From contig JAIPGC010000002.1 of NCBI GenBank assembly GCA_021736335.1, forward strand, positions 57,456 through 121,455: a stretch of DNA of 64,000 bases. The letters are read 5' to 3'. Within the stretch, counting starts at the first letter, position 1; every line of letters starts with the position of its first letter. The translations under genes were made by a program, and so were the position numbers. The notes beneath the pieces were generated by a model. It was not told where the DNA came from. It made no database searches and saw only the letters and a program-made list of their open reading frames with translations. This document shows positions 1-64,000 of this stretch, piece by piece. Source of the stretch: Acholeplasmataceae bacterium. GTDB lineage: Bacteria; Bacillota_I; Bacilli_A; Acholeplasmatales; Acholeplasmataceae.

Positions 1-473
1 TTCCATGCACTCAATATCATGCGTCTTGAATCAGGATTGTTTTTGATTTCATCTAAAATATATTGAAGCTGATCAACACCATTAAAATTACGCCATTGAG
101 CTCCATAAACTGGGCCAAGCTCACCATATTTTTGAGAAAATTCAGGATCGCTTTTTATCTTTTGAACATACTCCTCCATGGTTTCACCATGGAAATCTGA
201 GCTATTTTTAAATGTCTGATAAGGCCAATCATTCCATATTTTAACATCATGATCAACAAGATACTTGATGTTGGTATCACCCTTGATAAACCATAGCAAC
301 TCATGAATGATTGATTTTAGGTGTACTTTTTTAGTCGTCAAAAGAGGAAAACCTTCACCTAAATCAAAGCGCATTTGATATCCAAAAACACTTTTGGTTC
401 CGGTTCCAGTTCTATCCATTTTAAAACTGCCATTTTCCATGACATGACGACATAAATCAAGATAAGGTTTCAT
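1..473 (-). CDS. thyA: Thymidylate synthase, C-terminus cut by window edge
   Basis: Makes dTMP from dUMP using methylene-tetrahydrofolate. The visible 157 residues are the N-terminal part of ThyA. They carry the DRTGTGT phosphate-binding segment, FPLLTTKK, the [12 protein letters not shown] helix and GPVYGAQWR; the reading stops at RRMILSAW, just before the catalytic Cys region, which lies outside the window. The gene starts 15 bp after pepV on the same strand, so the two are probably co-transcribed. Nothing suggests damage; it is partial only because of the window boundary. Confidence 0.95.
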
Positions 474-488
474 GGTTGCCTCCAAATT

Positions 489-1868
489 CTATTTTGCTAA
501 TTCGTAAAGTGCCTCTGTATAAATGGCTGTTGCCAACAGCAAATCTTCAATGTTAATAAATTCATTTTTTTGATGAATGAATGTTGGTTTATCTAAAAAA
601 TGTGGACCGAACGCAACACAATTAGGCATTGCTCTAGCAAAGGTTCCTCCACCTATATTGATGGGTTTTGCATTGACATCATTGGTGTGTTTTTTATATA
701 CATCCATAAGTGTTTTCACAAGTGGTGAATTTGGATCTTTATAAAGCAGTTTTTGATGTGAATCAACTTTAACAGTTGTATGAAACTCTGCAAACTGTTT
801 GGTAAGCTTAGCAACGACTTCATCAAAGACAACACCATTAGGATATCTTAAATTCAAACTAATGGTATATTGACCATTTTCAGATTTAATGACACCAAAA
901 TTATTCGTTAGATATCCCATTTCTTCATCATGATAAGCAACATCTAATTTTGTCCCGTGAATATCATGGATCAAGAATTTTTCTACAAGTTTGACTACTG
1001 GAGATTTAATACCTTGCTCTATTAAGAACTCAAATAATCGATCGATAGCATTTTCGCCAAAAGCAGGGGTTGATCCATGTGCACTCTTGCCAACAACACG
1101 GATAATGACTTGATTATTTTCTATTGAAGCACTACCCACATAATTCTTTTCTTTTAAGAATTTAGTGAATAAAGCAACAAAATCCTTTGTAGGGTTTAAC
1201 TTTGCTGATGCATAATCTGGTACCATATTATCTCTAAATCCACCATCAACAGAAATTAGCACATCAGAATCAAGTTTTCCAGTCACTAAAATTCTAGAAA
1301 TACCTTTTTCAGCATATATTAAAGGGAAATCTGCATCAGGGATGAACCCTGAAACTGGAGCTTCTGGGTAAACACTAAAATAATGTCTTACACCTCTCCA
1401 TGCAGTTTCTTCATCAGTACCAAGTATAAGTTTAACCCTCTTAGAAAGAGGAACTTTTAGTTCTTTTAAAATCTTTAAAGCATAATATGCAGCAATTGTA
1501 GGTCCTTTATCATCTTCAGTGCCACGTCCATACATGTTTCCATCATGAATTTCAGCACCATATGGAGCATAAGTCCAATCATTACCCGCTGGAACAACAT
1601 CTAAATGCCCTATGGTACCAACAAATTCTTTTTGGTTTCCATATTCAATGTGACCTGCATAACCATCTAAATTAACAACTTCAAAACCATCTCTTTGCCC
1701 AATAGCAAGCATTGTATCCAAAGCTTCTTTGATTCCAAGACCAAATGGTGCATGCTTACGATTTGGATCAAATGTGGTCAATTCTGAGTTTATCTTAATA
1801 ATCTTTGTTAAATCAGCAATCAATTGATCTTTTCTTTTAAATACTTCTTCTTTAAAATTAATAGACAT
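489..1868 (-). CDS. pepV: Dipeptidase PepV (M20 family)
   Basis: A cytosolic zinc dipeptidase that releases amino acids from imported dipeptides. M20 metal-site motifs are present in order: GHLDVVPAG (His), GRGTEDDKGP (bridging Asp), GTDEETAWRG (catalytic and ligand Glu), PDADFP, and a C-terminal FIHQKNEF His. I chose the ATG at 1866-1868 (MSINFKEE) because AGAGGAG lies 9 nt upstream; the longer reading would begin before or inside that site. At 460 residues it is close to the usual length of about 470. thyA follows directly. Confidence 0.93.
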   Translation of the reverse strand: MSINFKEEVFKRKDQLIADLTKIIKINSELTTFDPNRKHAPFGLGIKEALDTMLAIGQRDGFEVVNLDGYAGHIEYGNQKEFVGTIGHLDVVPAGNDWTYAPYGAEIHDGNMYGRGTEDDKGPTIAAYYALKILKELKVPLSKRVKLILGTDEETAWRGVRHYFSVYPEAPVSGFIPDADFPLIYAEKGISRILVTGKLDSDVLISVDGGFRDNMVPDYASAKLNPTKDFVALFTKFLKEKNYVGSASIENNQVIIRVVGKSAHGSTPAFGENAIDRLFEFLIEQGIKSPVVKLVEKFLIHDIHGTKLDVAYHDEEMGYLTNNFGVIKSENGQYTISLNLRYPNGVVFDEVVAKLTKQFAEFHTTVKVDSHQKLLYKDPNSPLVKTLMDVYKKHTNDVNAKPINIGGGTFARAMPNCVAFGPHFLDKPTFIHQKNEFINIEDLLLATAIYTEALYELAK

Positions 1869-1944
1869 AGTTATCATCTCCTCTTTACATTGTAGCATAA
1901 ATCATAAAGGGAATAAAGTAACTGATTTTTAAATTTTATTTATA

Positions 1945-1977
1945 AATAAAAAAAATGTACAAGACTTAGTCCTGTAC
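1945..1977 (-). terminator. Terminator of the PadR/DUF1700/DUF4097 operon, stop codon in loop
   Basis: On the minus strand a 9-bp stem (GTACAGGAC/GTCTTGTAC, one G-U pair) is followed by a run of T. The three-base loop is exactly the TAA stop codon of the upstream DUF4097 gene, so coding end and terminator are fused. Confidence 0.85.
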
Positions 1978-2979
1978 ACTTACTGTGATATTTCCAGTAC
2001 TTACTCTTACTTTGAGTAATATAGTTCCTGTTGATGTTGAATGCTTGGTTCCTTGATCATCGCCGTTAACTAAAATATTACCTACAGAAGTATCTAAATC
2101 ATATCGAAGATCCATATGTGTTGCACTTGTAAATCTAACGCTTCCAGTACTTGAAGATAAATCAAAGCCCGTAGCCACACTATCTGTTACTGTAACATTA
2201 CCTGTAGAAGTTGATAGTTCAACTAAACCTAATATGGTCGAATCATTCATTTCAATTCTTCCAGTGTCAGATTGTGCATCTACCTGATTTGCAGAAACCT
2301 GATTCAATTCAACTCTTCCTGTATCAGTATCTAGTAAAAGTTCATCAGTACTCAAGTTTGTAAGTTCAATCGTTCCAGTATCAGTTTTAGCATCAACATC
2401 ACCATTAATCACTAAGTCTGATAGATTGATAGATCCAGTGTTCACTCTAACTATGAGTTGATCGATTTCTGCATTTTCAATTCTTACATCACCAGTATTA
2501 GAATTTGCATAGAAATCATGTGTTAGTTCTGGAGCTTCTATATAGACAATGTCACCAACATCACTACTTAAAGAATAATCTAAAACCAAATCTTCTGGAA
2601 TCTCAATATACACTGTCATAACTTCATATGATGCCATCTTAAAATTGAACCAATTGAAAAATACAGGTTTTGTTTCTTGTGTTATTGTGAATGTCCCACC
2701 AGTTTCAGAAAGCGACCAAGTATCTTTTTCGTGCTCATGATAGGTTACAATGATATCATCACCTGTTGTTATAGTGACAACGATATTTCTATTATCGAGA
2801 TCGACATCCAAAGTGTCAATAGGATCTGACATAACAAATTCAATAGGATCACCATAATCTTCATCATCAACAAAATAATCACCAATATTACCTAAGTTAA
2901 CACCACCAAAGAATGCAACTGCAGTTAATATTAATCCTACAAAAAATATAAGTAAAACCAGTTTAATTAAAAATTTCAT
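1966..2979 (-). CDS. DUF4097-type membrane-anchored beta-repeat protein
   Basis: A 337-residue protein with one N-terminal membrane segment (about residues 5-25) and an acidic linker, then a long parallel-beta region. The beta region repeats a short unit of the type STGNV, TDTGTIEL, SDTGRIEM about every 19-21 residues. This matches the DUF4097 putative adhesin family, typically the last gene of PadR-DUF1700-DUF4097 operons. Its start overlaps the DUF1700 stop by 4 bp (ATGA), indicating translational coupling. The likely role is an envelope sensor or scaffold facing outward; the molecular function of the family is not established. Confidence 0.85.
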   Translation of the reverse strand: MKFLIKLVLLIFFVGLILTAVAFFGGVNLGNIGDYFVDDEDYGDPIEFVMSDPIDTLDVDLDNRNIVVTITTGDDIIVTYHEHEKDTWSLSETGGTFTITQETKPVFFNWFNFKMASYEVMTVYIEIPEDLVLDYSLSSDVGDIVYIEAPELTHDFYANSNTGDVRIENAEIDQLIVRVNTGSINLSDLVINGDVDAKTDTGTIELTNLSTDELLLDTDTGRVELNQVSANQVDAQSDTGRIEMNDSTILGLVELSTSTGNVTVTDSVATGFDLSSSTGSVRFTSATHMDLRYDLDTSVGNILVNGDDQGTKHSTSTGTILLKVRVSTGNITVSVQD

Positions 2980-3539
2980 TTTCTTTCCCCTTTATTCTTA
3001 GCTAGTTTGCTAAATATATATAACAATTTTTTGGCAAGCTGTTGAACCGCTTGATAAAGCCATATCGAGACAAGTATTAAGAATGAGAATGCCATCAGTC
3101 CTATACCAACAAATCCAATTATTTCATTTTGTCCGAGTCCTGATTGGTACATGTTAATAAATAGACCTGCCATACCAACGATACTTGCAAAGATAGTTAC
3201 AACCAATGAAAATAATAAAGATACAGCAACAATCATAATGATCACATAAGCAAATCCTAAAGGAATAAGCAAAGGTGAAGATAATAGAAATACCATCAGC
3301 TGTTTAGAGCTTTTAGCAATTGATTTATATGTGTCATTTGCTCTTTTCATAACAACATCAGCTGTCATCGATTTGGCGATTTCTTTTGGATCATAATCAC
3401 TTAGAATTTCATCTATTGACTCACCATTATCTAATCGTTCTTGTATCATTTCTTCATAATACGAAATGATATCGTCAACTTCAGTCAAGTAAAATCTTTT
3501 CTTTAATTCTCTTTCGAGTTCTTTAAGCCATGTTTTCAT
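2976..3539 (-). CDS. DUF1700 (HAAS-domain) membrane protein
   Basis: The 187 residues begin with an amphipathic HAAS domain (WLKELERELKKRFYL...IISYYEEMIQERLDNGES, about residues 3-60). Two to three hydrophobic segments follow (about 80-110, 115-135, 140-170) and then a basic tail. HAAS/DUF1700 proteins are regularly coupled to a PadR repressor and are thought to pass an envelope signal to it. Here the gene lies 7 bp after padR and overlaps the DUF4097 gene by 4 bp, the canonical three-gene arrangement. Confidence 0.85.
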   Translation of the reverse strand: MKTWLKELERELKKRFYLTEVDDIISYYEEMIQERLDNGESIDEILSDYDPKEIAKSMTADVVMKRANDTYKSIAKSSKQLMVFLLSSPLLIPLGFAYVIIMIVAVSLLFSLVVTIFASIVGMAGLFINMYQSGLGQNEIIGFVGIGLMAFSFLILVSIWLYQAVQQLAKKLLYIFSKLAKNKGERK

Positions 3540-3546
3540 ATGATCC

Positions 3547-3849
3547 TCATTTCATTAAGATATCGTAGATCTTGCGAATGTCTTCCCATTCAAGCAAAAA
3601 TTCATCGATATGCTTCTTTCCAGTTTTTGTAATCTTGTAATACTTTCTGTTTCTGCCTTGAAACAATACATTATAAGTTTCTAACTCATTAGCCTTTTCT
3701 AGACGTCTTAGAATCGGATAAAGTGTTGACTCACTTATATCAATATACTGAATCAAGTCACTTACAATTTTGTAACCATAGGAATCGCTTCTCATCAGGA
3801 TAGCTAACACGAATATCTCAAGCACTCCTTTTTTGACTTGTTCCTTCAT
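3547..3849 (-). CDS. PadR-family transcriptional regulator
   Basis: A 100-residue winged-helix repressor of the short PadR class. It shows KGVLEIFVLAILMRSDSYGYKI (helix 1-2), SESTLYPILRRLEKANELET (recognition helix and wing start) and GRNRKYYKITKTGKKHI (wing), with a short C-terminal dimerization helix. It is the first gene of the operon with DUF1700 and DUF4097. A near-consensus promoter overlapped by a large dyad lies directly upstream, which fits autorepression. The ligand or signal is unknown. Confidence 0.92.
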   Translation of the reverse strand: MKEQVKKGVLEIFVLAILMRSDSYGYKIVSDLIQYIDISESTLYPILRRLEKANELETYNVLFQGRNRKYYKITKTGKKHIDEFLLEWEDIRKIYDILMK

Positions 3850-3859
3850 AATATCACCT

Positions 3860-3908
3860 CATACTGCCTTATGTCTTATATTATACATTGCATAGTATGG
3901 TTTGTCAA
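3860..3908 (-). promoter_or_regulatory. Consensus promoter with 40-bp dyad operator for the padR operon
   Basis: On the minus strand, TTGACA (3903-3908) and TATAAT (3880-3885) are separated by exactly 17 bp. An imperfect palindrome at 3860-3899 has two nested perfect arms, CATACT/AGTATG outside and ATGT/ACAT inside, both centred at 3879.5 on the -10 box. PadR operators commonly contain ATGT...ACAT, so this is the expected autoregulatory site. The binding itself is inferred. Confidence 0.8.
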
Positions 3909-3935
3909 CAAAAAAAGTTCATTTTTCTGAACTTT
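3909..3935 (-). terminator. ssb terminator
   Basis: An 8-bp stem (AAAGTTCA/TGAACTTT) with a 6-nt loop is followed by T7 on the minus strand. The ssb stop codon TGA lies in the descending arm. The -35 box of the padR promoter starts one base beyond the T run, so the two units are packed without any spacer. Confidence 0.82.
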
Positions 3936-4281
3936 CTTCATTTACCTTAAAATCATTCTTTCCAGATGGTGATAAATAACTGATTCTTTCAGCTATGACT
4001 TCAAGCATGTTGAGCTTTCGATCATCTGGTAAATCATACTTCCAACTTTGTAATCTTGCTTTGACAGCAACCATAACACCTTTTTTACAATACGCTTCAA
4101 TCGCTGTAGCTAATCCCTCCCAAACCGTTACTTTGATGAAGTCTGTGTCATAATTGCCATCCATGTTCTTGAAAGTTCTTTGGACAGCTAGTGTAATATC
4201 ACTGACTTTTCTTCCATCTTCAAGTATTTTTGTTTCTGGATCGTAGGTCAAACGACCAATGATGATGAGTTGATTTAACAT
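3919..4281 (-). CDS. ssb: Single-stranded DNA-binding protein, short form
   Basis: An OB-fold ssDNA-binding protein: MLNQLIIIGRLTYDPET, then DGRKVSDITLAVQRTF, DFIKVTVWEGLATAIEAYCKKG and AVKARLQSWKYD. The start at 4279-4281 is chosen because AAGGAGG sits 4-5 nt upstream; a longer reading adds 13 residues with no site. At 120 residues it lacks the acidic DDDIPF-type tip that recruits replication and repair partners, ending instead in NEESSEK. It may be a second, specialised SSB in addition to a full-length one elsewhere. It stands alone between two terminators. Confidence 0.88.
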   Translation of the reverse strand: MLNQLIIIGRLTYDPETKILEDGRKVSDITLAVQRTFKNMDGNYDTDFIKVTVWEGLATAIEAYCKKGVMVAVKARLQSWKYDLPDDRKLNMLEVIAERISYLSPSGKNDFKVNEESSEK

Positions 4282-4435
4282 ATATCCTCCTTGTTTTCTT
4301 TTTAGTATATATAACTCCAAAGGATATCTGAAATTGCCAAATTAAATTTATTTGTGCATATACGCATGTATTATATATAGAAAACGAGATTTCTCACGCC
4401 AACCTATAATCACTAAATGATTGAACTGTCATAAA

Positions 4436-4464
4436 ATAAAAAAAAGACCGATTTAGGCCTTTTT
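4436..4464 (-). terminator. Terminator after ymfH-like gene, stop codon in loop
   Basis: On the minus strand a 7-bp stem (AAAGGCC/GGTCTTT, one G-U) is followed by T8. The loop TAAATC contains the TAA stop of the M16 peptidase gene. This ends the long minus-strand unit that begins at or before surE. Confidence 0.8.
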
Positions 4465-5727
4465 ATGAATTAGAACAGAAATATATTTTTTCTGAATGCC
4501 TTGAATTTCTAAAAGGATATTATCATAGTCAATTTCTTTTAGAATATCAACAACTTCAAACAAAGATGATCCCATATGAAAGTATTTACCATAAAGATAT
4601 GCTTTTGTTTCAAGGTTGTTTAAGGCGAATATGAACTGACCCAAATAAACTTTTTTATATCGATCAAAAGCTTCTTTAGTTACCAATTCCAAAGCTTTGA
4701 CTGTGAGAACCTCAACTAAAATCTTCTTCAATTTTTGAATTCTTTTTGTCTCAGCAAAGATCACAATATTTTCTGCTTGTTTTTCAAATGTTGTATTGAT
4801 TGAAAAACTTTGATTGATTAATTTTTGTTCAAGAAGCTCAGCATACACTAAAGATGATGGTCCTAAAAGAATATTGAGCAACATAGAGATTGCCATCTCT
4901 TTTTTAATTTGTTCTCTATTTGATTTTTTCGCAGGAGATAGTTTAACCCCTATCATCAGTTTATCGATTCCAATATCCTTGGTTTCAACAATATATTTTG
5001 ATACCAAGCGTTTAGGTTCTTTAGGATATATGGTTCTTGGTTTTTTATCCTTTATTGGATATTTATCATCATAATCCTTGAAGAAGGCTTTAAGTGCTTT
5101 TAGATCAACTTTTCCTGCAATGGTCACCAATCTGTTTGATGGTAGATAAAATCTTTTGTATACATCTAGCAAAATCTCAGATGTAACATCCATAATCGAT
5201 TCCAAAGTACCACCAATATCGTACTTAAGGGGATGGACATGATACATCATCTCCATGATTTGGTTTTGCATCACAACATTTGGATCATCTAAATACATTT
5301 TCAATTCTTCAGCAATGATATGCTTTTCTTGTTCAACATTCTCATCATTGAAATAAGGTGTATCGATCATATGAAACAAATGTTCTAAAGCAGGTATGAC
5401 ATTTTCTGTTGCTGTGTAAAGATATGATGTCTGATTGTATGATGTCATCGCATTCGCATCAACACCTAAAATAGAAAATTGAGAAAATGCATCACCATCT
5501 GGCATTGCAAAAATCTTATGCTCCAAGAAGTGTGCTGTTCCATATGGTGTCAGTACAGATCCATTTTCACTCTTATAGTTTAAATCAAGAGCACCAAAAG
5601 GTATGCTTAATTCAACATATGTCGTAAAATAGGGTTCTTCTTTAGGTAATATATGAACCTTCATCCCATTTTTTAACTTGATTTCATAGACTGTTTCGCC
5701 AAATCTTTCATACACTTTTTTAATCAT
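4453..5727 (-). CDS. ymfH: M16 zinc peptidase, YmfH-like (active subunit)
   Basis: A 424-residue insulinase-family peptidase. The inverted zinc motif HFLEH occurs near residue 70 in the context GTAHFLEHKIF, with the downstream Glu region EQEKHIIAEELKMY about 75 residues later, as in active M16 proteins. The start at 5725-5727 (MIKKVYERFG) is set by GGAGG 6 nt upstream. It overlaps the preceding YmfF-like gene by 8 bp. Bacillus ymfF/ymfH are likewise adjacent, and the pair probably forms a heterodimer. Substrates are unknown. Confidence 0.88.
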   Translation of the reverse strand: MIKKVYERFGETVYEIKLKNGMKVHILPKEEPYFTTYVELSIPFGALDLNYKSENGSVLTPYGTAHFLEHKIFAMPDGDAFSQFSILGVDANAMTSYNQTSYLYTATENVIPALEHLFHMIDTPYFNDENVEQEKHIIAEELKMYLDDPNVVMQNQIMEMMYHVHPLKYDIGGTLESIMDVTSEILLDVYKRFYLPSNRLVTIAGKVDLKALKAFFKDYDDKYPIKDKKPRTIYPKEPKRLVSKYIVETKDIGIDKLMIGVKLSPAKKSNREQIKKEMAISMLLNILLGPSSLVYAELLEQKLINQSFSINTTFEKQAENIVIFAETKRIQKLKKILVEVLTVKALELVTKEAFDRYKKVYLGQFIFALNNLETKAYLYGKYFHMGSSLFEVVDILKEIDYDNILLEIQGIQKKYISVLIHKKA

Positions 5728-6928
5728 TTTGGCCTCCATGAAGCACATAGATGGTATCTAGTGTGATTTTGTTCAAAGTCTTTTTTACATCATCTACTGT
5801 CACTTGACGTATAGCTTCTAGTCTTTCTTCAAAAGTGTCTTCATGATTAAGCAATTCTCTAATGAATGCACGCTTTGTTAAAAACGATTGGCTATCAAGG
5901 CTACTTTTTATCTGATGAGCATAGTATGCTTTAGCATGTTCTAGCTCTTTTGGAGTTATGCCTTCATCAATCATATCAATCACTAATTGCTTAATTGCTT
6001 CAAGTGCATGCTCTTTTTGTTTCACATCAACACCACTACTAATCATGATGACGCCTTTATAATAGTCATAAGTTGATGAAACATCATAACACAATCCTTG
6101 ATTCTCTCTGATTTCTTTAAATAATCTACTTTCAGGGTATCCACCTAATATAATATCTAATAAAACTGCAGCATGGTAAAGCTCATCTGTTCTAAATATT
6201 GGAAAGTGATATCCTAATTTCAGGATGGCTTGTTTCATTTGTGTTTCTTCTTCAATGACTAACACCGATCGAGAAGGTCTAAATGTTGATACAAATGGAT
6301 GATTAAGATGCATATCATGTTTCACGATACTTTCAATCTTTTTTTCATCGCTTTCAGTAATTCTTCCATTTGCTACAAACTTTTTGGTATTGTTTAAGAA
6401 CACATCATGGTAATAGGTTTCGAGTTTTTCAACAGTCAGCTTTTTGATATCTTTTAGGCTACCACTCAGTGGTGTGCCATAGGCATCACCTTCAAAGAAA
6501 TGTTCATAGAACTTAGTTTGTGCATATAACCGTTTCTTATCATAAAGTGTTTCCCATTGTTCGATAATCATACGTTGTTCTTCTAGAAACAACTCTTTAT
6601 TAAAGGAGTTGTGATCAAATAACACCTGATTAAAAAGATCCAAGGCTTTATCTAGTAAGGAATCATCACCTATAATTTTTGGATCAACTATCGTTAAGAT
6701 AATACTTACAACTGATAAATTGCCTATACGTTCTACACGCGACTTGAAATAAGCTCCGTATAAATCTTCAAGCTTTTCATTCATTATGGTTTTATTAATC
6801 AACTGATTGGTGTGTGTTGTTAAAAGTCTAGGCAACAAAAAACGATACACACGTGTTTCATCTTCGTCTAAGTCTGTAAAGTAGACAGCGAATTGTATCG
6901 TCTTAAAATCATTTTCAATAAAGAGCAT
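5720..6928 (-). CDS. ymfF: M16-like protein without zinc motif, YmfF-like (inactive partner)
   Basis: A 402-residue M16-fold protein. The first half resembles the peptidase N-domain but has no HxxEH where the active partner has it; the C-half keeps the family's substrate-binding RxxY-like region (LFKEIRENQGLCYDVSSTYDYYKGVIMISSGV). Start and stop are tightly coupled: its ATG shares one base with the deoD stop (TAATG), and its 3' end overlaps the active partner by 8 bp. This is the usual arrangement of a catalytic plus a non-catalytic M16 chain. The function is inferred from that pairing. Confidence 0.85.
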   Translation of the reverse strand: MLFIENDFKTIQFAVYFTDLDEDETRVYRFLLPRLLTTHTNQLINKTIMNEKLEDLYGAYFKSRVERIGNLSVVSIILTIVDPKIIGDDSLLDKALDLFNQVLFDHNSFNKELFLEEQRMIIEQWETLYDKKRLYAQTKFYEHFFEGDAYGTPLSGSLKDIKKLTVEKLETYYHDVFLNNTKKFVANGRITESDEKKIESIVKHDMHLNHPFVSTFRPSRSVLVIEEETQMKQAILKLGYHFPIFRTDELYHAAVLLDIILGGYPESRLFKEIRENQGLCYDVSSTYDYYKGVIMISSGVDVKQKEHALEAIKQLVIDMIDEGITPKELEHAKAYYAHQIKSSLDSQSFLTKRAFIRELLNHEDTFEERLEAIRQVTVDDVKKTLNKITLDTIYVLHGGQND

Positions 6929-7638
6929 TAGATACTATTTAATGCAACTTCCATCATTTTTGTGAAAGCTTCTTGACGTTCCTGTGATGAGGTTGCCTCA
7001 TGTGTCACCAAGGAATCTGAAACTGTAAGTAAGCAAGCTGCTTTCTTGTTTAATGCTTTGGCATTAGCAAATAGTGCAAATGATTCCATTTCCACTGCTA
7101 AAGCGCCATATTTTTCAATAATCGGTGCTGAATCTTCAGGATTAAGTCGATAGAACACATCAGAAGAGTGAACAATCGAAGGATGCAATTTAACATTGAT
7201 TTTTTCTGCTGCTTTTTTTAAACGATTATTAAGTGCTTTATTTGATGATAAGATTTTTCTTGATGAAACCCCCATCGTTTTAGCATAACTTGACTCTGAA
7301 AAAGCTTGTTCAACTAAAACAACATCATATAAGTTCAAATCTTTCGTATATGCGCCACATGAACCAATTCTTATAATATTTTCAACATCATAAAATTTGA
7401 AAAGCTCATAGCTGTAAATTCCAATACTTGGCATCCCCATGCCTGAACCCATAACAGTCACTTTTTTCTTTCCAAAGTAACCTGTAAATCCCCACATGTT
7501 TCTTACGTTGTTGATTTGAACTACTTTAGTCAAAAAGTTATCAGCAATGTATTTAGCACGCAGTGGATCTCCTGGCATTAAAACTGTTTTTGCGATTAAA
7601 TCTTTATTTTCTAATTCAATATGAGGTGTTGGTATCAT
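6928..7638 (-). CDS. deoD: Purine-nucleoside phosphorylase DeoD
   Basis: Phosphorolyses purine (deoxy)nucleosides to base plus (deoxy)ribose-1-phosphate. It is a trimeric/hexameric NP-I family protein with PTPHIE, VLMPGDPLRAKYI (phosphate loop), GSGMGMPSIGIY, IRIGSCGAY, the AVEMESFAL purine/ribose segment and LLTVSDSLVTHE (catalytic Asp). I start at the second Met (7636-7638), 7 nt from AAGGAG; the first Met is too close. It overlaps deoC by 23 bp. With deoC it forms a deoxynucleoside salvage step feeding acetaldehyde and glyceraldehyde-3-phosphate. Confidence 0.95.
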   Translation of the reverse strand: MIPTPHIELENKDLIAKTVLMPGDPLRAKYIADNFLTKVVQINNVRNMWGFTGYFGKKKVTVMGSGMGMPSIGIYSYELFKFYDVENIIRIGSCGAYTKDLNLYDVVLVEQAFSESSYAKTMGVSSRKILSSNKALNNRLKKAAEKINVKLHPSIVHSSDVFYRLNPEDSAPIIEKYGALAVEMESFALFANAKALNKKAACLLTVSDSLVTHEATSSQERQEAFTKMMEVALNSI

Positions 7639-8290
7639 GTTCATTCTCCTTTTGATTTACTATATCCACACCGTTTGATGTACCGATGCGTGTTGCTCCA
7701 GCTTCAATCATTTTCAATGCATCCTGATAGGTTCTTACACCACCACTTGCTTTAATTTCAGCTCTATTTCCAACGGTTTGTTTCATTAATTTAACATCTT
7801 CAACTCTTGCGCCATATGTTCCAAATCCAGTGGATGTTTTAACAAAATGCGCACCTGCATCAACTGCTAATTGTGATGCTTTAACTATTTCTTCTGGTGT
7901 CAAATAACAAGTTTCAATAATGACCTTAACTGTTCTACCCTTGCCTTGATCAACAACACCTTTGATTTCCTTGGATATTGTCTGATAGTCCTTGGATTTA
8001 AGAGCAAAAACATTAATCACCATATCTAATTCATCAGCACCGTCCAAAACTGCTTGTTCTGCTTCATATGCTTTAACTAATGGTGTATGTGTTCCATGAG
8101 GGAAACCGATGACTGTACATACTAGAACACGACTATTGCTTAACGCTTTTTTTGCATATTTTACCCATATTGGGTTCACACAAACACTTTTAAAATCAAA
8201 TTGTTTTGCTTCAGCGATGAGCTTATCTATTTGCTCTTGGTTGATAGAGGCTCCTAATTTTGTGTGATCAATCATTTGATTAACTTGCAT
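7616..8290 (-). CDS. deoC: Deoxyribose-phosphate aldolase DeoC
   Basis: Splits 2-deoxyribose-5-phosphate to acetaldehyde and glyceraldehyde-3-phosphate. A TIM-barrel class I aldolase: IDHTKLGA near the start, SVCVNPIWVKYAKKAL, VCTVIGFPHG, ADELDMVIN, VKVIIETC, FVKTSTGFG with the Schiff-base Lys, and IKASGGVRTYQDA with the second catalytic Lys. The start at 8288-8290 follows AGGAG at 8 nt. The 224-residue length is normal. It precedes deoD with overlapping ends, giving a compact deo unit without visible deoB or regulator. Confidence 0.95.
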   Translation of the reverse strand: MQVNQMIDHTKLGASINQEQIDKLIAEAKQFDFKSVCVNPIWVKYAKKALSNSRVLVCTVIGFPHGTHTPLVKAYEAEQAVLDGADELDMVINVFALKSKDYQTISKEIKGVVDQGKGRTVKVIIETCYLTPEEIVKASQLAVDAGAHFVKTSTGFGTYGARVEDVKLMKQTVGNRAEIKASGGVRTYQDALKMIEAGATRIGTSNGVDIVNQKENEHDTNTSY

Positions 8291-8329
8291 ATTTACATCT
8301 CCTATTTTATTCAAAATTCAAGCTTGATT

Positions 8330-9184
8330 TTAATCGAGTAATCTTTTAACACTTTCTTTTGAAAAGGTGTGATTAATTAAACTGAATTTTGTTTTTTTCA
8401 TTATTTTAAATACTTTGCTTGCTGATTTTTTAGGTAATACTTTTGTTTCTTTGATAAAGCCTGGAACATCAAGTAATAATTTTTCTATCAGTGGAAAAGC
8501 TTCATCATATGCTACAATCTTGATTTCATTTCCTATACGATAAAAGAGATAATCTAGGTGAGGAGGAAAAACAGTGAGTGAATGTTCCTTCCACTCAATA
8601 CCAATCACAAGTTTTTTCTTTTCCGTAGTCAAAAAATGATATTTAGGTACGTATGTTTCAAGTTCTTTATAGTAATTTTGAAGTTCTACCTGATCATCAA
8701 GATATCTCAATATCGCATTGAGCTTATCTGTTGGTAACAAGTGATAATCTGATAGTAAAACTGGATTTTTTTCAATATATGCTGTTTTAAGCATGTTGAA
8801 AACCTTGTTGACTACATCAATCTTAAATGGAAGCACATCTTCAAACATTTCATTATAAATATGAAAATCAAATCTTTCGCAGACCTTTTTGACGATATCA
8901 AAAAGTTGTTTTGCTACATAATCAGGTGTCAAAATCACCATTTCAAGATGAAAATTCAAGTCCAAGAATTTAGGGCTTAATCTATAAATATCTGGAACCT
9001 GTGATTTAGGCGTGATTAAAAAACGGGCTTCATATTGAAGTCTAGGATGAAGATAATTGAATCTTACGCTTTTATCATCCATTTCAATTGTGATACCTTC
9101 AATATTCTCAAAAAATGCTATCAATTGATCAATATCTATTTTTCTGCTTTTTTCCTTGAAAAAGTGAATATTAAATTGCGCCAT
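8330..9184 (-). CDS. Uncharacterised cytosolic protein, 284 aa
   Basis: I do not recognise this family. The start at 9182-9184 (MAQFNIHFFKEKSRK) follows AAGGTGG about 8 nt upstream. There is no signal peptide and no membrane segment. The N-terminal ~110 residues read as an alpha/beta domain (RLQYEARFLITPKSQVPDIYRLSP), then a helical middle, then a beta-rich part with KKKLVIGIEWKEHSLTVFPPHLDYLFYRIG and a basic C-terminus rich in KK pairs. No cysteine clusters or obvious catalytic motif are visible. It lies between surE and deoC in one transcription unit, which does not define its function. Confidence 0.7.
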   Translation of the reverse strand: MAQFNIHFFKEKSRKIDIDQLIAFFENIEGITIEMDDKSVRFNYLHPRLQYEARFLITPKSQVPDIYRLSPKFLDLNFHLEMVILTPDYVAKQLFDIVKKVCERFDFHIYNEMFEDVLPFKIDVVNKVFNMLKTAYIEKNPVLLSDYHLLPTDKLNAILRYLDDQVELQNYYKELETYVPKYHFLTTEKKKLVIGIEWKEHSLTVFPPHLDYLFYRIGNEIKIVAYDEAFPLIEKLLLDVPGFIKETKVLPKKSASKVFKIMKKTKFSLINHTFSKESVKRLLD

Positions 9185-9237
9185 AAATTCACCCACCTTA
9201 TGCTATTATTCTATCATAAACTATGTTTAATGACTAG

Positions 9238-9972
9238 TTATTCTGTCGTAAGTATGTCTTTAATGCGTTTAAAATCAGTACGATTAATAGATAGTGGTGT
9301 TATTGATACATAACCCTCATCAAATGCTGTTACGTCAGAATCCTCAGTTTCTTGATAACTGATGATACTTGATTTGATATGATAAACATCAGGTCTTTCA
9401 CTCTTAATGAACTCAGCATGTTGAAGTCTTTGTCCCATTTGTGTGATTTTTACACCTTTAGGTCTAGCAAATGTATCCCTAGGAAAATTGATATTTAAAA
9501 TTCCAGGTCCCTCATAAAGTTTTGCTTCAATGATTTCATCCATCAATTTAATGGTCTCATCATATAAGTATGGCAAATGTGTATTGTGAGCTGATATTGC
9601 AATCGCATCAACACCAAGAACCTTAGCTTCTATTGCCGCAGCAACTGTTCCAGAATATAAAATATCTGTAGCAATATTCTGACCATAATTGATACCTGAG
9701 ATGACCAAGTCAAAATCAACGTTAAAAACCTTCAGACCCAAACGTGTTGCATCTGCAGGTGTTCCATCAACAACGAGTGTCGCTGTTGATCCAAAAATGG
9801 GTTCAGTCATAAAAGTCTCAATACGGCTTCTAATGGTAATCGCATGACTTTTTGCACTTTGATGTTCTTTTGGAGCGGAAACATAAACATTCCCAAATGG
9901 TGTAAGTGCTCTAACAAGTATACCTAGACCTTCTGCTTTATATCCATCATCATTAACTACTAAAATGTTCAT
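9238..9972 (-). CDS. surE: 5'/3'-nucleotidase SurE
   Basis: A divalent-metal survival-protein phosphatase acting on nucleoside monophosphates. Family signatures: MNILVVNDDGY (the Asp-Asp metal pair), VSAPKEHQSAKSHAIT (conserved Ser), DGTPADATRLGL, DLVISGINYGQN, and YSGTVAAAIEA. At 244 residues it is typical. The ATG is only 3 bp beyond the ileS stop, so it is co-expressed with ileS from the T-box unit. Position upstream of deoC/deoD would let nucleotide and nucleoside breakdown run in sequence. Confidence 0.93.
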   Translation of the reverse strand: MNILVVNDDGYKAEGLGILVRALTPFGNVYVSAPKEHQSAKSHAITIRSRIETFMTEPIFGSTATLVVDGTPADATRLGLKVFNVDFDLVISGINYGQNIATDILYSGTVAAAIEAKVLGVDAIAISAHNTHLPYLYDETIKLMDEIIEAKLYEGPGILNINFPRDTFARPKGVKITQMGQRLQHAEFIKSERPDVYHIKSSIISYQETEDSDVTAFDEGYVSITPLSINRTDFKRIKDILTTE

Positions 9973-9975
9973 TTT

Positions 9976-12672
9976 TTATTCTCCTAGTATATGATTGCAT
10001 CGATCGCAAAGTCCATTTTCATGAACATGATCAACGATATTCCAACAACGATCACATGTATCTCCTACTGCAGATACTACCTTAACATCAAGTTTATCAC
10101 CTAAAGTAAGATTAACTTTTGAAACGATAAGAACTTGGTTGATTTTCATTTCTAGTTTTTCAATAGCTGCCATTTGTTGTTTCGTTACAACTAAATCAAC
10201 TTGTGCAGCAAGTGATTTACCTATGATTTTCAACTCTCTAGCATCTTCAAGTTTTTTCAATACGACTTCTCGAACTGACTCAAATATATCAAATGCAGCA
10301 ACTAAATCTTCATCCATCTTTTTGCCTACTGTAGGCATCTGTTCTAAATAAACATCTTCTTTTTCTCTATAAGGCATCAAAAGATAAGCTTCAGATGTTG
10401 TATGTGGAATGATAGGTGTTAGTAATTTTAGCATACCTAATGTCATGTCAAAAAGTGTTGATTGAACTGCTCTGCGTTCGAAATTATCTTCCTTTTCAAT
10501 ATACAATATGTCTTTTGTATAATCGAGATAGAATGCTGAAAGTTCATTGGTCATAAATGGCACAACAACGCGGTAAACTTTATCAAATGCGTAATTTTCA
10601 TAAGCATCAAGTACTTGTTCTACAACCTGATTGTATTTCAAAGTCATGACGCGATTTAATCTACCACGCATCGAGTATCCTATATAATCAGTTTCAGGAT
10701 TGAATCCATCAAGATTACCTAACATGAAACGGAATGTGTTTCTTATCTTTCTATAACCCTCTGCAATTTGGGTCATCATATCATTACTGATTCTAACATC
10801 ACTTTGATAGTCTACAGTAGCAACCCACAGTCTTAATAGATCGGCACCTTGCTGCTTCATAATTGATAGAGGGTCAACGGTATTACCAATAGATTTACTC
10901 ATTTTGCGTCCTTGGCCATCTAAGACAAATCCATGAGAAACAACTTTTTTATAAGGTGCTTTTCCAAATGCAGCAACACCAGTGATGAGTGAAGAGTTAA
11001 ACCAACCACGATACTGATCAGATCCTTCCAAATATAGATCTGCAGGATATTTGATACCTCTTGATTCTAAGACCGAATAGGAAGTGCCTGAATCAAACCA
11101 AACATCCATGATATCAGTTTCTTTTCTAAAAATACCATTGGGACTTCCCTGATGTTTGAATCCTTTTGGTAGCAAATCAATTGCTTCTCTTTCATACCAA
11201 ACATCAGAACCAAACTCTTTGAATAAATCACTGATATGGAATAAAACTTCTTGATCCAAGATCGGTTCATTATTCTCAGCATAAAAGACAGGGATTGGAA
11301 CACCCCAAGCACGTTGTCTAGAGATACACCAGTCCTCACGACCAGTAATCATGTTTGATATTCTTACTTCTCCCCAAACAGGCAACCAAGAAACCTTGGC
11401 AACTTCATCAAGAAGCTCATCTTTTAATTTATCAATACTAGCAAACCACTGAGGTGTTGCTCTAAAAATAACAGGTTTATTTGTTCTCCAGTCATGTGGA
11501 TAAGAATGGGTAAAACGATCTTTTCTTAAAAGTACCTTTTGATCTTCAAGTGCTTTAACGATTTCTTCATTTGCAACTTCATAATATAGACCATTAAATT
11601 GTCCAGCTTCTTCTGTCATATACCCTTTATCATCAACAGGGCACAAGATGTCAAGATTATACGTTTTACCAATGCGATAATCATCTTCACCATGTCCTGG
11701 TGCAGTATGAACTAATCCTGTACCATCAGTATCTGTGACATGTTCACCTATGATAATTGGTGATATTCTATCATATAATGGATGCTTATATTGAGCGTAT
11801 TCCATGTCTTTACCCTTTAGGGTACCTAAGATTGAAACTTTCTCCCAATGTAGTAATTTTTTCAATTCTTCAAGTAGTGTTTCCCCAACAACATACTGAT
11901 TGCCATCTGCTTTGATGACATGGTAATTGAAGCGAGGGTGAACTGAAATTGCCAGATTTGCTGGAAGTGTCCAAGGAGTCGTCGTCCAAATCAGAAAGGA
12001 TGCATCCTTGAGTAATCCTTGTTTTTCCACTGAAGGAAAAGCAACATAAACTGATGTTGATTGCTTATCTTGATATTCTATTTCTGCTTCTGCTAATGCA
12101 GATTCAGATGATGGAGACCAAAAAACAGGCTTTAGGCCTTTGTAAACTAATCCACGGTCAACCATTTTGGCAAATACCTTAATCTGACTTGCCTCAAATT
12201 CTTTATCATATGTGATATATGGTTGATCCCATTCTCCTAAGATACCTAGTCTTTCAAATTGAATCTTTTGTTTTTCAACTTGCTCTGATGCAAATTTTTG
12301 ACAGAGCTTACGGTATTCTGCAAGTGGCATACCTTTTCTGTTAATACCCTTTTTGGTTAAAGCGGTTTCGATAGGTAGACCATGTGTATCCCAACCTGGG
12401 ATATATCTTACATATTTTCCAATCATGGTTTGATAGCGCAAAACAAAGTCTTTTAGGACTTTATTTAAAGTATGCCCAATATGAATATCACCATTAGCAT
12501 ATGGAGGACCATCATGTAAAACAAATGGTTCGTTGTTTTTGTTTTGTTCTAAGACTTTTTGATATAGATTCATATCTTTCCATCTTGCTTGAAATTCTAG
12601 TTCTCTAACGCCTAAATTACCACGCATTTGAAATTCGGTTTTAGGCATAAGAAGTGTGTGTTTGTAATCCAT
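9976..12672 (-). CDS. ileS: Isoleucyl-tRNA synthetase
   Basis: A class I synthetase charging tRNA-Ile. It shows PPYANGDIHIGHTLNK near residue 60 (HIGH), the CP1 editing domain with TTPWTLPANLA and GTGLVHTAPGHGEDDY, GREDWCISRQRAWGVPIPV, KMSKS in DGQGRKMSKSIGN near residue 590, the anticodon-binding helical domain, and a C-terminal zinc finger CDRCWN...CDRC. The 898-residue length and the finger are typical of the bacterial (Firmicutes) form. The start follows AAGGAGAG at 6 nt. Expression is controlled by the T-box leader immediately upstream. Confidence 0.98.
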   Translation of the reverse strand: MDYKHTLLMPKTEFQMRGNLGVRELEFQARWKDMNLYQKVLEQNKNNEPFVLHDGPPYANGDIHIGHTLNKVLKDFVLRYQTMIGKYVRYIPGWDTHGLPIETALTKKGINRKGMPLAEYRKLCQKFASEQVEKQKIQFERLGILGEWDQPYITYDKEFEASQIKVFAKMVDRGLVYKGLKPVFWSPSSESALAEAEIEYQDKQSTSVYVAFPSVEKQGLLKDASFLIWTTTPWTLPANLAISVHPRFNYHVIKADGNQYVVGETLLEELKKLLHWEKVSILGTLKGKDMEYAQYKHPLYDRISPIIIGEHVTDTDGTGLVHTAPGHGEDDYRIGKTYNLDILCPVDDKGYMTEEAGQFNGLYYEVANEEIVKALEDQKVLLRKDRFTHSYPHDWRTNKPVIFRATPQWFASIDKLKDELLDEVAKVSWLPVWGEVRISNMITGREDWCISRQRAWGVPIPVFYAENNEPILDQEVLFHISDLFKEFGSDVWYEREAIDLLPKGFKHQGSPNGIFRKETDIMDVWFDSGTSYSVLESRGIKYPADLYLEGSDQYRGWFNSSLITGVAAFGKAPYKKVVSHGFVLDGQGRKMSKSIGNTVDPLSIMKQQGADLLRLWVATVDYQSDVRISNDMMTQIAEGYRKIRNTFRFMLGNLDGFNPETDYIGYSMRGRLNRVMTLKYNQVVEQVLDAYENYAFDKVYRVVVPFMTNELSAFYLDYTKDILYIEKEDNFERRAVQSTLFDMTLGMLKLLTPIIPHTTSEAYLLMPYREKEDVYLEQMPTVGKKMDEDLVAAFDIFESVREVVLKKLEDARELKIIGKSLAAQVDLVVTKQQMAAIEKLEMKINQVLIVSKVNLTLGDKLDVKVVSAVGDTCDRCWNIVDHVHENGLCDRCNHILGE

Positions 12673-12692
12673 CTTTATCTCTCCTTCAATTG

Positions 12693-12890
12693 TAAAAAAA
12701 TAAAATCGTCCTTAAAAGCTAAGGACGAAATAACATTCCGCGGTACCACCTTAGTTCTAGAGAGATCGCTCTCTAGCACTCAATTTGTTATTTGCTCAAA
12801 GGTGATCCATAGCTTGTGAGAGTTTCTAGGCTTACACCATCCCTAAATCGCTTTTACTTCTGTCAAGTATGTATGTCCTTATCATCGCAA
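12693..12890 (-). promoter_or_regulatory. T-box riboswitch leader of ileS (Ile)
   Basis: On the minus strand the T-box core AGGTGGTACCGCGG (plus 12739-12752) precedes an intrinsic terminator: a 7-bp stem CGTCCTT/AAGGACG at 12707-12727 and a T-rich tail to 12693. A separate 8-bp stem III lies at 12757-12776. Upstream in stem I, ATC at 12804-12806 followed by A is a fitting Ile specifier. Uncharged tRNA-Ile should favour the antiterminator and switch on ileS and the genes behind it. The 5' boundary is approximate. Confidence 0.93.
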
Positions 12891-12894
12891 TATT

Positions 12895-13233
12895 CTATTC
12901 TACTATATCCTTTAAAAACTCTTCAATGGAACCATCGTCAAAGACATCACTTGTCGCGAACATGAAAACTTTTTCTTTCACATTGACAATTTCGCCCTTA
13001 TCAGCATAGATAACACCTGAAAAGAAAGCAATCACTTTGTTCGCTTGATCGATGTCAAGTGCTTCAAAGCTTAAGATGAGTGGATTGCCAGCTAACATCT
13101 TGTCTGCAAGTCCAGTTAAGTATCCATCATCATCGTTTTTTAATTGTTCAAAAATGATGAGATCGGACATTAACTTTTTTTCTTCAACAATGCCACTTTG
13201 TTTCTTTTTCTTGCCAACACTAAAAAGTCCCAT
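12895..13233 (-). CDS. sepF: Cell division protein SepF
   Basis: A membrane anchor and bundling partner of FtsZ. The 112 residues start with MGLFSVGKKKK, a short amphipathic basic anchor, and continue into the alpha/beta SepF fold (SDLIIFEQLKNDDDGYLTGLADKMLAGNPLILSFEALD, AFFSGVIYADKGEIVNVKEKVFMFAT), ending with an acidic helix. The protein is shorter than Bacillus SepF because the linker is short. It lies 8 bp after yggS, in the same neighbourhood as ftsZ. Confidence 0.92.
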   Translation of the reverse strand: MGLFSVGKKKKQSGIVEEKKLMSDLIIFEQLKNDDDGYLTGLADKMLAGNPLILSFEALDIDQANKVIAFFSGVIYADKGEIVNVKEKVFMFATSDVFDDGSIEEFLKDIVE

Positions 13234-13241
13234 AATACCTC

Positions 13242-13832
13242 CTAATCGAGCAACTCCATGAATTTTCTACCAATTCTTAGGTGTGTTGCATGATGCTTGA
13301 TCGCGAGATCATAATCGTTTGACATCCCCATAGAGCGACATGGAAGTTCATACTTCTTTGACAGCTCATCAAGTTTCTTGAAAGCTAGTTCTGTTTGAAC
13401 AGTGTCATTATCTTTACCAATAGTCATCAAACCGATTAACTCTATTTTATCATATTTTTTAATTTCTAAAAGAAATTGTTCTAAATTATCAGGTAAAATC
13501 CCGCTTTTTTGAGCTTCATCTGTCAAATTGACTTGAATCATACATTTTACAGGTTTATTTGCATATTTTTCTATGCTTTCTGCAAGATTCAAACGATCTA
13601 ATGTATGTAGGTAATCAATATGATTAATCATATCCTTGACTTTGTTTGTTTGCAAATGGCCAATAAAATGCCAATTGATATTTAAATCTTCAAGTTCTTT
13701 TTGTTTAACTAGCAAATCTTGAACTCTATTTTCTCCAAAATGAAAGACACCTTGATGATATAGTTTTCTCATCTGTGAAGTATTAAAGTATTTAGATGCA
13801 CAGACAACTGTCCCTTGGTATCCTTCAAACAT
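13242..13832 (-). CDS. yggS: PLP-homeostasis protein YggS/YlmE, short N-terminus
   Basis: A PLP-binding TIM-barrel protein of the PROSC family. It has VVCASKYF with the PLP Lys, FGENRVQDLLVKQ, WHFIGHLQTNKVK, CMIQVNLTDEAQKSG, GLMTIG and the C-terminal SMGMSNDYDLAIKHHATHLRIGRKFM. At 196 residues it lacks the usual ~25-residue N-terminal helix. Its start shares a base with the ychF stop (TAATG), and I see no in-frame upstream start with a site, so the truncation may be genuine. Position next to sepF matches the conserved ylmE-sepF pair of Firmicutes. Confidence 0.88.
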   Translation of the reverse strand: MFEGYQGTVVCASKYFNTSQMRKLYHQGVFHFGENRVQDLLVKQKELEDLNINWHFIGHLQTNKVKDMINHIDYLHTLDRLNLAESIEKYANKPVKCMIQVNLTDEAQKSGILPDNLEQFLLEIKKYDKIELIGLMTIGKDNDTVQTELAFKKLDELSKKYELPCRSMGMSNDYDLAIKHHATHLRIGRKFMELLD

Positions 13833-14929
13833 TACACATTAAACCTAAAGAGCATAATGTCGCCATCTTGAACGACATAGTCTTTTCCTTCCAGTCTAAC
13901 TCGACCATTTTCTTTTGCAAGTTGAGGTGTTCCATATTTGACTAAATCATCATATGATAAAGTTTCAGCTTTAATAAAGCCTCGCTCAAAATCCGTATGG
14001 ATGATACCAGCACATTGAGGTGCTTTCATACCCTTTTTAAATGTCCAAGCTCTAACCTCTGGTTCACCAGCTGTGAAATAAGTTTTTAAACCTAATAAAT
14101 AATAGCTTTTTTCAATCACTTCATTGAGTCCAGATTTCTTTAAGCCATAGGCTTCAAGAAAAGTGAGTTGTTCTTCCATATCTAGGGATGCAATTTCCAT
14201 CTCAACTTGAGCTGAAATCAAAACAACTTCAGTGCCTTCAGTTTGAGCTAATTTGAGTAGATTTTGATAGTGCTGATTATGACTTGGATCATGCAAATCT
14301 TCTTCTGCAACATTAGCAATATAAATCATTGGCTTCATAGTTAAAAGATTGAAATTCTTTACAACTTTCAACTCTTCTTCTTCAAACTCAATGAGTCTTG
14401 GATTGCCATTGACATCTAAAACAGCTTTGATTTTAGATAATATTTCATGTTCTAAAATGGCTTCCTTCAACTTAGCTTTCGCCTTTTTTTCAAGTCGAGC
14501 AATTCTTTTATCAACAGAATCAAGATCAGCTAAACTTAATTCAATTTTAATGGTTTCTATATCTCGCACAGGATCTATATTGCCTTCAACGTGTGTGATA
14601 TTGCCATCTTCAAAACAACGAACGACCTGGCAAATGGCATCCACTTCACGAATATGACTTAAGAACTGATTTCCCAATCCTTCACCCTGAGAAGCACCAC
14701 GAACCAACCCTGCAATATCAATAAATTCATATGCCGTTGGCACAACTTTTTTGGGTTTATATATTTTTTCCAAAACATCAAGTCTTGGATCTTGTACATA
14801 GACGACACCAACATTGGGTTCAATGGTTGCAAACGGGTAGTTTGCTGCCAAAGCTTCTGCTTTGGTGATAGCATTGAACAATGTAGATTTGCCTACATTG
14901 GGTAATCCGATAATTCCTGCTTTTAGCAT
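13832..14929 (-). CDS. ychF: Ribosome-associated ATPase YchF (Obg family)
   Basis: A universally conserved P-loop ATPase. It shows GIIGLPNVGKSTLFNAITKA (G1), TIEPNVGVVYV, DIAGLVRGASQGEGLGNQFLSHIREVDAI (G3), a coiled insert, then NVAE in place of the GTP-specific NKxD, and a C-terminal TGS domain (YFTAGEPEVRAWTFKKGMKAPQCAGIIHTDFERGFI). The 365-residue length is standard. It is separated from ftsZ by a short terminator and followed by yggS with a one-base overlap. Confidence 0.95.
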   Translation of the reverse strand: MLKAGIIGLPNVGKSTLFNAITKAEALAANYPFATIEPNVGVVYVQDPRLDVLEKIYKPKKVVPTAYEFIDIAGLVRGASQGEGLGNQFLSHIREVDAICQVVRCFEDGNITHVEGNIDPVRDIETIKIELSLADLDSVDKRIARLEKKAKAKLKEAILEHEILSKIKAVLDVNGNPRLIEFEEEELKVVKNFNLLTMKPMIYIANVAEEDLHDPSHNQHYQNLLKLAQTEGTEVVLISAQVEMEIASLDMEEQLTFLEAYGLKKSGLNEVIEKSYYLLGLKTYFTAGEPEVRAWTFKKGMKAPQCAGIIHTDFERGFIKAETLSYDDLVKYGTPQLAKENGRVRLEGKDYVVQDGDIMLFRFNV

Positions 14930-14947
14930 GTTTTATTTCCTTTCAGT

Positions 14948-14967
14948 AAAAAAGGCTTTCGCCTTTT
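14948..14967 (-). terminator. Terminator between ftsZ and ychF
   Basis: On the minus strand a stem AAAAGGC/GCCTTTT with a GAAA tetraloop is followed by T6. The last two bases of the ftsZ stop codon lie in the stem base. The short stem suggests partial read-through into ychF. Confidence 0.75.
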
Positions 14968-16108
14968 AAAACTTACCTTTTTTTGTGAGCCAAGGCGGTA
15001 GAGTGCGTTTAGTGCCTTCCTTGGGCTTATGATCTTCTTCTACATAATCATCATCTGAACTTTTTAATCCAGATCTTGTTAACTTCATTTGTTCATCTGA
15101 AGTTTTATTAAATATTTCACTAGCAAGATTTTCAATTGTTGTATCTTTAGCTTTGAGTTCATAGCCTGTTGCAATGACAGTAACAATGAATTCATCATCT
15201 AAATCTTCATTAACAGTTGTACCATAAATAATATTTAAATCACGATCAGTCGCATTCTTAATTTCAGATAATGCCTGATCGGTTTCGAATAACGTAATAT
15301 TGGTTCCTGATGTGATATTGACAATCGCATCAGTTGCACCATCAATGCTAACTTCTAAAAGTTTTGAATGTATTGCTTTTCTTGCAGCTTCAACAGCTCT
15401 GTCTTCACCAGAAGCAATTCCGATACCCATTAAAGCAGTACCCTTATTTTCCATAACTGTTCTAACATCGGCAAAGTCTACATTAATCAATCCTGGAAAA
15501 GCTATAATTTCAGCAATGCCTTGAACACCTTGGCGAAGTACATTATCAGATTCTCTAAATGCATCTAACAATTGTGTTGTTGGTCCTGAAATTGCAAGTA
15601 ATCTTTCGTTAGGAATAACAATTAATGTATCTACATGAGGCTTTAGAGCTTCTAGACCGTAGATTGCTGCTTGCATACGAGCAGGTCCTTCAAATGCAAA
15701 AGGTTTAGTAACGATACCAATGGTTAAACAACCCATCTCTTTAGCTTTTTGAGCAATGATAGGTGCTGCACCTGTTCCAGTTCCACCACCCATACCAGCA
15801 GTGATGAAGACCATATCAGCATCTTTTAAAACTTCTTCGATTTCAGCAATCGATTCTTCTGCAGCTTTTCTTCCTACTTCAGATTTTGCACCTGCACCTA
15901 ATCCTCTAGTCAAGTATTTTCCAATCTGAACTCTCGTCTCAGCTTTAGATACCTTTAAGACTTGTGCATCTGTATTCATAGCAACAAAAACAACGCCTTT
16001 GACATCGTTTTCAATCATACGATTCACAGCATTTCCGCCGCCGCCACCTACACCAATGACTTTAATTACTGGTTTTTGTTCAAAATTTCCTGATTCGCCA
16101 AATACCAT
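14966..16108 (-). CDS. ftsZ: Cell division GTPase FtsZ
   Basis: The tubulin-like ring protein. It shows [34 protein letters not shown] (tubulin signature), [28 protein letters not shown] and the T7 loop [14 protein letters not shown], then a short variable linker and a C-terminal peptide [11 protein letters not shown] containing the conserved PPWL-type tip that binds SepF/FtsA. I start at 16106-16108 (MVFGESGN), 6 nt from AGGAGGG. At 380 residues it is normal. No ftsA or mur genes are visible beside it, in keeping with a reduced division set. Confidence 0.97.
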
Positions 16109-16168
16109 AGGTATCCCTCCTAGCACTAATTCTATTTTACACGAATATCACATTAAAATAAAGATGAT

Positions 16169-17284
16169 TTATCTAGATTTGAAATAATTCGTTTTTTTCT
16201 TCATTTCTTCTTTGTAGTCAAGCAGTCTATCTTCTTGAATGGCTTGTCTGATTTCTTTCATTAAATGCTTTAAGTAAGCCAAATTTTGGTAAGTCACCAA
16301 ACGCATTCCAAGCATTTCTTCAGCTTTGAATAAATGTCTTATATAAGATCTTGTATATTTGGACACATAGGTTTTCAAATTTGGATCAAGTGGTCTCATA
16401 TCATGCTCATAGGTTTGATTCTTGATGACAATCTTACCTTCAGTTGTTAGCGCACTACCATGTCTTGCAATACGTGTAGGTAACACACAATCAAACATAT
16501 CAATCCCATGAATCACATTTTCCAAAAGATCATCAGGAGATCCAACACCCATTAAGTATCTTGGTTTGTCAAATGGAAGTATGGGATTCAAAAACGCTGT
16601 CATCTCATACATTTCATGTTTCTTTTCTCCCACTGATAGACCACCAATCGAATATCCAGGAAAATCCATTTTGATGAGTTCTTCTGCACAATGCTTTCTT
16701 AATTCTTTATCAAGGCCACCTTGAACAATACCAAATAAAGCCTGATCAGTCGATAATGTATCTTTTCCTCTTTTTGCCCATCTTAAAGTTCTTTCAACAG
16801 AATCTTTCATATATTCATAGGGTTCATATGGAGGTGGACATTCATCAAAACTCATGATGATATCTGCTCCTAAATCCTCTTGAATCTTAATGGATTCTTC
16901 AGGAGATAAGAAAAGTGCAGAGCCGTTCTTATGATGTTTAAAATGAACACCTTCTTCTGTAATCTTTCTGATATCTGTTAAAGAAAAAACTTGATACCCA
17001 CCACTATCAGTAAGTAAAGCACCATCCCATTGCATCAAACCACGAATCCCACCATGAGCTTTGACTAGATCTCTTCCTGGTTGTAGCCATAAATGGTATG
17101 TGTTGCTTAATATTAAGCCTTCTGAGACTTCTTTTGTTTCTTCTACTGATAATGTCTTTACTGTTGCCTGAGTGCCCACAGGCATAAAAAAAGGCGTTTC
17201 AAAAACACCATGAGGTGTTGTTAGGCGTCCTAGACGGGCACCACTTTGCTTACATACATGTAACACTTCAAATTTTATACTCAT
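16169..17284 (-). CDS. tgt: tRNA-guanine transglycosylase lacking zinc ligands
   Basis: Exchanges guanine-34 for a queuosine precursor in GUN-anticodon tRNAs. The barrel and active-site signatures are intact: [12 protein letters not shown] (general-base Asp), [20 protein letters not shown], and [14 protein letters not shown] (nucleophile Asp). The zinc site is absent. Where bacterial TGT has CxCxxC this protein reads [17 protein letters not shown] (Cys to Leu, Thr, Ser), and the fourth ligand His in the HNL segment is Gln ([13 protein letters not shown]). At 371 residues it is full length. It is divergent from the preQ1 riboswitch/queT unit, which supports a role in Q salvage. Confidence 0.93.
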
Positions 17285-17300
17285 AGTCTCATCCTTTACC

Positions 17301-17329
17301 TTGTAATTATATCATAATTTTGATACAAT
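17301..17329 (+). promoter_or_regulatory. Promoter of the queT unit
   Basis: TTGTAA (17301-17306) and TACAAT (17324-17329) are 17 bp apart. The predicted transcript start, about 17336, lies just ahead of the riboswitch stem. Confidence 0.65.
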
Positions 17330-17345
17330 GTTAAAGTAATTATCA

Positions 17346-17386
17346 TTAGCTGTACCCTAGGAAACCAGCTAAAACAAAACAGGGAG
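17346..17386 (+). promoter_or_regulatory. preQ1-type riboswitch, translational
   Basis: A 7-bp hairpin TTAGCTG/CAGCTAA (17346-17352 with 17366-17372) holds CCCT in its loop (17355-17358). An A-rich tail AAACAAAAC leads to AGGGAG (17381-17386), which is the Shine-Dalgarno sequence of queT. CCCT can pair with AGGG to form an H-type pseudoknot that hides the ribosome site. Hairpin plus A-rich tail plus terminal pairing is the preQ1-I layout, and the regulated gene is a Q-precursor transporter. The class assignment is by eye. Confidence 0.78.
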
Positions 17387-17394
17387 ATTAAAAA

Positions 17395-17880
17395 ATGAAA
17401 AACATGGTTTTGAAAGATTTTTTGAAGCAATCAATGATTGCTGCAATTTATGTTGTTTTGGTATTTATCTTGAGATTTGCTAGCTTTGATTTGATACAGT
17501 TTAGAGTAGCTGAAGTTTTGATGATTCTTATTTTATTTGATAAGAAGAGCATCATTGGATTAACAATTGGATGTTTTATAGCAAACTGGTTAGGTGGCGC
17601 TATTGTTATTGATATTATTTTTGGCTCACTAGCGACAACTCTTGCAGGCATCTTAATGTATATGACAAGAAAACATATTTTATTATCACTTGTATGGCCA
17701 GCTGTGATTAATGGTTTAGTAGTCGGAGTTATTCTAACTTATGCTTATCAGCTTGCACCATTATATTATTCTATACCTTCAGTTTTTATTGGTGAAGCAG
17801 TTGTTATGTTTGCACTAGGCTTACCCATTTATTTATCACTTAAAGACAATGAACATTTCCTAGAGTTTTTTAGAAGCTGA
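17395..17880 (+). CDS. queT: QueT-family queuosine-precursor transporter (ECF S component)
   Basis: A 161-residue membrane protein with about five to six hydrophobic helices. The family pattern is clear: an N-terminal DFLKQSMIAAIYVVLVF helix, FRVAEVLMILILFDKKSIIGLTIGCFIANWLGG, and a loop leading into IDIIFGSLATTLAGILMY. QueT proteins are substrate-binding S components for ECF transporters, importing preQ1 or queuine. No queCDEF synthesis genes are seen here, so tgt plus queT suggests salvage. The preQ1-type riboswitch sits on its ribosome site. Confidence 0.9.
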   Translation: MKNMVLKDFLKQSMIAAIYVVLVFILRFASFDLIQFRVAEVLMILILFDKKSIIGLTIGCFIANWLGGAIVIDIIFGSLATTLAGILMYMTRKHILLSLVWPAVINGLVVGVILTYAYQLAPLYYSIPSVFIGEAVVMFALGLPIYLSLKDNEHFLEFFRS

Positions 17881-17901
17881 GCTTGTTGCTCAGTTTTTTT
17901 T
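17874..17901 (+). terminator. queT terminator
   Basis: The stem CTGAGC/GCTCAG (17877-17882 with 17888-17893), extendable by A-U pairs, is followed by T8. The queT TGA stop is inside the ascending arm. Confidence 0.85.
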
Positions 17902-17905
17902 ATTT

Positions 17906-17931
17906 AAAAAGCTAGCGTGTGCTAGCTTTTT
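17906..17931. terminator. Bidirectional terminator between queT and galT
   Basis: A perfect 11-bp palindromic stem AAAAAGCTAGC/GCTAGCTTTTT with GTGT loop, flanked by A and T runs, so it can work both ways. The galT stop codon TAG (minus, 17922-17924) lies inside the stem. Confidence 0.85.
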
Positions 17932-19394
17932 ATAATCTCTTCTATCCATTGATGTAACTTTTGATTTCCAATTTCAGTGAGTTTAAATACACCTGAGTCC
18001 TCAATGACACGTTCAAATTTTTTTCCTACTTCATTGAGTAATATTTGATCATCAATATAATCTAATAATTGCAAATCATTGATCCACGCTTCATGTTTAA
18101 TCAATTCATTGGGTAGTGATAATTCCTTCTTTAAAAAAGATCGAATGAGTTCAAGCTCTTTTTTTAATCTACCAGGTAATATCGCTAATCCCATAGCTTC
18201 TATCAATCCTATATTCTCTTTTTTGATATGATGAACATCTTGATGTGGATGGAAAATTCCATCAGGATATTCTTGGCTCGTACGATTATTTCTTAAAACG
18301 AGATAGAGTACATAAAATGTTTGTTGCTTTCTTAGAATCGGAGTTATTGTATTGTGAGGTGTATTTTTTGTATGAGATATGATATCTAGATTCTCACAAG
18401 TATAGTTTCTCCATGAATGTAAGATGTTTGTTGCTTGTTCGATTAATTCGATTCTAGAAGATGAAGTGAGTCTAATTGTTGATAATGGCCAATTCAAGTG
18501 TTCAACAGTGATATTTTCTTTAGCATGAAATGATTTAATAACAGATGCTTCTTCAATCGGAAAAACATGTTTTCCAGCTTGAAAATGATCATGATTGAGT
18601 ATCGAACCTCCGACAATAGGCAAATCAGCATTAGAACCAATAAAATAGGTTGGAAATAAATCAACAAAATCAAATAAATATTCAAATGTCTTATCACAAA
18701 TCTTCATTGGACGATGAAGATCATGCAAGATAATTGAATGTTCATTATAGTACTGATAAGGTGAATATTGGAAATGCCATAATTCATGCCCTAGTGTGAT
18801 GGGTACAAGCCGTAAATTCATTCTAGCATTAAAATAATTTTGTTCATTTTCTTTACACAAGACACACTTTGGTCTATTCAAATCAATCTGAATTGGTCTA
18901 AGTAAAGCCATAGCAATCTCTTTGGGATCTTTTTCAGGTTTTGCAAGATTGATCGTCATTTGCAAATTGCCATATTTTCCAGAATATGTCCAAGAGATAT
19001 TTTCTTTAAGTCTGATATTTTTAATATAATTAACATCGATTGAAAGACGATAAAGGTAATCAGTTGCTAGACTGGGATGAATTTCATAGAATTGATGAAA
19101 ATGTGCTTTTACTGTTCTAGGATCTGGCATGACTACATCAATGATTTTCGCCTCAAAAGCATCTCTTTCATCTAATATATTAGGTGTAAATAATTGTTTT
19201 TCATATGCGATATCTAGCAATTGATTCATCATGCGTGAGTAGTCGATATGAAATTGAGTTTTATGAACAATAAAATCACGGATGAGAAACATCTCACCTA
19301 ATTTTTTTTGTACTTGCTCAGTTTGTTCATCTTCAATCAAGTGATGAACAAGTGCATATTCAACTACCTTTGACAACAAATCTTTCAAATCCAT
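17922..19394 (-). CDS. galT: UDP-glucose:hexose-1-phosphate uridylyltransferase, class II GalT
   Basis: Transfers UMP from UDP-glucose to galactose-1-phosphate in the Leloir pathway. At 490 residues it is the long Firmicutes-type GalT, unrelated in length to the ~350-residue class I. The active-site neighbourhood NHDHFQAGKHVFPIE is present near residue 270, with RPIQIDLNRPKCVLCKENEQ and LGHELWHFQYSPYQYYNEHSI earlier. It is the last gene of galK-galM-galT, starting 6 bp after galM. No galE is in the window. Confidence 0.94.
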   Translation of the reverse strand: MDLKDLLSKVVEYALVHHLIEDEQTEQVQKKLGEMFLIRDFIVHKTQFHIDYSRMMNQLLDIAYEKQLFTPNILDERDAFEAKIIDVVMPDPRTVKAHFHQFYEIHPSLATDYLYRLSIDVNYIKNIRLKENISWTYSGKYGNLQMTINLAKPEKDPKEIAMALLRPIQIDLNRPKCVLCKENEQNYFNARMNLRLVPITLGHELWHFQYSPYQYYNEHSIILHDLHRPMKICDKTFEYLFDFVDLFPTYFIGSNADLPIVGGSILNHDHFQAGKHVFPIEEASVIKSFHAKENITVEHLNWPLSTIRLTSSSRIELIEQATNILHSWRNYTCENLDIISHTKNTPHNTITPILRKQQTFYVLYLVLRNNRTSQEYPDGIFHPHQDVHHIKKENIGLIEAMGLAILPGRLKKELELIRSFLKKELSLPNELIKHEAWINDLQLLDYIDDQILLNEVGKKFERVIEDSGVFKLTEIGNQKLHQWIEEIIKS

Positions 19395-19400
19395 CTTAAG

Positions 19401-20417
19401 TTAATCCTTTCGATAAAACTGATAGCTTATATGATGTTTATAAGGTTCGTTCTTTCTTAATATTGCAGAATTTAGTGATGGGTGATGAATACCACCTGGT
19501 TCATATTGACATTCTAAAGCAATGGATGAATGAATGGCATCATCTGTTATTTGTTCAAGTTGAATAGTTTCTGGAATGTTATGAGTATACATAACGATAC
19601 TTGGGTAACTGGTATCTATTGTCATGCCTAGCTTCGATTCAGTATCAAATAAATTAACTTGCTTTTCACTTTGGTTCAATATCCAACAATGATCAAAACC
19701 ATGAAATGGTGTGTTGATAACTTGTTGAATACGTTTGCCTAGATTTGAAGGAGTTCTAAAATCATAAGGTGTTCCTGTAACATCATCTTTGGCGATAAAA
19801 AGATAATCTGAATCTATATTAAGGTATTGATTAGCTTGAACAGAGAGCACATGATTAAAAATCTTTGTCTTCTTTTTTTGAAAATTAAAGTAAGGATGGC
19901 ATGTGATATTACATAATGTATCCTTATCTGATAAAGCATCATAATCAATTCTGAGTTCATTTTGATTGTTTAAGGTGTATGTAACATGTAATGTCAAATG
20001 ACCAGGAAAATTTTCTTCGCCATCAAGACTCATATATCGCATCGTAACTGATACTGCTTGAGGTGTTACTTCTTCGTTGATGATATCAAAGTTTTTAAAT
20101 GAAAACCCAACTTTTCCACCATGTAAATTTGTTTTTTTGGCACCTACAGGTTCAACGATATAACTTTTTTCATCAATTTGATAAGATGGAACGACTAATC
20201 TTCCACTCACACGTCCTACAGTCTTTCCATAATATGCTGTCGACTTCAAAAACTGGTTTAAATCAACTGGACTTAAAAGCATTTCGTGGTCTTCAAAAAG
20301 AATCTGATAGATTGCTGCACCATAGGATGTAAGGTCCACAGACATTTTTTCACTTTCCAAAGTAATCAATTCGATTGCTCCAACTTCTGATTGGACTTGT
20401 TTTCTGATTAATTTCAT
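19401..20417 (-). CDS. galM: Aldose 1-epimerase (galactose mutarotase)
   Basis: Interconverts alpha- and beta-D-galactose. The GalM beta-sandwich motifs are present: GRVSGRLVVPSY, TNLHGGKVGFSFKNFD (His), CNITCHPYFNF (second catalytic His), GFDHCWIL (substrate Asp) and ALECQYEPGGIHHPS with the catalytic Glu. The 338-residue length is normal. It starts directly after the galK stop, zero to one base apart, so translation is coupled within the gal operon. Confidence 0.94.
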   Translation of the reverse strand: MKLIRKQVQSEVGAIELITLESEKMSVDLTSYGAAIYQILFEDHEMLLSPVDLNQFLKSTAYYGKTVGRVSGRLVVPSYQIDEKSYIVEPVGAKKTNLHGGKVGFSFKNFDIINEEVTPQAVSVTMRYMSLDGEENFPGHLTLHVTYTLNNQNELRIDYDALSDKDTLCNITCHPYFNFQKKKTKIFNHVLSVQANQYLNIDSDYLFIAKDDVTGTPYDFRTPSNLGKRIQQVINTPFHGFDHCWILNQSEKQVNLFDTESKLGMTIDTSYPSIVMYTHNIPETIQLEQITDDAIHSSIALECQYEPGGIHHPSLNSAILRKNEPYKHHISYQFYRKD

Positions 20418-21578
20418 TTACTTCACCTCGTGGACACCATTTTCAAATGTTACTTCGAAAAATTGTGCATCTAGACCTGTTAGGTCTTTATATATTTGAC
20501 TAACTTGTTGTTTAAGTGTCAAAACGTTTTTATTTTCAACCAGTGCAATAGCACATCCACCAAAGCCTGCACCTGTGACTCTGGCACCTATGGCTCCATG
20601 ATTTAAAGCTGCTTCAACTAAAGTATCTAGATGATACCCCGTCACTTGATAATCATTTTTAAGTGATTGATGTGATTCATTTAACAGCCTAGCAAATCCT
20701 AAAGCATCACCTTTTGTCATCATTTCTTTTGATTGGATGGTTCGGTCTTGCTCTGTTATTGCATGCTTTACTCTTTGATAGATGATATCATCTTTGATCA
20801 TTTTTCTAATATTTGGCAAATCTGTAAGATTAAGTTCACATAAATATTTAATATCATACTTTTCCTTAAGGATTTTTAATCCTTGACTGCACTCATTGAC
20901 TCTTTCATTATATTTCGACTCAGTTGTTTTTCTTTGATAATTCGTATTCATAATCATCCATTGATATTGAGAAAATGTTGCATTTGATGTTTCCATCTCT
21001 AAAGTAGCAGTATTCATAAGCAGTGCTTTATCTTTAATACCACACGCAATAATCAATTGATCCATAATGCCGCAATGCATACCCATATAATCATTTTCTA
21101 CTTCTTGAGCCAATAAGGCAATATCAACTCGACTTAATTTCAAATGATATAATTCGTTTGCAATATATGCGACCAAAACTTCTAAAGAAGCACTACTTGA
21201 TAATCCTGATGCTGTAGGTAGATTACCTTCTATATATAGGTCAAATCCAAAAGGTAGTTCATATCCTCTTTTTTTAAGTAAGTCAAGTACACCTTTTGCA
21301 TAATTAGCCCATCCATCCTTTTGATTAAAAGATAGGTTGCTTAAGTCCGTATGGACAATACCTTCTAAAGTAAATTGACTTGAATATAACCTGATGATAT
21401 GGTCAGTTCGACTTCTGATGGCACCATATGTTCCTATTGAAATTGCAGCAGGAAAAACCAATCCACCATTATAATCGATATGTTCTCCAATGATATTGAC
21501 TCTACCAGGTGAAAAAAACACTCTGATCATATCATTATGATGATATATTTTATCAAATGCTTCAATCATAGAATTCAT
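20418..21578 (-). CDS. galK: Galactokinase
   Basis: Phosphorylates alpha-D-galactose with ATP. A GHMP-family kinase with the galactose signature GRVNIIGEHIDYNGGLVFPAAI, the ATP loop LPTASGLSSSASLEV, GIMDQLIIACG (catalytic Asp region) and the C-terminal GARVTGAGFGGCAIAL motif. The start follows AAAGGAG at 5-6 nt. At 386 residues it is standard. It heads galKMT but follows mutY by 23 bp without a visible terminator, so the operon may be read from the upstream phosphatase promoter. Confidence 0.96.
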   Translation of the reverse strand: MNSMIEAFDKIYHHNDMIRVFFSPGRVNIIGEHIDYNGGLVFPAAISIGTYGAIRSRTDHIIRLYSSQFTLEGIVHTDLSNLSFNQKDGWANYAKGVLDLLKKRGYELPFGFDLYIEGNLPTASGLSSSASLEVLVAYIANELYHLKLSRVDIALLAQEVENDYMGMHCGIMDQLIIACGIKDKALLMNTATLEMETSNATFSQYQWMIMNTNYQRKTTESKYNERVNECSQGLKILKEKYDIKYLCELNLTDLPNIRKMIKDDIIYQRVKHAITEQDRTIQSKEMMTKGDALGFARLLNESHQSLKNDYQVTGYHLDTLVEAALNHGAIGARVTGAGFGGCAIALVENKNVLTLKQQVSQIYKDLTGLDAQFFEVTFENGVHEVK

Positions 21579-21601
21579 GGTAACTCCTTTAAATGTTTCT
21601 T

Positions 21602-22624
21602 CTATTTTATTTTATCATAGAGCTTAATCTTTCGATGTGCAACTGCCATAGGAATATCCTTGATTGCATTTCTATCAATTTTAATCCAATCATCTTTTTT
21701 TCCTTTAAGTACACGAGCAAAATAGGTCTCCATCATCCAAATCTGATGTGTAAACACATGTTTATAAAGTGTTGGACTAGAATCTATGAGTTCAACTATA
21801 ATGTCTTGTGCTTCAAGTTCAGTTAACACATATTGGATGTTTTCAGCATCATATTGTGGATATTCATACATTCCTTTAAGAAGTTCTTCATCTCTTTTTC
21901 GAAGATAATATCCATCACCTGTATTTAAAATGAGTGTTATATATAAAAACAATTTTTTATCTTTGAGTTTAGATAATACCGGTAATTGATCGATGCGATC
22001 ATGATGATATGCATCACAATGATTTTGCAAAGGACACAACTCACATTTTGGTTGTTTAGGACTACATATTAAAGCGCCTAATTCCATCATAGCTTGTGTA
22101 TAGATATTGGGTTTTGCTAATTCAATATAGGATTGATTGATTTCATCAAGTTTCTTTTTATTTTTTTCTTGTCTCATATCAAGATCGATACCTAAATACC
22201 TAGATAAGACACGAATCACATTGCCATCAAGTGCACTATATGGTTTGTCATAAGCGATTGACATGATTGCTCCTGCTGTATATTTACCGATGCCCGGTAA
22301 AGATATGAGATCTTTATATTGATTTGGAAATATTCCTTTGTAATCTGAAACAATCTTCTTAGCTGCAAGATGCATATTTCTAAATCTTCTATAATATCCT
22401 AATCCTTCCACATCTTTTTGCAGCTCTTCTTCATTTGCTTGAGCAAGCTTTGACACATTAGGATATTTATCTTTGAACCGCTCAAAAAAAGGCAAGACAG
22501 TTTCAACTTGTGTCTGTTGAAGCATAATCTCGCTTATCCAAATGATATACGGATCTTTACTTTCTCTAAATGACAGCTTACGATGATTTTTCTCATACCA
22601 AGCTTCTAGAGCATGAATATTCAT
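21602..22624 (-). CDS. mutY: A/G-specific adenine glycosylase MutY
   Basis: Removes adenine opposite 8-oxoguanine. It shows SEIMLQQTQVETVLPFF, VEGLGYYRRFRNMHLAA, the helix-hairpin-helix LPGIGKYTAGAIMSIAY followed by the catalytic Asp in SALDGNVIRVLSRY, and the iron-sulfur loop C-x6-C-x2-C-x5-C in CSPKQPKCELCPLQNHC. A C-terminal NUDIX-like 8-oxoG recognition domain follows. At 340 residues it is complete. Its ATG shares a base with the phosphatase stop (TAATG). Confidence 0.95.
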   Translation of the reverse strand: MNIHALEAWYEKNHRKLSFRESKDPYIIWISEIMLQQTQVETVLPFFERFKDKYPNVSKLAQANEEELQKDVEGLGYYRRFRNMHLAAKKIVSDYKGIFPNQYKDLISLPGIGKYTAGAIMSIAYDKPYSALDGNVIRVLSRYLGIDLDMRQEKNKKKLDEINQSYIELAKPNIYTQAMMELGALICSPKQPKCELCPLQNHCDAYHHDRIDQLPVLSKLKDKKLFLYITLILNTGDGYYLRKRDEELLKGMYEYPQYDAENIQYVLTELEAQDIIVELIDSSPTLYKHVFTHQIWMMETYFARVLKGKKDDWIKIDRNAIKDIPMAVAHRKIKLYDKIK

Positions 22625-23148
22625 TATAATCTTACTTCTCTAACGCCACAATGCTCGATGACATCATCGAATCGTGTGAGTGTAGACATCACGATGCCAT
22701 GACAAACAACGATCACTTTTGTATATTTCTTATACTTGATTAAAGCAAGCTGTACGCGTTTTTTAATATCATCATAGGATTCCCAACGATACTTATGAGA
22801 TAAATTTCTAATGCCTTTTGCATCCAAATATTCATCAAATGATTTATTTGCATCTTGATCAAATAAAAATTTTGTATCAGGCATCCACTCATGTAGATCG
22901 TTTTCTACAGTAAGTGGTATTTGTGTTATTCTTGAAATGATAGCTGCCGTCTGTAAAGCTCTTGTATAAGGTGATGAAACAATGATTTCTGCTCCCTCAA
23001 ACAATGGGTCTTTTGCTCTTCTTTCAGCTTGAGCGACACCATTTTCAGTAAGTTTACCGAGATCATATCCCATCCCAAAATAGCCTCTTTCTATAACTTC
23101 ATCATAACGTGGTTCTCCGTGTCTTACTAAAATAAATTGTGTCTCCAT
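22624..23148 (-). CDS. Histidine phosphatase superfamily protein
   Basis: A phosphoglycerate-mutase-like phosphatase of 174 residues. It has FILVRHGEP with the phospho-accepting His at the N-terminus, then SSPYTRALQTAAI (second Arg), HEWMPD (acid Glu), and VVCHGIVMST with the second catalytic His. I start at 23146-23148, since the METQFILVRHG reading has a GGTGAGG site and fits family N-termini. The substrate cannot be told from sequence. It is the apparent first gene of the mutY-gal string. Confidence 0.88.
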   Translation of the reverse strand: METQFILVRHGEPRYDEVIERGYFGMGYDLGKLTENGVAQAERRAKDPLFEGAEIIVSSPYTRALQTAAIISRITQIPLTVENDLHEWMPDTKFLFDQDANKSFDEYLDAKGIRNLSHKYRWESYDDIKKRVQLALIKYKKYTKVIVVCHGIVMSTLTRFDDVIEHCGVREVRL

Positions 23149-23215
23149 AGTCCTCACCCTTTCTTCCATATTATAGCATAATGACCAAGCAATTTCATTT
23201 CACATATTTATCTGT

Positions 23216-23232
23216 TATGTTATAATAACATA
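23216..23232 (+). promoter_or_regulatory. Perfect 17-bp palindrome on the nitroreductase -10 box
   Basis: TATGTTAT-A-ATAACATA is a perfect inverted repeat centred on 23224. It contains TATAAT (23221-23226), the likely -10 box of the nitroreductase gene, 24 bp before its ATG. A repressor bound here would block transcription; no regulator gene is adjacent. The -35 region is weak. Confidence 0.6.
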
Positions 23233-23249
23233 GGTTTAGGAGGTACTTT

Positions 23250-23858
23250 ATGTCCATCATACTTGAAAGAAGAGCCATTAGAAAATATGACTCAAATATT
23301 AAAATTAGTAAAGAAGAAATGAAAACCATTTTAGATGAAGCAACCAGAGCACCATCTAGCATGAATATGCAACCATGGAGATTTGTTGTTGTATCCTCAC
23401 ATGAAGGTAAAGAACAACTAAAAAGTGTCTTAAAAGGAAATCAGTTGCAGTTAGAAACTTCTGCAGCTATGATTGTTATTTTCACTGATATCAAAAAATA
23501 TGATCTTGCAGAAAAAATCTTTGATAAGGCAGTCCAGATGAATTTAATGCCTGAAGATGTTAAAGAAAAACAATTAAGAAACATCTCAAATATGATACCT
23601 TACTTGAAAGATGAAAGTATTGAAAAAGCTGGTATGGTTGATGGAGGATTAGTGGCAATGCAGCTCATGCTTATTGCAAAAGAGCATGGTTATGATACTT
23701 GTCCAATTGGAGGATTTGATCATGATAAAATTGCAAATGTCTTAGGATTAGATGAAAAAAGATACAAGCCTGTTATGATTGTATCTATTGGAAAAAAAGC
23801 TGAAGATGGATACCATTCAGTTCGTCTTGATGTTGATGATATTACATATTGGATGTAA
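23250..23858 (+). CDS. Nitroreductase-family flavoprotein
   Basis: A 202-residue FMN-dependent NAD(P)H oxidoreductase. It shows LERRAIRKYDSN at the N-terminus (phosphate-binding Arg pair), ATRAPSSMNMQPWRFVVV (flavin and substrate cleft), a helical insert, and EHGYDTCPIGGFDHDKI followed by IVSIGKKAEDG. Nitroreductases reduce quinones, nitro groups or flavins; which applies here is unclear. It is a single-gene unit with AGGAGG, a palindromic operator candidate in its promoter, and its own terminator. Confidence 0.88.
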   Translation: MSIILERRAIRKYDSNIKISKEEMKTILDEATRAPSSMNMQPWRFVVVSSHEGKEQLKSVLKGNQLQLETSAAMIVIFTDIKKYDLAEKIFDKAVQMNLMPEDVKEKQLRNISNMIPYLKDESIEKAGMVDGGLVAMQLMLIAKEHGYDTCPIGGFDHDKIANVLGLDEKRYKPVMIVSIGKKAEDGYHSVRLDVDDITYWM

Positions 23859-23860
23859 AT

Positions 23861-23886
23861 AAAAGAGCCTTGTTAGGCTCTTTTTT
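23861..23886. terminator. Terminator between nitroreductase and ABC gene
   Basis: The stem AAAAGAGCCT/AGGCTCTTTT with TGTT loop has T6 on the plus strand and A4 on the other side. It serves the nitroreductase and probably the convergent ABC gene, whose stop is two bases away. Confidence 0.85.
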
Positions 23887-23887
23887 G

Positions 23888-26296
23888 TTAAATATCGTAT
23901 TGTGATAAGATTTGAGCTGGTGTCTTTCTAAGAAGTAATACAATAGGGATCATACCACCTATCACATTGATTCCATAAAGTACAACAACACCTGCTAAGA
24001 TTGTTAAAGGTGTGACTAAGAATATTCTAAACTGTCCAAGCAATGTTTGGCTAGCCAAATTGATTGCATAGGATGCAACTACAAAACCAATTAAAGATGT
24101 AATAGACGAGATAATCAATATTTCAACAAGGAATGAAATGAACAACTCACTCTTTTTCATACCTAAAGCACGATATACTGAAATCTCATATATTCTAGAA
24201 ATCATTGAAGAATGCATGACGAAATAAAATCCTAGCATGGCAAATCCAACGACAACTGCTGCAACAATTGAAACAGTAATTCTTAGTTCAAGCATAGCAT
24301 TATTAAAGAATACCGTGATTTGATCGATTTCATCTACTGCATTGATATCATCAGCTGTTAAATTTTCTACCAATTGTTCTGTGTCACTTACATAGACATA
24401 GTAATTTGTTTTATATGCAAAACGATATTGTTCTAGTGTTTCATTGGATGCGATAACAATTCTTTCAGTACTTGTAAATACACCTGAAACTGGTTGATTT
24501 AAGTATTGTAATGTTTTTGGCCATGAATTATCCAAAGGATCATTTGTAAGTGCACTGTATAAGGCTGATGATATCAAAATCTGATTGCCAACTGGTAATA
24601 TACCATAGGTTAAAACAACTTCATCTAAATATAGTCTACCAATGAACTCAGTTGATAATGCTGGTGCTACAGTCACAGATTGTGGTGTAATTAAGTTACT
24701 GAAATCTCTTGTGACATAGATGATCGAAATTTTAGTATCAATAATACCAACAATTTTTATTTCTTGATTACCAGTCCGATACCGTTCAACTAATAAATGC
24801 TTATAACTCCATATACCGTATTCCGATCCGGTTGAAGAGATAATTCGATCTGCCAAAGTCGTAGAAATTATAATTTCATTATCTGCAATGGGTCTTCTAC
24901 CTTCAACAATTCTTCCCGTAGCATGTTCTTCAATATCCATATACTCAGAAAATGTTAAAAGCGAATCTTCTACATGCGCAGGATCTATCACTTCTATCGA
25001 TGCACTACCTAACGTGTTAATATATAAAGAATCATCATCTCCAACATAGGTCAAAAACTCTTGATAAGTCATTTTATTCAATGAGTTTTCTGTTACAACC
25101 ACGTAATTGTCTTCATATCTTCTGCTATCTAGGTCAGGAATAATCGTTGCAGCTGCAAGAGATATCGCTACTGCAATGACTGCCCCAGCCATAATAAAGC
25201 TGAACAACATGATTTTTCCTCTACGAGAAGAATAGATGATTTTTTGTAAAGCAAGCATGAAGATTTGCTTAAGTGAAACGATGGTCTTAAAATTACGGTG
25301 TACATTTTTATTATCTAAAGCATCTAGCTTAAAGCTAGTCTCAAACATTTCTTCACGATTTTTCTTGACGTAACTTTCATTTTTGATGATTAAATTTGAT
25401 GAAGAATCAACATACTTAACTTTGTTAAATTGACTATCTACATCAATATATAATGTCTTATTCTTTACAATCAGGCGAATTTGAATTGGATCAACGATTT
25501 GTTTGGAATCATTGAATAAATTGATTGAGACATGGTCATCATTGAGTTCTGATAGGTTATCTAAATCCTTTAAATAAATGATGTTATCATCAGAGACATC
25601 ATGATCATGAAGCGCTTCATTGATATAATCATCAATAACGACTCCATCTTTAATTTCTAGAATGCGGTCTCCATATATTTTTGCGATATCTTTTTCATGT
25701 GTCACCAAAACAACGAGCTTCTGTTTAGAAATCTCTTTGATGATATTCATGATATCAAGCGTATTCTTAGAGTCTAGATTACCTGTAGGTTCATCAGCGA
25801 TGATGACTCTAGGATTTTTGACAAGTGCACGAGCAATAGCAACTCTTTGTTGTTGTCCACCAGAAAGTTGAGTTGATTTCTTCTTTCTAAATGGATACAT
25901 ATTCACAGCATTTAAAATGTAATTAACTCTATTTTCAACGATTTCAGGGTCAGAAATTCCCATCATCTTCAAAACTAAACCTATGTTATCAAAAACTGAT
26001 AATTGAGGTAAAAGATTGTAATTCTGGAAGATATAACCAATAGATTCGTTTCTTAATTTATCCCATGTACTTGAACTGTAACCACTAATCACTTGATTGT
26101 CAAATTCAATCGATCCTTGTTGAATGTTATCAAGTCCACCGATAACATTAAGTAGTGTCGTCTTACCAGAGCCAGATGGTCCTAATAAAACAACTAACCC
26201 AGTATCAGGAAAATCAATTGTCATATCATTAAGGACATGAATTTCATTTTTCTTATGTCTGAAAAAATACTTGTGTAAACCTTTGACTTTGATCAT
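23888..26296 (-). CDS. ABC exporter, fused ATPase-permease (MacB/FtsX type)
   Basis: An 802-residue protein. Residues 1-225 form an ABC ATPase (Walker [12 protein letters not shown]-loop, [15 protein letters not shown], Walker [15 protein letters not shown]-loop VTHEK). A linker follows, then one membrane helix near 365-385, a large extracytoplasmic domain (about 390-690) and three C-terminal helices ending in a FtsX-type permease. MacB-like proteins move peptides, lipids or toxins by mechanotransmission rather than import. It pairs with the similar upstream gene, 2 bp away. The substrate is unknown. Confidence 0.88.
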
Positions 26297-26298
26297 GA

Positions 26299-28551
26299 TT
26301 ATTCCTCCTTACTTGAAACAATTGATTCAATAACTGATTGTTTAAAGATCTTCTTATTGAATCTTAAGCCTAGCCATCCGCCAAAGAATAGGAAGAATAG
26401 TATCAAAGTAATATAATTAGAAATTTCCATATATTGGATCATTGCGTAGATTGCTTGAACATATTGCCCTAAAAAATAAAGCACGGTTAACATCAGTACT
26501 GCTGATAATCCAGCAATTGATATTTGTTCTAATACGACAAGTCTAGCGAGCGTCGTCTTGCTGGTCCCAATCGATCTAAAGATAGAAAAATCTTTTTTCC
26601 TGCTTTGCATAACATTTTTTGTAACAGCATGCACAATCGAATAAAGCAATAAACCAACGACAAACATGAAGACTCCGGTATAAAGTCCATTCATGAATAA
26701 AAAGATGGCTGATGCTGGATCGGGAATATTTGCAGGGTATATCGTTCTGTAGGTTTCATAATCAATCGCATTAATGGTCTTTGTTCCATTATTCAAACCT
26801 TTAACTGATAAGGAAGCTACTACTCTATTTTCAATTTTGTACATATATTCTAATTCAGTTAATACAAAATCTTTGAATTCATTATATACTTCAGGTCCAA
26901 ATTCAAGATAATAGATTTCTCCTGTTTCTTTATATACATCAACATCTTCGAGTGTGTACTCTAATTGAATTTCATCCCATGTGTTGCGATCATAAAAATA
27001 TCCAGTAAATTCTATATCTTTGGTTTCAATAAAAGTAAGTGTGCCTGATTCGCCATTATAGTTGAGTCTTCTTCCTGTAATCTCTGGATTATATTGAAGG
27101 TAATAACCTTCATTTTTCACATTCCAAGAATACATAGCACTCTGCTCTAAGTCTAATTTAACCTGTTCATTGATGGTGAAACGATCAACATTGGGATCAT
27201 TTAAAAAAGCATCTGAAAAGTATAAAATACCACCTTTAGCTTTATCGATTCCAGTAATTGTAAATTCACCAATGAAGTCATCTGGTGTAGGATTAACATA
27301 ATAGCTTGAGGTTCCTAATTTTACAATATCTCCAACCTCATAGTTTACCCAAGTATCACCAATGATAATCTCATACTTACCTTCTGGCATCGTCCCTGTA
27401 TATTCATTAGATTTAAGCGTTGATGCTGCATCAGTTCCATTTAAATTGTCATATGAGTAATAATGAACTTGATTATCCCACGCATCATAATTGTCTTCAG
27501 TAAATATATAAAGTGGTAGTGAGTTATAAAAACTTAAACCATTTTCAAAAACCTTATCAACAAATCTAATATTCTCAAAATAGCTTAAATCGACTTCTGT
27601 GAATTCAAGCCCATCTTTTCTTTCTACCAATATTCTTGTTTCAGGTACATTAGGAAATCTTGCAGATTGTGTGACTTCCGTATCTCGCATGATACTCACT
27701 CTATAAGTAAATATCAAAGTGAAAGCAATCATCATTAAAAGCTGCATCATGACTAAGAATATTAATCTTTTTGGTGTTGAAAATAAATTTCTCATTGTAA
27801 AACGGAGTAAGGTTATAAAACGCATACTCTTGATTTTGGGAGGTTCTACTAGATCTACTTCTGTAGTTGCTTTTAACTTTTTATCTTCGACAACTTCACC
27901 ATCATGCATTTTAATCTTACGTGTCGCAAATTTTTCAACTTGTTCAAAATCATGGGTAACGACAACAACAAGTTTACCCTTGCTTATTTCATTTAAGAGC
28001 TCCATAACCTGAGCACCTGACACACTATCAAGGTTACCTGTAGGTTCATCAGCTACAATAATCGGGCAGTCCTTAGCAAGTGCTCTTGCAATAACTGCTC
28101 TTTGTTTTTGACCACCTGACAATTTAGATGCTTTATGGTTTTTATGGCTTAATAATCCTACTTTTTCAATTAATTCTAATGCTCTGGCTTTTCTTTTTTT
28201 AGGATCATATCCCTGAACCTCTAATGCTAATAAGACATTTTGAAGAACAGTAAATGAATCAATAATATTATAATTCTGAAAAACGAAACCGATATAAGTG
28301 CCTCGATATCTTTCCCAGTCAGCAATGGTATAATGTGATGTCTCTTCACCAAATAGATAAAGCTCTCCATCCTCATAACCATCTAAACCACTGATAACAT
28401 TGAGTAAGGTTGATTTCCCAGAACCTGATTCACCGGTTACAGCAACAAATTCACCTAATGAGAAATCAAGATTGATTTTCTTCATACCTACTGAAACTGT
28501 TTCAGCAGATTTGTAGTATTTAGATACATTTTCTAAACGAATTAAGCTCAT
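26299..28551 (-). CDS. ABC exporter, fused ATPase-permease (MacB/FtsX type)
   Basis: A 750-residue protein with the same build as its downstream neighbour. The N-terminal ATPase shows [47 protein letters not shown] and VVVTHD. One membrane helix lies near residue 260-285, then a large extracellular domain, then three C-terminal helices (about 625-740). The two genes likely form a heterodimeric exporter. The start overlaps the end of the HAD phosphatase gene by 4 bp. Sequence similarity between the two is mainly in the ATPase; the outer domains differ, suggesting division of labour. Confidence 0.88.
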   Translation of the reverse strand: MSLIRLENVSKYYKSAETVSVGMKKINLDFSLGEFVAVTGESGSGKSTLLNVISGLDGYEDGELYLFGEETSHYTIADWERYRGTYIGFVFQNYNIIDSFTVLQNVLLALEVQGYDPKKRKARALELIEKVGLLSHKNHKASKLSGGQKQRAVIARALAKDCPIIVADEPTGNLDSVSGAQVMELLNEISKGKLVVVVTHDFEQVEKFATRKIKMHDGEVVEDKKLKATTEVDLVEPPKIKSMRFITLLRFTMRNLFSTPKRLIFLVMMQLLMMIAFTLIFTYRVSIMRDTEVTQSARFPNVPETRILVERKDGLEFTEVDLSYFENIRFVDKVFENGLSFYNSLPLYIFTEDNYDAWDNQVHYYSYDNLNGTDAASTLKSNEYTGTMPEGKYEIIIGDTWVNYEVGDIVKLGTSSYYVNPTPDDFIGEFTITGIDKAKGGILYFSDAFLNDPNVDRFTINEQVKLDLEQSAMYSWNVKNEGYYLQYNPEITGRRLNYNGESGTLTFIETKDIEFTGYFYDRNTWDEIQLEYTLEDVDVYKETGEIYYLEFGPEVYNEFKDFVLTELEYMYKIENRVVASLSVKGLNNGTKTINAIDYETYRTIYPANIPDPASAIFLFMNGLYTGVFMFVVGLLLYSIVHAVTKNVMQSRKKDFSIFRSIGTSKTTLARLVVLEQISIAGLSAVLMLTVLYFLGQYVQAIYAMIQYMEISNYITLILFFLFFGGWLGLRFNKKIFKQSVIESIVSSKEE

Positions 28552-29207
28552 GACTTTAAGTTCCTTTCAAGTATTGTCAGTAATTCATTTGGTTTATGAA
28601 TAATATAGTCAGCATGATGGTCTTCTAAGATCTTTTGATCTCTAAATCCCCATGTCACACCAACACTTTTTAACCCTGCATTTTGAGCAGTAATGATATC
28701 AACATCAGAATCACCAATGAATAATACTTCATCCTTTTTCACTTTTAGAATATCCATGGCTTTATACACCATATCAGGTGCAGGCTTGATTGGGATGCCT
28801 GGAACATCACCAATAGAAACATCAAAATAATGATGAAACATTTTAATATTGAGTTCTTGAACAAGATATTCGTATTTGTTTGATACAACAGCTAATAAGT
28901 AACCACTTTGTTTCAAATGATTGAGCAAATCTAAAATACCTGGATAAGGACCTGTTGAATGATCCTTATTAGTGTCGTAATGTTTTTGGTATGCTTCATA
29001 TAAAGATCTCACTTCTTCTTTATTTAAGTGTTTGGGAGCTAATCTTTCAATCAGTTGAACAGCTCCACTACCAACTGCCATTTTAACTGCATATAATGTT
29101 TGTTTAGGATATCCTTTAGATAGAAAAGCATAATTTATGCTTTCAGTGATATCATCAATTGTGTTGAGGATGGTTCCATCCATATCAAAAATCAGTGCTT
29201 TAATCAT
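28548..29207 (-). CDS. HAD-family phosphatase (PpaX/Gph-like)
   Basis: A 219-residue haloacid-dehalogenase hydrolase with DMDGTILNT (nucleophile Asp), an alpha-helical cap (residues ~15-85), VVSNKYEYLV (motif II Thr/Ser region), the Lys in IKPAPDMVYKAM, and FIGDSDVDIITAQNAG (motif IV). The pattern fits phosphoglycolate phosphatase or pyrophosphatase PpaX. It is the first gene of a three-gene unit with the two ABC exporters, coupled by ATGA. A link to the exported substrate is possible but not shown. Confidence 0.88.
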   Translation of the reverse strand: MIKALIFDMDGTILNTIDDITESINYAFLSKGYPKQTLYAVKMAVGSGAVQLIERLAPKHLNKEEVRSLYEAYQKHYDTNKDHSTGPYPGILDLLNHLKQSGYLLAVVSNKYEYLVQELNIKMFHHYFDVSIGDVPGIPIKPAPDMVYKAMDILKVKKDEVLFIGDSDVDIITAQNAGLKSVGVTWGFRDQKILEDHHADYIIHKPNELLTILERNLKS

Positions 29208-29345
29208 TGTTGTCCCCTTATGTTTGTTTGATATATTATATCACGTAATCCTTGTATTTCATGGTTGATAAATTGTATTTCATTTTGTGATTTAAAACAC
29301 ATTTATATTATACCATCGTTATTTTTAATAAATTAACATTAATAC

Positions 29346-29374
29346 TTTACAAAGCAATATGTTTGATGTAAGAT
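29346..29374 (+). promoter_or_regulatory. tmRNA promoter
   Basis: TTTACA (29346-29351) and TAAGAT (29369-29374) with a 17-bp spacer. Transcription would start within a few bases of the mature tmRNA 5' end at 29384. Confidence 0.6.
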
Positions 29375-29383
29375 ATATTCGCT

Positions 29384-29723
29384 GGGGATGTTCTGGATTC
29401 GTCACGGCATGGAGTAGTGTATAAGCATGCCATGGTCGCTCATGTAAAAAAGCCGAGGTTATAATAACCGGAAACCAAAATTTTTCTTACGCTGCCTAAG
29501 AACAGGTGCGAGCCAAATCTGAATTTACTTACGGTTCTGATGCGGCCCAATTCTAGTAAGTTATATTTATTATCGCTCCTAAGATAATAAAAGAACCCTT
29601 TAGGATAGTGTTGTAGCCTTTTGTTCGTTTAGGTTGCTGCATGAATTCATAAATGAAATAAGCATGTAGAAAGTATTCTATAAAGTGTCTTGCACAGGGG
29701 TTCAATTCCCCTCATCTCCACCA
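29384..29723 (+). ncRNA. ssrA: tmRNA (SsrA)
   Basis: Rescues stalled ribosomes. The 5' end GGGGATG pairs with CATCTCC near the 3' end to form the acceptor stem, followed by discriminator A and encoded CCA (29721-29723). The T arm GGTTCAATTCC is present, and the 5' region has the conserved TTCTGGATTCG. A tag reading frame can be read from GCC at about 29451 as AEVIITGNQNFSYAA followed by TAA, ending in the expected hydrophobic YAA degron. The resume codon is inferred. Length about 340 nt. Confidence 0.96.
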
Positions 29724-29794
29724 AATTATTACTTATACGAAACTCACGTAGAGTTTAGTCCAGGACTTATTATTACGTGTTGTTTCAGACAAAA

Positions 29795-29820
29795 AGATCC
29801 CAACTAGGGGTCTATTTTTA
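29795..29820 (+). terminator. Terminator downstream of tmRNA
   Basis: The stem AGATCCC/GGGGTCT with AACTA loop is followed by TATTTTTATT. It lies about 70 bp past the CCA end, with nothing else to terminate on this strand. Confidence 0.7.
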
Positions 29821-29992
29821 TTAATATATGAAGAATCCCTGCTTATCTTTATAACATTTATCTGCTATTCATTATCTTGAAAAGATACCTAGTTGAATTA
29901 TAATTACATTCGTCATATAATGAAGATAGATTCACACATAATGCATTATATAATTTCCCTCTCTATATTATAAGAAATGATAGGGTGATAGT

Positions 29993-30829
29993 ATGAATTG
30001 GTTTGAAATGATTAATTTAGCAACAGCTTATATTGAAGATCATATGACTGAAGACATTGATCTTGAGGATATTGCAGCTGAGTGCAATGTCTCATATCAT
30101 TACTTTTCAAAAACATTTACAATGATTACAGGATATACATTAAAAGAATACATTAGAAACAGACGTATTACACTGGCTTCTTATGAAGTTTCTAACACAA
30201 CACATCATATACTTGATATTGGGATTAAATATGGTTACAGCTCAAATGAAGCTTTTTCTCGAGCTTTTAAAACGATTCACGGCATCAATCCAAGTACAGC
30301 TAGAAAGAATAATATTACAGTTTATACACATTTCCCTGTATTAACATATGAAATACCTAAACAAAACATTTTAAGTTTAAGATATGACATTGTTCGTGAT
30401 ATCAATTATACATTTGTTGGAAGAAAAATACATACTTCTGAAGATGCTGTGGGCTATGACAAAACTCAGCTTGAACACCAAAAATTAATTAATGATTTTC
30501 AATCTGATTTTCCAAGTAATAACATTGTATACCTTATAAAAAGCAATTTATCTCGTAACTTTATGAACTATGATTGTATGGCAGGTTACAACATCAATGA
30601 TATGCCTCAATTACCTGATGGATTAGTCAAATTAGAAATAAGTGCACCTAAAGCCATTCGGTTTATCAGTAAAGGTACACAACTAGATTTGATTCCAAAC
30701 ATAAAATTAATCATCTATAATGAGTGGATAAAAAATGGATATGTATCTGATTACGTTTGTGAAATACAATATGTCATTGAAAGACCAAATGATAAAGTTG
30801 ATTTTTACTATATGGTCTCCGTTAAGTAA
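29993..30829 (+). CDS. AraC-type regulator with effector-binding domain
   Basis: A 278-residue transcription regulator. Residues 1-105 carry two helix-turn-helix motifs (LEDIAAECNVSYHYFSKTFTMITG and ILDIGIKYGYSSNEAFSRAFKTIHGINPS). The remainder looks like the GyrI-like/AraC effector-binding domain (YTFVGRKIHTSE... ending in PNDKVDFYYMVSVK). This N-terminal AraC plus C-terminal effector order is typical of SoxS/Rob-like ligand-sensing activators. It is transcribed alone with its own terminator, so targets and ligand cannot be assigned. Confidence 0.88.
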   Translation: MNWFEMINLATAYIEDHMTEDIDLEDIAAECNVSYHYFSKTFTMITGYTLKEYIRNRRITLASYEVSNTTHHILDIGIKYGYSSNEAFSRAFKTIHGINPSTARKNNITVYTHFPVLTYEIPKQNILSLRYDIVRDINYTFVGRKIHTSEDAVGYDKTQLEHQKLINDFQSDFPSNNIVYLIKSNLSRNFMNYDCMAGYNINDMPQLPDGLVKLEISAPKAIRFISKGTQLDLIPNIKLIIYNEWIKNGYVSDYVCEIQYVIERPNDKVDFYYMVSVK

Positions 30830-30858
30830 CGATGATGATGAATCATCGTTTTTTTTTG
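30828..30858 (+). terminator. Terminator of the AraC-type gene
   Basis: A perfect 9-bp stem AACGATGAT/ATCATCGTT with GATGA loop and T8 begins inside the TAA stop codon. Confidence 0.88.
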
Positions 30859-31003
30859 ATACATGTGAGCAAAAAAAATCAAGTATTCTTAAATTGATAG
30901 AGTATATACTGTGAGTAGATGATGAGTAAATGATTACTAGAGATCAAAGAAAATATCACTTGCAATACTCAACATACATTAATGAAAGGATTAGGTAACT
31001 TAC

Positions 31004-31210
31004 ATGCATAGAAATCAACATTCGAGAATTCAACCGAATCATCTTGAACACTCAGAATTTAATGATGTCATGCACACCGGATATTCTTATCTCAAGAGCC
31101 CAACTTTTGGATTAAATACTTCTCAAAATATTATAGAAATACAAGATCAATACATGACAAATTTTGGAGTTATTGTCCGGTACAAATCATGTTGCAAAAT
31201 GAAACTATAA
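31004..31210 (+). CDS. Possible 68-aa small protein (doubtful)
   Basis: An open frame with ATG, rich in His and Asn at the start and ending in CCKMKL. There is only a weak, distant AAAGGA site about 13 nt upstream, no recognisable domain and no coding-like bias that I can judge by eye. It lies in an otherwise empty stretch (30,859-31,234) bounded by terminators on both sides, so some short transcript could exist here. I see no other structure in that stretch. Confidence 0.25.
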   Translation: MHRNQHSRIQPNHLEHSEFNDVMHTGYSYLKSPTFGLNTSQNIIEIQDQYMTNFGVIVRYKSCCKMKL

Positions 31211-31234
31211 CATGATTGACCTTTAGATTCAACC

Positions 31235-31280
31235 AAAAAAAATATAGGCAAGGGATTTAGATCCCAAGCCTATATTTTTT
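31235..31280. terminator. Strong bidirectional terminator at the FTR1 3' end
   Basis: The arms AAAAAATATAGGC and GCCTATATTTTTT flank an inner GGGAT/ATCCC stem, giving one long hairpin with A and T runs on both sides. The FTR1 stop codon TAG (31270-31272, minus) lies in the stem. Confidence 0.85.
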
Positions 31281-32130
31281 CATTTATTTGCTTTCTTTTT
31301 TTTGTGTTTTGATTGAAAAAGATGATTAGAAATACACCTGTATAAACATATTGCATAACGAATTGAAAAATCTCTGGTTTGCTATACCATCCAATTAATG
31401 CATATAATGCGATGCCAATAGGTTGAGTTTTATGATCTAAAAATGTATTGGATAAATCGAAGAGTTGAGTGTATATCCAATGAGATGAAGAAATGATTTG
31501 TTCTGCTTTAAAATATGAAAACAATTCATGAAAACTATAACCTAACATAAATCCTGCTTGCAAGATCAAGTAAATAATAGTTATACTAAAGATTAATTTA
31601 AGATTTATTTTAAACAATGATTTATAAATCAAGAAAGCTAAGATACCTGAAAATAGTACACCAAGGATTGCACCTATAGAATAAAATGTTTGATCAACTG
31701 AAGCAATGATGAATAACACAACTTCAACACCTTCTCTTGCTACCATGATTGCTGCAAGCATAATAATCGCTTTTTTAGATAAACTGAGACTCATCTTTTC
31801 CCTAATTTCAGAAGTCATACTTTGCTTGTTTCTTAAAGCAAAAACAATAAAAGTCGTTATTAGAATCAGAGCTGCAAGAGACGCAATAAATTCCCAAAGC
31901 TTGGAAATACTCGAACTACTTGATTGCACGATATCTGAAATGACAAAAAGTAATATACCAAAAATCAAGGAAATAAATAAACCAATGAGTAATCCTTGAA
32001 TCACATATTTTTTATCTTGCTGACGTTTGGATTTGTTTAAGTATTCTAGCATAATAGCAATGATGACAAAGGCTTCTAGACCTTCTCTAATTCCAAGTAC
32101 AAATCCTGGTAATATTTCTATGGAAAACAT
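31270..32130 (-). CDS. FTR1-family iron permease
   Basis: A 286-residue, seven-helix membrane protein. The two FTR1 signatures REGLEAFVIIA (residue ~15) and REGVEVVLFI (residue ~140) supply the iron-binding RExxE motifs. EfeU/FTR1 proteins import ferric (or oxidised ferrous) iron across the membrane. No efeO or efeB partner is adjacent, and it is a single-gene unit. The upstream region has a Fur-box-like site next to the -35, so iron-repressed expression is likely. Confidence 0.9.
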   Translation of the reverse strand: MFSIEILPGFVLGIREGLEAFVIIAIMLEYLNKSKRQQDKKYVIQGLLIGLFISLIFGILLFVISDIVQSSSSSISKLWEFIASLAALILITTFIVFALRNKQSMTSEIREKMSLSLSKKAIIMLAAIMVAREGVEVVLFIIASVDQTFYSIGAILGVLFSGILAFLIYKSLFKINLKLIFSITIIYLILQAGFMLGYSFHELFSYFKAEQIISSSHWIYTQLFDLSNTFLDHKTQPIGIALYALIGWYSKPEIFQFVMQYVYTGVFLIIFFNQNTKKRKQINEKI

Positions 32131-32155
32131 ATGTTCACATCCTCACTGGTTTTTA

Positions 32156-32204
32156 GTATAAAGGTTTTATATATAACATGCAAATCAAATGAAAATGATT
32201 CTAT
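32156..32204 (-). promoter_or_regulatory. FTR1 promoter with Fur-box-like site
   Basis: On the minus strand TTGCAT (32178-32183) and TATACT (32156-32161) are 16 bp apart. Directly upstream, TGAAAATGATTCTAT (plus 32190-32204) agrees with the 7-1-7 Fur consensus at 11 of 14 informative positions. A Fur or Fur-like repressor would fit an iron permease. This is by-eye matching only. Confidence 0.5.
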
Positions 32205-32263
32205 TTAGGTCTATAAATAAAGAGTTTGTATAAAAATTTACTAAAAAACGTGGATTAAATCTA

Positions 32264-32301
32264 AAGAAAAAACGCACATAATGATTTGTGCGTTTTTTCT
32301 T
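32264..32301. terminator. Terminator of the GGDEF/HD-GYP gene
   Basis: A perfect 15-bp stem (AAGAAAAAACGCACA with its complement) around an 8-nt loop. T-rich on either strand, it closes the minus-strand gene ending at 32310. Confidence 0.9.
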
Positions 32302-32309
32302 ATAATCGA

Positions 32310-35210
32310 TTATTTTACTACTTTGTTAATGAAAACAGCTGCTATCTCAGGATCAAATTGAGTACCAGAGCACCTTCTAATTTCTTCAATAGCATCTTGC
32401 AAGCTTCTACCCTTATGGTAAGGACGATCCGCTGTCATAGCCTCAAATGAATCAGCTACATTGATAATTCTTGAATACAAAGGAATCTCATTGCCTTTTA
32501 ATCCTTTAGGATAACCTTTTCCGTCCCATCTTTCGTGATGAGATAGAGCATATTCTGCTAATCCAGAATATTCATCCGCAGCTTTGAGTATTTGATATCC
32601 GACTTGCGTATGTGATTTAATGATTTCAAACTCTTCATTTGTCAATTTTCCAGGTTTGTTCAATATTGCATCTGGAATTGATATTTTACCTATATCATGA
32701 TACATGCCAGCAAGTTCTAAGACATCGGCTTCTTCTTTGCTGAAACCAAGCTCCAACCCAATTGCTCTACAGTATTGGCTCACTCTTTCAGAATGTACTT
32801 TCTCATCTGCATACTTGTCTGTTAATGTGTTTAAAATTGCCTTAATGGCGTGATTTCTAATACTTGTACCTACGGTAATTTTGTGTCTGTATAAGAAATT
32901 TTCTGCTTGGCTTAATAATTCATCAATATCTCTATTCACATCAGTAACAACTTCATATCCTATAGCAAGAGAGATCTCAATGTTACCAATATTTAAATTC
33001 TTGACTAATTCGATGATCTTGTTTTTGTAATCTTGCATCTGTTCAGGATATTTATTTGGAGCAAGAATAGCAAATTCATCTCCACCAATTCGAGCTACGA
33101 TATCCATAGGATCAAATACTTTTCTAAACAGTCCAGATACAAGTTTAATTGCTTGATCTCCTTGGTTATGACCATAGGCATCATTGATGATTTTTAGCCC
33201 ATTGATATCAATCATCATCACCCCAAGTGGAAATTTCTCTTCAAAGACGAATTGATGATATGAATGAACGAAATATCTTCTATTATATAGATCGGTCAAA
33301 TAATCATGATAACTCAAGTATTCGATTTCTTTTTGTTTATGTTTTTCAATTGTAATATCTTCGATATGGACTAGATAACCACTTAATTGATCATCTTTCA
33401 TGATTGGGGTGACTATCAAATCTAGAACTCTTAGTCCAGTTTTACTTGTACGATATACCTTGGAAGATATGACTTTTTCAAAACTAAATTCCAGTTCAAC
33501 ATGAACTGACTCGAATTTGGCAATTTTATCTTTGAGTTCTTGGTTAAGATTAGGATTGTCAAATAAATTATAACCCTCAAGTTCATTACGATCCAAAACA
33601 CCAAACATTGTAAGGCACGCTTCATTAGCTTGTATGAATTTTCCATCAGCATCATAATATTCTATAGATATAGGAGATTTTTCAAAAATAGCTTTATATT
33701 TTTCATTACTATCATGAAGTGCATCTTCTAATTGTTTACGGTCTGTAATATCGGTAACTATCACTGCAAATTGACCCTTTTGAGGACTATATGTATAAGT
33801 TGAATAGTATTTATCGGTTGTTCCTAAGTAGTTCTCATAATATGTTGATTCACCAGTAACCGCCACATTGCCTAAAGTTTTAATCCAATAATCCTCAACC
33901 CTTGGCATGACTTCTGATATCTTTTTACCGATGCACATCTCACGTGTGATGCCAGTTAACCTTGTATAACTGTCGTTAATATCTAAGAAAATATAATCTA
34001 TTGGCACACCTTGTTCATCTAGTATGACTTCATGAAGTGCTAATCCTAGTTGCATTTGTGTAGCTAAAGCTTTATACTTTTCTTCACTTTCAATTAATTG
34101 ATCTTGAGCATCCTTAAGTTCATTGTAATCAATGAAACTGACAACAACTTCAATGATTTCATCATGAGAATCAAAAATAGGATGACCATTGATAATTACC
34201 CATGAAACTTCATTTGAATTTTGTCTAACAATACCCATAATAAGATTTTTCAGTTCTTTTTTACTAGATAGTATGTTACTAAGAGGATATTTGTCAGGTT
34301 CAATCAGATTTCTCTTTTCATCTATATAAACAAAACCAAACTCCTTAGTTTTTTTGCCTTTGATATCTTGTTCTTGGAATCCTAAGATTTCAAAAGCTCG
34401 ATGATTGATGTCTAAAATCGTAGCATCAGCAGCATATATGACAACTCCAGCATTAAGATTATATACCAATTCACGAAATCTCGTTTCACTCTTTAATAAA
34501 GTCTCAGTCAAACGATCTTTTTCAGCGTTGATAGCAATCAACTCTTTGTTTTCTCTAATTGATTTTTCTAATTTCTCTAATTGAGAAGCTTTCTCATCAT
34601 AGTTCAATTTTAATTCTTGATTAAGTTTAGAAATTTGTTGGTTGTGCAAGAAATTTTTACGATTCATAACTTCAACATTGTAAGCACCTACCATACCAAG
34701 CACATTAGCTACAATAAAGAACAATGAACTATAAATGAATATATCATTAATTTCTGAATTCCAGATGAAATAGCCAATCATATGCAATATGTAAAGTGAC
34801 CATCCAACAATTGATGCATTCACAAATCTGAGTTTGATTATGAAATAACTAGAAAAATAAACTAAAAATAATCCACCATAATACACGACATTACCTGGAT
34901 TAAGGATTAACATGAAAACTACAGCAAGACCACCAATCATGACACTGGTTGAAATTAAAAGTTGATGAATTCTCACAAAAGAATTCATATATGTAAAAAC
35001 AATAACAATAATAAAAGTAGGTACTACAATAGCAAATCTAATGATGTAAACAATAACTAGATAGTCTGATAGATAAACTGAATCTGTGATCCCAAAAAGT
35101 GTGAATAGAGCTATGAATAAAAGATAAGCAACCCGAAGAAATTTAGGTTGTATGAATTGATTTGAATTTCTAAACGCTTTTTCATCTTCAAAAGTAAAAC
35201 CTTTGACCAC
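32310..35210 (-). CDS. Membrane PAS-GGDEF-HD-GYP cyclic-di-GMP protein
   Basis: A 966-residue signalling protein. About five to six N-terminal membrane helices (25-185) and a coiled coil (190-235) come first. Three PAS domains follow (about 240-355, 370-490, 500-625), then GGDEF with an intact ARIGGDEFAIL site (about 630-785), then HD-GYP with HDIGK and HHERWDGKGYPKGL (about 790-966). It can in principle both make and break c-di-GMP, or one domain may regulate the other. The start is GTG at 35208-35210 with GAGGTG upstream. No PilZ effector is visible nearby. Confidence 0.93.
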   Translation of the reverse strand: MVKGFTFEDEKAFRNSNQFIQPKFLRVAYLLFIALFTLFGITDSVYLSDYLVIVYIIRFAIVVPTFIIVIVFTYMNSFVRIHQLLISTSVMIGGLAVVFMLILNPGNVVYYGGLFLVYFSSYFIIKLRFVNASIVGWSLYILHMIGYFIWNSEINDIFIYSSLFFIVANVLGMVGAYNVEVMNRKNFLHNQQISKLNQELKLNYDEKASQLEKLEKSIRENKELIAINAEKDRLTETLLKSETRFRELVYNLNAGVVIYAADATILDINHRAFEILGFQEQDIKGKKTKEFGFVYIDEKRNLIEPDKYPLSNILSSKKELKNLIMGIVRQNSNEVSWVIINGHPIFDSHDEIIEVVVSFIDYNELKDAQDQLIESEEKYKALATQMQLGLALHEVILDEQGVPIDYIFLDINDSYTRLTGITREMCIGKKISEVMPRVEDYWIKTLGNVAVTGESTYYENYLGTTDKYYSTYTYSPQKGQFAVIVTDITDRKQLEDALHDSNEKYKAIFEKSPISIEYYDADGKFIQANEACLTMFGVLDRNELEGYNLFDNPNLNQELKDKIAKFESVHVELEFSFEKVISSKVYRTSKTGLRVLDLIVTPIMKDDQLSGYLVHIEDITIEKHKQKEIEYLSYHDYLTDLYNRRYFVHSYHQFVFEEKFPLGVMMIDINGLKIINDAYGHNQGDQAIKLVSGLFRKVFDPMDIVARIGGDEFAILAPNKYPEQMQDYKNKIIELVKNLNIGNIEISLAIGYEVVTDVNRDIDELLSQAENFLYRHKITVGTSIRNHAIKAILNTLTDKYADEKVHSERVSQYCRAIGLELGFSKEEADVLELAGMYHDIGKISIPDAILNKPGKLTNEEFEIIKSHTQVGYQILKAADEYSGLAEYALSHHERWDGKGYPKGLKGNEIPLYSRIINVADSFEAMTADRPYHKGRSLQDAIEEIRRCSGTQFDPEIAAVFINKVVK

Positions 35211-35382
35211 AATGATTCACCTCTCTTCCTAACAAAACTAGTCTCTTTTCTTTTTGTGAATCGTCATTTAAAAAAATATCTAGAATGAAATTTGCTTCAT
35301 ACCGATAATATGGTCTCATTATACAATGTTCTTATGATTTAGTGTGAAAACTTAAGATATTCTTAATAAATAAAATCACATG

Positions 35383-35432
35383 AAAAAAAGAATCTGCTAT
35401 TTTTTGCTAATTAGCATAACAATAGAGATTCT
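35383..35432 (-). terminator. Terminator of the epimerase gene
   Basis: On the minus strand the arms AGAATCT-CTATT and AATAG-AGATTCT (one bulge) are followed by T7. An inner GCTAATTAGC palindrome occupies the loop. The rest of the 245-bp gap (35,211-35,455) holds the leader of the c-di-GMP gene. Confidence 0.75.
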
Positions 35433-35455
35433 CTCATATTGATTAATTTTTCATA

Positions 35456-36451
35456 CTATTTTAATTTGTTGTACGCTTCTATCAAGTTATCATATCTTAG
35501 ATCAAATTGATGATCAATTTCTTGTAATTCTTTATGATTCATTAATCTTTTTACAGCTAATTTGACAATGTCTTTGTATTCCGTAATTGATTGATAGTGA
35601 GTAGCAACAGCTTTAATTTTGCGATTATCAAATGTTGTGCTTGCATACTTATCACCATATATTTCTGCTTCAAATTCAGGAAAATGCTTCAAGATAAAAT
35701 CCATTGGGATGTGAATCACATTGGGTTTGACTCCGACTGCATCGCAAATAAATTGATTGATTTCTTCCCAAGAATATGCTTTTTCAGCAGTTAAATGATA
35801 ATAATTTCCATATGTCTTCTCATTGCTTAATACATCAATAAAGGCATGTGCAAAATCACCACTATAGGTGAGTGTCCATAAGTTTTGACCATCATCAGGT
35901 ATGATGATTGGCTTTCCTTCAAGCATTCGATTAATCATTGTATAAGGATGATTCCTACTGCTCAATTGTGACACCAGCATTGTCTCATCATAGGTATGTG
36001 ATGGTCTAATGATTGTTACATTGAAATCTTTGTTATGGATATTCAAAAGATAGTCTTCACACTTCTTTTTGTTTTCACTATATCCCCAATATTTATTTCC
36101 AAGAGGAATCTCTTCAGTTATAGGTATGAAAGGAATAGGTTTCATATAAGCTGATGCACTGCTAATAAAGACAAACTGCTTAGTATGGCCATTATAAAGC
36201 TCATAATCACGTTTAACATCATCGACAGTAAAAGATATCCACGAAACAATTGTATCAAAATACATATCCTTAATTAAAGCTTTTATCTCATCTTTTTGAT
36301 GGATATCACCTTGTAATATTTTAACATCTTTAGGAAGTTTATCGTTTTTACTTCCTCGATTCAATATATAAAGATCAATCCCTTTTTTTATAGCTAACTT
36401 AGAGACTTGAGTACTGATAATTCCACTTCCACCTACAAATAAGACTTTCAT
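35456..36451 (-). CDS. NAD-dependent epimerase/dehydratase (extended SDR)
   Basis: A 331-residue Rossmann protein. It has MKVLFVGGSGIISTQVSKLAI with the glycine-rich loop, DIHQKDEIKALIKDMYFDTIVSWISF, and SSASAYMKP with a downstream Y-x-x-x-K (YSENKKKCEDYL). The C-terminal half carries an NDP-sugar-like region (DDGQNLWTLTYSGDFAHAFIDVL). The start at 36449-36451 follows GGAGG at 6 nt. It resembles sugar-nucleotide or mRNA-binding SDR proteins; the substrate is not determinable. Single-gene unit with its own terminator. Confidence 0.85.
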   Translation of the reverse strand: MKVLFVGGSGIISTQVSKLAIKKGIDLYILNRGSKNDKLPKDVKILQGDIHQKDEIKALIKDMYFDTIVSWISFTVDDVKRDYELYNGHTKQFVFISSASAYMKPIPFIPITEEIPLGNKYWGYSENKKKCEDYLLNIHNKDFNVTIIRPSHTYDETMLVSQLSSRNHPYTMINRMLEGKPIIIPDDGQNLWTLTYSGDFAHAFIDVLSNEKTYGNYYHLTAEKAYSWEEINQFICDAVGVKPNVIHIPMDFILKHFPEFEAEIYGDKYASTTFDNRKIKAVATHYQSITEYKDIVKLAVKRLMNHKELQEIDHQFDLRYDNLIEAYNKLK

Positions 36452-36518
36452 GTTAGACCTCCATATTGTTTCTATTATCTTAACTCTATCATAGTCAATG
36501 ATATTATTCAATTAAACG

Positions 36519-36550
36519 AAAAAAAAGTGATGACACATGGGTCATCACTT
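36519..36550 (-). terminator. Terminator of the lipoprotein operon
   Basis: A perfect 10-bp stem AAGTGATGAC/GTCATCACTT with a 6-nt loop is followed by T8 on the minus strand. It closes the protease/giant-lipoprotein unit. Confidence 0.9.
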
Positions 36551-36576
36551 CTTGATTCAATTATAAAGCTCAATGT

Positions 36577-39500
36577 TTAATTGATAGGTCTTAATCTGAT
36601 AACTTCATAGACTACAAACTCAGTATCTATAGTTACGACACCATCTTCTGATATTGAACCGGTAATATCTTGAATGAAATTGTCAACACCTTTAAAATAG
36701 ATAGATCCATCATAATCAATAACCAGGTCATTAACACCATTAATCTGTAATCCTTCTGTTAAGTTAACCACATCAAAATAGTAGTAATCTTCTGTTGATT
36801 GACTTGCATCATAGGTGAAATGAATGATTGCTGTTTCATCATCATTAATCGCAATGTATCCTTCTTTGAATCTTGTGATTTCAGTAAATGCTGAAATATT
36901 TGTATACTTAGCATAATACTTAGCTTCAACTTCATCATAGATTAAGATATAATTGTCATTTCCTTGAACCCATTGTTGCTTTTCAATTAAGTACGTATTA
37001 TCATCAAGAATAATGACATTATTTAAATTGTATAAGAAATCATAAACACTAATTCTAATCTTCCTATACTCAACGTTTGTTAGAACAAATGTTACTTCGA
37101 AGTTTTCATCAATTGGTATTTTGTCACCCTTGTTAAAACGAACAGGTAATGAATAATTGTACCAGGTTTCTGTAGGTTGTTGATATTCGTTACCTTCACC
37201 ATCAACAATACGGTAGTTTTGAGTATACATGATGCAACCTAAATCAGAAGTACATGTTAATTCATTTTCAAAACTAACAGGTGTTGCTCCTACAAGGACG
37301 ACTTGATTATATATTTCTTCACCATTTTCAAAAACTACATAACCTGATCCTAAATTGCCATATTCCATCGCACTTGTTGAAAATGCAACCCAAATACCGC
37401 AAGTTGTTGAAGCACAAGTCTTGTTTTCTGACAATGACTCTTTTCTATAATCTAGAGTTGCATCAGCCATTTCAACTGTGACATGATATGGTTTTCTATA
37501 TCCATATTGGACTGTGATATATTGGCTAAAATGATAGAGTTCAGTTCCAAATTCATCGACGACAGTATAAACTGTTTCCTCATTGTTCCAGCAACCATTA
37601 ATATTTGTACAAATAGCACTTTCTAAAGTCTGTTCTGTTACAATTTGTTTATCTGTTTCAGCAAAATCAATGGTTTCATACATAGGATCACCTTGTTGAT
37701 AGCTAATCCAATAATAAACCTGATCATATGTTTCATAATAACGGAAGCAGCCAGTTGATGTTGTACATACTTCTGGTGTCATCGTGATGACTGTATCTTC
37801 TGTCATTCTATACTCAATATATAATGGAATGGTTTCTCCTTGTGGAATTTGCATCTGATTATAGTATTCACTGAGTAGCTCACCTGTATCATCATAGATT
37901 CTAATCTTCACACTTTCATCACATGATGAATAGTTACATACGGTACCAGTAACAACTTTTGTATATTCATAATCAGCAGAATTTGTTTCACCAAGTGTAA
38001 TTGTATTTAGGAATTTTTCACCAAATGGAACGATGACATTTTGATTCATCCAAATACCCCATTCATTAATTGATTGATCAGTTAGATTGACTTGACTGAC
38101 ACATCCACTAACATTATCACATATTGCATCTGTATCAGAATAAACCTGCTCATATTGGTATGTTGTATTTGCATCTATTTGATAAGTTTCCTTATAATTA
38201 GGGACTGGGTCACCCGGATAATAAACTCCAGACGAATCAAGTGTAGCAATAAGATTGCCTTCAGCATCTAAAATCTCAGTTTGCATACTATACCAACAAC
38301 CATGAATATCTGTACATGCAGGTCTAAATGAGCTGTATGATCCTACACTTCCGATGCTTAAATCACCATCAGCAATAATCTTTTCACCTATAGCATTTTG
38401 AAGATATAGATACTGATTTGATGCATAAGGATCTGGTTCATCATCATAGATACTGATCATGAAGCCATTAACATATGAATATGTACTTATTTCATCTTTT
38501 TCACCTAATTCGATATAACTTGATGTTAACGTTCCATCAGAATTGATAACATAAAGTAATGTTGTATAATAACCAAGCTCTTCGACATAAGTTTGTACAT
38601 TATCGTAGAAATATAATTCACCATTAGGGAATGTGACAGGTTGTAAGGTATCTGTATCAGGTATGGTTTTTAAACCATGTGTTTCTGAATACACTTTAAT
38701 ATTACCATCCCATGAATCACAAATAATGTTGTTGTTTCTTGGATCAAGAATGATTTCACAGTTTGTAAAGTTAGCTTTTGTAGCATTGATATACTTTTGT
38801 AAGGTAAGTTCGTTTGTTTCACTATCAAAAGAAACTTTCATAACGAAATTTTCTGTAACACTGTCTTCTGTAATAGTATCCATGTAATAAATATCTTCGT
38901 TACCGGCAGAAAAACCATAGGATGATATCATGTAATTGTTTACACGATAATAATTCCAATTAAAATATTCACTAATGATTTTATCTACAAAGCGTTGTGT
39001 TATCTTAGTAATTGGATTATCTTGGACAACTGCTGTATACTCAATAACCGTGATATCTCTTATATCTTCGATAAAGAAATCTACTTCAAACTGTTGTTGA
39101 TATTGAAGATTGCCATTTTCATCTAGAACAGGCAAGAATTGCATTTCGAAAATTTGATTGCCATTTTCATCTAAGACTGGTTCTTCTACAATTTCAAAGA
39201 CAGGTTTTCCATCTTCATCAAAAACTGGATTGCCTTCATCATCAACAATCTGTTGCTCAAAGTATTGAATCAATCCAACCAATTGTTCTTCCATTAAAAT
39301 AGGTCCTTCAGTATAGATGAGTGGATTACCTTCATTATCAAGCACTGGTACAGACACTTCTTCATAAACCATATTGCCAAATTCATCAACAATTGGATTA
39401 TTAAATTCATCAAATTGTGGAAGTATTTGAATTTCTATGACTGGCTCATTAAGCGTTACTGAGAGGTGAACATATCTAGAATGATTTTCTTGAAAAGAAT

Positions 39501-40167
39501 ATGTGTTTTCAATCTGCTCAACATCTTTAGTTGAAAACATCTTTCCTGAAAGATTGTGAATCAGGTAAATGCCTCCAGCATAGAATGAGTCATATACTTT
39601 TTGTGCGAAATTTTCTTGGGTTTGATTATTATTGTAGGTTACTTCGAAAATAACGACTGTATATGCTCCATAAACCTCAAGTGCCAAAGGATTAGATGTG
39701 ATTTCTACGTTTTGACCTGATGAATCAGTAAAGCTAACTTCTTCAAAGAAACCATCTTCAGTTAATTTAACTATTAAATTTTCTGTATCCTCAATGGTAG
39801 CAGTTGTCGCAAGATTAAGCATATCTATATAATCCATACCACCTAAGTTAATGGCATTTTCATAGACATCTCTAGGAACAACAGCAAGTCCTTTAGAGTC
39901 TGTTAGGTCAGCGACGAATTCATTCATTAATTCGATTGAATCTAAATTCTCGACTCTTGTCTCATCTTCATAAATTGATATGTTATCAGATATGAAGTTT
40001 TCAATGAGCACGCATTCACCATTGATCATGAAGTAGTTTGGTTGACCACATGGATCTTGAATCTCATTTTTTATTGGATCTATCGGATTATTGTCTTCAC
40101 CTTCCGTACATCCAAAAAGCATAAAAGCTACTACAAAAAATACAAGTACAGTTAATAATTTCCTCAT
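36577..40167 (-). CDS. Giant lipoprotein with repeated Cys modules, 1196 aa
   Basis: I do not recognise the family. It has a lipoprotein signal (MRKLLTVLVFFVVAFMLFGC) and an acidic linker, then a segment of degenerate PVLDENGN-type repeats (residues ~250-355). A beta-rich region follows with at least seven modules between ~610 and 980, each closing with a Cys pair: CTDIHGC, CDNVSGC, CNYSSC, CTTSTGC, CTNINGC, CASTTC, CTSDLGC. A G-x-x-x-P turn precedes each by 15-35 residues. The start at 40165-40167 follows GGAGG. It lies 72 bp behind an HtrA-like lipoprotein and shares its terminator. Likely a surface protein. Confidence 0.8.
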   Translation of the reverse strand: MRKLLTVLVFFVVAFMLFGCTEGEDNNPIDPIKNEIQDPCGQPNYFMINGECVLIENFISDNISIYEDETRVENLDSIELMNEFVADLTDSKGLAVVPRDVYENAINLGGMDYIDMLNLATTATIEDTENLIVKLTEDGFFEEVSFTDSSGQNVEITSNPLALEVYGAYTVVIFEVTYNNNQTQENFAQKVYDSFYAGGIYLIHNLSGKMFSTKDVEQIENTYSFQENHSRYVHLSVTLNEPVIEIQILPQFDEFNNPIVDEFGNMVYEEVSVPVLDNEGNPLIYTEGPILMEEQLVGLIQYFEQQIVDDEGNPVFDEDGKPVFEIVEEPVLDENGNQIFEMQFLPVLDENGNLQYQQQFEVDFFIEDIRDITVIEYTAVVQDNPITKITQRFVDKIISEYFNWNYYRVNNYMISSYGFSAGNEDIYYMDTITEDSVTENFVMKVSFDSETNELTLQKYINATKANFTNCEIILDPRNNNIICDSWDGNIKVYSETHGLKTIPDTDTLQPVTFPNGELYFYDNVQTYVEELGYYTTLLYVINSDGTLTSSYIELGEKDEISTYSYVNGFMISIYDDEPDPYASNQYLYLQNAIGEKIIADGDLSIGSVGSYSSFRPACTDIHGCWYSMQTEILDAEGNLIATLDSSGVYYPGDPVPNYKETYQIDANTTYQYEQVYSDTDAICDNVSGCVSQVNLTDQSINEWGIWMNQNVIVPFGEKFLNTITLGETNSADYEYTKVVTGTVCNYSSCDESVKIRIYDDTGELLSEYYNQMQIPQGETIPLYIEYRMTEDTVITMTPEVCTTSTGCFRYYETYDQVYYWISYQQGDPMYETIDFAETDKQIVTEQTLESAICTNINGCWNNEETVYTVVDEFGTELYHFSQYITVQYGYRKPYHVTVEMADATLDYRKESLSENKTCASTTCGIWVAFSTSAMEYGNLGSGYVVFENGEEIYNQVVLVGATPVSFENELTCTSDLGCIMYTQNYRIVDGEGNEYQQPTETWYNYSLPVRFNKGDKIPIDENFEVTFVLTNVEYRKIRISVYDFLYNLNNVIILDDNTYLIEKQQWVQGNDNYILIYDEVEAKYYAKYTNISAFTEITRFKEGYIAINDDETAIIHFTYDASQSTEDYYYFDVVNLTEGLQINGVNDLVIDYDGSIYFKGVDNFIQDITGSISEDGVVTIDTEFVVYEVIRLRPIN

Positions 40168-40239
40168 AATATCCTCCATTTTAATTATATTTTTAAGGGA
40201 TTTTTCTGAATTTTATGTGCCTATTGATTCCTTGATTAC

Positions 40240-40959
40240 TTATGATTCAATAAATTCTAAAACAACTTCGATTGGAATACTAAATCCAATCCCTATAACT
40301 GTGACAATGGAACCACCTGAATTTGTGCTATTTAATTTAGAGACATTGATACCAATGATTTGTCCTTCCAAATTGAATAGTGGTCCACCACTACTACCTG
40401 GATTAACTGCTGCATCATGTTGAATTAAATCATCCTCAATCTTGGAAATAATTCCTAATGTGACTGTATTTACATAATCTAAATCCACAGGTGTTCCAAT
40501 AGATAAAACCAGTTCACCAACCATATAATTCACAGGCTCTAATTCACAAATATCTAAGATTTCTGCTGATGTTATTTTAAGAATTGCAAGATCAACACTT
40601 GGATCACTTTTTATGAAACTTGCAGATAGATATCTGTCTTGATTGGGAAGATATACCTCAATTGATTGGTAATAACGTATAACATGCTCATTTGTAATGA
40701 CATAATAATCATTTGAGTCTTGTTCGTAAATCACGCCTGAACCATGGCTTTTTGATTCATCTGGTAGTGTGATTTCAACAACAATTGTGCAGCTTTTTGC
40801 CTGACTAGAAACAAGTTTGAGTTGCTCATTAAAATCAACAATTTGAGATTGCATTTCCTCTAATATTTCATTTTTGATTTCTTCTTTTAATTCGTCTTGA
40901 TCAATCTTTTGACAACCAGCTAAAATAAATATTAGAAAAACGATGAGTAACTTCTTCAT
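40240..40959 (-). CDS. HtrA-like trypsin-family serine protease, lipoprotein, no PDZ
   Basis: A 239-residue extracytoplasmic protease with lipobox LAGC at residue ~15. The catalytic triad is visible: HGSGVIYE...YVITNEHVI (His), SDPSVDLAILKI (Asp) and AAVNPGSSGGPLFN (Ser). Its length covers only the protease domain; the PDZ domain of HtrA/DegP is missing. It is the first gene of a two-gene unit with the giant Cys-module lipoprotein, so the pair may act on the same surface substrate. Upstream lies a structured leader with a U-tract. Confidence 0.88.
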   Translation of the reverse strand: MKKLLIVFLIFILAGCQKIDQDELKEEIKNEILEEMQSQIVDFNEQLKLVSSQAKSCTIVVEITLPDESKSHGSGVIYEQDSNDYYVITNEHVIRYYQSIEVYLPNQDRYLSASFIKSDPSVDLAILKITSAEILDICELEPVNYMVGELVLSIGTPVDLDYVNTVTLGIISKIEDDLIQHDAAVNPGSSGGPLFNLEGQIIGINVSKLNSTNSGGSIVTVIGIGFSIPIEVVLEFIES

Positions 40960-40991
40960 TCATGCACCTCGACTGTTAATGATTAGCAAAC

Positions 40992-41209
40992 AAAAAAATC
41001 CTTATTATGCATGTTGTCATGCTATTCCTGCCAGAATAGTCAAAATTACAATAAGGTTCAGTCATTTTAGCTATGTATTTTTCAAATGCTTAGAATATGA
41101 TCAGCCAATAGCTCTATCTGACTGTTCTGTCTTTTGAAAAAAGATTTAGTGTGAAAATATCGATTGCCTATATCACTTTAATCATACCACCAAATAATGA
41201 CAAATGTCT
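40992..41209 (-). promoter_or_regulatory. Structured leader with competing helices and U-tract, protease-lipoprotein operon
   Basis: On the minus strand an extended -10 TGGTATGAT (box 41181-41186) gives a leader of about 215 nt. TGACTG (plus 41119-41124) can pair locally with CAGCCA (41102-41107) or long-range with CAGTCA (41059-41064). The latter is extended by AGCTAT/ATAGCT (41069-41074 with 41108-41113). Next comes a three-way junction closed by CCTTATT/AATAAGG (41000-41006 with 41050-41056) with two hairpins inside, and then T7. The layout is aptamer plus expression platform; I match no known class. The upstream rest of the 400-bp gap holds the terminator and palindromes. Confidence 0.6.
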
Positions 41210-41297
41210 TAAGTTTATATTACTTTTTTACAAATTTTTTATATATCTTTTGCCATACAAAGGGAAATGACTTGTTTTATTTATGACATATGTCATA
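41199..41297. repeat. Two GACANATGTC palindromes
   Basis: GACAAATGTC (41199-41208) overlaps the -35 zone of the protease-leader promoter. GACATATGTC (41285-41294) sits inside a perfect 16-bp palindrome (41282-41297). The centres are 86 bp apart, about eight helical turns. They look like paired operator sites; no regulator gene is adjacent. Confidence 0.5.
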
Positions 41298-41303
41298 TAC
41301 GAT

Positions 41304-41344
41304 AAAAAAATGAGATAAACATTTTTTTCTCAATGTTTACCTCA
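41304..41344 (-). terminator. Terminator of the 126-aa hypothetical gene
   Basis: A 13-bp stem (TGAGGTAAACATT with complement, one G-U) is followed by T7 on the minus strand, 14 bp after the stop. Confidence 0.9.
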
Positions 41345-41357
41345 CGAATTGATTCAA

Positions 41358-41738
41358 TTATACTCTAGCTAGAACTGCAATCTTGCAATCCACTTGATAT
41401 TCAAATCCATTAATGAATATTGGTACTTGAATAATTTTATCATCTATATATTCCACTTTAAAATACTTTTTCCCGATCATAAGCATTTCATTGACTTCCA
41501 GACTATCCTTTGCTCTAAAAGTCATGGATGCCATCTGATCATCAATCATTCCATAAATGGGTAAATCCAAATTAATGAACTCACTTGTTACTTTCTTGAT
41601 TTTCATTGCTTCTTTTTTAAATGCTTGATAAATGTCTATTTTTTCTTTAGTTTCATCAGCAAATTGTTGAACTGAATCGACAACCTTCTCAGTTTGCTTT
41701 TTTACTTGTCTAAAAAACTCTTTACTATTCTTTTTCAA
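41358..41738 (-). CDS. Uncharacterised 126-aa protein with basic helix
   Basis: Not recognised. The N-terminal third is a charged, probably coiled-coil helix (KKNSKEFFRQVKKQTEKVVDSVQQFADETKEKI), followed by a small beta domain (DLPIYGMIDDQMASMTFRAKDSLEVNEMLMIGKKYFKVEYIDDKIIQVPIFI). I place the start at TTG 41736-41738, 9 nt from GGAGG; a longer TTG reading would include the ribosome site itself. No signal peptide. Single-gene unit with a strong terminator. Confidence 0.6.
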   Translation of the reverse strand: MKKNSKEFFRQVKKQTEKVVDSVQQFADETKEKIDIYQAFKKEAMKIKKVTSEFINLDLPIYGMIDDQMASMTFRAKDSLEVNEMLMIGKKYFKVEYIDDKIIQVPIFINGFEYQVDCKIAVLARV

Positions 41739-41925
41739 TTTTGCATGCCTCCATATCAACTCTATTATACCCTTATTCTATGTAAAATGATTAAAAGGTC
41801 ATTGATTAAAAACAATTTTCCCATGTTTTATAATAAAAAATCATATGTATTTCTCATATTCATTTGAACAAGTTCATCTTTATAGTGTAAAATAGCATTA
41901 TAAACACCAGAAAAGAGGATAAAAG

Positions 41926-42180
41926 ATGAAAGGTTATGTCATATTAGGCATTTTGATTAACCAAAGAAGTGAAGTTGCTGTTGAAGTACAAGAGGTTTTG
42001 ACTAAGTTTGGATGTATCATAAAACTCAGACTTGGTTTACATGAAACAGCTAATGTTTGTGCTGAAGATGCTTTTTTATTACTTCAATTAGATGGATCAA
42101 AAGAAGAAATAACGACACTTCAAGAAAGTTTGAACATCATTGATGGTGTTGAGACTAAGCTGATTTCATTAGGTAACTAA
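41926..42180 (+). CDS. TM1266-like ACT-fold regulator
   Basis: An 84-residue protein (MKGYVILGILINQRSEVAVEVQEVLTKFG... LGLHETANVCAEDAFLLLQLDGSKEEI...). It matches the small ferredoxin-fold family annotated as iron-only hydrogenase system regulator, related to the NikR C-terminal domain. It has no DNA-binding domain of its own. No hydrogenase genes are in the window, so the name should not be taken as function. A GAGG site precedes the ATG; a TGAAC-AA-GTTCA inverted repeat lies upstream at 41864-41875. Confidence 0.78.
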   Translation: MKGYVILGILINQRSEVAVEVQEVLTKFGCIIKLRLGLHETANVCAEDAFLLLQLDGSKEEITTLQESLNIIDGVETKLISLGN

Positions 42181-42269
42181 TAAATTTTTTAAGAAAATTC
42201 ATCTATCATATTTAATGATTTTTTAGTGTGTGTTGATTTACTAATGTTATCAGATGATGAGGTTATTTA

Positions 42270-42734
42270 ATGAACAAAGTGACTTTTAAGGAAATAACAA
42301 ACGAAAATTTGATGCAGGTTGTCAAATTGAGCAACACCTTAAGTGATGCTCAAAAAAGATGTGTTGCAACCAACGATCGTTCTCTTGCTCAGGCTTATGT
42401 TAATCAAGATAAAGCTTGGCCAAGAGCCATTTATTTAGATGAAACACCTATTGGTTTTATCATGTTAAACCTTTCACCACAAGATATACCAAAAGAAGAT
42501 CATCCAGCACTTGATGTATGGCGATTAATGATTGGAGGACCATATCAATCCAAAGGTTATGGCAAGCAAGTTTTAGATTTAGTGTTGAGCATAGCAAGAG
42601 AAAAAAAGATGAAAACTGTCTACCTTTCATGTGATATGGAAGGACCTATGCCTTATCAGTTTTACATCAAATATGGTTTTATAGATACTGGTATTATGGA
42701 CGAAGATGAAGAGATATTAAAAATCTATGTATAA
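42270..42734 (+). CDS. GNAT-family N-acetyltransferase
   Basis: A 154-residue acetyltransferase. The acetyl-CoA pyrophosphate loop is in the segment RLMIGGPYQSKGYGKQVLDLVL (R/Q-x-x-G-x-G/A), with the motif B strand TVYLSCDMEGPMPYQFYIKYGF after it. N-terminal strands TFKEITNENLMQVVKLS fit the fold. This subgroup resembles spermidine/aminoglycoside-type acetyltransferases, but the substrate is not assignable. It follows the TM1266-like gene by 89 bp and ends at a strong terminator. Confidence 0.88.
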   Translation: MNKVTFKEITNENLMQVVKLSNTLSDAQKRCVATNDRSLAQAYVNQDKAWPRAIYLDETPIGFIMLNLSPQDIPKEDHPALDVWRLMIGGPYQSKGYGKQVLDLVLSIAREKKMKTVYLSCDMEGPMPYQFYIKYGFIDTGIMDEDEEILKIYV

Positions 42735-42778
42735 CATCATATAAAATTGATTATCTTTTAAAAAAAGAAACAAACATC

Positions 42779-42808
42779 AACAGGTACCAATATGTACCTG
42801 TTTTTTTT
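42779..42808 (+). terminator. Terminator of the GNAT gene
   Basis: A perfect 7-bp stem CAGGTAC/GTACCTG with CAATAT loop is followed by T8. Confidence 0.92.
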
Positions 42809-42839
42809 ATGTCTGTTTCATCTTATATCTGTAATTGTG

Positions 42840-43757
42840 CTATTTTTTAAACTTATACTGTCCATCCTTATCCCAAATACCCCAAAATGCGCCATATTCT
42901 CCTTCATGATTCATTTTCCATACTTCATCAAAGGATGAAAAATAAAATAGATCAATATTATCTTTTAAAACCCAATTTTGGACTTGCAAAAAGTATTGAA
43001 GTGAATTTTCATAAGAAGGTATGGCATCACCATATCTTTCACCTTTTGTTGGCCATCCGGTTTCACTAATGATGACTTTTTTTCCTCTTGCTGCTTTTTG
43101 AGCGAATCGGTACATCTCTTTCATATAATCAAGTGATATGTCTAAACCACAATATTCCCAAAATGGATAACAGTTCGCTAAAACAACATCAACTTCATCA
43201 ACAATTTCTGGATAGTTTTCAAATGTATAATATGCATCCACATATCCAACAAGAACATTTGGTACAGCTTCCTTCACTTTTCTAATATATGTGATTAATT
43301 GCTCAACCTCTATATCTTCTCTTAGAAGAACCTCATTACCTATTGCTAAAATATCTGCATATCCTGCTTTAGCAATAGCTACAGCATTATTGATTTCTAG
43401 CTCATTAGATGCTTCATCATCACTAATCCATGCACCAACGAGTGTTTTTAGGCTCTTCTCATGTGCAATTCTAGGAATGACTTCATTACCATTGGAGCAC
43501 GAAAATGTGCGAATCCATTTTGTATAGGGACGAACAATTTCTAATCTGTCAGCAATTTGCTGATCACTGATTTGTGATAATAAACTAGGATTTTGATCTT
43601 CAAGGTAAGGACTGAAACTGATGCCATGAATCTGATGAGATAAAATATCCCACATTTCATTTTCTTGTTCTAAAATGCTCTTTTTTGGAGCTAATTCCTT
43701 TTTTAGTTCGTTACGATCAACATCCAAGTATAATAATTTTTTTCTAGGTTTAGACAT
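42840..43757 (-). CDS. GH17-type beta-1,3-glucan hydrolase, cytosolic
   Basis: A 305-residue TIM-barrel protein with GH17 landmarks: GISFSPYLED near the start, ILAIGNEVLLRED (acid/base Glu, ~residue 145), GYVDAYYTFENYPEI, VDVVLANCYPFW, and VIISETGWPTKGERYG with the nucleophile Glu (~residue 230). There is no signal peptide or lipobox, so it should work in the cytosol on imported oligosaccharides, unlike the secreted GH81 nearby. The start follows AGGAGG at 7 nt. Together they suggest laminarin-type glucan use. Confidence 0.85.
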   Translation of the reverse strand: MSKPRKKLLYLDVDRNELKKELAPKKSILEQENEMWDILSHQIHGISFSPYLEDQNPSLLSQISDQQIADRLEIVRPYTKWIRTFSCSNGNEVIPRIAHEKSLKTLVGAWISDDEASNELEINNAVAIAKAGYADILAIGNEVLLREDIEVEQLITYIRKVKEAVPNVLVGYVDAYYTFENYPEIVDEVDVVLANCYPFWEYCGLDISLDYMKEMYRFAQKAARGKKVIISETGWPTKGERYGDAIPSYENSLQYFLQVQNWVLKDNIDLFYFSSFDEVWKMNHEGEYGAFWGIWDKDGQYKFKK

Positions 43758-43927
43758 TTCAGTTCCTCCTCTTTTTATCTTAAAAAATTAAAGATTCAAT
43801 AAATTAATTATACTACATATTATATCACGACAAATCTATTTGCTTTTGTTATAAAATCTCAATATATTTAATGAATAGAGTTTTATAATAAAACAATAGA
43901 TAAACCTTGATCTTGCTTGACATAAAT

Positions 43928-44102
43928 AAAAAAGGCCATACTGGCCCATATATCATAAGATAGGTATTCCCCATATATTAAATCACAAAACTTACTTCTA
44001 CAAAATAAACGTAAATCATTGCTTAATGAGAAAATTGAAACTGTAAATCCCAATACTAAACTCTTTAATCTAGTAAACTAAAAATCTATATATGGGGAAT
44101 AC
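43928..44102 (-). ncRNA. Candidate small RNA, rod-like (6S-type possible)
   Basis: A complete transcription unit without an ORF. On the minus strand the promoter (see next entry) would start RNA at 44102, exactly the first base of a perfect 15-bp closing stem, GTATTCCCCATATAT (44088-44102) with ATATATGGGGAATAC (43964-43978). Inside, TTTACT/AGTAAG can pair across a U-rich asymmetric bubble, and a TCATT-AAGC-AATGA hairpin caps the far end. A GGCC/GGCC hairpin and T6 follow at 43928-43946. Length about 175 nt. A closing stem with a central bubble resembles 6S RNA, but I cannot confirm the class. Confidence 0.65.
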
Positions 44103-44108
44103 ACCTTC

Positions 44109-44136
44109 AGTATACTCTTTATTTGCGTAATGTCAA
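44109..44136 (-). promoter_or_regulatory. Strong promoter of the candidate small RNA
   Basis: TTGACA (44131-44136) and TATACT (44109-44114) are 16 bp apart on the minus strand. The expected start lies 7 nt downstream, at the 5' base of the closing stem. The match is too close to consensus to ignore in a gap lacking genes (43,758-44,225). Confidence 0.75.
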
Positions 44137-44174
44137 ATTAAAATATCTTTTCTAAATCAAGGTTTCTTTAAGCA

Positions 44175-44210
44175 TAAAAAAAAGAACAAATGCAAATGCA
44201 CTTGTTCTTT
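44175..44210 (-). terminator. DUF975 terminator
   Basis: A nested stem (AAAGAACAA/TTGTTCTTT outside, TGCA/TGCA inside) is followed by T8-9 on the minus strand, 16 bp after the stop. It separates this gene from the small-RNA promoter. Confidence 0.88.
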
Positions 44211-44225
44211 AGTTGCTTTTTAGAG

Positions 44226-44945
44226 TTATTCATTTAAATCTGTATCTTGTTCAAATACATTTTTTGTCTTATAAAGATTGTCATATATTTCTTTGAAATA
44301 TAAAGTTCTAGCTGTTGCATGTTGAGGTACAATCCATAACCATAAAATGCCAAACGTGAATAAACCAATGAAATACCATCCTAAGTAGCTTAAATCCAAA
44401 ATGAATAAATCCATTTTGTACCCATCAGTAACTTTTTTCGACTCTTCGATGGCTTCAGTTGCTGATAAATTAGGTTGTCTAAATAATAAATAGAAACTCA
44501 TAGAATATGCATAACTTTTCATGATTCCAGGAATAATGAATAATAGTGTCCATAAAATAGTGAACAAAGTAATCAAGAACTGAAGTGCAATAGATCTTAC
44601 AGGTTCTTCTTTAATACCAACAACTAAAATTTCTTCAATAACAGGTTTCTCATTATCTGCAGTTTGAATATACATCTGTGTTGTAGAGTATAGAATAACA
44701 GCTCCAATAATAAATAATAAGACATCAAATAAGAAAACAATAGCTGGTTGACCTGGATCAATCATTTCTCTATGAAGAAATGGTGTAAATTCATATTGAT
44801 ATGTAGGGCCAAACAATTCCGCTGATATCTGAGATATTCCAAATGTGATTAATCCAAAGATTAAAGTAATTGGAATGACAGATGAATATTTTCCTACTAA
44901 CTGCGCTTTTGCCTTGCTTTTGTAAGTATAACGTGATTCTTGCAT
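44226..44945 (-). CDS. DUF975 family membrane protein
   Basis: A 239-residue integral membrane protein with the DUF975 start (YTYKSKAKAQLVGKY) and about five hydrophobic helices (20-40, 75-95, 125-150, 155-175, 190-215). It includes IPGIMKSYAYSMSFYLL and the EAIEESKKVTDGYKMDLFILDLSYLGW block typical of the family. The function is unknown. It is a single-gene unit between the small-RNA gene and the GH81 gene. Confidence 0.85.
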   Translation of the reverse strand: MQESRYTYKSKAKAQLVGKYSSVIPITLIFGLITFGISQISAELFGPTYQYEFTPFLHREMIDPGQPAIVFLFDVLLFIIGAVILYSTTQMYIQTADNEKPVIEEILVVGIKEEPVRSIALQFLITLFTILWTLLFIIPGIMKSYAYSMSFYLLFRQPNLSATEAIEESKKVTDGYKMDLFILDLSYLGWYFIGLFTFGILWLWIVPQHATARTLYFKEIYDNLYKTKNVFEQDTDLNE

Positions 44946-45032
44946 TATTTTATCTCCCCATGTATAGTTTTTACATCTATTAATATATTAGCATATTATT
45001 GCTAAAAATAGTTAATGACTTCTCTTTTTTAT

Positions 45033-47783
45033 TTAGGAAAGTGTTACTGATGTAAAACTTCTTGCTGCTACTGTTTTCGTAATCATTTCTCCATCAGGAT
45101 CTACGAAGAAAACTGTTTCTTCTTCATTGCTCGAATTCCAAATCATAGCTCTAACAGTGCCATTTGCGTCAATATAAATTGATGATGTAGCACGCTCATG
45201 GACCATCATATGGTAACTATCGGTTTTTTGTCCATAACTCTTTAAACCATTAATTAAATAATATGTTTGTGATAAATCGCTTGGATAATCATCATTAAGT
45301 ATCAATGTAGGGTTAAATTGATTCAATGCAACTGTAGGATCTATTAATGCTTGAATACTCCACATATTGGCATACCAAGTATCAATGGTTTGATTATTAG
45401 CACTTAAGTAATTTTGGTAGATATCAGTTAAACGTGCTCTTTCAACGTCATTTGTCGCATAATTTGATAAATACTCACCATTAGGTAACCATTGAATACC
45501 ATAGATGAATGTTGGTTTTGCTCCAAACCAAGTAGCGTAGTCATACTTGCCACCCCATATCATACCTGCAACGGATGCATAGTCACTGTATTTTGGTGGG
45601 AATATTTCTTCAGAATAATCAAACATGTATGTTTTTGCTGAATTAAGTTCTGATACGAATCCATAAATAGCAGCATCTCTTAATTCTGTATCACCTATGT
45701 TAAGTGCCCATAAATAACCACCTAACCATGATTGTAATGCTTCACTGGAGGATTCAATATTGTTTCCTTCTGCAAAGGTACCAAATCCATGAGCCCATGT
45801 ATGACCTGCCCAGGGATCAAATGATCGCAAATAAGCAAAATCATAATCATCTTTTTTCGGATACATGTAGTCATTAAGTAATAAGGATACAATATCACCA
45901 TAATCATCAGTAAATGAATCATCGTACATCGCTAGTACGCTAGCTCCATAAACTAAATAACCATGTGTGAAGCTGTGATCACTCATCTCACCAGCTGTAT
46001 TAAAGTCATTGTTTGAATAGTAAACTGTACCCCATGCTTCATTGTAATATAAATATTTATCATCACTTGTTGATGAATAAGTAAACCAATCAGCCAAAAG
46101 ATATCTCAATTTTGATATGAATTCATTCTTAAAGGTAGTATTTCCAATTTGATCTGCAATGATGATCCCTTGTGCAAGTGGATAAATCGCTTTACCATTC
46201 CAATAAGGTCCATCCTCATTTAAAAAGTTTTCTGTATCATTAATTTCTGTACGTGTTCCTAAATCTGTCAAATAGGATGTTATACTAGATTGACTAAACT
46301 CTGAATTCGTTGGCAAAGTCATTCCAGGTAATAACCCATTAAAAGATAGTTCTGTTTGAAAATGTGAACCTATAGTTGCTTTCAATTCACCTCGAACAGT
46401 CTCAAATGAATAATCAGTTAATGCTTGATCACTATTTTGATAGTGATGCGGCATCATAAACTGAACTGGTTCATTATGATTGCTTGATTTTAGATATTGT
46501 GTTGCAATATGATAATCTGTCTTAACTAAGCTATTGATATGGTCAACATTATATGTAACATCTCCAGTTAATGTTTTAGCATAAGCATGATCATGATAAA
46601 AAGATGCTTCACTCAAATATTGAATTGCGGCAACTGAGAAATAATTCTCATCTGCAAGATTCATGCTAACTCTGTTTAATAATCCAAATGGGTGATTAAC
46701 ACTACTGATATTAAATAGTGTATTGTCTGGAGTGCTAATTAAAAAGTATCTATCTGCATATATAGGCTGTCCTACTTGTGCAGGACGATATGTATCATAA
46801 CCTACATGCTTATGGACTAGTTTAACAACAATCCCATCACCGGTATATGTTGAACCGCTTATTGGGTTTCCATTAACTGTAAAGTATTCATAATTATCTA
46901 CACCATTAGAGCCCATGCTCAAATATGCTGAACTAGGATTCATGACTTCTGCAAATATATAAGGAGAACCTTGAGCATAGGTAACAACCATATGATCTTC
47001 AGGTTGTCCAGTATTTCTCATTGCAACTTTGACTGTTGTATCACTACTGTCGATGACATGTGTTGTGTAACCTAAATTTAAGGTCGTTGTTTTCATAAAC
47101 ATATCTGGTAGTGCTAGTGAAAAGTTTGCCATTGTATTAAGACCCTCTGGATTCCAATATTGGACAAATCCTGTCCCAGGGTTTGTTATCTCAACACCAT
47201 CATTATTAAATGCTGATCTAAAAGGGTTTGTGTATATACCATTGCTACCACCATAATTTGCAGCAAGCAATGATGTCCACCAACCATTTGATGGAACTGC
47301 TGATGTCAATAAATCTTGATTTAGAAGTTGTGGTTGAATTGGATGAACAATATCGGAAGCTGCCCCACTTCTATATGATCCCGCATTGGCATGAATTGTG
47401 GTTGCTGTAATTGAATTTCTTGTATCAGGATCACGATGAATCGTCCCAGCACTCACAGTCACATTTCTTGTTTCATCTATAGAATCATCACCATAAGTCA
47501 TTTGATATGATAATGAGTATGTTCCAACAGTACCATAATCTACTGTGCCTTCAACTTCAAACATATATGATATGTCATCACCTAACTGATTGATGACTTC
47601 AATATCTTTTAAAGGATCAAAATACTCATTTTGAGTAACCTCTATATCATCTAAACCTATGACTTGCTCAATTGATAATGGAAGTGTTTCATCTGTCGGA
47701 GGATTTTGTTTACCACCATCTGCACAAGCACTCAAAACAAATAATAAGATAAATATTATTAATGTAATACTTTTTTTAATCAT
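45033..47783 (-). CDS. Secreted GH81 endo-beta-1,3-glucanase lipoprotein
   Basis: A 916-residue surface enzyme. Signal with lipobox LSAC (MIKKSITLIIFILLFVLSAC), an Ig-like DUF5011-type domain (~40-110), then the GH81 module. It shows PSNGWWTSLLAANYGG, GPYWNGKAIYPLAQGI, NEAWGTVYYSNNDFN, SFTHGYLVYGASVLA, SFDPWAGHTWAHGFG and GNNIESSSEA, the last holding the catalytic Glu pair. GH81 cuts internal beta-1,3 bonds of laminarin or curdlan. The start at 47781-47783 follows GGAGG at 8 nt. A LacI-type half-palindrome lies at its promoter. Confidence 0.93.
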   Translation of the reverse strand: MIKKSITLIIFILLFVLSACADGGKQNPPTDETLPLSIEQVIGLDDIEVTQNEYFDPLKDIEVINQLGDDISYMFEVEGTVDYGTVGTYSLSYQMTYGDDSIDETRNVTVSAGTIHRDPDTRNSITATTIHANAGSYRSGAASDIVHPIQPQLLNQDLLTSAVPSNGWWTSLLAANYGGSNGIYTNPFRSAFNNDGVEITNPGTGFVQYWNPEGLNTMANFSLALPDMFMKTTTLNLGYTTHVIDSSDTTVKVAMRNTGQPEDHMVVTYAQGSPYIFAEVMNPSSAYLSMGSNGVDNYEYFTVNGNPISGSTYTGDGIVVKLVHKHVGYDTYRPAQVGQPIYADRYFLISTPDNTLFNISSVNHPFGLLNRVSMNLADENYFSVAAIQYLSEASFYHDHAYAKTLTGDVTYNVDHINSLVKTDYHIATQYLKSSNHNEPVQFMMPHHYQNSDQALTDYSFETVRGELKATIGSHFQTELSFNGLLPGMTLPTNSEFSQSSITSYLTDLGTRTEINDTENFLNEDGPYWNGKAIYPLAQGIIIADQIGNTTFKNEFISKLRYLLADWFTYSSTSDDKYLYYNEAWGTVYYSNNDFNTAGEMSDHSFTHGYLVYGASVLAMYDDSFTDDYGDIVSLLLNDYMYPKKDDYDFAYLRSFDPWAGHTWAHGFGTFAEGNNIESSSEALQSWLGGYLWALNIGDTELRDAAIYGFVSELNSAKTYMFDYSEEIFPPKYSDYASVAGMIWGGKYDYATWFGAKPTFIYGIQWLPNGEYLSNYATNDVERARLTDIYQNYLSANNQTIDTWYANMWSIQALIDPTVALNQFNPTLILNDDYPSDLSQTYYLINGLKSYGQKTDSYHMMVHERATSSIYIDANGTVRAMIWNSSNEEETVFFVDPDGEMITKTVAARSFTSVTLS

Positions 47784-47797
47784 TAAATAGACCTCCG

Positions 47798-47854
47798 TAT
47801 TAATCATTCTATAAATCAATCATACCATAAATATTAAAAAAGGAAACCGATTTC
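47798..47854 (-). promoter_or_regulatory. GH81 promoter with LacI-type operator candidate
   Basis: On the minus strand an extended -10 TGGTATGAT lies about 25 bp ahead of the Shine-Dalgarno sequence. At the -35 zone GAAACCGATTTC (plus 47843-47854) is a 12-bp palindrome with one mismatched pair and a central CG, the shape of LacI/GalR operators. This suggests glucan-controlled expression. Confidence 0.45.
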
Positions 47855-47885
47855 TTACTTTTTGTAAATAACGTATTATTATATA

Positions 47886-47932
47886 ATAAAAACTCAACCT
47901 TATGGATCTAATATCCCTAATTGTTGAGTTTT
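47886..47932 (-). terminator. Terminator of the triple-repeat membrane gene
   Basis: The arms AAAACTCAAC and GTTGAGTTTT enclose a small GGAT/ATCC hairpin, followed by T-rich sequence on the minus strand. Confidence 0.7.
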
Positions 47933-47962
47933 CATTCAATGTATGAAATTCAATTCATAAAT

Positions 47963-48475
47963 CTATTTTCTATCTTCGTCTTTTTCTTCATCAATAATAA
48001 TGTTTCTAAATCTATTTTTGATCGATTCAGTTCCGAATTCAACAAAAGCATTCTTTTGTGGAAAAAATATCGTATTAATGATTGGAATCAGTAAAAACAT
48101 AATCCATGTTGGATGCCATTCATCTGTAATTAATCCAATTGCAATATAACTTCCTGTTACTATGATACCAACAAGCTTTCTTGCATTGATCTTCTTCTCA
48201 ACAATTAAATTGACGATTGGAACTAGAAGAAATACCATCCAACCAGGATGCCAAAGATCAAAACCAAAACCTAACCATAAAAACAGGATTAAGCTAACCA
48301 TCGGCATGATTTCACTTAGTTTTTTAAATGGTTTTCCTGTAAGTAAAATCCAGCTTATTGGGATGAGTAAGAAAAATGTCCAACCTAGAGACCAATTTTC
48401 TAAATATAGTCCAGCTCCTAAGAAAAGTAATAAGCTAATTAAAGGCATAACAGCAATTATTCGTCTTTTTATCAT
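47963..48475 (-). CDS. Membrane protein with three tandem W-P-G-W-like units
   Basis: 170 residues. The start at 48473-48475 follows GGGAGG at 7 nt. Three similar blocks of about 45 residues each end in a W-x-x-x-W plus FLLIPI motif: ENWSLGWTFFLLIPI, DLWHPGWMVFLLVPI and DEWHPTWIMFLLIPI. This is a six-helix arrangement from internal triplication. Comparable WHPGW segments occur at the C-terminus of some Firmicutes helix-turn-helix proteins, here without a DNA-binding domain. A charged tail (RNIIIDEEKDEDRK) closes it. Function unknown. Confidence 0.75.
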   Translation of the reverse strand: MIKRRIIAVMPLISLLLFLGAGLYLENWSLGWTFFLLIPISWILLTGKPFKKLSEIMPMVSLILFLWLGFGFDLWHPGWMVFLLVPIVNLIVEKKINARKLVGIIVTGSYIAIGLITDEWHPTWIMFLLIPIINTIFFPQKNAFVEFGTESIKNRFRNIIIDEEKDEDRK

Positions 48476-48593
48476 GAAATATCCTCCCTTTTTCAAGTTT
48501 ATTATAGCATGATTTGCTCCATTTAATTCATATGATTCATCACATATATTTCAATTTGGAAATTGTTAAATAAAAAATGAATCTTCCTATGTT

Positions 48594-48636
48594 AAAAAGG
48601 CAGAAGTCGCTATTTTACGAGAATTTCTGCTTTTTG
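48594..48636. terminator. Hairpin separating divergent units
   Basis: AAAAAGGCAGAA pairs with TTCTGCTTTTT around a loop that itself has TCG/CGA. It has T-rich flanks and lies between the membrane gene (minus) and the sulfoquinovose promoter (plus). It may block read-through; no gene ends here. Confidence 0.5.
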
Positions 48637-48680
48637 CAAAAATATCATATATATTTGCGTAAAAAAATATCATTTTAGAC

Positions 48681-48709
48681 TTGATATCTGACAAATGTAA
48701 TGATATGAT
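48681..48709 (+). promoter_or_regulatory. Promoter of the sulfoquinovose operon
   Basis: TTGATA (48681-48686) and TATGAT (48704-48709) with a 17-bp spacer. The predicted start near 48716 gives a leader of about 143 nt before the first gene. Confidence 0.7.
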
Positions 48710-48758
48710 GTAAATATAAAGATATATATAAGCGCAAATATAATTTAATATTTCACTA

Positions 48759-48815
48759 GAGAACATAAAGAGTTATTTTTAAAACAATGATCAGGTTATA
48801 TGTTCTTATTTTTTT
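48759..48815 (+). promoter_or_regulatory. Leader hairpin with U-tract (attenuator-like)
   Basis: AGAACATA (48760-48767) pairs with TATGTTCT (48799-48806) around a 31-nt loop, followed by TATTTTTTT. It sits in the 5' leader, so it would stop transcription before the first gene unless relieved. What relieves it is not visible. Confidence 0.55.
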
Positions 48816-48825
48816 AAAATATTAA

Positions 48826-48839
48826 AGTAAGCGCTTACA
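48826..48839 (+). promoter_or_regulatory. LacI-family operator / cre-like palindrome
   Basis: GTAAGCGCTTAC (48827-48838) is a perfect 12-bp palindrome with the central CG typical of LacI/GalR and CcpA sites. It sits 20 bp before the first ATG, downstream of the promoter, consistent with a roadblock. No LacI gene lies in the window. Confidence 0.7.
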
Positions 48840-48858
48840 AATTTTATAGGTGAACGAG

Positions 48859-49527
48859 ATGCTGGATTTATTACGTAAAATGAACCCTTCCTTAAAACTT
48901 TATTCCATATTTGATTCATCTTTTTCTGCCTTTGGGAAAATTCTCGATATGAGTCATTTTTCTCAATTAAGTTCATACATGAATAGTGAAGCCATCATGC
49001 CTGAATCTGGTAATTACTATATTGCTCATGACGAACATTTTGCACTTTCTATATCAAATAAAGATATATATAAAGATATTTTTGGAGATATGCCAATCGA
49101 GTTTGGATATGTAAATGGATTTAATAGCCACCTTAATGCTTTGGAATATCACAAATCTTCTGAAATTAATGTCGCTCTAACACCTCTTGTTCTACTTCTT
49201 GGTCATTTCAAAGATATTAAAGATGATTCATATGATACAAAACAGTTAACAGCATTTTATGTGCCACAAAACACAGCAATTGAAATTTATCCGAAAGTTT
49301 TACACTTCTCACCTTGTAAAGTTTCAGATTCAGGATTTAAGTGTGCTGTAATTCTGCCATATGGAACAAACATGAATTTCATAAAGCCTTTGACAACATA
49401 TGATGAAAACAGATTTTTATTCAAGACAAACAAATGGTTATTGTGCCACCAAGAGAATCGAAAATTGATTGATCTTGGAGCTTATATAGGGTTAACTGGA
49501 GTTAACTATGAAATATTTTACAAATAG
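48859..49527 (+). CDS. DUF4867 family protein
   Basis: A 222-residue cupin-like protein of the DUF4867 family (MLDLLRKMNPSLKLYSIFDSSFSAFGKIL at the start; FYVPQNTAIEIYPKVLHFSPCKV in the cupin region). I start at the ATG 48859 with GGTG 6 nt ahead rather than the upstream GTG. Family members recur in sugar-isomerase and sulfoquinovose clusters; no catalytic role is settled, and a sugar anomer or isomer step is a reasonable guess. Here it is the first gene of the operon, 8 bp before the sulfoquinovosidase. Confidence 0.78.
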   Translation: MLDLLRKMNPSLKLYSIFDSSFSAFGKILDMSHFSQLSSYMNSEAIMPESGNYYIAHDEHFALSISNKDIYKDIFGDMPIEFGYVNGFNSHLNALEYHKSSEINVALTPLVLLLGHFKDIKDDSYDTKQLTAFYVPQNTAIEIYPKVLHFSPCKVSDSGFKCAVILPYGTNMNFIKPLTTYDENRFLFKTNKWLLCHQENRKLIDLGAYIGLTGVNYEIFYK

Positions 49528-49535
49528 AGGTTAAT

Positions 49536-51536
49536 ATGATCCAATTCATTCCTTCAAACGAAGGAGTATCCATTTTATTCAATCAAGAACTTATCATAAA
49601 ACATCATCATAGTCATCCATCTTTCTATGTTGGAAATGGCAATGATCACATCGAAAGTTATCGAGGAAATTACAAAATTGATGATTACATCGAAAGTAGA
49701 ATTCCACTCGAGTCTTATAAAATAGATGACCATAAGATTACTTTTTATCATCATGAAATTGAGCTCATTTTATTATTCAAAGAAATCGATGGCAGATTGA
49801 TTGTTCAGCTTCAATCCAATCAAGTATTTAATAGATTTTGGATGAGACTATATGCAACACCTGAAGAAAAAGTCTATGGATGTGGAGAACAAGCCTCATA
49901 TTTTAACCTTAGACACCGAAATTATCCACTTTGGACATCAGAACCAGGTGTGGGTAGAGATAAAAATTCATTAACGACTTTCTATGCTGATTTAAACGAC
50001 AAAGCTGGTGGAGATTATTATACGACTTATTATCCTGAACCAACCTTTGTATCTACAAGAAAATACTGGATTCATCTTGATACATTTGCTTATGCTGATT
50101 TCAACTTTAAAAATGATTCATTTCATGAACTTCATCTATGGGAAATTCCAAATCAAATCATTTTATCTATAAAACCTACATATCTCGAATTAATTACTGA
50201 TTTAACCGATTATACAAAAAGACCACCAAAACTTCCGGATTTCTTAACTGATGGCATGATTCTTGGTGTTCAAGGTGGGCTTGAACAAGTTCTAAAATAT
50301 CTAAAGCAAGCCCAAAATGCTGGAGTTAAGGTCAGTGGATTATGGTGCCAAGATTGGGCAGGACATAATTACACATCCTTTGGCAAACGTTTATATTGGA
50401 ATTGGGTATTAAATGAAAAAGTCTACCCAAATCTAAAAGAAGAAATTAGAAAATTAGATCAACAAAATGTTGCTTTTCTGACATATATCTGTCCCTTCCT
50501 TCTTGAAAATGAAACTCTATTTAATGAAGCAGCTCAAAACAATTATCTCGCATTTAATAAAGAAGGCTTCATATATAAAGTTGATTTTGGTGAATTTGAT
50601 TGTGGTATCGTTGATTTGACTAATCCTGATGCATACAATTGGTACAAAAACATCATTAAGACAAATATTATTGATCTAGGTATCAAAGGCTGGATGGCAG
50701 ATTTTGGTGAATATCTACCCGTTGATTGCATACTTCATAATGGGAAAGATGCGAAATTGATGCATAACGAATGGCCTGTGTTATGGGCAAAATGCAATTA
50801 TGAAGCAGTTCAAGAGTCAAATAAGTTAGGTGAGATATTTTATTTCATGAGAGCTGGAGCACACGGATCTCAACATTATGCCACATCCTTATGGGCAGGT
50901 GATCAAAGTGTTAACTGGGAAACACATGATGGTATCGCATCAGTTATTCCTTCTGCTCTATCAACAGGTATCATAGGTAATCCTTTTACCCACAGTGATA
51001 TCGGAGGTTATACTAGCCTATATGGCAATATTAGAACCAAAGAATTATTTGAGCGTTGGTGTGAAATGAATGTTTTTACTTCCTACATGAGAACACATGA
51101 AGGAAACAGACCTTCTACCAATTTTCAATTCTATAATGATGATGATACTTTAGCTTTAATGGCACGCATGACAAATATCAGAGTTGACCTGAAGCCTTAT
51201 ATTATCTCATTGATTCAAGAAGCAACTCAATTAGGTTATTCAGTTCAACGTCCTATATTTATACATTATGAATCATGTAGTCAAGCATATGATATTCAAT
51301 ATGCTTATATGTTTGGATCAGAAATGCTAGTGCAACCAATTGTTCAACCTTATCAAAATGTTCAAGAGGTTTATTTACCAGATGATGAATGGGTTCATCT
51401 ATGGACTGGTGATATTTATACGGGAAATCAAAGTATTATCGTTAAAGCACCTATTGGATTTCCACCTGTGTTTTATAGAAAACTAGGAAAATATAGATCC
51501 TTATTTGAGGAAATTACTAAGAAATACAAACTGTAA
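49536..51536 (+). CDS. yihQ: Sulfoquinovosidase (GH31)
   Basis: Hydrolyses alpha-sulfoquinovosides such as SQ-glycerol to free SQ. A 666-residue GH31 enzyme with the YihQ-type KVYGCGEQASYFNLRHRNYPLWTSEPGVGR block. The nucleophile is D389 (WMADFGEYL) and the acid/base D456 (LWAGDQSVNW). Relative to the E. coli enzyme numbering as I recall it (Q288, R301, W304, D405, D472, Y508), every residue is found here at a constant offset of -16: Q272, R285, W288, D389, D456, Y492. These are the sulfonate-binding and catalytic residues. No signal peptide, so it is cytosolic and acts after import. Confidence 0.94.
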   Translation: MIQFIPSNEGVSILFNQELIIKHHHSHPSFYVGNGNDHIESYRGNYKIDDYIESRIPLESYKIDDHKITFYHHEIELILLFKEIDGRLIVQLQSNQVFNRFWMRLYATPEEKVYGCGEQASYFNLRHRNYPLWTSEPGVGRDKNSLTTFYADLNDKAGGDYYTTYYPEPTFVSTRKYWIHLDTFAYADFNFKNDSFHELHLWEIPNQIILSIKPTYLELITDLTDYTKRPPKLPDFLTDGMILGVQGGLEQVLKYLKQAQNAGVKVSGLWCQDWAGHNYTSFGKRLYWNWVLNEKVYPNLKEEIRKLDQQNVAFLTYICPFLLENETLFNEAAQNNYLAFNKEGFIYKVDFGEFDCGIVDLTNPDAYNWYKNIIKTNIIDLGIKGWMADFGEYLPVDCILHNGKDAKLMHNEWPVLWAKCNYEAVQESNKLGEIFYFMRAGAHGSQHYATSLWAGDQSVNWETHDGIASVIPSALSTGIIGNPFTHSDIGGYTSLYGNIRTKELFERWCEMNVFTSYMRTHEGNRPSTNFQFYNDDDTLALMARMTNIRVDLKPYIISLIQEATQLGYSVQRPIFIHYESCSQAYDIQYAYMFGSEMLVQPIVQPYQNVQEVYLPDDEWVHLWTGDIYTGNQSIIVKAPIGFPPVFYRKLGKYRSLFEEITKKYKL

Positions 51537-51547
51537 AGGAGAAAATT

Positions 51548-52456
51548 ATGGCGAAAAAAGAACAAACCTATAGGTCCTTTATTCTTAAACAAAAAATAGT
51601 CCCCTATCTGTTTTTAGGACCCAATCTATTGATATTTTCGATATTTATCATTTTACCAGCGCTTATAGGTATCTATTATTCCTTTACTGATATGACATTA
51701 TTCACATTCTCCGTAAGTGATGCAAATTTTATTGGTTTAGATAACTATAGAGCATTACTACAGGATCAAGACTTTATTGCTGCTTTGTGGAACACAATCA
51801 AATTAGTTGTAGTCACAGTTCCAATTATGTTTGTTACATCTTTACTTGTTGCTGTACTTCTTGTTCAGCCTCTCAAAGCAAAAGGATTCTTTAGAGCAGT
51901 TTACTATTGGCCGGTTATGATTTCAGCAGTTGTTGTTGGTATTATCTGGCAATGGATACTCGCAGGCAATTTCGGACTTTTCAATACAATCATCAAGTCA
52001 TTAGGATTTGATCCAATTGAGACTTTGATTAATCCAAGATTTGCATGGTGGTCTGTTGTATTTGCAATTGTTTGGTCAAGAACCGGATATTACATGATCG
52101 TATTCGTTGCTGCATTGCTTTCTATTCCAGAATCTCTTTATGAAGCTGCTGAAATGGATGGAGCAAATAAATTACAGAAATTTAGACATATTACATATCC
52201 ATCACTTAGAGCTGCTAGACTCATGGTATTCATCTTAGTCACGATGGAAATATTTAAAATCTATCCACTTGTTGTCACATTGACTGGTGGTGGACCATTT
52301 GATTCAACTCAATTTACTGTTCAATACATCTATGAAATGGCATTTAAGAAATATCAGGTTGGCTTGGCTAGTTCCATGTCAGTTGTCATGCTATTGATTG
52401 TTACTATTTTCACTGCACTCAACTTCTTCTTATCGAAGCGAGGTGAAAATAAATGA
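51548..52456 (+). CDS. ABC sugar transporter permease, MalF type
   Basis: A 302-residue permease with six helices and the EAA loop EAAEMDGANKLQKFRHITYPSL. It opens with a basic cytosolic stretch (MAKKEQTYRSFILKQK) and PYLFLGPNLLIFSIFIILPALIG. It belongs to the CUT1 (oligosaccharide) class. It overlaps the next permease by 4 bp. In this locus it should import SQ or SQ-glycerol. No ATPase gene follows, so it probably shares a MsmX-type ATPase. Confidence 0.9.
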   Translation: MAKKEQTYRSFILKQKIVPYLFLGPNLLIFSIFIILPALIGIYYSFTDMTLFTFSVSDANFIGLDNYRALLQDQDFIAALWNTIKLVVVTVPIMFVTSLLVAVLLVQPLKAKGFFRAVYYWPVMISAVVVGIIWQWILAGNFGLFNTIIKSLGFDPIETLINPRFAWWSVVFAIVWSRTGYYMIVFVAALLSIPESLYEAAEMDGANKLQKFRHITYPSLRAARLMVFILVTMEIFKIYPLVVTLTGGGPFDSTQFTVQYIYEMAFKKYQVGLASSMSVVMLLIVTIFTALNFFLSKRGENK

Positions 52457-53268
52457 GAAAAATGACAGTTGCGAATTATATCATTGCAGGCATTCTCGTT
52501 TTCATCTTCTTAATGCCTGTAATCTATATCATTTCTTCTTCTTTTAAACCAATAAACGAGTTGTTTTCTCCAACTCCAACATTTTTTCCAATCCAATGGA
52601 CTTTTGCGAATTATGGCGCAGCATTAAGTCGAGGTGATTTTGGGAAATACATATTCAATTCATTTCTAGTTGCAATATCATCCACATTTATAGCTGTCAT
52701 TATCAATACAATGAGTGGTTATGCATTAGCTAAGTTCCGTTTCAAATTTGATAATGTGATCATGCTTGTCATTTTATCAACAATCATGTTGCCACTAGAA
52801 GTCATCATGGTTCCTATATTTTCAGTCTTAAAATTCTTCGGTTTATATAACTCGTTATGGGCACTCATCATTCCGCCTGCAGCAACACCTACAGGCATCT
52901 TCTTGATGAGACAATATTTGCTTACAATTCCTGATGAGATTATACAATCAGCAAGAATTGATGGTGCATCCGAAGGAAGAATATTCTTTAGCATCATATT
53001 ACCAAATGCTAAACCTGCAATTGCAACACTTGCTATCTTCTCGTTTATGTGGAGATGGAATGATTATGTTTGGCCATTAATAGCAATCAGTTCTCCAAGA
53101 AAGTATACATTACAACTTGCTATTGCCAATTTTACAGGTGAGTTTGGAACAGATTATAGTTCTATACTTGCTATGTCAGCAATTTCGATGATTCCAATGT
53201 TGATTGTCTTTATTATTTTCCAAAGACAATTTGTTCAAGGCACAGTGGAATCTGGTATGAAAGGGTAA
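52453..53268 (+). CDS. ABC sugar transporter permease, MalG type
   Basis: A 271-residue CUT1 permease with six helices. It has the EAA-type loop ARIDGASEGRIFFSIILPNAKPAIATLAIFSF and the C-terminal WNDYVWPL segment that follows. ATGA overlap with the upstream MalF-type gene indicates coupled translation into a heterodimeric pore. The binding-protein gene 45 bp downstream is interrupted by an insertion sequence, so this permease may currently lack a partner. Confidence 0.9.
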   Translation: MRKMTVANYIIAGILVFIFLMPVIYIISSSFKPINELFSPTPTFFPIQWTFANYGAALSRGDFGKYIFNSFLVAISSTFIAVIINTMSGYALAKFRFKFDNVIMLVILSTIMLPLEVIMVPIFSVLKFFGLYNSLWALIIPPAATPTGIFLMRQYLLTIPDEIIQSARIDGASEGRIFFSIILPNAKPAIATLAIFSFMWRWNDYVWPLIAISSPRKYTLQLAIANFTGEFGTDYSSILAMSAISMIPMLIVFIIFQRQFVQGTVESGMKG

Positions 53269-53624
53269 ATACTGTGACCAACACAGGAATTTAAAAAAAT
53301 AGGAGGAAAAAAATGAAGAAAGTTTTATTTATGCTTTTTGCAGTCTTATCAGTACTTGTACTTGTTGGCTGTAAAGATGAAGGAGTTACTGAACTCCAAA
53401 TGTTATGGTGGAGTGATGGTACTGAAGGTGATGTAATGCAAACGCTTCTAGATGATTATCTTGAAGAAACTGGTATTACTATCGAATTAGTTCCAATTGC
53501 TTATAATGATTATGAAGCTAGACTAGCTACTATGATTAGTGGTGAAGAAGCACCAGCGTTAGCACGTGTTACTGAAGGTCACTTAAATAACTTCAAGACT
53601 CAAATCTTACCTCTTGATGATGTT

Positions 53625-55338
53625 GGTAGTGTCAAAAGTCTTGATTTTGACCTACTTTCTTCTTATTTTTATACTCTTCATTTTAATAAAAAAAGAGTAG
53701 TTAATCCCGTGTTATAATGAATGTGCGAACAAACCATTAAAGGAGATCAACTACCCATGGAAAGTTTAACACATTTTATTGAAATTTTAAAGACTTTAGA
53801 ACTAAATATTTTTATTATCAATACGAATTTAGAACCATTAATAATGAATCAGTATGTTCCACCCCATTTAGAAGAATTAACAAAGGATCCAGAAATCAAT
53901 AAATACATTGATTCAATCAATCAACAATTAATCTGTTTAAATGAATTGATATCTCCAATAGCAAAATCAGCTAAAGCAGCAACTTACACAAAGAACTTAG
54001 ACCGAACAGAACCTTATGCAAACTTCATTATCGATGAAGCTCCAGTTGTTAAAGAAGGCCATTATAAACAGTTATCCTTTGAAGAATTATTGGTAAATTC
54101 CACGAAGGAAATCAAACCTATCAAGAGACAAAAACCATTTGATTATAGTGGAACTTGTATTCATTGTGGTGCCCCTAATGGGTTTATATACTCTCATACG
54201 AAAACTCAACTTCGGTGTAAAGTATGTTTAGGCACATTTACGATACACCCTGCTTATCACGAAGAAATTACACATCATTGTCCTCATTGTGAGTTTAAAC
54301 TATCACTGAAACATATTCGTTCGGATTACAACGTTTTAACCTGTAATAATGATTCTTGTCCATTTTATATCAAAAACCAAAAATTATTAAAATCTGGTAA
54401 CGCTAATCATTTAAAGGTTCACAAAAACGCATATAAATTAAGATATAATTTTAGACTATTTGACTTCAATATCCCTGAGATAAAGTCTAATCTGCCTTTT
54501 TCTATTCATTCTAAAATAGACTTATCTAAGATTCATCATTCTCAATATACGTTAGGATTAGTCTTAACATATTATGTGAACTATGGACTTTCTTCTAGAA
54601 AAACTTCTAGAATATTACACGAAATTCATGGCATTAAAATATCGCACCAAACCATTGTTAATTACGCTGAGGCTACTGCTTCGATTACTGAAGCATTAAA
54701 TGATGCATATCCTTATGAGTTGTCTAATACAATTACGTTCGATGAAACTTATATTAAAGTTAAGGGTAAATCAAACTATGTCTTTTTTGGTTCAGATACC
54801 TTAAACAAAATAATTACTTCTTATCGAATCTTTAAACATCGTAGTACTAGAAACGCAGTTACCACTTTATATCAAACATTCAATAAGTTTCCAATCATTC
54901 CATCTGATTTAAATATCGTCACAGATGGTAATCCCATCTACAATGCATCCCAGGTTTTCTTTTCCATGAATGATATTAAATTTGATTTATATCAAGTGAT
55001 AGGTGTTGAAAACAAGGATGATGTGTCTCGTAAATGGCGTAGCTTTAAACAAGTTGAAGAGCGTCTTAATCGAACCTACAAACAAAATTACTATGGGACG
55101 AACGGTTATGGAAGCTTAAGAAACGCTAATGTTTATATGTCTCTTTATGTTTCTTTCTATAACTTCTTACGATCTCACTCAGCTCTTAAATATAGAACTC
55201 CTATTCAATTAGATATTATTGAAGATGATGATCTAATGCCTAATAAATGGTTAAAACTTTTAGCTTATTCCAGTACTCTTTTTAAGCCTCTAGAATATAT
55301 CGCTTAATTCATTCTTCCATTAAACTTTTGACACTACC
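53625..55338 (+). mobile_element. IS6-like insertion sequence, 1,714 bp
   Basis: Perfect 15-bp terminal inverted repeats GGTAGTGTCAAAAGT (53625-53639) and ACTTTTGACACTACC (55324-55338), flanked by an 8-bp target duplication ATGATGTT (53617-53624 and 55339-55346). The single intact gene is a DDE transposase. An 8-bp duplication and GG termini suit the IS6/IS240 group, but the N-terminal zinc ribbons make the family call tentative. Perfect ends and an intact ORF imply recent insertion. Confidence 0.95.
53757..55307 (+). CDS. DDE transposase with N-terminal zinc ribbons
   Basis: A 516-residue transposase. An N-terminal helical part is followed by two zinc-ribbon pairs (CIHCGAP...CKVC and CPHCEF...CNNDSC). 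A helix-turn-helix region (YGLSSRKTSRILHEIHGIKISHQTIVNYA) and the RNase-H-like core come next, with DDE residues in FDETYIKVKG, IVTDGNPIYN and KQVEERLNRTY. The start at 53757 is chosen because the -10 TATAAT at 53713-53718 puts the transcript start beyond the earlier ATG (53721), and AAAGGAG precedes 53757. Intact and likely active. Confidence 0.9.
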   Translation: MESLTHFIEILKTLELNIFIINTNLEPLIMNQYVPPHLEELTKDPEINKYIDSINQQLICLNELISPIAKSAKAATYTKNLDRTEPYANFIIDEAPVVKEGHYKQLSFEELLVNSTKEIKPIKRQKPFDYSGTCIHCGAPNGFIYSHTKTQLRCKVCLGTFTIHPAYHEEITHHCPHCEFKLSLKHIRSDYNVLTCNNDSCPFYIKNQKLLKSGNANHLKVHKNAYKLRYNFRLFDFNIPEIKSNLPFSIHSKIDLSKIHHSQYTLGLVLTYYVNYGLSSRKTSRILHEIHGIKISHQTIVNYAEATASITEALNDAYPYELSNTITFDETYIKVKGKSNYVFFGSDTLNKIITSYRIFKHRSTRNAVTTLYQTFNKFPIIPSDLNIVTDGNPIYNASQVFFSMNDIKFDLYQVIGVENKDDVSRKWRSFKQVEERLNRTYKQNYYGTNGYGSLRNANVYMSLYVSFYNFLRSHSALKYRTPIQLDIIEDDDLMPNKWLKLLAYSSTLFKPLEYIA

Positions 55339-56278
55339 ATGATGTTTATGATACTTCTGGTTTCACTAACTTATTCTACAATGCAGATGGCGATGTCATC
55401 TCATTACCAATGGATATCACTGCTAATGGTCTATTTGTCAATCTTGACTTATTAGAAGCTAATGGTGTTAACTATCCTGAGCTTGGAGATCCAGTTTGGA
55501 CTTGGGCAGAATTCGAAACTGAAATGTTAAAGCTTAAGGATAAAGCTGGCGTTACCGCTCCTGGTCTATTTGATCACCAAGGACATAGATTTATGCCTTT
55601 GCTATATCAAAATGGCGTTAAAATTTGGTCAACTCCATACTCAGCTAGTAATTTAAAATCTACTGCTGCTGTTGAAGTAGTTCAAATGATGATGGACTTC
55701 TATGAAGAAGGTTTCTTACCACTTGATACTTATGTCACTAAGAATTCAGCTTCATTATTCCGTACTGGTCAATATGGTTTCCATATTTCAGGTAACTGGA
55801 ATGTCAGTGGTTATCAAGATTTAACTTTTGATTGGGCAGTTGTTCCAATGCCAAAGATGGCAAACCGTGCAACAATCCTTGGTGGTAAATCACTAGCTGC
55901 TTTTGATGGCAGTGGTGCTGAAAAAGAAGCTAAAGACTTCATCGCTTGGATGTCAGAAGGTGCTCAACATGACGCTTATACTGGTGGTGTTCCTTACTTA
56001 ACTCCAAGATTAGGTGCTACAGTTAATTATGGTGATTTTGCTGATCAATATGCAGTATTCTTAGATGAAATTGCAAACACAAATGAAATGTATGTACAAG
56101 ACTGGTTAAACCAAGTTATGATTCCAGGTATGTACCCACTCATTAATCAATTTGTTCAAGACATTGCAGATCCAAACAACACAAAGACTGCTCTACAACT
56201 TCTTACTGATTTAGAAACTGCTCTAAAAGCAGCTGCACCAACAAGTTAATTTTTAAAAATGCAATTCAATCGATGATT

Positions 56279-56304
56279 AGGTGTCACGAATTTTCGTGGC
56301 ACCT
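56279..56304 (+). other. Intercistronic hairpin after the binding-protein gene
   Basis: An 11-bp stem AGGTGTCACGA/TCGTGGCACCT with ATTT loop and no U-tract, 30 bp past the SBP stop. Such hairpins often protect the upstream ABC transcript and set the level of downstream genes rather than ending transcription. Confidence 0.7.
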
Positions 56305-56397
56305 GATGATTGATGCATTAAAATCTTTGATTAGTTATGTAAGAGACCATAGAGAGACTAATTAATCAAATATTTTAGTGAAGTATAGGAGAAATAT

Positions 56398-57738
56398 ATG
56401 AAAAAATTTGAAGTTTTATATGTACCAATTGGAGTACCGACATTTCATCTTGAATCAGCACAAACTGCATTCGAGTCATCAATTAAATTAATACGTTCTT
56501 TTGCTGCTGATGCAATTGTTCCTAATGAAATGCTTCTTTCACTAGACTTGCTAAAGGATTTCATTCAAGATAGAAATCCAGATTTAGTCATTTTACAAAA
56601 TGTGACATTTGCGAATTCTGCATATGCTACTGAAGTTTTCAAACGAATCAATGCACCAATATTGCTTTGGACACTCAGAGAACCTGTTATTGATGGTGGA
56701 AGACTGCGTCTTAATTCTTTAACTGGTGCTTTTTCTGCTGGATATGCACATTACAATATGAAAACTGATCATTTTCAGTATCTATATGGCTCACCAGATG
56801 AAAAACAAGTTCAATCATCATTATCAAAGGTCATTGAAGTCGCAAAAATCAAGCATTCGATGAAAGATATGAATTTATTGATGATAGGTCATACACCTCA
56901 GGGGTTTGGGTTTGGTCGTGCTCTAGATTTAGAAATGGCTAGAACTTTTGGAGTCAATCTATTATCTATTGAATCACGAGAACTCACACAAATGGCTAAA
57001 GCATTGAAAGATGAAGATACAGAACAAGTTTCTATGAAAGCCTTTGAAAAGATGGTTGGTTTAGAACATACAGAATCAAAAAACAAAATTGATTTTCTAA
57101 AATTATATGCAATATACAAAGCCTATATTGATAAGAACAATATCAAAGCAATCGCTTCAAGATGTTGGCCAGACTTTTTCACTGACTATGGCACTCCTGT
57201 TTGTGGTGTGTTAGGTTTGCTTAATGATGACAATATTGCTGCTGCTTGCGAAGCAGATGCTTATGGTGCATTATCTATGTACATTGGTCAGCAACTCACA
57301 AAAATACCAACATATTTAGGAGATCCTGTTTCCATTGATGAAATTGAAAACACCATGACATTTTGGCATTGTGGTACCGCTGCTTGTTCTTTAGCAAGAC
57401 TTGATACAGGTGCAACTACTGGTGTTCATCCTAATCGCAAGATTGGGCCAACAATGGAGTTTGGTCTAAGACCAAGCAAGAAAGCAACTATCTTTAGAAT
57501 TGGTAGAAAACCTGATGGTAGCTTTAGATTTTTCTTAACTCATGGTGAAATTTTAGATAAACCTCAACAATTCTTAGGTACCTCAATGGTTGTAAAAGTT
57601 GAGCCTAATGTTAAATATCTACTAGGACAAATGGTTAAGAATGGTTGGGAACCACATTTTGTTGTTTTATATGATGATGTGGTTGAAGAATTAACAATTT
57701 TAGCAGAGATGCTTAACATCGAGATATGCAAATACTAG
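56398..57738 (+). CDS. sqvD: Sulfoquinovose isomerase (AraA/FucI-fold)
   Basis: A 446-residue protein of the arabinose/fucose isomerase fold. It has an N-terminal VPIGVPTFHLESAQTAF segment, a Rossmann-like middle (LMIGHTPQGFGFGRALDLEMARTFG), ASRCWPDFFTDYGTPVCGVLG, and a C-terminal barrel with WHCGTAACSLAR. Its place between the SQ importer and transketolase genes fits conversion of SQ to 6-deoxy-6-sulfofructose. The start follows AGGAGAAATAT. The symbol is by analogy with AraA-type SQ isomerases of the transaldolase pathway, and the activity is inferred from context. Confidence 0.82.
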   Translation: MKKFEVLYVPIGVPTFHLESAQTAFESSIKLIRSFAADAIVPNEMLLSLDLLKDFIQDRNPDLVILQNVTFANSAYATEVFKRINAPILLWTLREPVIDGGRLRLNSLTGAFSAGYAHYNMKTDHFQYLYGSPDEKQVQSSLSKVIEVAKIKHSMKDMNLLMIGHTPQGFGFGRALDLEMARTFGVNLLSIESRELTQMAKALKDEDTEQVSMKAFEKMVGLEHTESKNKIDFLKLYAIYKAYIDKNNIKAIASRCWPDFFTDYGTPVCGVLGLLNDDNIAAACEADAYGALSMYIGQQLTKIPTYLGDPVSIDEIENTMTFWHCGTAACSLARLDTGATTGVHPNRKIGPTMEFGLRPSKKATIFRIGRKPDGSFRFFLTHGEILDKPQQFLGTSMVVKVEPNVKYLLGQMVKNGWEPHFVVLYDDVVEELTILAEMLNIEICKY

Positions 57739-57749
57739 GAGACATAACA

Positions 57750-58562
57750 ATGAATGCGAAAAGTTATTTAGAATCACAAGCAAAAGAAATCAGAAAGCTG
57801 ACACTGAATTGTATCGCCACTTTAGGTGTTGGACATGTTGGTGGTAGTTTATCAATTGCTGACATATTAGCAGTTCTATATTTTGATCAAATGCATATTG
57901 ATCCAAAAAATCCAAATATGCCAGATCGTGATCGTTTTGTACTATCTAAAGGACATGGCGGTCCAGCTGTTTATGCCACTTTAGCCCTAAAGGGTTACTT
58001 TCCTATGGAACTTTTAGATACATTAAACAAACCAAATACCAATTTACCCAGCCACACTGATAAAAATAAGACGATAGGTGTCGATATGACAACAGGATCC
58101 TTGGGTCAAGGATTTTCAGCTTCAGTTGGGATGGCTACTGCTATCCAAATGGATAAAGGAGCCAATTACGTATATGCAATCATCGGAGATGGTGAGAGTC
58201 AAGAAGGTCAGATTTGGGAAGCTTCTATGTTTGCTGGAAACCGCAAATTGGATCATTTAATAGCATTTACAGATCGTAACTTGATGCAAATCGATGGCGA
58301 AGTTAAAGGCATCAACGATGTCAGTCCATTAGATGATAAATGGAGAGCTTTCAATTGGCATGTACAAGTTATTGATGGACATGATGTATTAGCTATTAAA
58401 GATGCTATCATTGAAGCCAAAAAAGCAATAGGTAAACCTTCAATGATTATATGTAACACAATTAAAGGCAAGGGTGCTAATTTCTGTGAGGGTCAAGCAG
58501 CATCTCATAATATGAACGTGACAAAAGAAATGGCTCAAAAAGCAATTGAAGGGATGAACTAA
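57750..58562 (+). CDS. sqwG: Transketolase, N-terminal (TPP-binding) subunit
   Basis: A 270-residue split transketolase half. It shows GHVGGSLSIADILAVLYF, SKGHGGPAVYATLALKG, TGSLGQGFSASVGMA and GDGESQEGQIWEASMFA with the GDG-NN-type TPP/Mg site. The start at 57750 follows AGGAGACATAACA; an earlier Met overlaps the isomerase end without a site. Split transketolases also serve ribose metabolism, but in this operon the halves should transfer C2 units from sulfofructose and sulfoerythrulose to glyceraldehyde-3-phosphate, giving xylulose-5-phosphate. Named after the described sulfo-TK pathway. Confidence 0.87.
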   Translation: MNAKSYLESQAKEIRKLTLNCIATLGVGHVGGSLSIADILAVLYFDQMHIDPKNPNMPDRDRFVLSKGHGGPAVYATLALKGYFPMELLDTLNKPNTNLPSHTDKNKTIGVDMTTGSLGQGFSASVGMATAIQMDKGANYVYAIIGDGESQEGQIWEASMFAGNRKLDHLIAFTDRNLMQIDGEVKGINDVSPLDDKWRAFNWHVQVIDGHDVLAIKDAIIEAKKAIGKPSMIICNTIKGKGANFCEGQAASHNMNVTKEMAQKAIEGMN

Positions 58563-58564
58563 TC

Positions 58565-59527
58565 ATGGAACTAAGAAATAGACAATTAAGAGACATATAT
58601 GTAGATTTACTCATTCACTATGCTGAAATCTATCCTGAAATAGTCATTGTTGAAGCTGATTTGATGAAAGCACTCAAGACAACACTATTTGCTGAAAAAT
58701 ACCCAGAACGTGTCGTCAATGTTGGTGTTGCTGAATCTAATATGATTGGTGTTGCTTCAGGATTATCTAATATGGGTAAACTTCCATTCACACATACTTT
58801 CACGCCTTTTGCTACAAGACGTGTTTATGACCAAGTTATGCTATCTGTAGCTTATGCTCAACTCAATGTCAAAATGGTAGGTTCAGATCCTGGCATTATG
58901 GCACAACTTAATGGTGGTACACACATGTCACTCGAGGATGCTGGCATTATGAGAAATATTCCAACAATGACTATTTTTGAACCTGTTGATGGTGTTCAAC
59001 TTGCTGCGATGTTTCCACAAATAATTAAACATTATGGACCAATGTACATACGTTTATTACGTCAAGAATTTGATCCTATATTTGCAGATGATCAAGTCTT
59101 CGAATTGGGAAAAGCCACACCTATTATTGAGGGTACTGATGTCACCATATTTGCAACAGGCATCATGGTTAAAGAAGCCTTGGATGCTCAAAAAATATTA
59201 CTTGAAAAAGGTGTTTCTGCAAGTGTCATCAATATCCATACATTAAAACCTATTGATGTTGATGCTATTGTCAAAGAAGCTAAAAAAACTAAAGCAGTTG
59301 TCACCGCTGAAAATCACAATATCATCAATGGATTGGGTAGTGCAGTTGCTGAGGTTTTAGCAGAAAATTGTCCTACTGTTATGGAAAGAGTTGGAACAAA
59401 AGATCATTTTGGTGAAGTGGGTAAAAAAGATTTTCTCATGGAAAAATTTGGTCTAAAAGCACAAAATATTGTGGATGCAGTAAATAAAGTTTTACTAAGA
59501 AAAAATACTTGTTGCAAGGGAGAATAA
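58565..59527 (+). CDS. sqwH: Transketolase, C-terminal (Pyr/C domain) subunit
   Basis: A 320-residue partner of the preceding subunit, 2 bp downstream. The pyrimidine-binding domain carries GVAESNMIGVASGLSNMGKLPFTHTFTPFATRR (catalytic Glu in VAES and the Phe/His loop); the transketolase C-domain follows (VTIFATGIMVKEALDAQKILLEKGVSASVINIHTLKPIDVDA). Both are required for activity. Close coupling argues for an obligate heteromer. Its C2 chemistry on sulfonated sugars is inferred from the locus and the published family. Confidence 0.87.
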   Translation: MELRNRQLRDIYVDLLIHYAEIYPEIVIVEADLMKALKTTLFAEKYPERVVNVGVAESNMIGVASGLSNMGKLPFTHTFTPFATRRVYDQVMLSVAYAQLNVKMVGSDPGIMAQLNGGTHMSLEDAGIMRNIPTMTIFEPVDGVQLAAMFPQIIKHYGPMYIRLLRQEFDPIFADDQVFELGKATPIIEGTDVTIFATGIMVKEALDAQKILLEKGVSASVINIHTLKPIDVDAIVKEAKKTKAVVTAENHNIINGLGSAVAEVLAENCPTVMERVGTKDHFGEVGKKDFLMEKFGLKAQNIVDAVNKVLLRKNTCCKGE

Positions 59528-59531
59528 CTAG

Positions 59532-60011
59532 ATGAGAAAAATATTTATCGGATCAGATAAGTCCGGATTTGCGCTTAAAGAAGCCATTAAATCTTATTTA
59601 AAAGATAATGATTATGATGTGTTGGATATTGGAACAACAGATGAAGAAAAACCATTTCCATTTTTTGAAGTAGCTCAAGCAGGAGCAAAGAAAATTCAAA
59701 ATCATGAATTTGAACAAGGCATCTTGATATGTGGTACTGGAATGGGAATGTCTATTGTTGCTAATAAGCATGAAGGTGTTCATGCTGCTGCTTGCGAAAG
59801 TGTTTATGCTGCTGAAAAAGCACGCGCTATCAATGACTGTAATGTTCTTTGTATGGGTGGTTGGATTATTGCACCAATCATGGGAGTAGAGATGGCTAAA
59901 ACTTTTTTAAATACGAGCTTTACTCAAAATCTTGAAGATTGGCGTGCAAGAAACCTAGAAAAAGCTAGAGTTGTTGTGCGTGAAATTGAAAAGGAAAGTT
60001 TTCATAAATAA
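59532..60011 (+). CDS. sqwI: RpiB/LacAB-type sugar isomerase (sulfoerythrose isomerase)
   Basis: A 159-residue RpiB-fold isomerase. It shows IFIGSDKSGFALKEAIKSYL (Asp-linked phosphate-loop position), DVLDIGTTDEE, ILICGTGMGMSIVANKHEGVHAA (catalytic Cys in the CGTG segment) and NDCNVLCMGGWIIAP. Ribose-phosphate isomerase B members convert aldoses to ketoses. Between transketolase and aldehyde dehydrogenase genes, the fitting step is 4-deoxy-4-sulfoerythrose to sulfoerythrulose, so the second transketolase round can release sulfoacetaldehyde. The substrate is inferred. Confidence 0.85.
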   Translation: MRKIFIGSDKSGFALKEAIKSYLKDNDYDVLDIGTTDEEKPFPFFEVAQAGAKKIQNHEFEQGILICGTGMGMSIVANKHEGVHAAACESVYAAEKARAINDCNVLCMGGWIIAPIMGVEMAKTFLNTSFTQNLEDWRARNLEKARVVVREIEKESFHK

Positions 60012-60031
60012 GCACTAAGGAGCCTTTATAA

Positions 60032-61273
60032 ATGATTGCTATTATTTCTTTACTTTCACTTGTTATTGCCATAGCTATAGGCTTTTGGAAAAACATCAAT
60101 GTTGGGCTCATCGCTCTGGCTTTTTCACTTATTCTTGGTTATTATGTTGGTGGAATTCCGATTAATACAATTATTAGTTATTGGCCCTTAAAATTATTTT
60201 TTACAACCTTTGGAATTACCTTATTATTTAGCATTGCAAAATTAAATGGTACATTAGAAAAAATTTCTAAGTTTATTATCTTTCAAAGTCGTGGCAGAAA
60301 AATATTAATACCTGTCATATTTTATGTACTTGCTTTAGTTATCGCTTCCGTAGGACCTGGTAATATATCAACTAGTGCATTATTATTACCCATAGGTTTA
60401 GCTATTGCATTTCAAACAGGTATATCTATCTTAATGGTCAGTAGTCTGATCATATTAGGTTCGATTGCTGGAGGTTTATCACCATTAGCTCCAAATGGTA
60501 TCGTTGCTCTTGATTTAGCTTTGAGTAATGGTGTTGGTGACTTGGGTTTTAGCATCTTCCTATTCAACGTACTATCTATGACTTTATTCTCAATTTTAAT
60601 TTTCATTGTCTTAGGTGGATTCAAACTTCACGGAGATCATGTGGAAATATCAAAACCAGGCAAATTTAATAGGGAACAAATTATTACTATGATTGCGGTT
60701 GTTCTTCTTGTGCTTTGGGTTATCATTGGTGGTGTCAATGTTGGATTTGCAGCATTTGCATTTTCTGCAATTCTACTCATTTTAAAAGCTGCTGATCAGA
60801 ATGAGTCTATTCAACATGTCCCATGGTCTACATTATTGCTGATATGTGGAACTGCTGTCTTAATCAGTGTTATTAGTGAACTTGGTGGCGTTAGTCTACT
60901 CACAACATTTTTGGCAAGTTTAATGAATCAGCAAACTGCAGTACCAATTATGGCAGTCCTTTCAGGAGTCATGTCCATTTTTTCTTCTGCAGTCGGTGTC
61001 GTTATGCCAACACTCATACCTACGACTGTCAGTCTTTCAAATGAACTTGGAATGGTTGTTTCACCAGCGGTTCTAACAATTACAATCGCTGTTGCATCAC
61101 ATATTGTTACTATGAGTCCATTTTCAACCATGGGGGCTCTAGCTTTAGCAAGTTCACCAGAATCTGTTGATAAGAAAAAACTATTTAAAAATCTATTTAT
61201 TATGGCGTTTGTATCATTGTTGTTTATAGCATTATTTTTAGGTCTGATGGTAGCCATCGGAACCTTGAACTAA
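60032..61273 (+). CDS. DASS/MatC-like anion transporter, candidate sulfoacetate exporter
   Basis: A 413-residue membrane protein with about eleven helices, resembling the dicarboxylate carrier MatC/SLC13 group of ion transporters. It has the N-terminal LVIAIAIGFWKNINVGLIALAFSLILGY, GPGNISTSALLLPIGLAI and the late IVTMSPFSTMGALALAS motif. The operon has no other exporter, and its end product would be the anion sulfoacetate, so efflux of sulfoacetate is the most economical reading. The direction of transport cannot be told from sequence. Confidence 0.72.
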   Translation: MIAIISLLSLVIAIAIGFWKNINVGLIALAFSLILGYYVGGIPINTIISYWPLKLFFTTFGITLLFSIAKLNGTLEKISKFIIFQSRGRKILIPVIFYVLALVIASVGPGNISTSALLLPIGLAIAFQTGISILMVSSLIILGSIAGGLSPLAPNGIVALDLALSNGVGDLGFSIFLFNVLSMTLFSILIFIVLGGFKLHGDHVEISKPGKFNREQIITMIAVVLLVLWVIIGGVNVGFAAFAFSAILLILKAADQNESIQHVPWSTLLLICGTAVLISVISELGGVSLLTTFLASLMNQQTAVPIMAVLSGVMSIFSSAVGVVMPTLIPTTVSLSNELGMVVSPAVLTITIAVASHIVTMSPFSTMGALALASSPESVDKKKLFKNLFIMAFVSLLFIALFLGLMVAIGTLN

Positions 61274-61285
61274 AGGAGACTTATT

Positions 61286-62689
61286 ATGGAAAATCCAAAA
61301 GAAATCATTCAATCATATATTGAAAAAGCTAGAGCTGCCCAACAATTAATCAACAACTATACTCAAGAGCAAATAGATGAGGTCTGTGTAGCTATTGGTT
61401 GGGAAGTTTATAACGATGAAAATATTAAAAAACTTGCTGAAAAAGCAGTTGAAGATACTAAAATGGGCAATGTTTCTGATAAAATACTAAAACATAAAAA
61501 TAAAGTACTAGGTGTACTAAAAGATATAAAAGGAGCAAAATCAGTTGGTTTAATTGAAACTGATGATGTAAAAAAGATAAAAAAATATGCTAAACCAGTA
61601 GGTGTAGTTGGAGCATTAACACCTGTAACTAACCCCACTGCTACTCCAGCAAGCAATGCTGTAACTATCTTAAAAGGTAGAAATGCTGTTATTTTTGCTC
61701 CTCATCCAAAGGCAAAGATTTCCTCAAAAATGGCTATTGATTTTATGCGTGATGGACTTAAAAAAGTTGGTGCACCAGAAGATCTCATCCAAATTATTGA
61801 AGAGCCTTCCATTGAACTCACTAATGAATTGATGAAACAAGTCGATATTGTACTTGCTACAGGTGGTAGCGCAATGGTTAAAGCTGCTTATTCTTCCGGT
61901 AAACCAGCTTATGGTGTCGGTCCTGGTAACTCTGTTCAAATGGTCGCTGAAGATGCAAACGTTTCAGATGCTGCTCAAAAAATTATGATAAGCAAAGCTT
62001 TTGATTACGCGACTTCTTGCTCCAGCGAAAATTCAATCATCATTCACGAGTCTATTTATCAAGAAATGGTCAAAGAACTTGTTCGTCTAGGTGGAACGTT
62101 GATCTCAGCAGATGAAAGAAATCAACTAGAAGAGCATATGTGGCCACTTAATGCCAAAGGTTATCGTTCAATTAACCCAAAAATTGTTGCTCAATCGGCA
62201 TTAAAAATAGCAAACGACGCGGGACTAAATGTCCCAGATTCAACAACAGTGTTATTGGTTCAAGGTGCACAGGATATAGAGAACGACTTTTTCTCACAGG
62301 AAAAACTCTCCCCCGTTTTAACCCTCTTTTCTTATAAGTCATTTGAAGAAGGCTATCATATCCTAGTGCGCCTAACCGATAACTATGGAACAGGACATTC
62401 ATGTGGAATTCACACATCAAACCAAAAGTATATTGAACATCTTGGAGCAAACATGAAGTCAAGTAGAATCATGGTCAATCAAGCTCAAGCAGCTGCAAAT
62501 GGTGGTGCCTTCTTTAATGGCATGCCTTCTACTGTTTCACTTGGTTGTGGTACATGGGGTGGCAACATCACAACTGAAAACATCAACTATAAGCATTTTC
62601 TCAATGTTACTTGGGTATCTGAGTACTTAACTCCGACTCGTCCAACTGATGAAGATATTTTTGGTGAGTATTTCAAGAAGTTCAAGTAG
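61286..62689 (+). CDS. sqwD: CoA-acylating aldehyde dehydrogenase (sulfoacetaldehyde)
   Basis: A 467-residue ALDH of the PduP/EutE/SauS acylating type. It shows KPVGVVGALTPVTNPTATPASNAVTILKGRN (NAD-binding), LATGGSAMVKAAYSSGKPAYGVGPGN, and the catalytic C245 in ATSCSSENSIIIHES. The C-terminal half carries LRLTDNYGTGHSCGIHT-like substrate-loop sequence. It lacks the conserved Glu general base of hydrolytic ALDHs, as expected. In this operon it should oxidise sulfoacetaldehyde with CoA and NAD+ to sulfoacetyl-CoA. I recall the symbol from work on an Acholeplasma variant pathway; treat it as provisional. Confidence 0.85.
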   Translation: MENPKEIIQSYIEKARAAQQLINNYTQEQIDEVCVAIGWEVYNDENIKKLAEKAVEDTKMGNVSDKILKHKNKVLGVLKDIKGAKSVGLIETDDVKKIKKYAKPVGVVGALTPVTNPTATPASNAVTILKGRNAVIFAPHPKAKISSKMAIDFMRDGLKKVGAPEDLIQIIEEPSIELTNELMKQVDIVLATGGSAMVKAAYSSGKPAYGVGPGNSVQMVAEDANVSDAAQKIMISKAFDYATSCSSENSIIIHESIYQEMVKELVRLGGTLISADERNQLEEHMWPLNAKGYRSINPKIVAQSALKIANDAGLNVPDSTTVLLVQGAQDIENDFFSQEKLSPVLTLFSYKSFEEGYHILVRLTDNYGTGHSCGIHTSNQKYIEHLGANMKSSRIMVNQAQAAANGGAFFNGMPSTVSLGCGTWGGNITTENINYKHFLNVTWVSEYLTPTRPTDEDIFGEYFKKFK

Positions 62690-62698
62690 AGGTGCCAG

Positions 62699-63823
62699 AT
62701 GAAATTATATGAATACCAAGCAAAACAAGTTTTCAAGGAAGCACATATTCCTATTCCAAATAGCTTGTTGATTGAAAATGAGTCAGAGCTCAATGAAGCT
62801 TTAAATCAAATCAGTCTTCCTTGTGTGATCAAGTCACAAGTTCTGAGTGGTGGACGAGGAAAAGCAGGTTTGATTTCTTTCGTGACTACAAAGGAAAAAG
62901 CTATATCTGAGGTTAATCGCTTATTTAATCATGAAATCAAAATCAAACGATTGTTGATTGAACAAGCAATAGACATCAAGCAAGAAATTTACGTTTCAAT
63001 CACAGTTGATCCATCATTGGCAACTGGTCTTTTGATTGTCAGTGCGGAAGGTGGCATTGATATTGAAACTTTAGCAGTGACACAACCAGATAAGATTATC
63101 AAAGAACCTATTGATCTTAGATATGGATTGATGCCTTTTCAAGCTTCTCAAGTTGCTTATTCTTTAGGCTTTTCACCTTCAATAACAAAAGAGTTGATTA
63201 AAGTCTTTATGAATCTATATCAAGTTTTTGTCTCTTATGATGCTGAACTTGTGGAAATCAATCCACTATTTATCACTCAACATGATACTGTCGTTGCAGG
63301 TGATGGAAAACTGATGATTGATGACAATTCAATGTTTAGACAAAAACGATTTGAACAGCTTGAGGCTGATTATAAAACTGAAGCTGAATTTGATGCTAAT
63401 CAAGAAGGAATTCCTTTTATTCAATTTGATGGTGATATTGGATTAATGTGTGCTGGTGCAGGTTTGACTACGACAGTCTATGATCTCATTCATTATGAAG
63501 GTGGAACAGTTGCAAACTATCTAGAATTTGGTGGACCCAATTATAAAAAAGCTGTCAAAGCTATGGAGATTTGCCTAAAAGTCCCATCAAAAGTCATTTT
63601 GATTGTAACATTTGGTACAATTGCGCGTGCTGATGTTATGGCTGAAGGTATTATTGATGCAATTAAACGTCTCAAACCAGATCGTCCTATTGTGACATGT
63701 ATCAGAGGAACAAATGAAATCGAAGCAGTAAAAATGTTAAGAGAAGCTGGTTTAGAGCCATTGTTTGATACTGAAGAAGCTGTTCGTAAGGCAGTTGCTC
63801 TAGCAAATGGAGGCGCAAAATGA
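62699..63823 (+). CDS. sqwK: ADP-forming acyl-CoA ligase, beta subunit (ATP-grasp)
   Basis: A 374-residue succinyl-CoA synthetase beta-like protein. The ATP-grasp domain reads [24 protein letters not shown] and [18 protein letters not shown] with EINPLFI (metal site). The CoA-ligase domain reads [32 protein letters not shown] and [24 protein letters not shown]. With the alpha subunit overlapping by 4 bp it should convert sulfoacetyl-CoA plus ADP and phosphate to sulfoacetate plus ATP, the substrate-level energy step. It starts 9 bp after the dehydrogenase stop, with GAGGTG at the junction. Confidence 0.88.
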
Positions 63824-64000
63824 GTATTTTTATAGATCAAAAGACCCAAGTATTGGTTCAAGGTATAACTGGTTCTGAGGGAAGTTTTTGGACAAAGCAT
63901 ATGATTGAACTAGGTACACAAGTTGTCTGTGGCGTCACGCCAGGTAAAGAAGGTCAATTTATAGAAGGAAAACCAGTATATAACTCTGTTAAAGAAGCTA
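63820..64000 (+). CDS. sqwL: ADP-forming acyl-CoA ligase, alpha subunit, cut by window end
   Basis: The first 60 residues of a succinyl-CoA synthetase alpha-like protein: [32 protein letters not shown] (CoA-binding loop), then [24 protein letters not shown]. The conserved phospho-His segment lies beyond the window. ATGA overlap with the beta gene couples the two subunits. The rest of the operon, if any, is not visible. Confidence 0.9.

Follow-up and report, generated by a model that had tools for sequence, protein, structure and literature searches.

A conserved RNA leader, probably a gene switch, before two cell-surface protein genes in an Acholeplasmataceae bacterium

The window, i.e., the whole stretch of 64,000 nucleotides of an Acholeplasmataceae genome analyzed here, carries on its minus strand a two-gene operon with a structured leader. 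The first gene 3′ of the leader encodes an HtrA/trypsin-like lipoprotein of 239 residues with a lipobox-like N-terminus (LAGC), which matches Trypsin_2 (1.4e-22) and the DegP/HtrA Do-family model (2.8e-42, under that family's cut-off). The second encodes a lipoprotein of 1200 residues, for which Pfam and NCBIfam return no match. This protein contains repeated VPVLDExGNP-like segments and occurs in few genomes, which fall into two groups; the AlphaFold model of its first 496 residues has a mean pLDDT of 40 and is unusable. The leader is located between the end of the preceding gene (41358) and the HtrA-like gene, and a terminator-like site sets the operon apart from upstream. The features, in the direction of transcription, are as follows.

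41310-41345, minus strand: terminator-like site 3′ of the preceding gene
41181-41210, minus strand: predicted promoter
40992-41174, minus strand: structured leader, ~183 nt with termination at the U tract
41119-41124, minus strand: P1 5′ strand, CAGUCA
41108-41113, minus strand: P2 5′ strand, AGCUAU
41102-41107, minus strand: UGGCUG, local competitor for the P1 5′ strand
41069-41074, minus strand: P2 3′ strand, AUAGCU
41059-41064, minus strand: P1 3′ strand, UGACUG, the long-range partner
41048-41056, minus strand: terminator stem 5′ arm, CCUUAUUGU
41023-41038, minus strand: inner hairpin 1, UAUUCU-GGCA-GGAAUA
41009-41022, minus strand: inner hairpin 2, GCAUG-ACAA-CAUGC
40992-41008, minus strand: terminator stem 3′ arm, AUAAUAAGG (41000-41008), then A-U7 (40992-40999)
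40240-40959, minus strand: HtrA/trypsin-like lipoprotein gene
36577-40179, minus strand: 1200-residue lipoprotein gene

A consensus scan predicts a promoter composed of AAGACA, an 18-nt spacer and TATGAT with the extended -10 element TGG, from which the transcript is expected to start at ~41174. The layout AAGAC-N-TGGTATNAT is also present in a congener, G005, and this conserved, predicted extended -10 promoter speaks against transcription starting downstream of 41,000, a possibility raised in the preliminary description of the locus. Only 33 nt separate the U tract from the HtrA start codon, so that a second promoter would hardly fit between the terminator and the gene. Short open reading frames within the leader vary in length and frame across the window and two related species (G005 and G013, see below) and have no evident Shine-Dalgarno sequence; a leader-peptide attenuator was rejected because a conserved reading frame is absent from all three leaders.

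The segment CAGUCA has two possible partners. The long-range pairing with UGACUG forms P1, which encloses the six base pairs of P2 and its 33-nt loop, whereas the local pairing with UGGCUG, also of six possible pairs, is the competitor. Both helices can form on the minus strand, as first described; the arrangement itself is near chance in the window alone, with a comparable set of competing partners in 112 of 2000 dinucleotide shuffles (5.6%). Likewise, the minimum free energy of the leader has a z-score of -1.05, and 26 of 200 shuffles fold equally well. Taken by itself, the single-sequence observation is weak and close to chance; it is rescued by comparison with relatives.

When 61 genomes were searched at the DNA level, a similar leader was found in G005, with 70% identity to window positions 41216-40992 (BLASTN E 1.4e-17). 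The conserved block starts at the predicted promoter (41216) and stops exactly at the last U (40992). In G005, none of the 21 pairs of P1, P2 and the terminator stem (nine of them in the stem) is lost, and P1 and P2 each have one compensatory change (C-G to U-A and G-C to A-U, respectively). Because P1 and P2 had been drawn from the window alone, G005 serves as an independent test. Sliding the partner strands lowers the pairing in the two sequences to 21-46%. A column shuffle of the two-sequence alifold consensus from P1 to the tail gives a z-score of -6.5, with none of 1000 shuffles as good (P1/P2, -5.5; terminator, -5.4); a letter-shuffle control on the two rows was uninformative (122 of 500). 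A conserved structured domain with covariation, as looked for in riboswitches, is found here within the limit of two sequences, and the apparent covariation comprises few pairs, i.e., the two compensatory ones. P2, originally put forward as a second 6-bp helix reinforcing the long-range one, is thus present and kept in G005 with a compensatory change. The local competitor can also form in G005, where five pairs are invariant and one C-G becomes U-G. Between window and G005 it has no covariation, because its strands hardly change. The comparison with relatives therefore bears out the long-range helices and leaves the local competitor without covariation. The predicted energies differ as well, ~-5 to -6 kcal/mol for the local fold versus -14 kcal/mol for the long-range fold, a gap of ~8 kcal/mol.

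Sequence conservation between window and G005 is highest in the P2 loop (CUAUUGGCUGA, GCAUUU and AAAUA). A pseudoknot between the 5′ flank (UUUUUUCAAA) and this loop (UUUGAAAAA), suggested by truncated folds, was rejected, with duplex energies no better than those of shuffles (248, 497 and 1398 of 2000). In the window, UGACUG can alternatively pair with CAGUCG just 5′ of the HtrA Shine-Dalgarno sequence; by inspection, this alternative is not seen in G005 or G013.

In the third species, G013, the HtrA-lipoprotein pair has a leader at the equivalent position, which on its own folds into P1 (register shifted by two, GUCAG/CUGAU), P2 (8 bp, AUAGUUAU/AUAGCUAU) and a terminator. Little of the P2 loop sequence is shared, and the terminator region can be aligned to the window (70% over 70 nt, E 0.017). 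In an alifold of a three-row alignment made by hand in the homologous register, P1/P2 is not significant (z 0.1), with z-scores of -1.9 overall and -3.2 for the terminator. By the sequences compared, G013 is a support by architecture, not by covariation, and the leader shape is conserved in one close relative (G005) and in outline in a second (G013). A further relative, G009, has the operon without such a leader; its upstream region was rejected as a member, having only short-word sequence matches and no Rfam match. The 1200-residue lipoprotein is 61-72% identical to its orthologues in G013, G005 and G009. In G005 the leader lies directly 5′ of the lipoprotein orthologue, with no HtrA gene in between (locus L002). 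The placement ahead of an HtrA-lipoprotein operon, as originally reported, therefore holds in the window and not in G005, and since the leader is kept there without HtrA, the lipoprotein gene, which is common to all three leaders, is the constant target.

The terminator follows P1 in all three species. Inner hairpin 1 folds in each of them, whereas inner hairpin 2 occurs in the window only, where it creates a three-way junction. The junction ending in T7 noted at the outset is accordingly present in the window, and G005 and G013 have a single inner hairpin. Single-sequence z-scores of the terminator region range from -3.2 to -3.6 in the three species, and in the window (-3.6) this region, unlike the whole leader, exceeds chance. 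As in intrinsic-terminator attenuators, the leader has a stem and U tract between promoter and first gene, and both are present in the predicted folds of G005 and G013 too.

A covariance model built from window and G005 (R1) gave strong matches to those two only among 160 genomes of the order; it scores G013 weakly (18.3 bits), so that it would overlook members with a divergence like that of G013. A model of P1/P2 only (R2), run on 41 relatives, added weak matches only. Nearly all weak matches of both models lie within coding genes and were rejected as chance; one R2 match (L110, 22.9 bits) lies outside any reading frame of at least 90 residues. The leader is thus known from three species, as a single copy per genome tied to one operon. 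At gathering score, Rfam 15 matched in the window a tmRNA alone (RF00023, 29384-29723, plus strand, 145.6 bits) and no riboswitch, T-box or ribosomal leader. Within 40900-41360, all Rfam matches at E up to 10 fall far under cut-off, and the leaders of G005 and G013 likewise match no family. The idea of a structured leader or attenuator outside the known classes is upheld by the covariation in G005, the architecture of G013, the terminator, the predicted promoter and the lack of an Rfam match.

On balance, we consider it most likely that the leader is a cis-acting transcription attenuator with a narrow distribution. Transcription would start near 41174, and the nascent RNA would first form the local hairpin CAGUCA/UGGCUG. 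Once 41074-41059 is transcribed, the RNA would refold into the long P1/P2 hairpin; the terminator stem and U7 would come next, and a fraction of transcripts would stop before the HtrA and lipoprotein genes. Predicted folds of the growing window transcript have the local hairpin first and P1/P2 later, and those of G005 also begin with the local hairpin, after which other folds compete and the order is not clear. The P1/P2 hairpin with its 33-nt loop would be the probable sensing part, responding to a small molecule, a protein or co-transcriptional conditions, and ligand sensing by the leader is plausible. Riboswitch-type attenuators have the same succession of promoter, conserved structured domain, intrinsic terminator with U tract, and start codon. 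Unlike these generally, the window leader is without a demonstrated mutually exclusive antiterminator, and it has three members. Truncated consensus folding found no conserved antiterminator capturing the terminator 5′ arm; the best alternative common to window and G005 has four pairs at a probability of ~0.3. In addition, P1/P2 does not overlap the terminator, which leaves no evident route of control from one to the other. An aptamer with expression platform, the layout initially suggested, is not borne out, given a local alternative that is invariant bar one wobble, ~8 kcal/mol weaker, and no conserved antiterminator. The best-supported view is an attenuator in which the conserved upstream hairpin, P1/P2, is a sensing or stabilizing part; the switching step and the signal are inferred.

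One candidate signal comes from the same operon elsewhere. Searching 85,462 species genomes for the lipoprotein yielded orthologues in the Izemoplasma group, and in three of these genomes a c-di-GMP-I riboswitch (RF01051, GEMM-I) sits 5′ of the orthologous HtrA gene, before an operon for an HtrA-like lipoprotein and a large lipoprotein.

L041:4010-4092 (CSMAG_300): c-di-GMP-I riboswitch, 59.3 bits
L044:4016-4098 (Ca. Izimaplasma HR2): c-di-GMP-I riboswitch, 56.9 bits
L043:65-151 (Ca. Izemoplasma GMC6): c-di-GMP-I riboswitch, 40.9 bits

All three are above Rfam's cut-off (gathering score, 35 bits) and are positive controls for the RF01051 search, which gave no match to the leaders of the window, G005 or G013 at E 5-10; a degenerate c-di-GMP-I aptamer was rejected on the lack of a match at E up to 10. 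A terminator-like hairpin and a U run come after the riboswitch in L041 and L044, as in the window. In place of the two-stem fold of c-di-GMP-I, the window leader has a nested two-helix hairpin. In our literature search, no paper was found that joins Izemoplasma and riboswitches or reports a c-di-GMP-I riboswitch before such an operon. The three operons are a precedent for leader control, and an analogy for them exists in Clostridioides difficile, where the secreted protease PPEP-1 and adhesins are inversely regulated by c-di-GMP riboswitch classes I and II (PMC11477304). That system, too, couples a secreted protease and surface proteins to leader control; unlike it, there is one operon here, and the protease type is unrelated.

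In the window genome there are 12 matches to GGDEF, together with two c-di-GMP-I riboswitches at other loci; GGDEF proteins and c-di-GMP-I riboswitches both occur in every one of the genus's 20 genomes. A gene for a 966-residue PAS, GGDEF and HD protein, likely involved in c-di-GMP turnover, lies downstream of the lipoprotein operon and shares its strand (32310-35210, minus strand). The two riboswitches of the window genome (L047:1501-1575 and L048:1501-1576) lie ahead of genes for small, secreted-looking proteins whose signal peptides have AYW/AWM-type ends; by eye these resemble TasA-like matrix proteins, without a Pfam match, and a signal-peptidase-like gene is near the one in L047. Three tandem c-di-GMP-I riboswitches, ~115-140 nt apart, occur in each of three genomes (G009:C89:2819-3168, G013:C84:27164-27513 and G018:C107:46853-47168); the G018 tandem (L083) has small secreted-looking proteins downstream and a diguanylate-cyclase-like gene just upstream.

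Because the orthologous operons carry a c-di-GMP-I riboswitch at the leader position, c-di-GMP is by analogy the natural first candidate for a ligand, which is not evidence of binding by the window leader. The leader could then be a new ligand-binding riboswitch that stands in for the c-di-GMP-I riboswitch seen in the Izemoplasma operons; its aptamer, perhaps one that binds c-di-GMP, would be made up of the P2 loop together with the P1/P2 junction. The conserved loop, the riboswitches of the orthologous operons, and the occurrence of GGDEF and c-di-GMP-I throughout the genus, with a GGDEF/HD protein encoded nearby, fit this explanation, which we nevertheless hold only tentatively: the G013 loop is little alike, the genome, which already uses c-di-GMP-I elsewhere, does not evidently need a further class, no antiterminator was found, and the leader is limited to three species with one locus each. 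The narrower proposal of a new c-di-GMP-responsive class, replacing c-di-GMP-I before a surface-protein operon in one Acholeplasmataceae-like genus, is a long shot.

Alternatively, the terminator might be fixed and the upstream hairpin stabilizing or insulating, with constant partial termination, low expression and no signal sensed. No other part is as stable or as widely kept as the terminator (three species, z -3.2 to -3.6), and the switch is without covariation support; this explanation leaves the conservation of P1/P2 and its loop, with compensatory changes in G005, unexplained, and we consider it rather unlikely. An RNA-binding protein that stabilizes one of the two folds is compatible with the architecture and with the loop sequence conserved between window and G005. 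Antiterminator targets of the LicT/SacY kind overlap the terminator arm, and P1/P2, unlike these, does not; with no candidate binding protein either, a protein-dependent attenuator is improbable. We note that the riboswitch and the protein-dependent attenuator are each a version of the attenuator reading, and the confidences given to them overlap with it. Finally, a small RNA gene, with the terminated ~183-nt transcript as product and the downstream genes expressed by read-through, would agree with a promoter-to-U-tract block conserved as a unit in single copy per genome, but is very unlikely for an element always directly 5′ of one lipoprotein operon in three species and, in the window, 33 nt from the start codon.

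In sum, the two cell-surface protein genes are preceded by what is probably a gene switch: the shape of the leader is conserved in relatives, a stop signal lies at its end, and a c-di-GMP sensor occupies the equivalent site in more distant relatives. If it is a switch, relatives of Acholeplasma would have a cis-regulatory RNA that is rare and undescribed. The absence of HtrA in G005, with the leader retained, is a natural difference that shows the lipoprotein as the constant target. For Izemoplasma, the c-di-GMP-I riboswitch before an operon for a secreted protease and a lipoprotein is a concrete prediction in itself. With two leaders for one operon, c-di-GMP-I in Izemoplasma and the present element in the genus of the window, the guess at a ligand is unusually direct, and the operon may offer a natural example of different control RNAs occupying one site in different groups.
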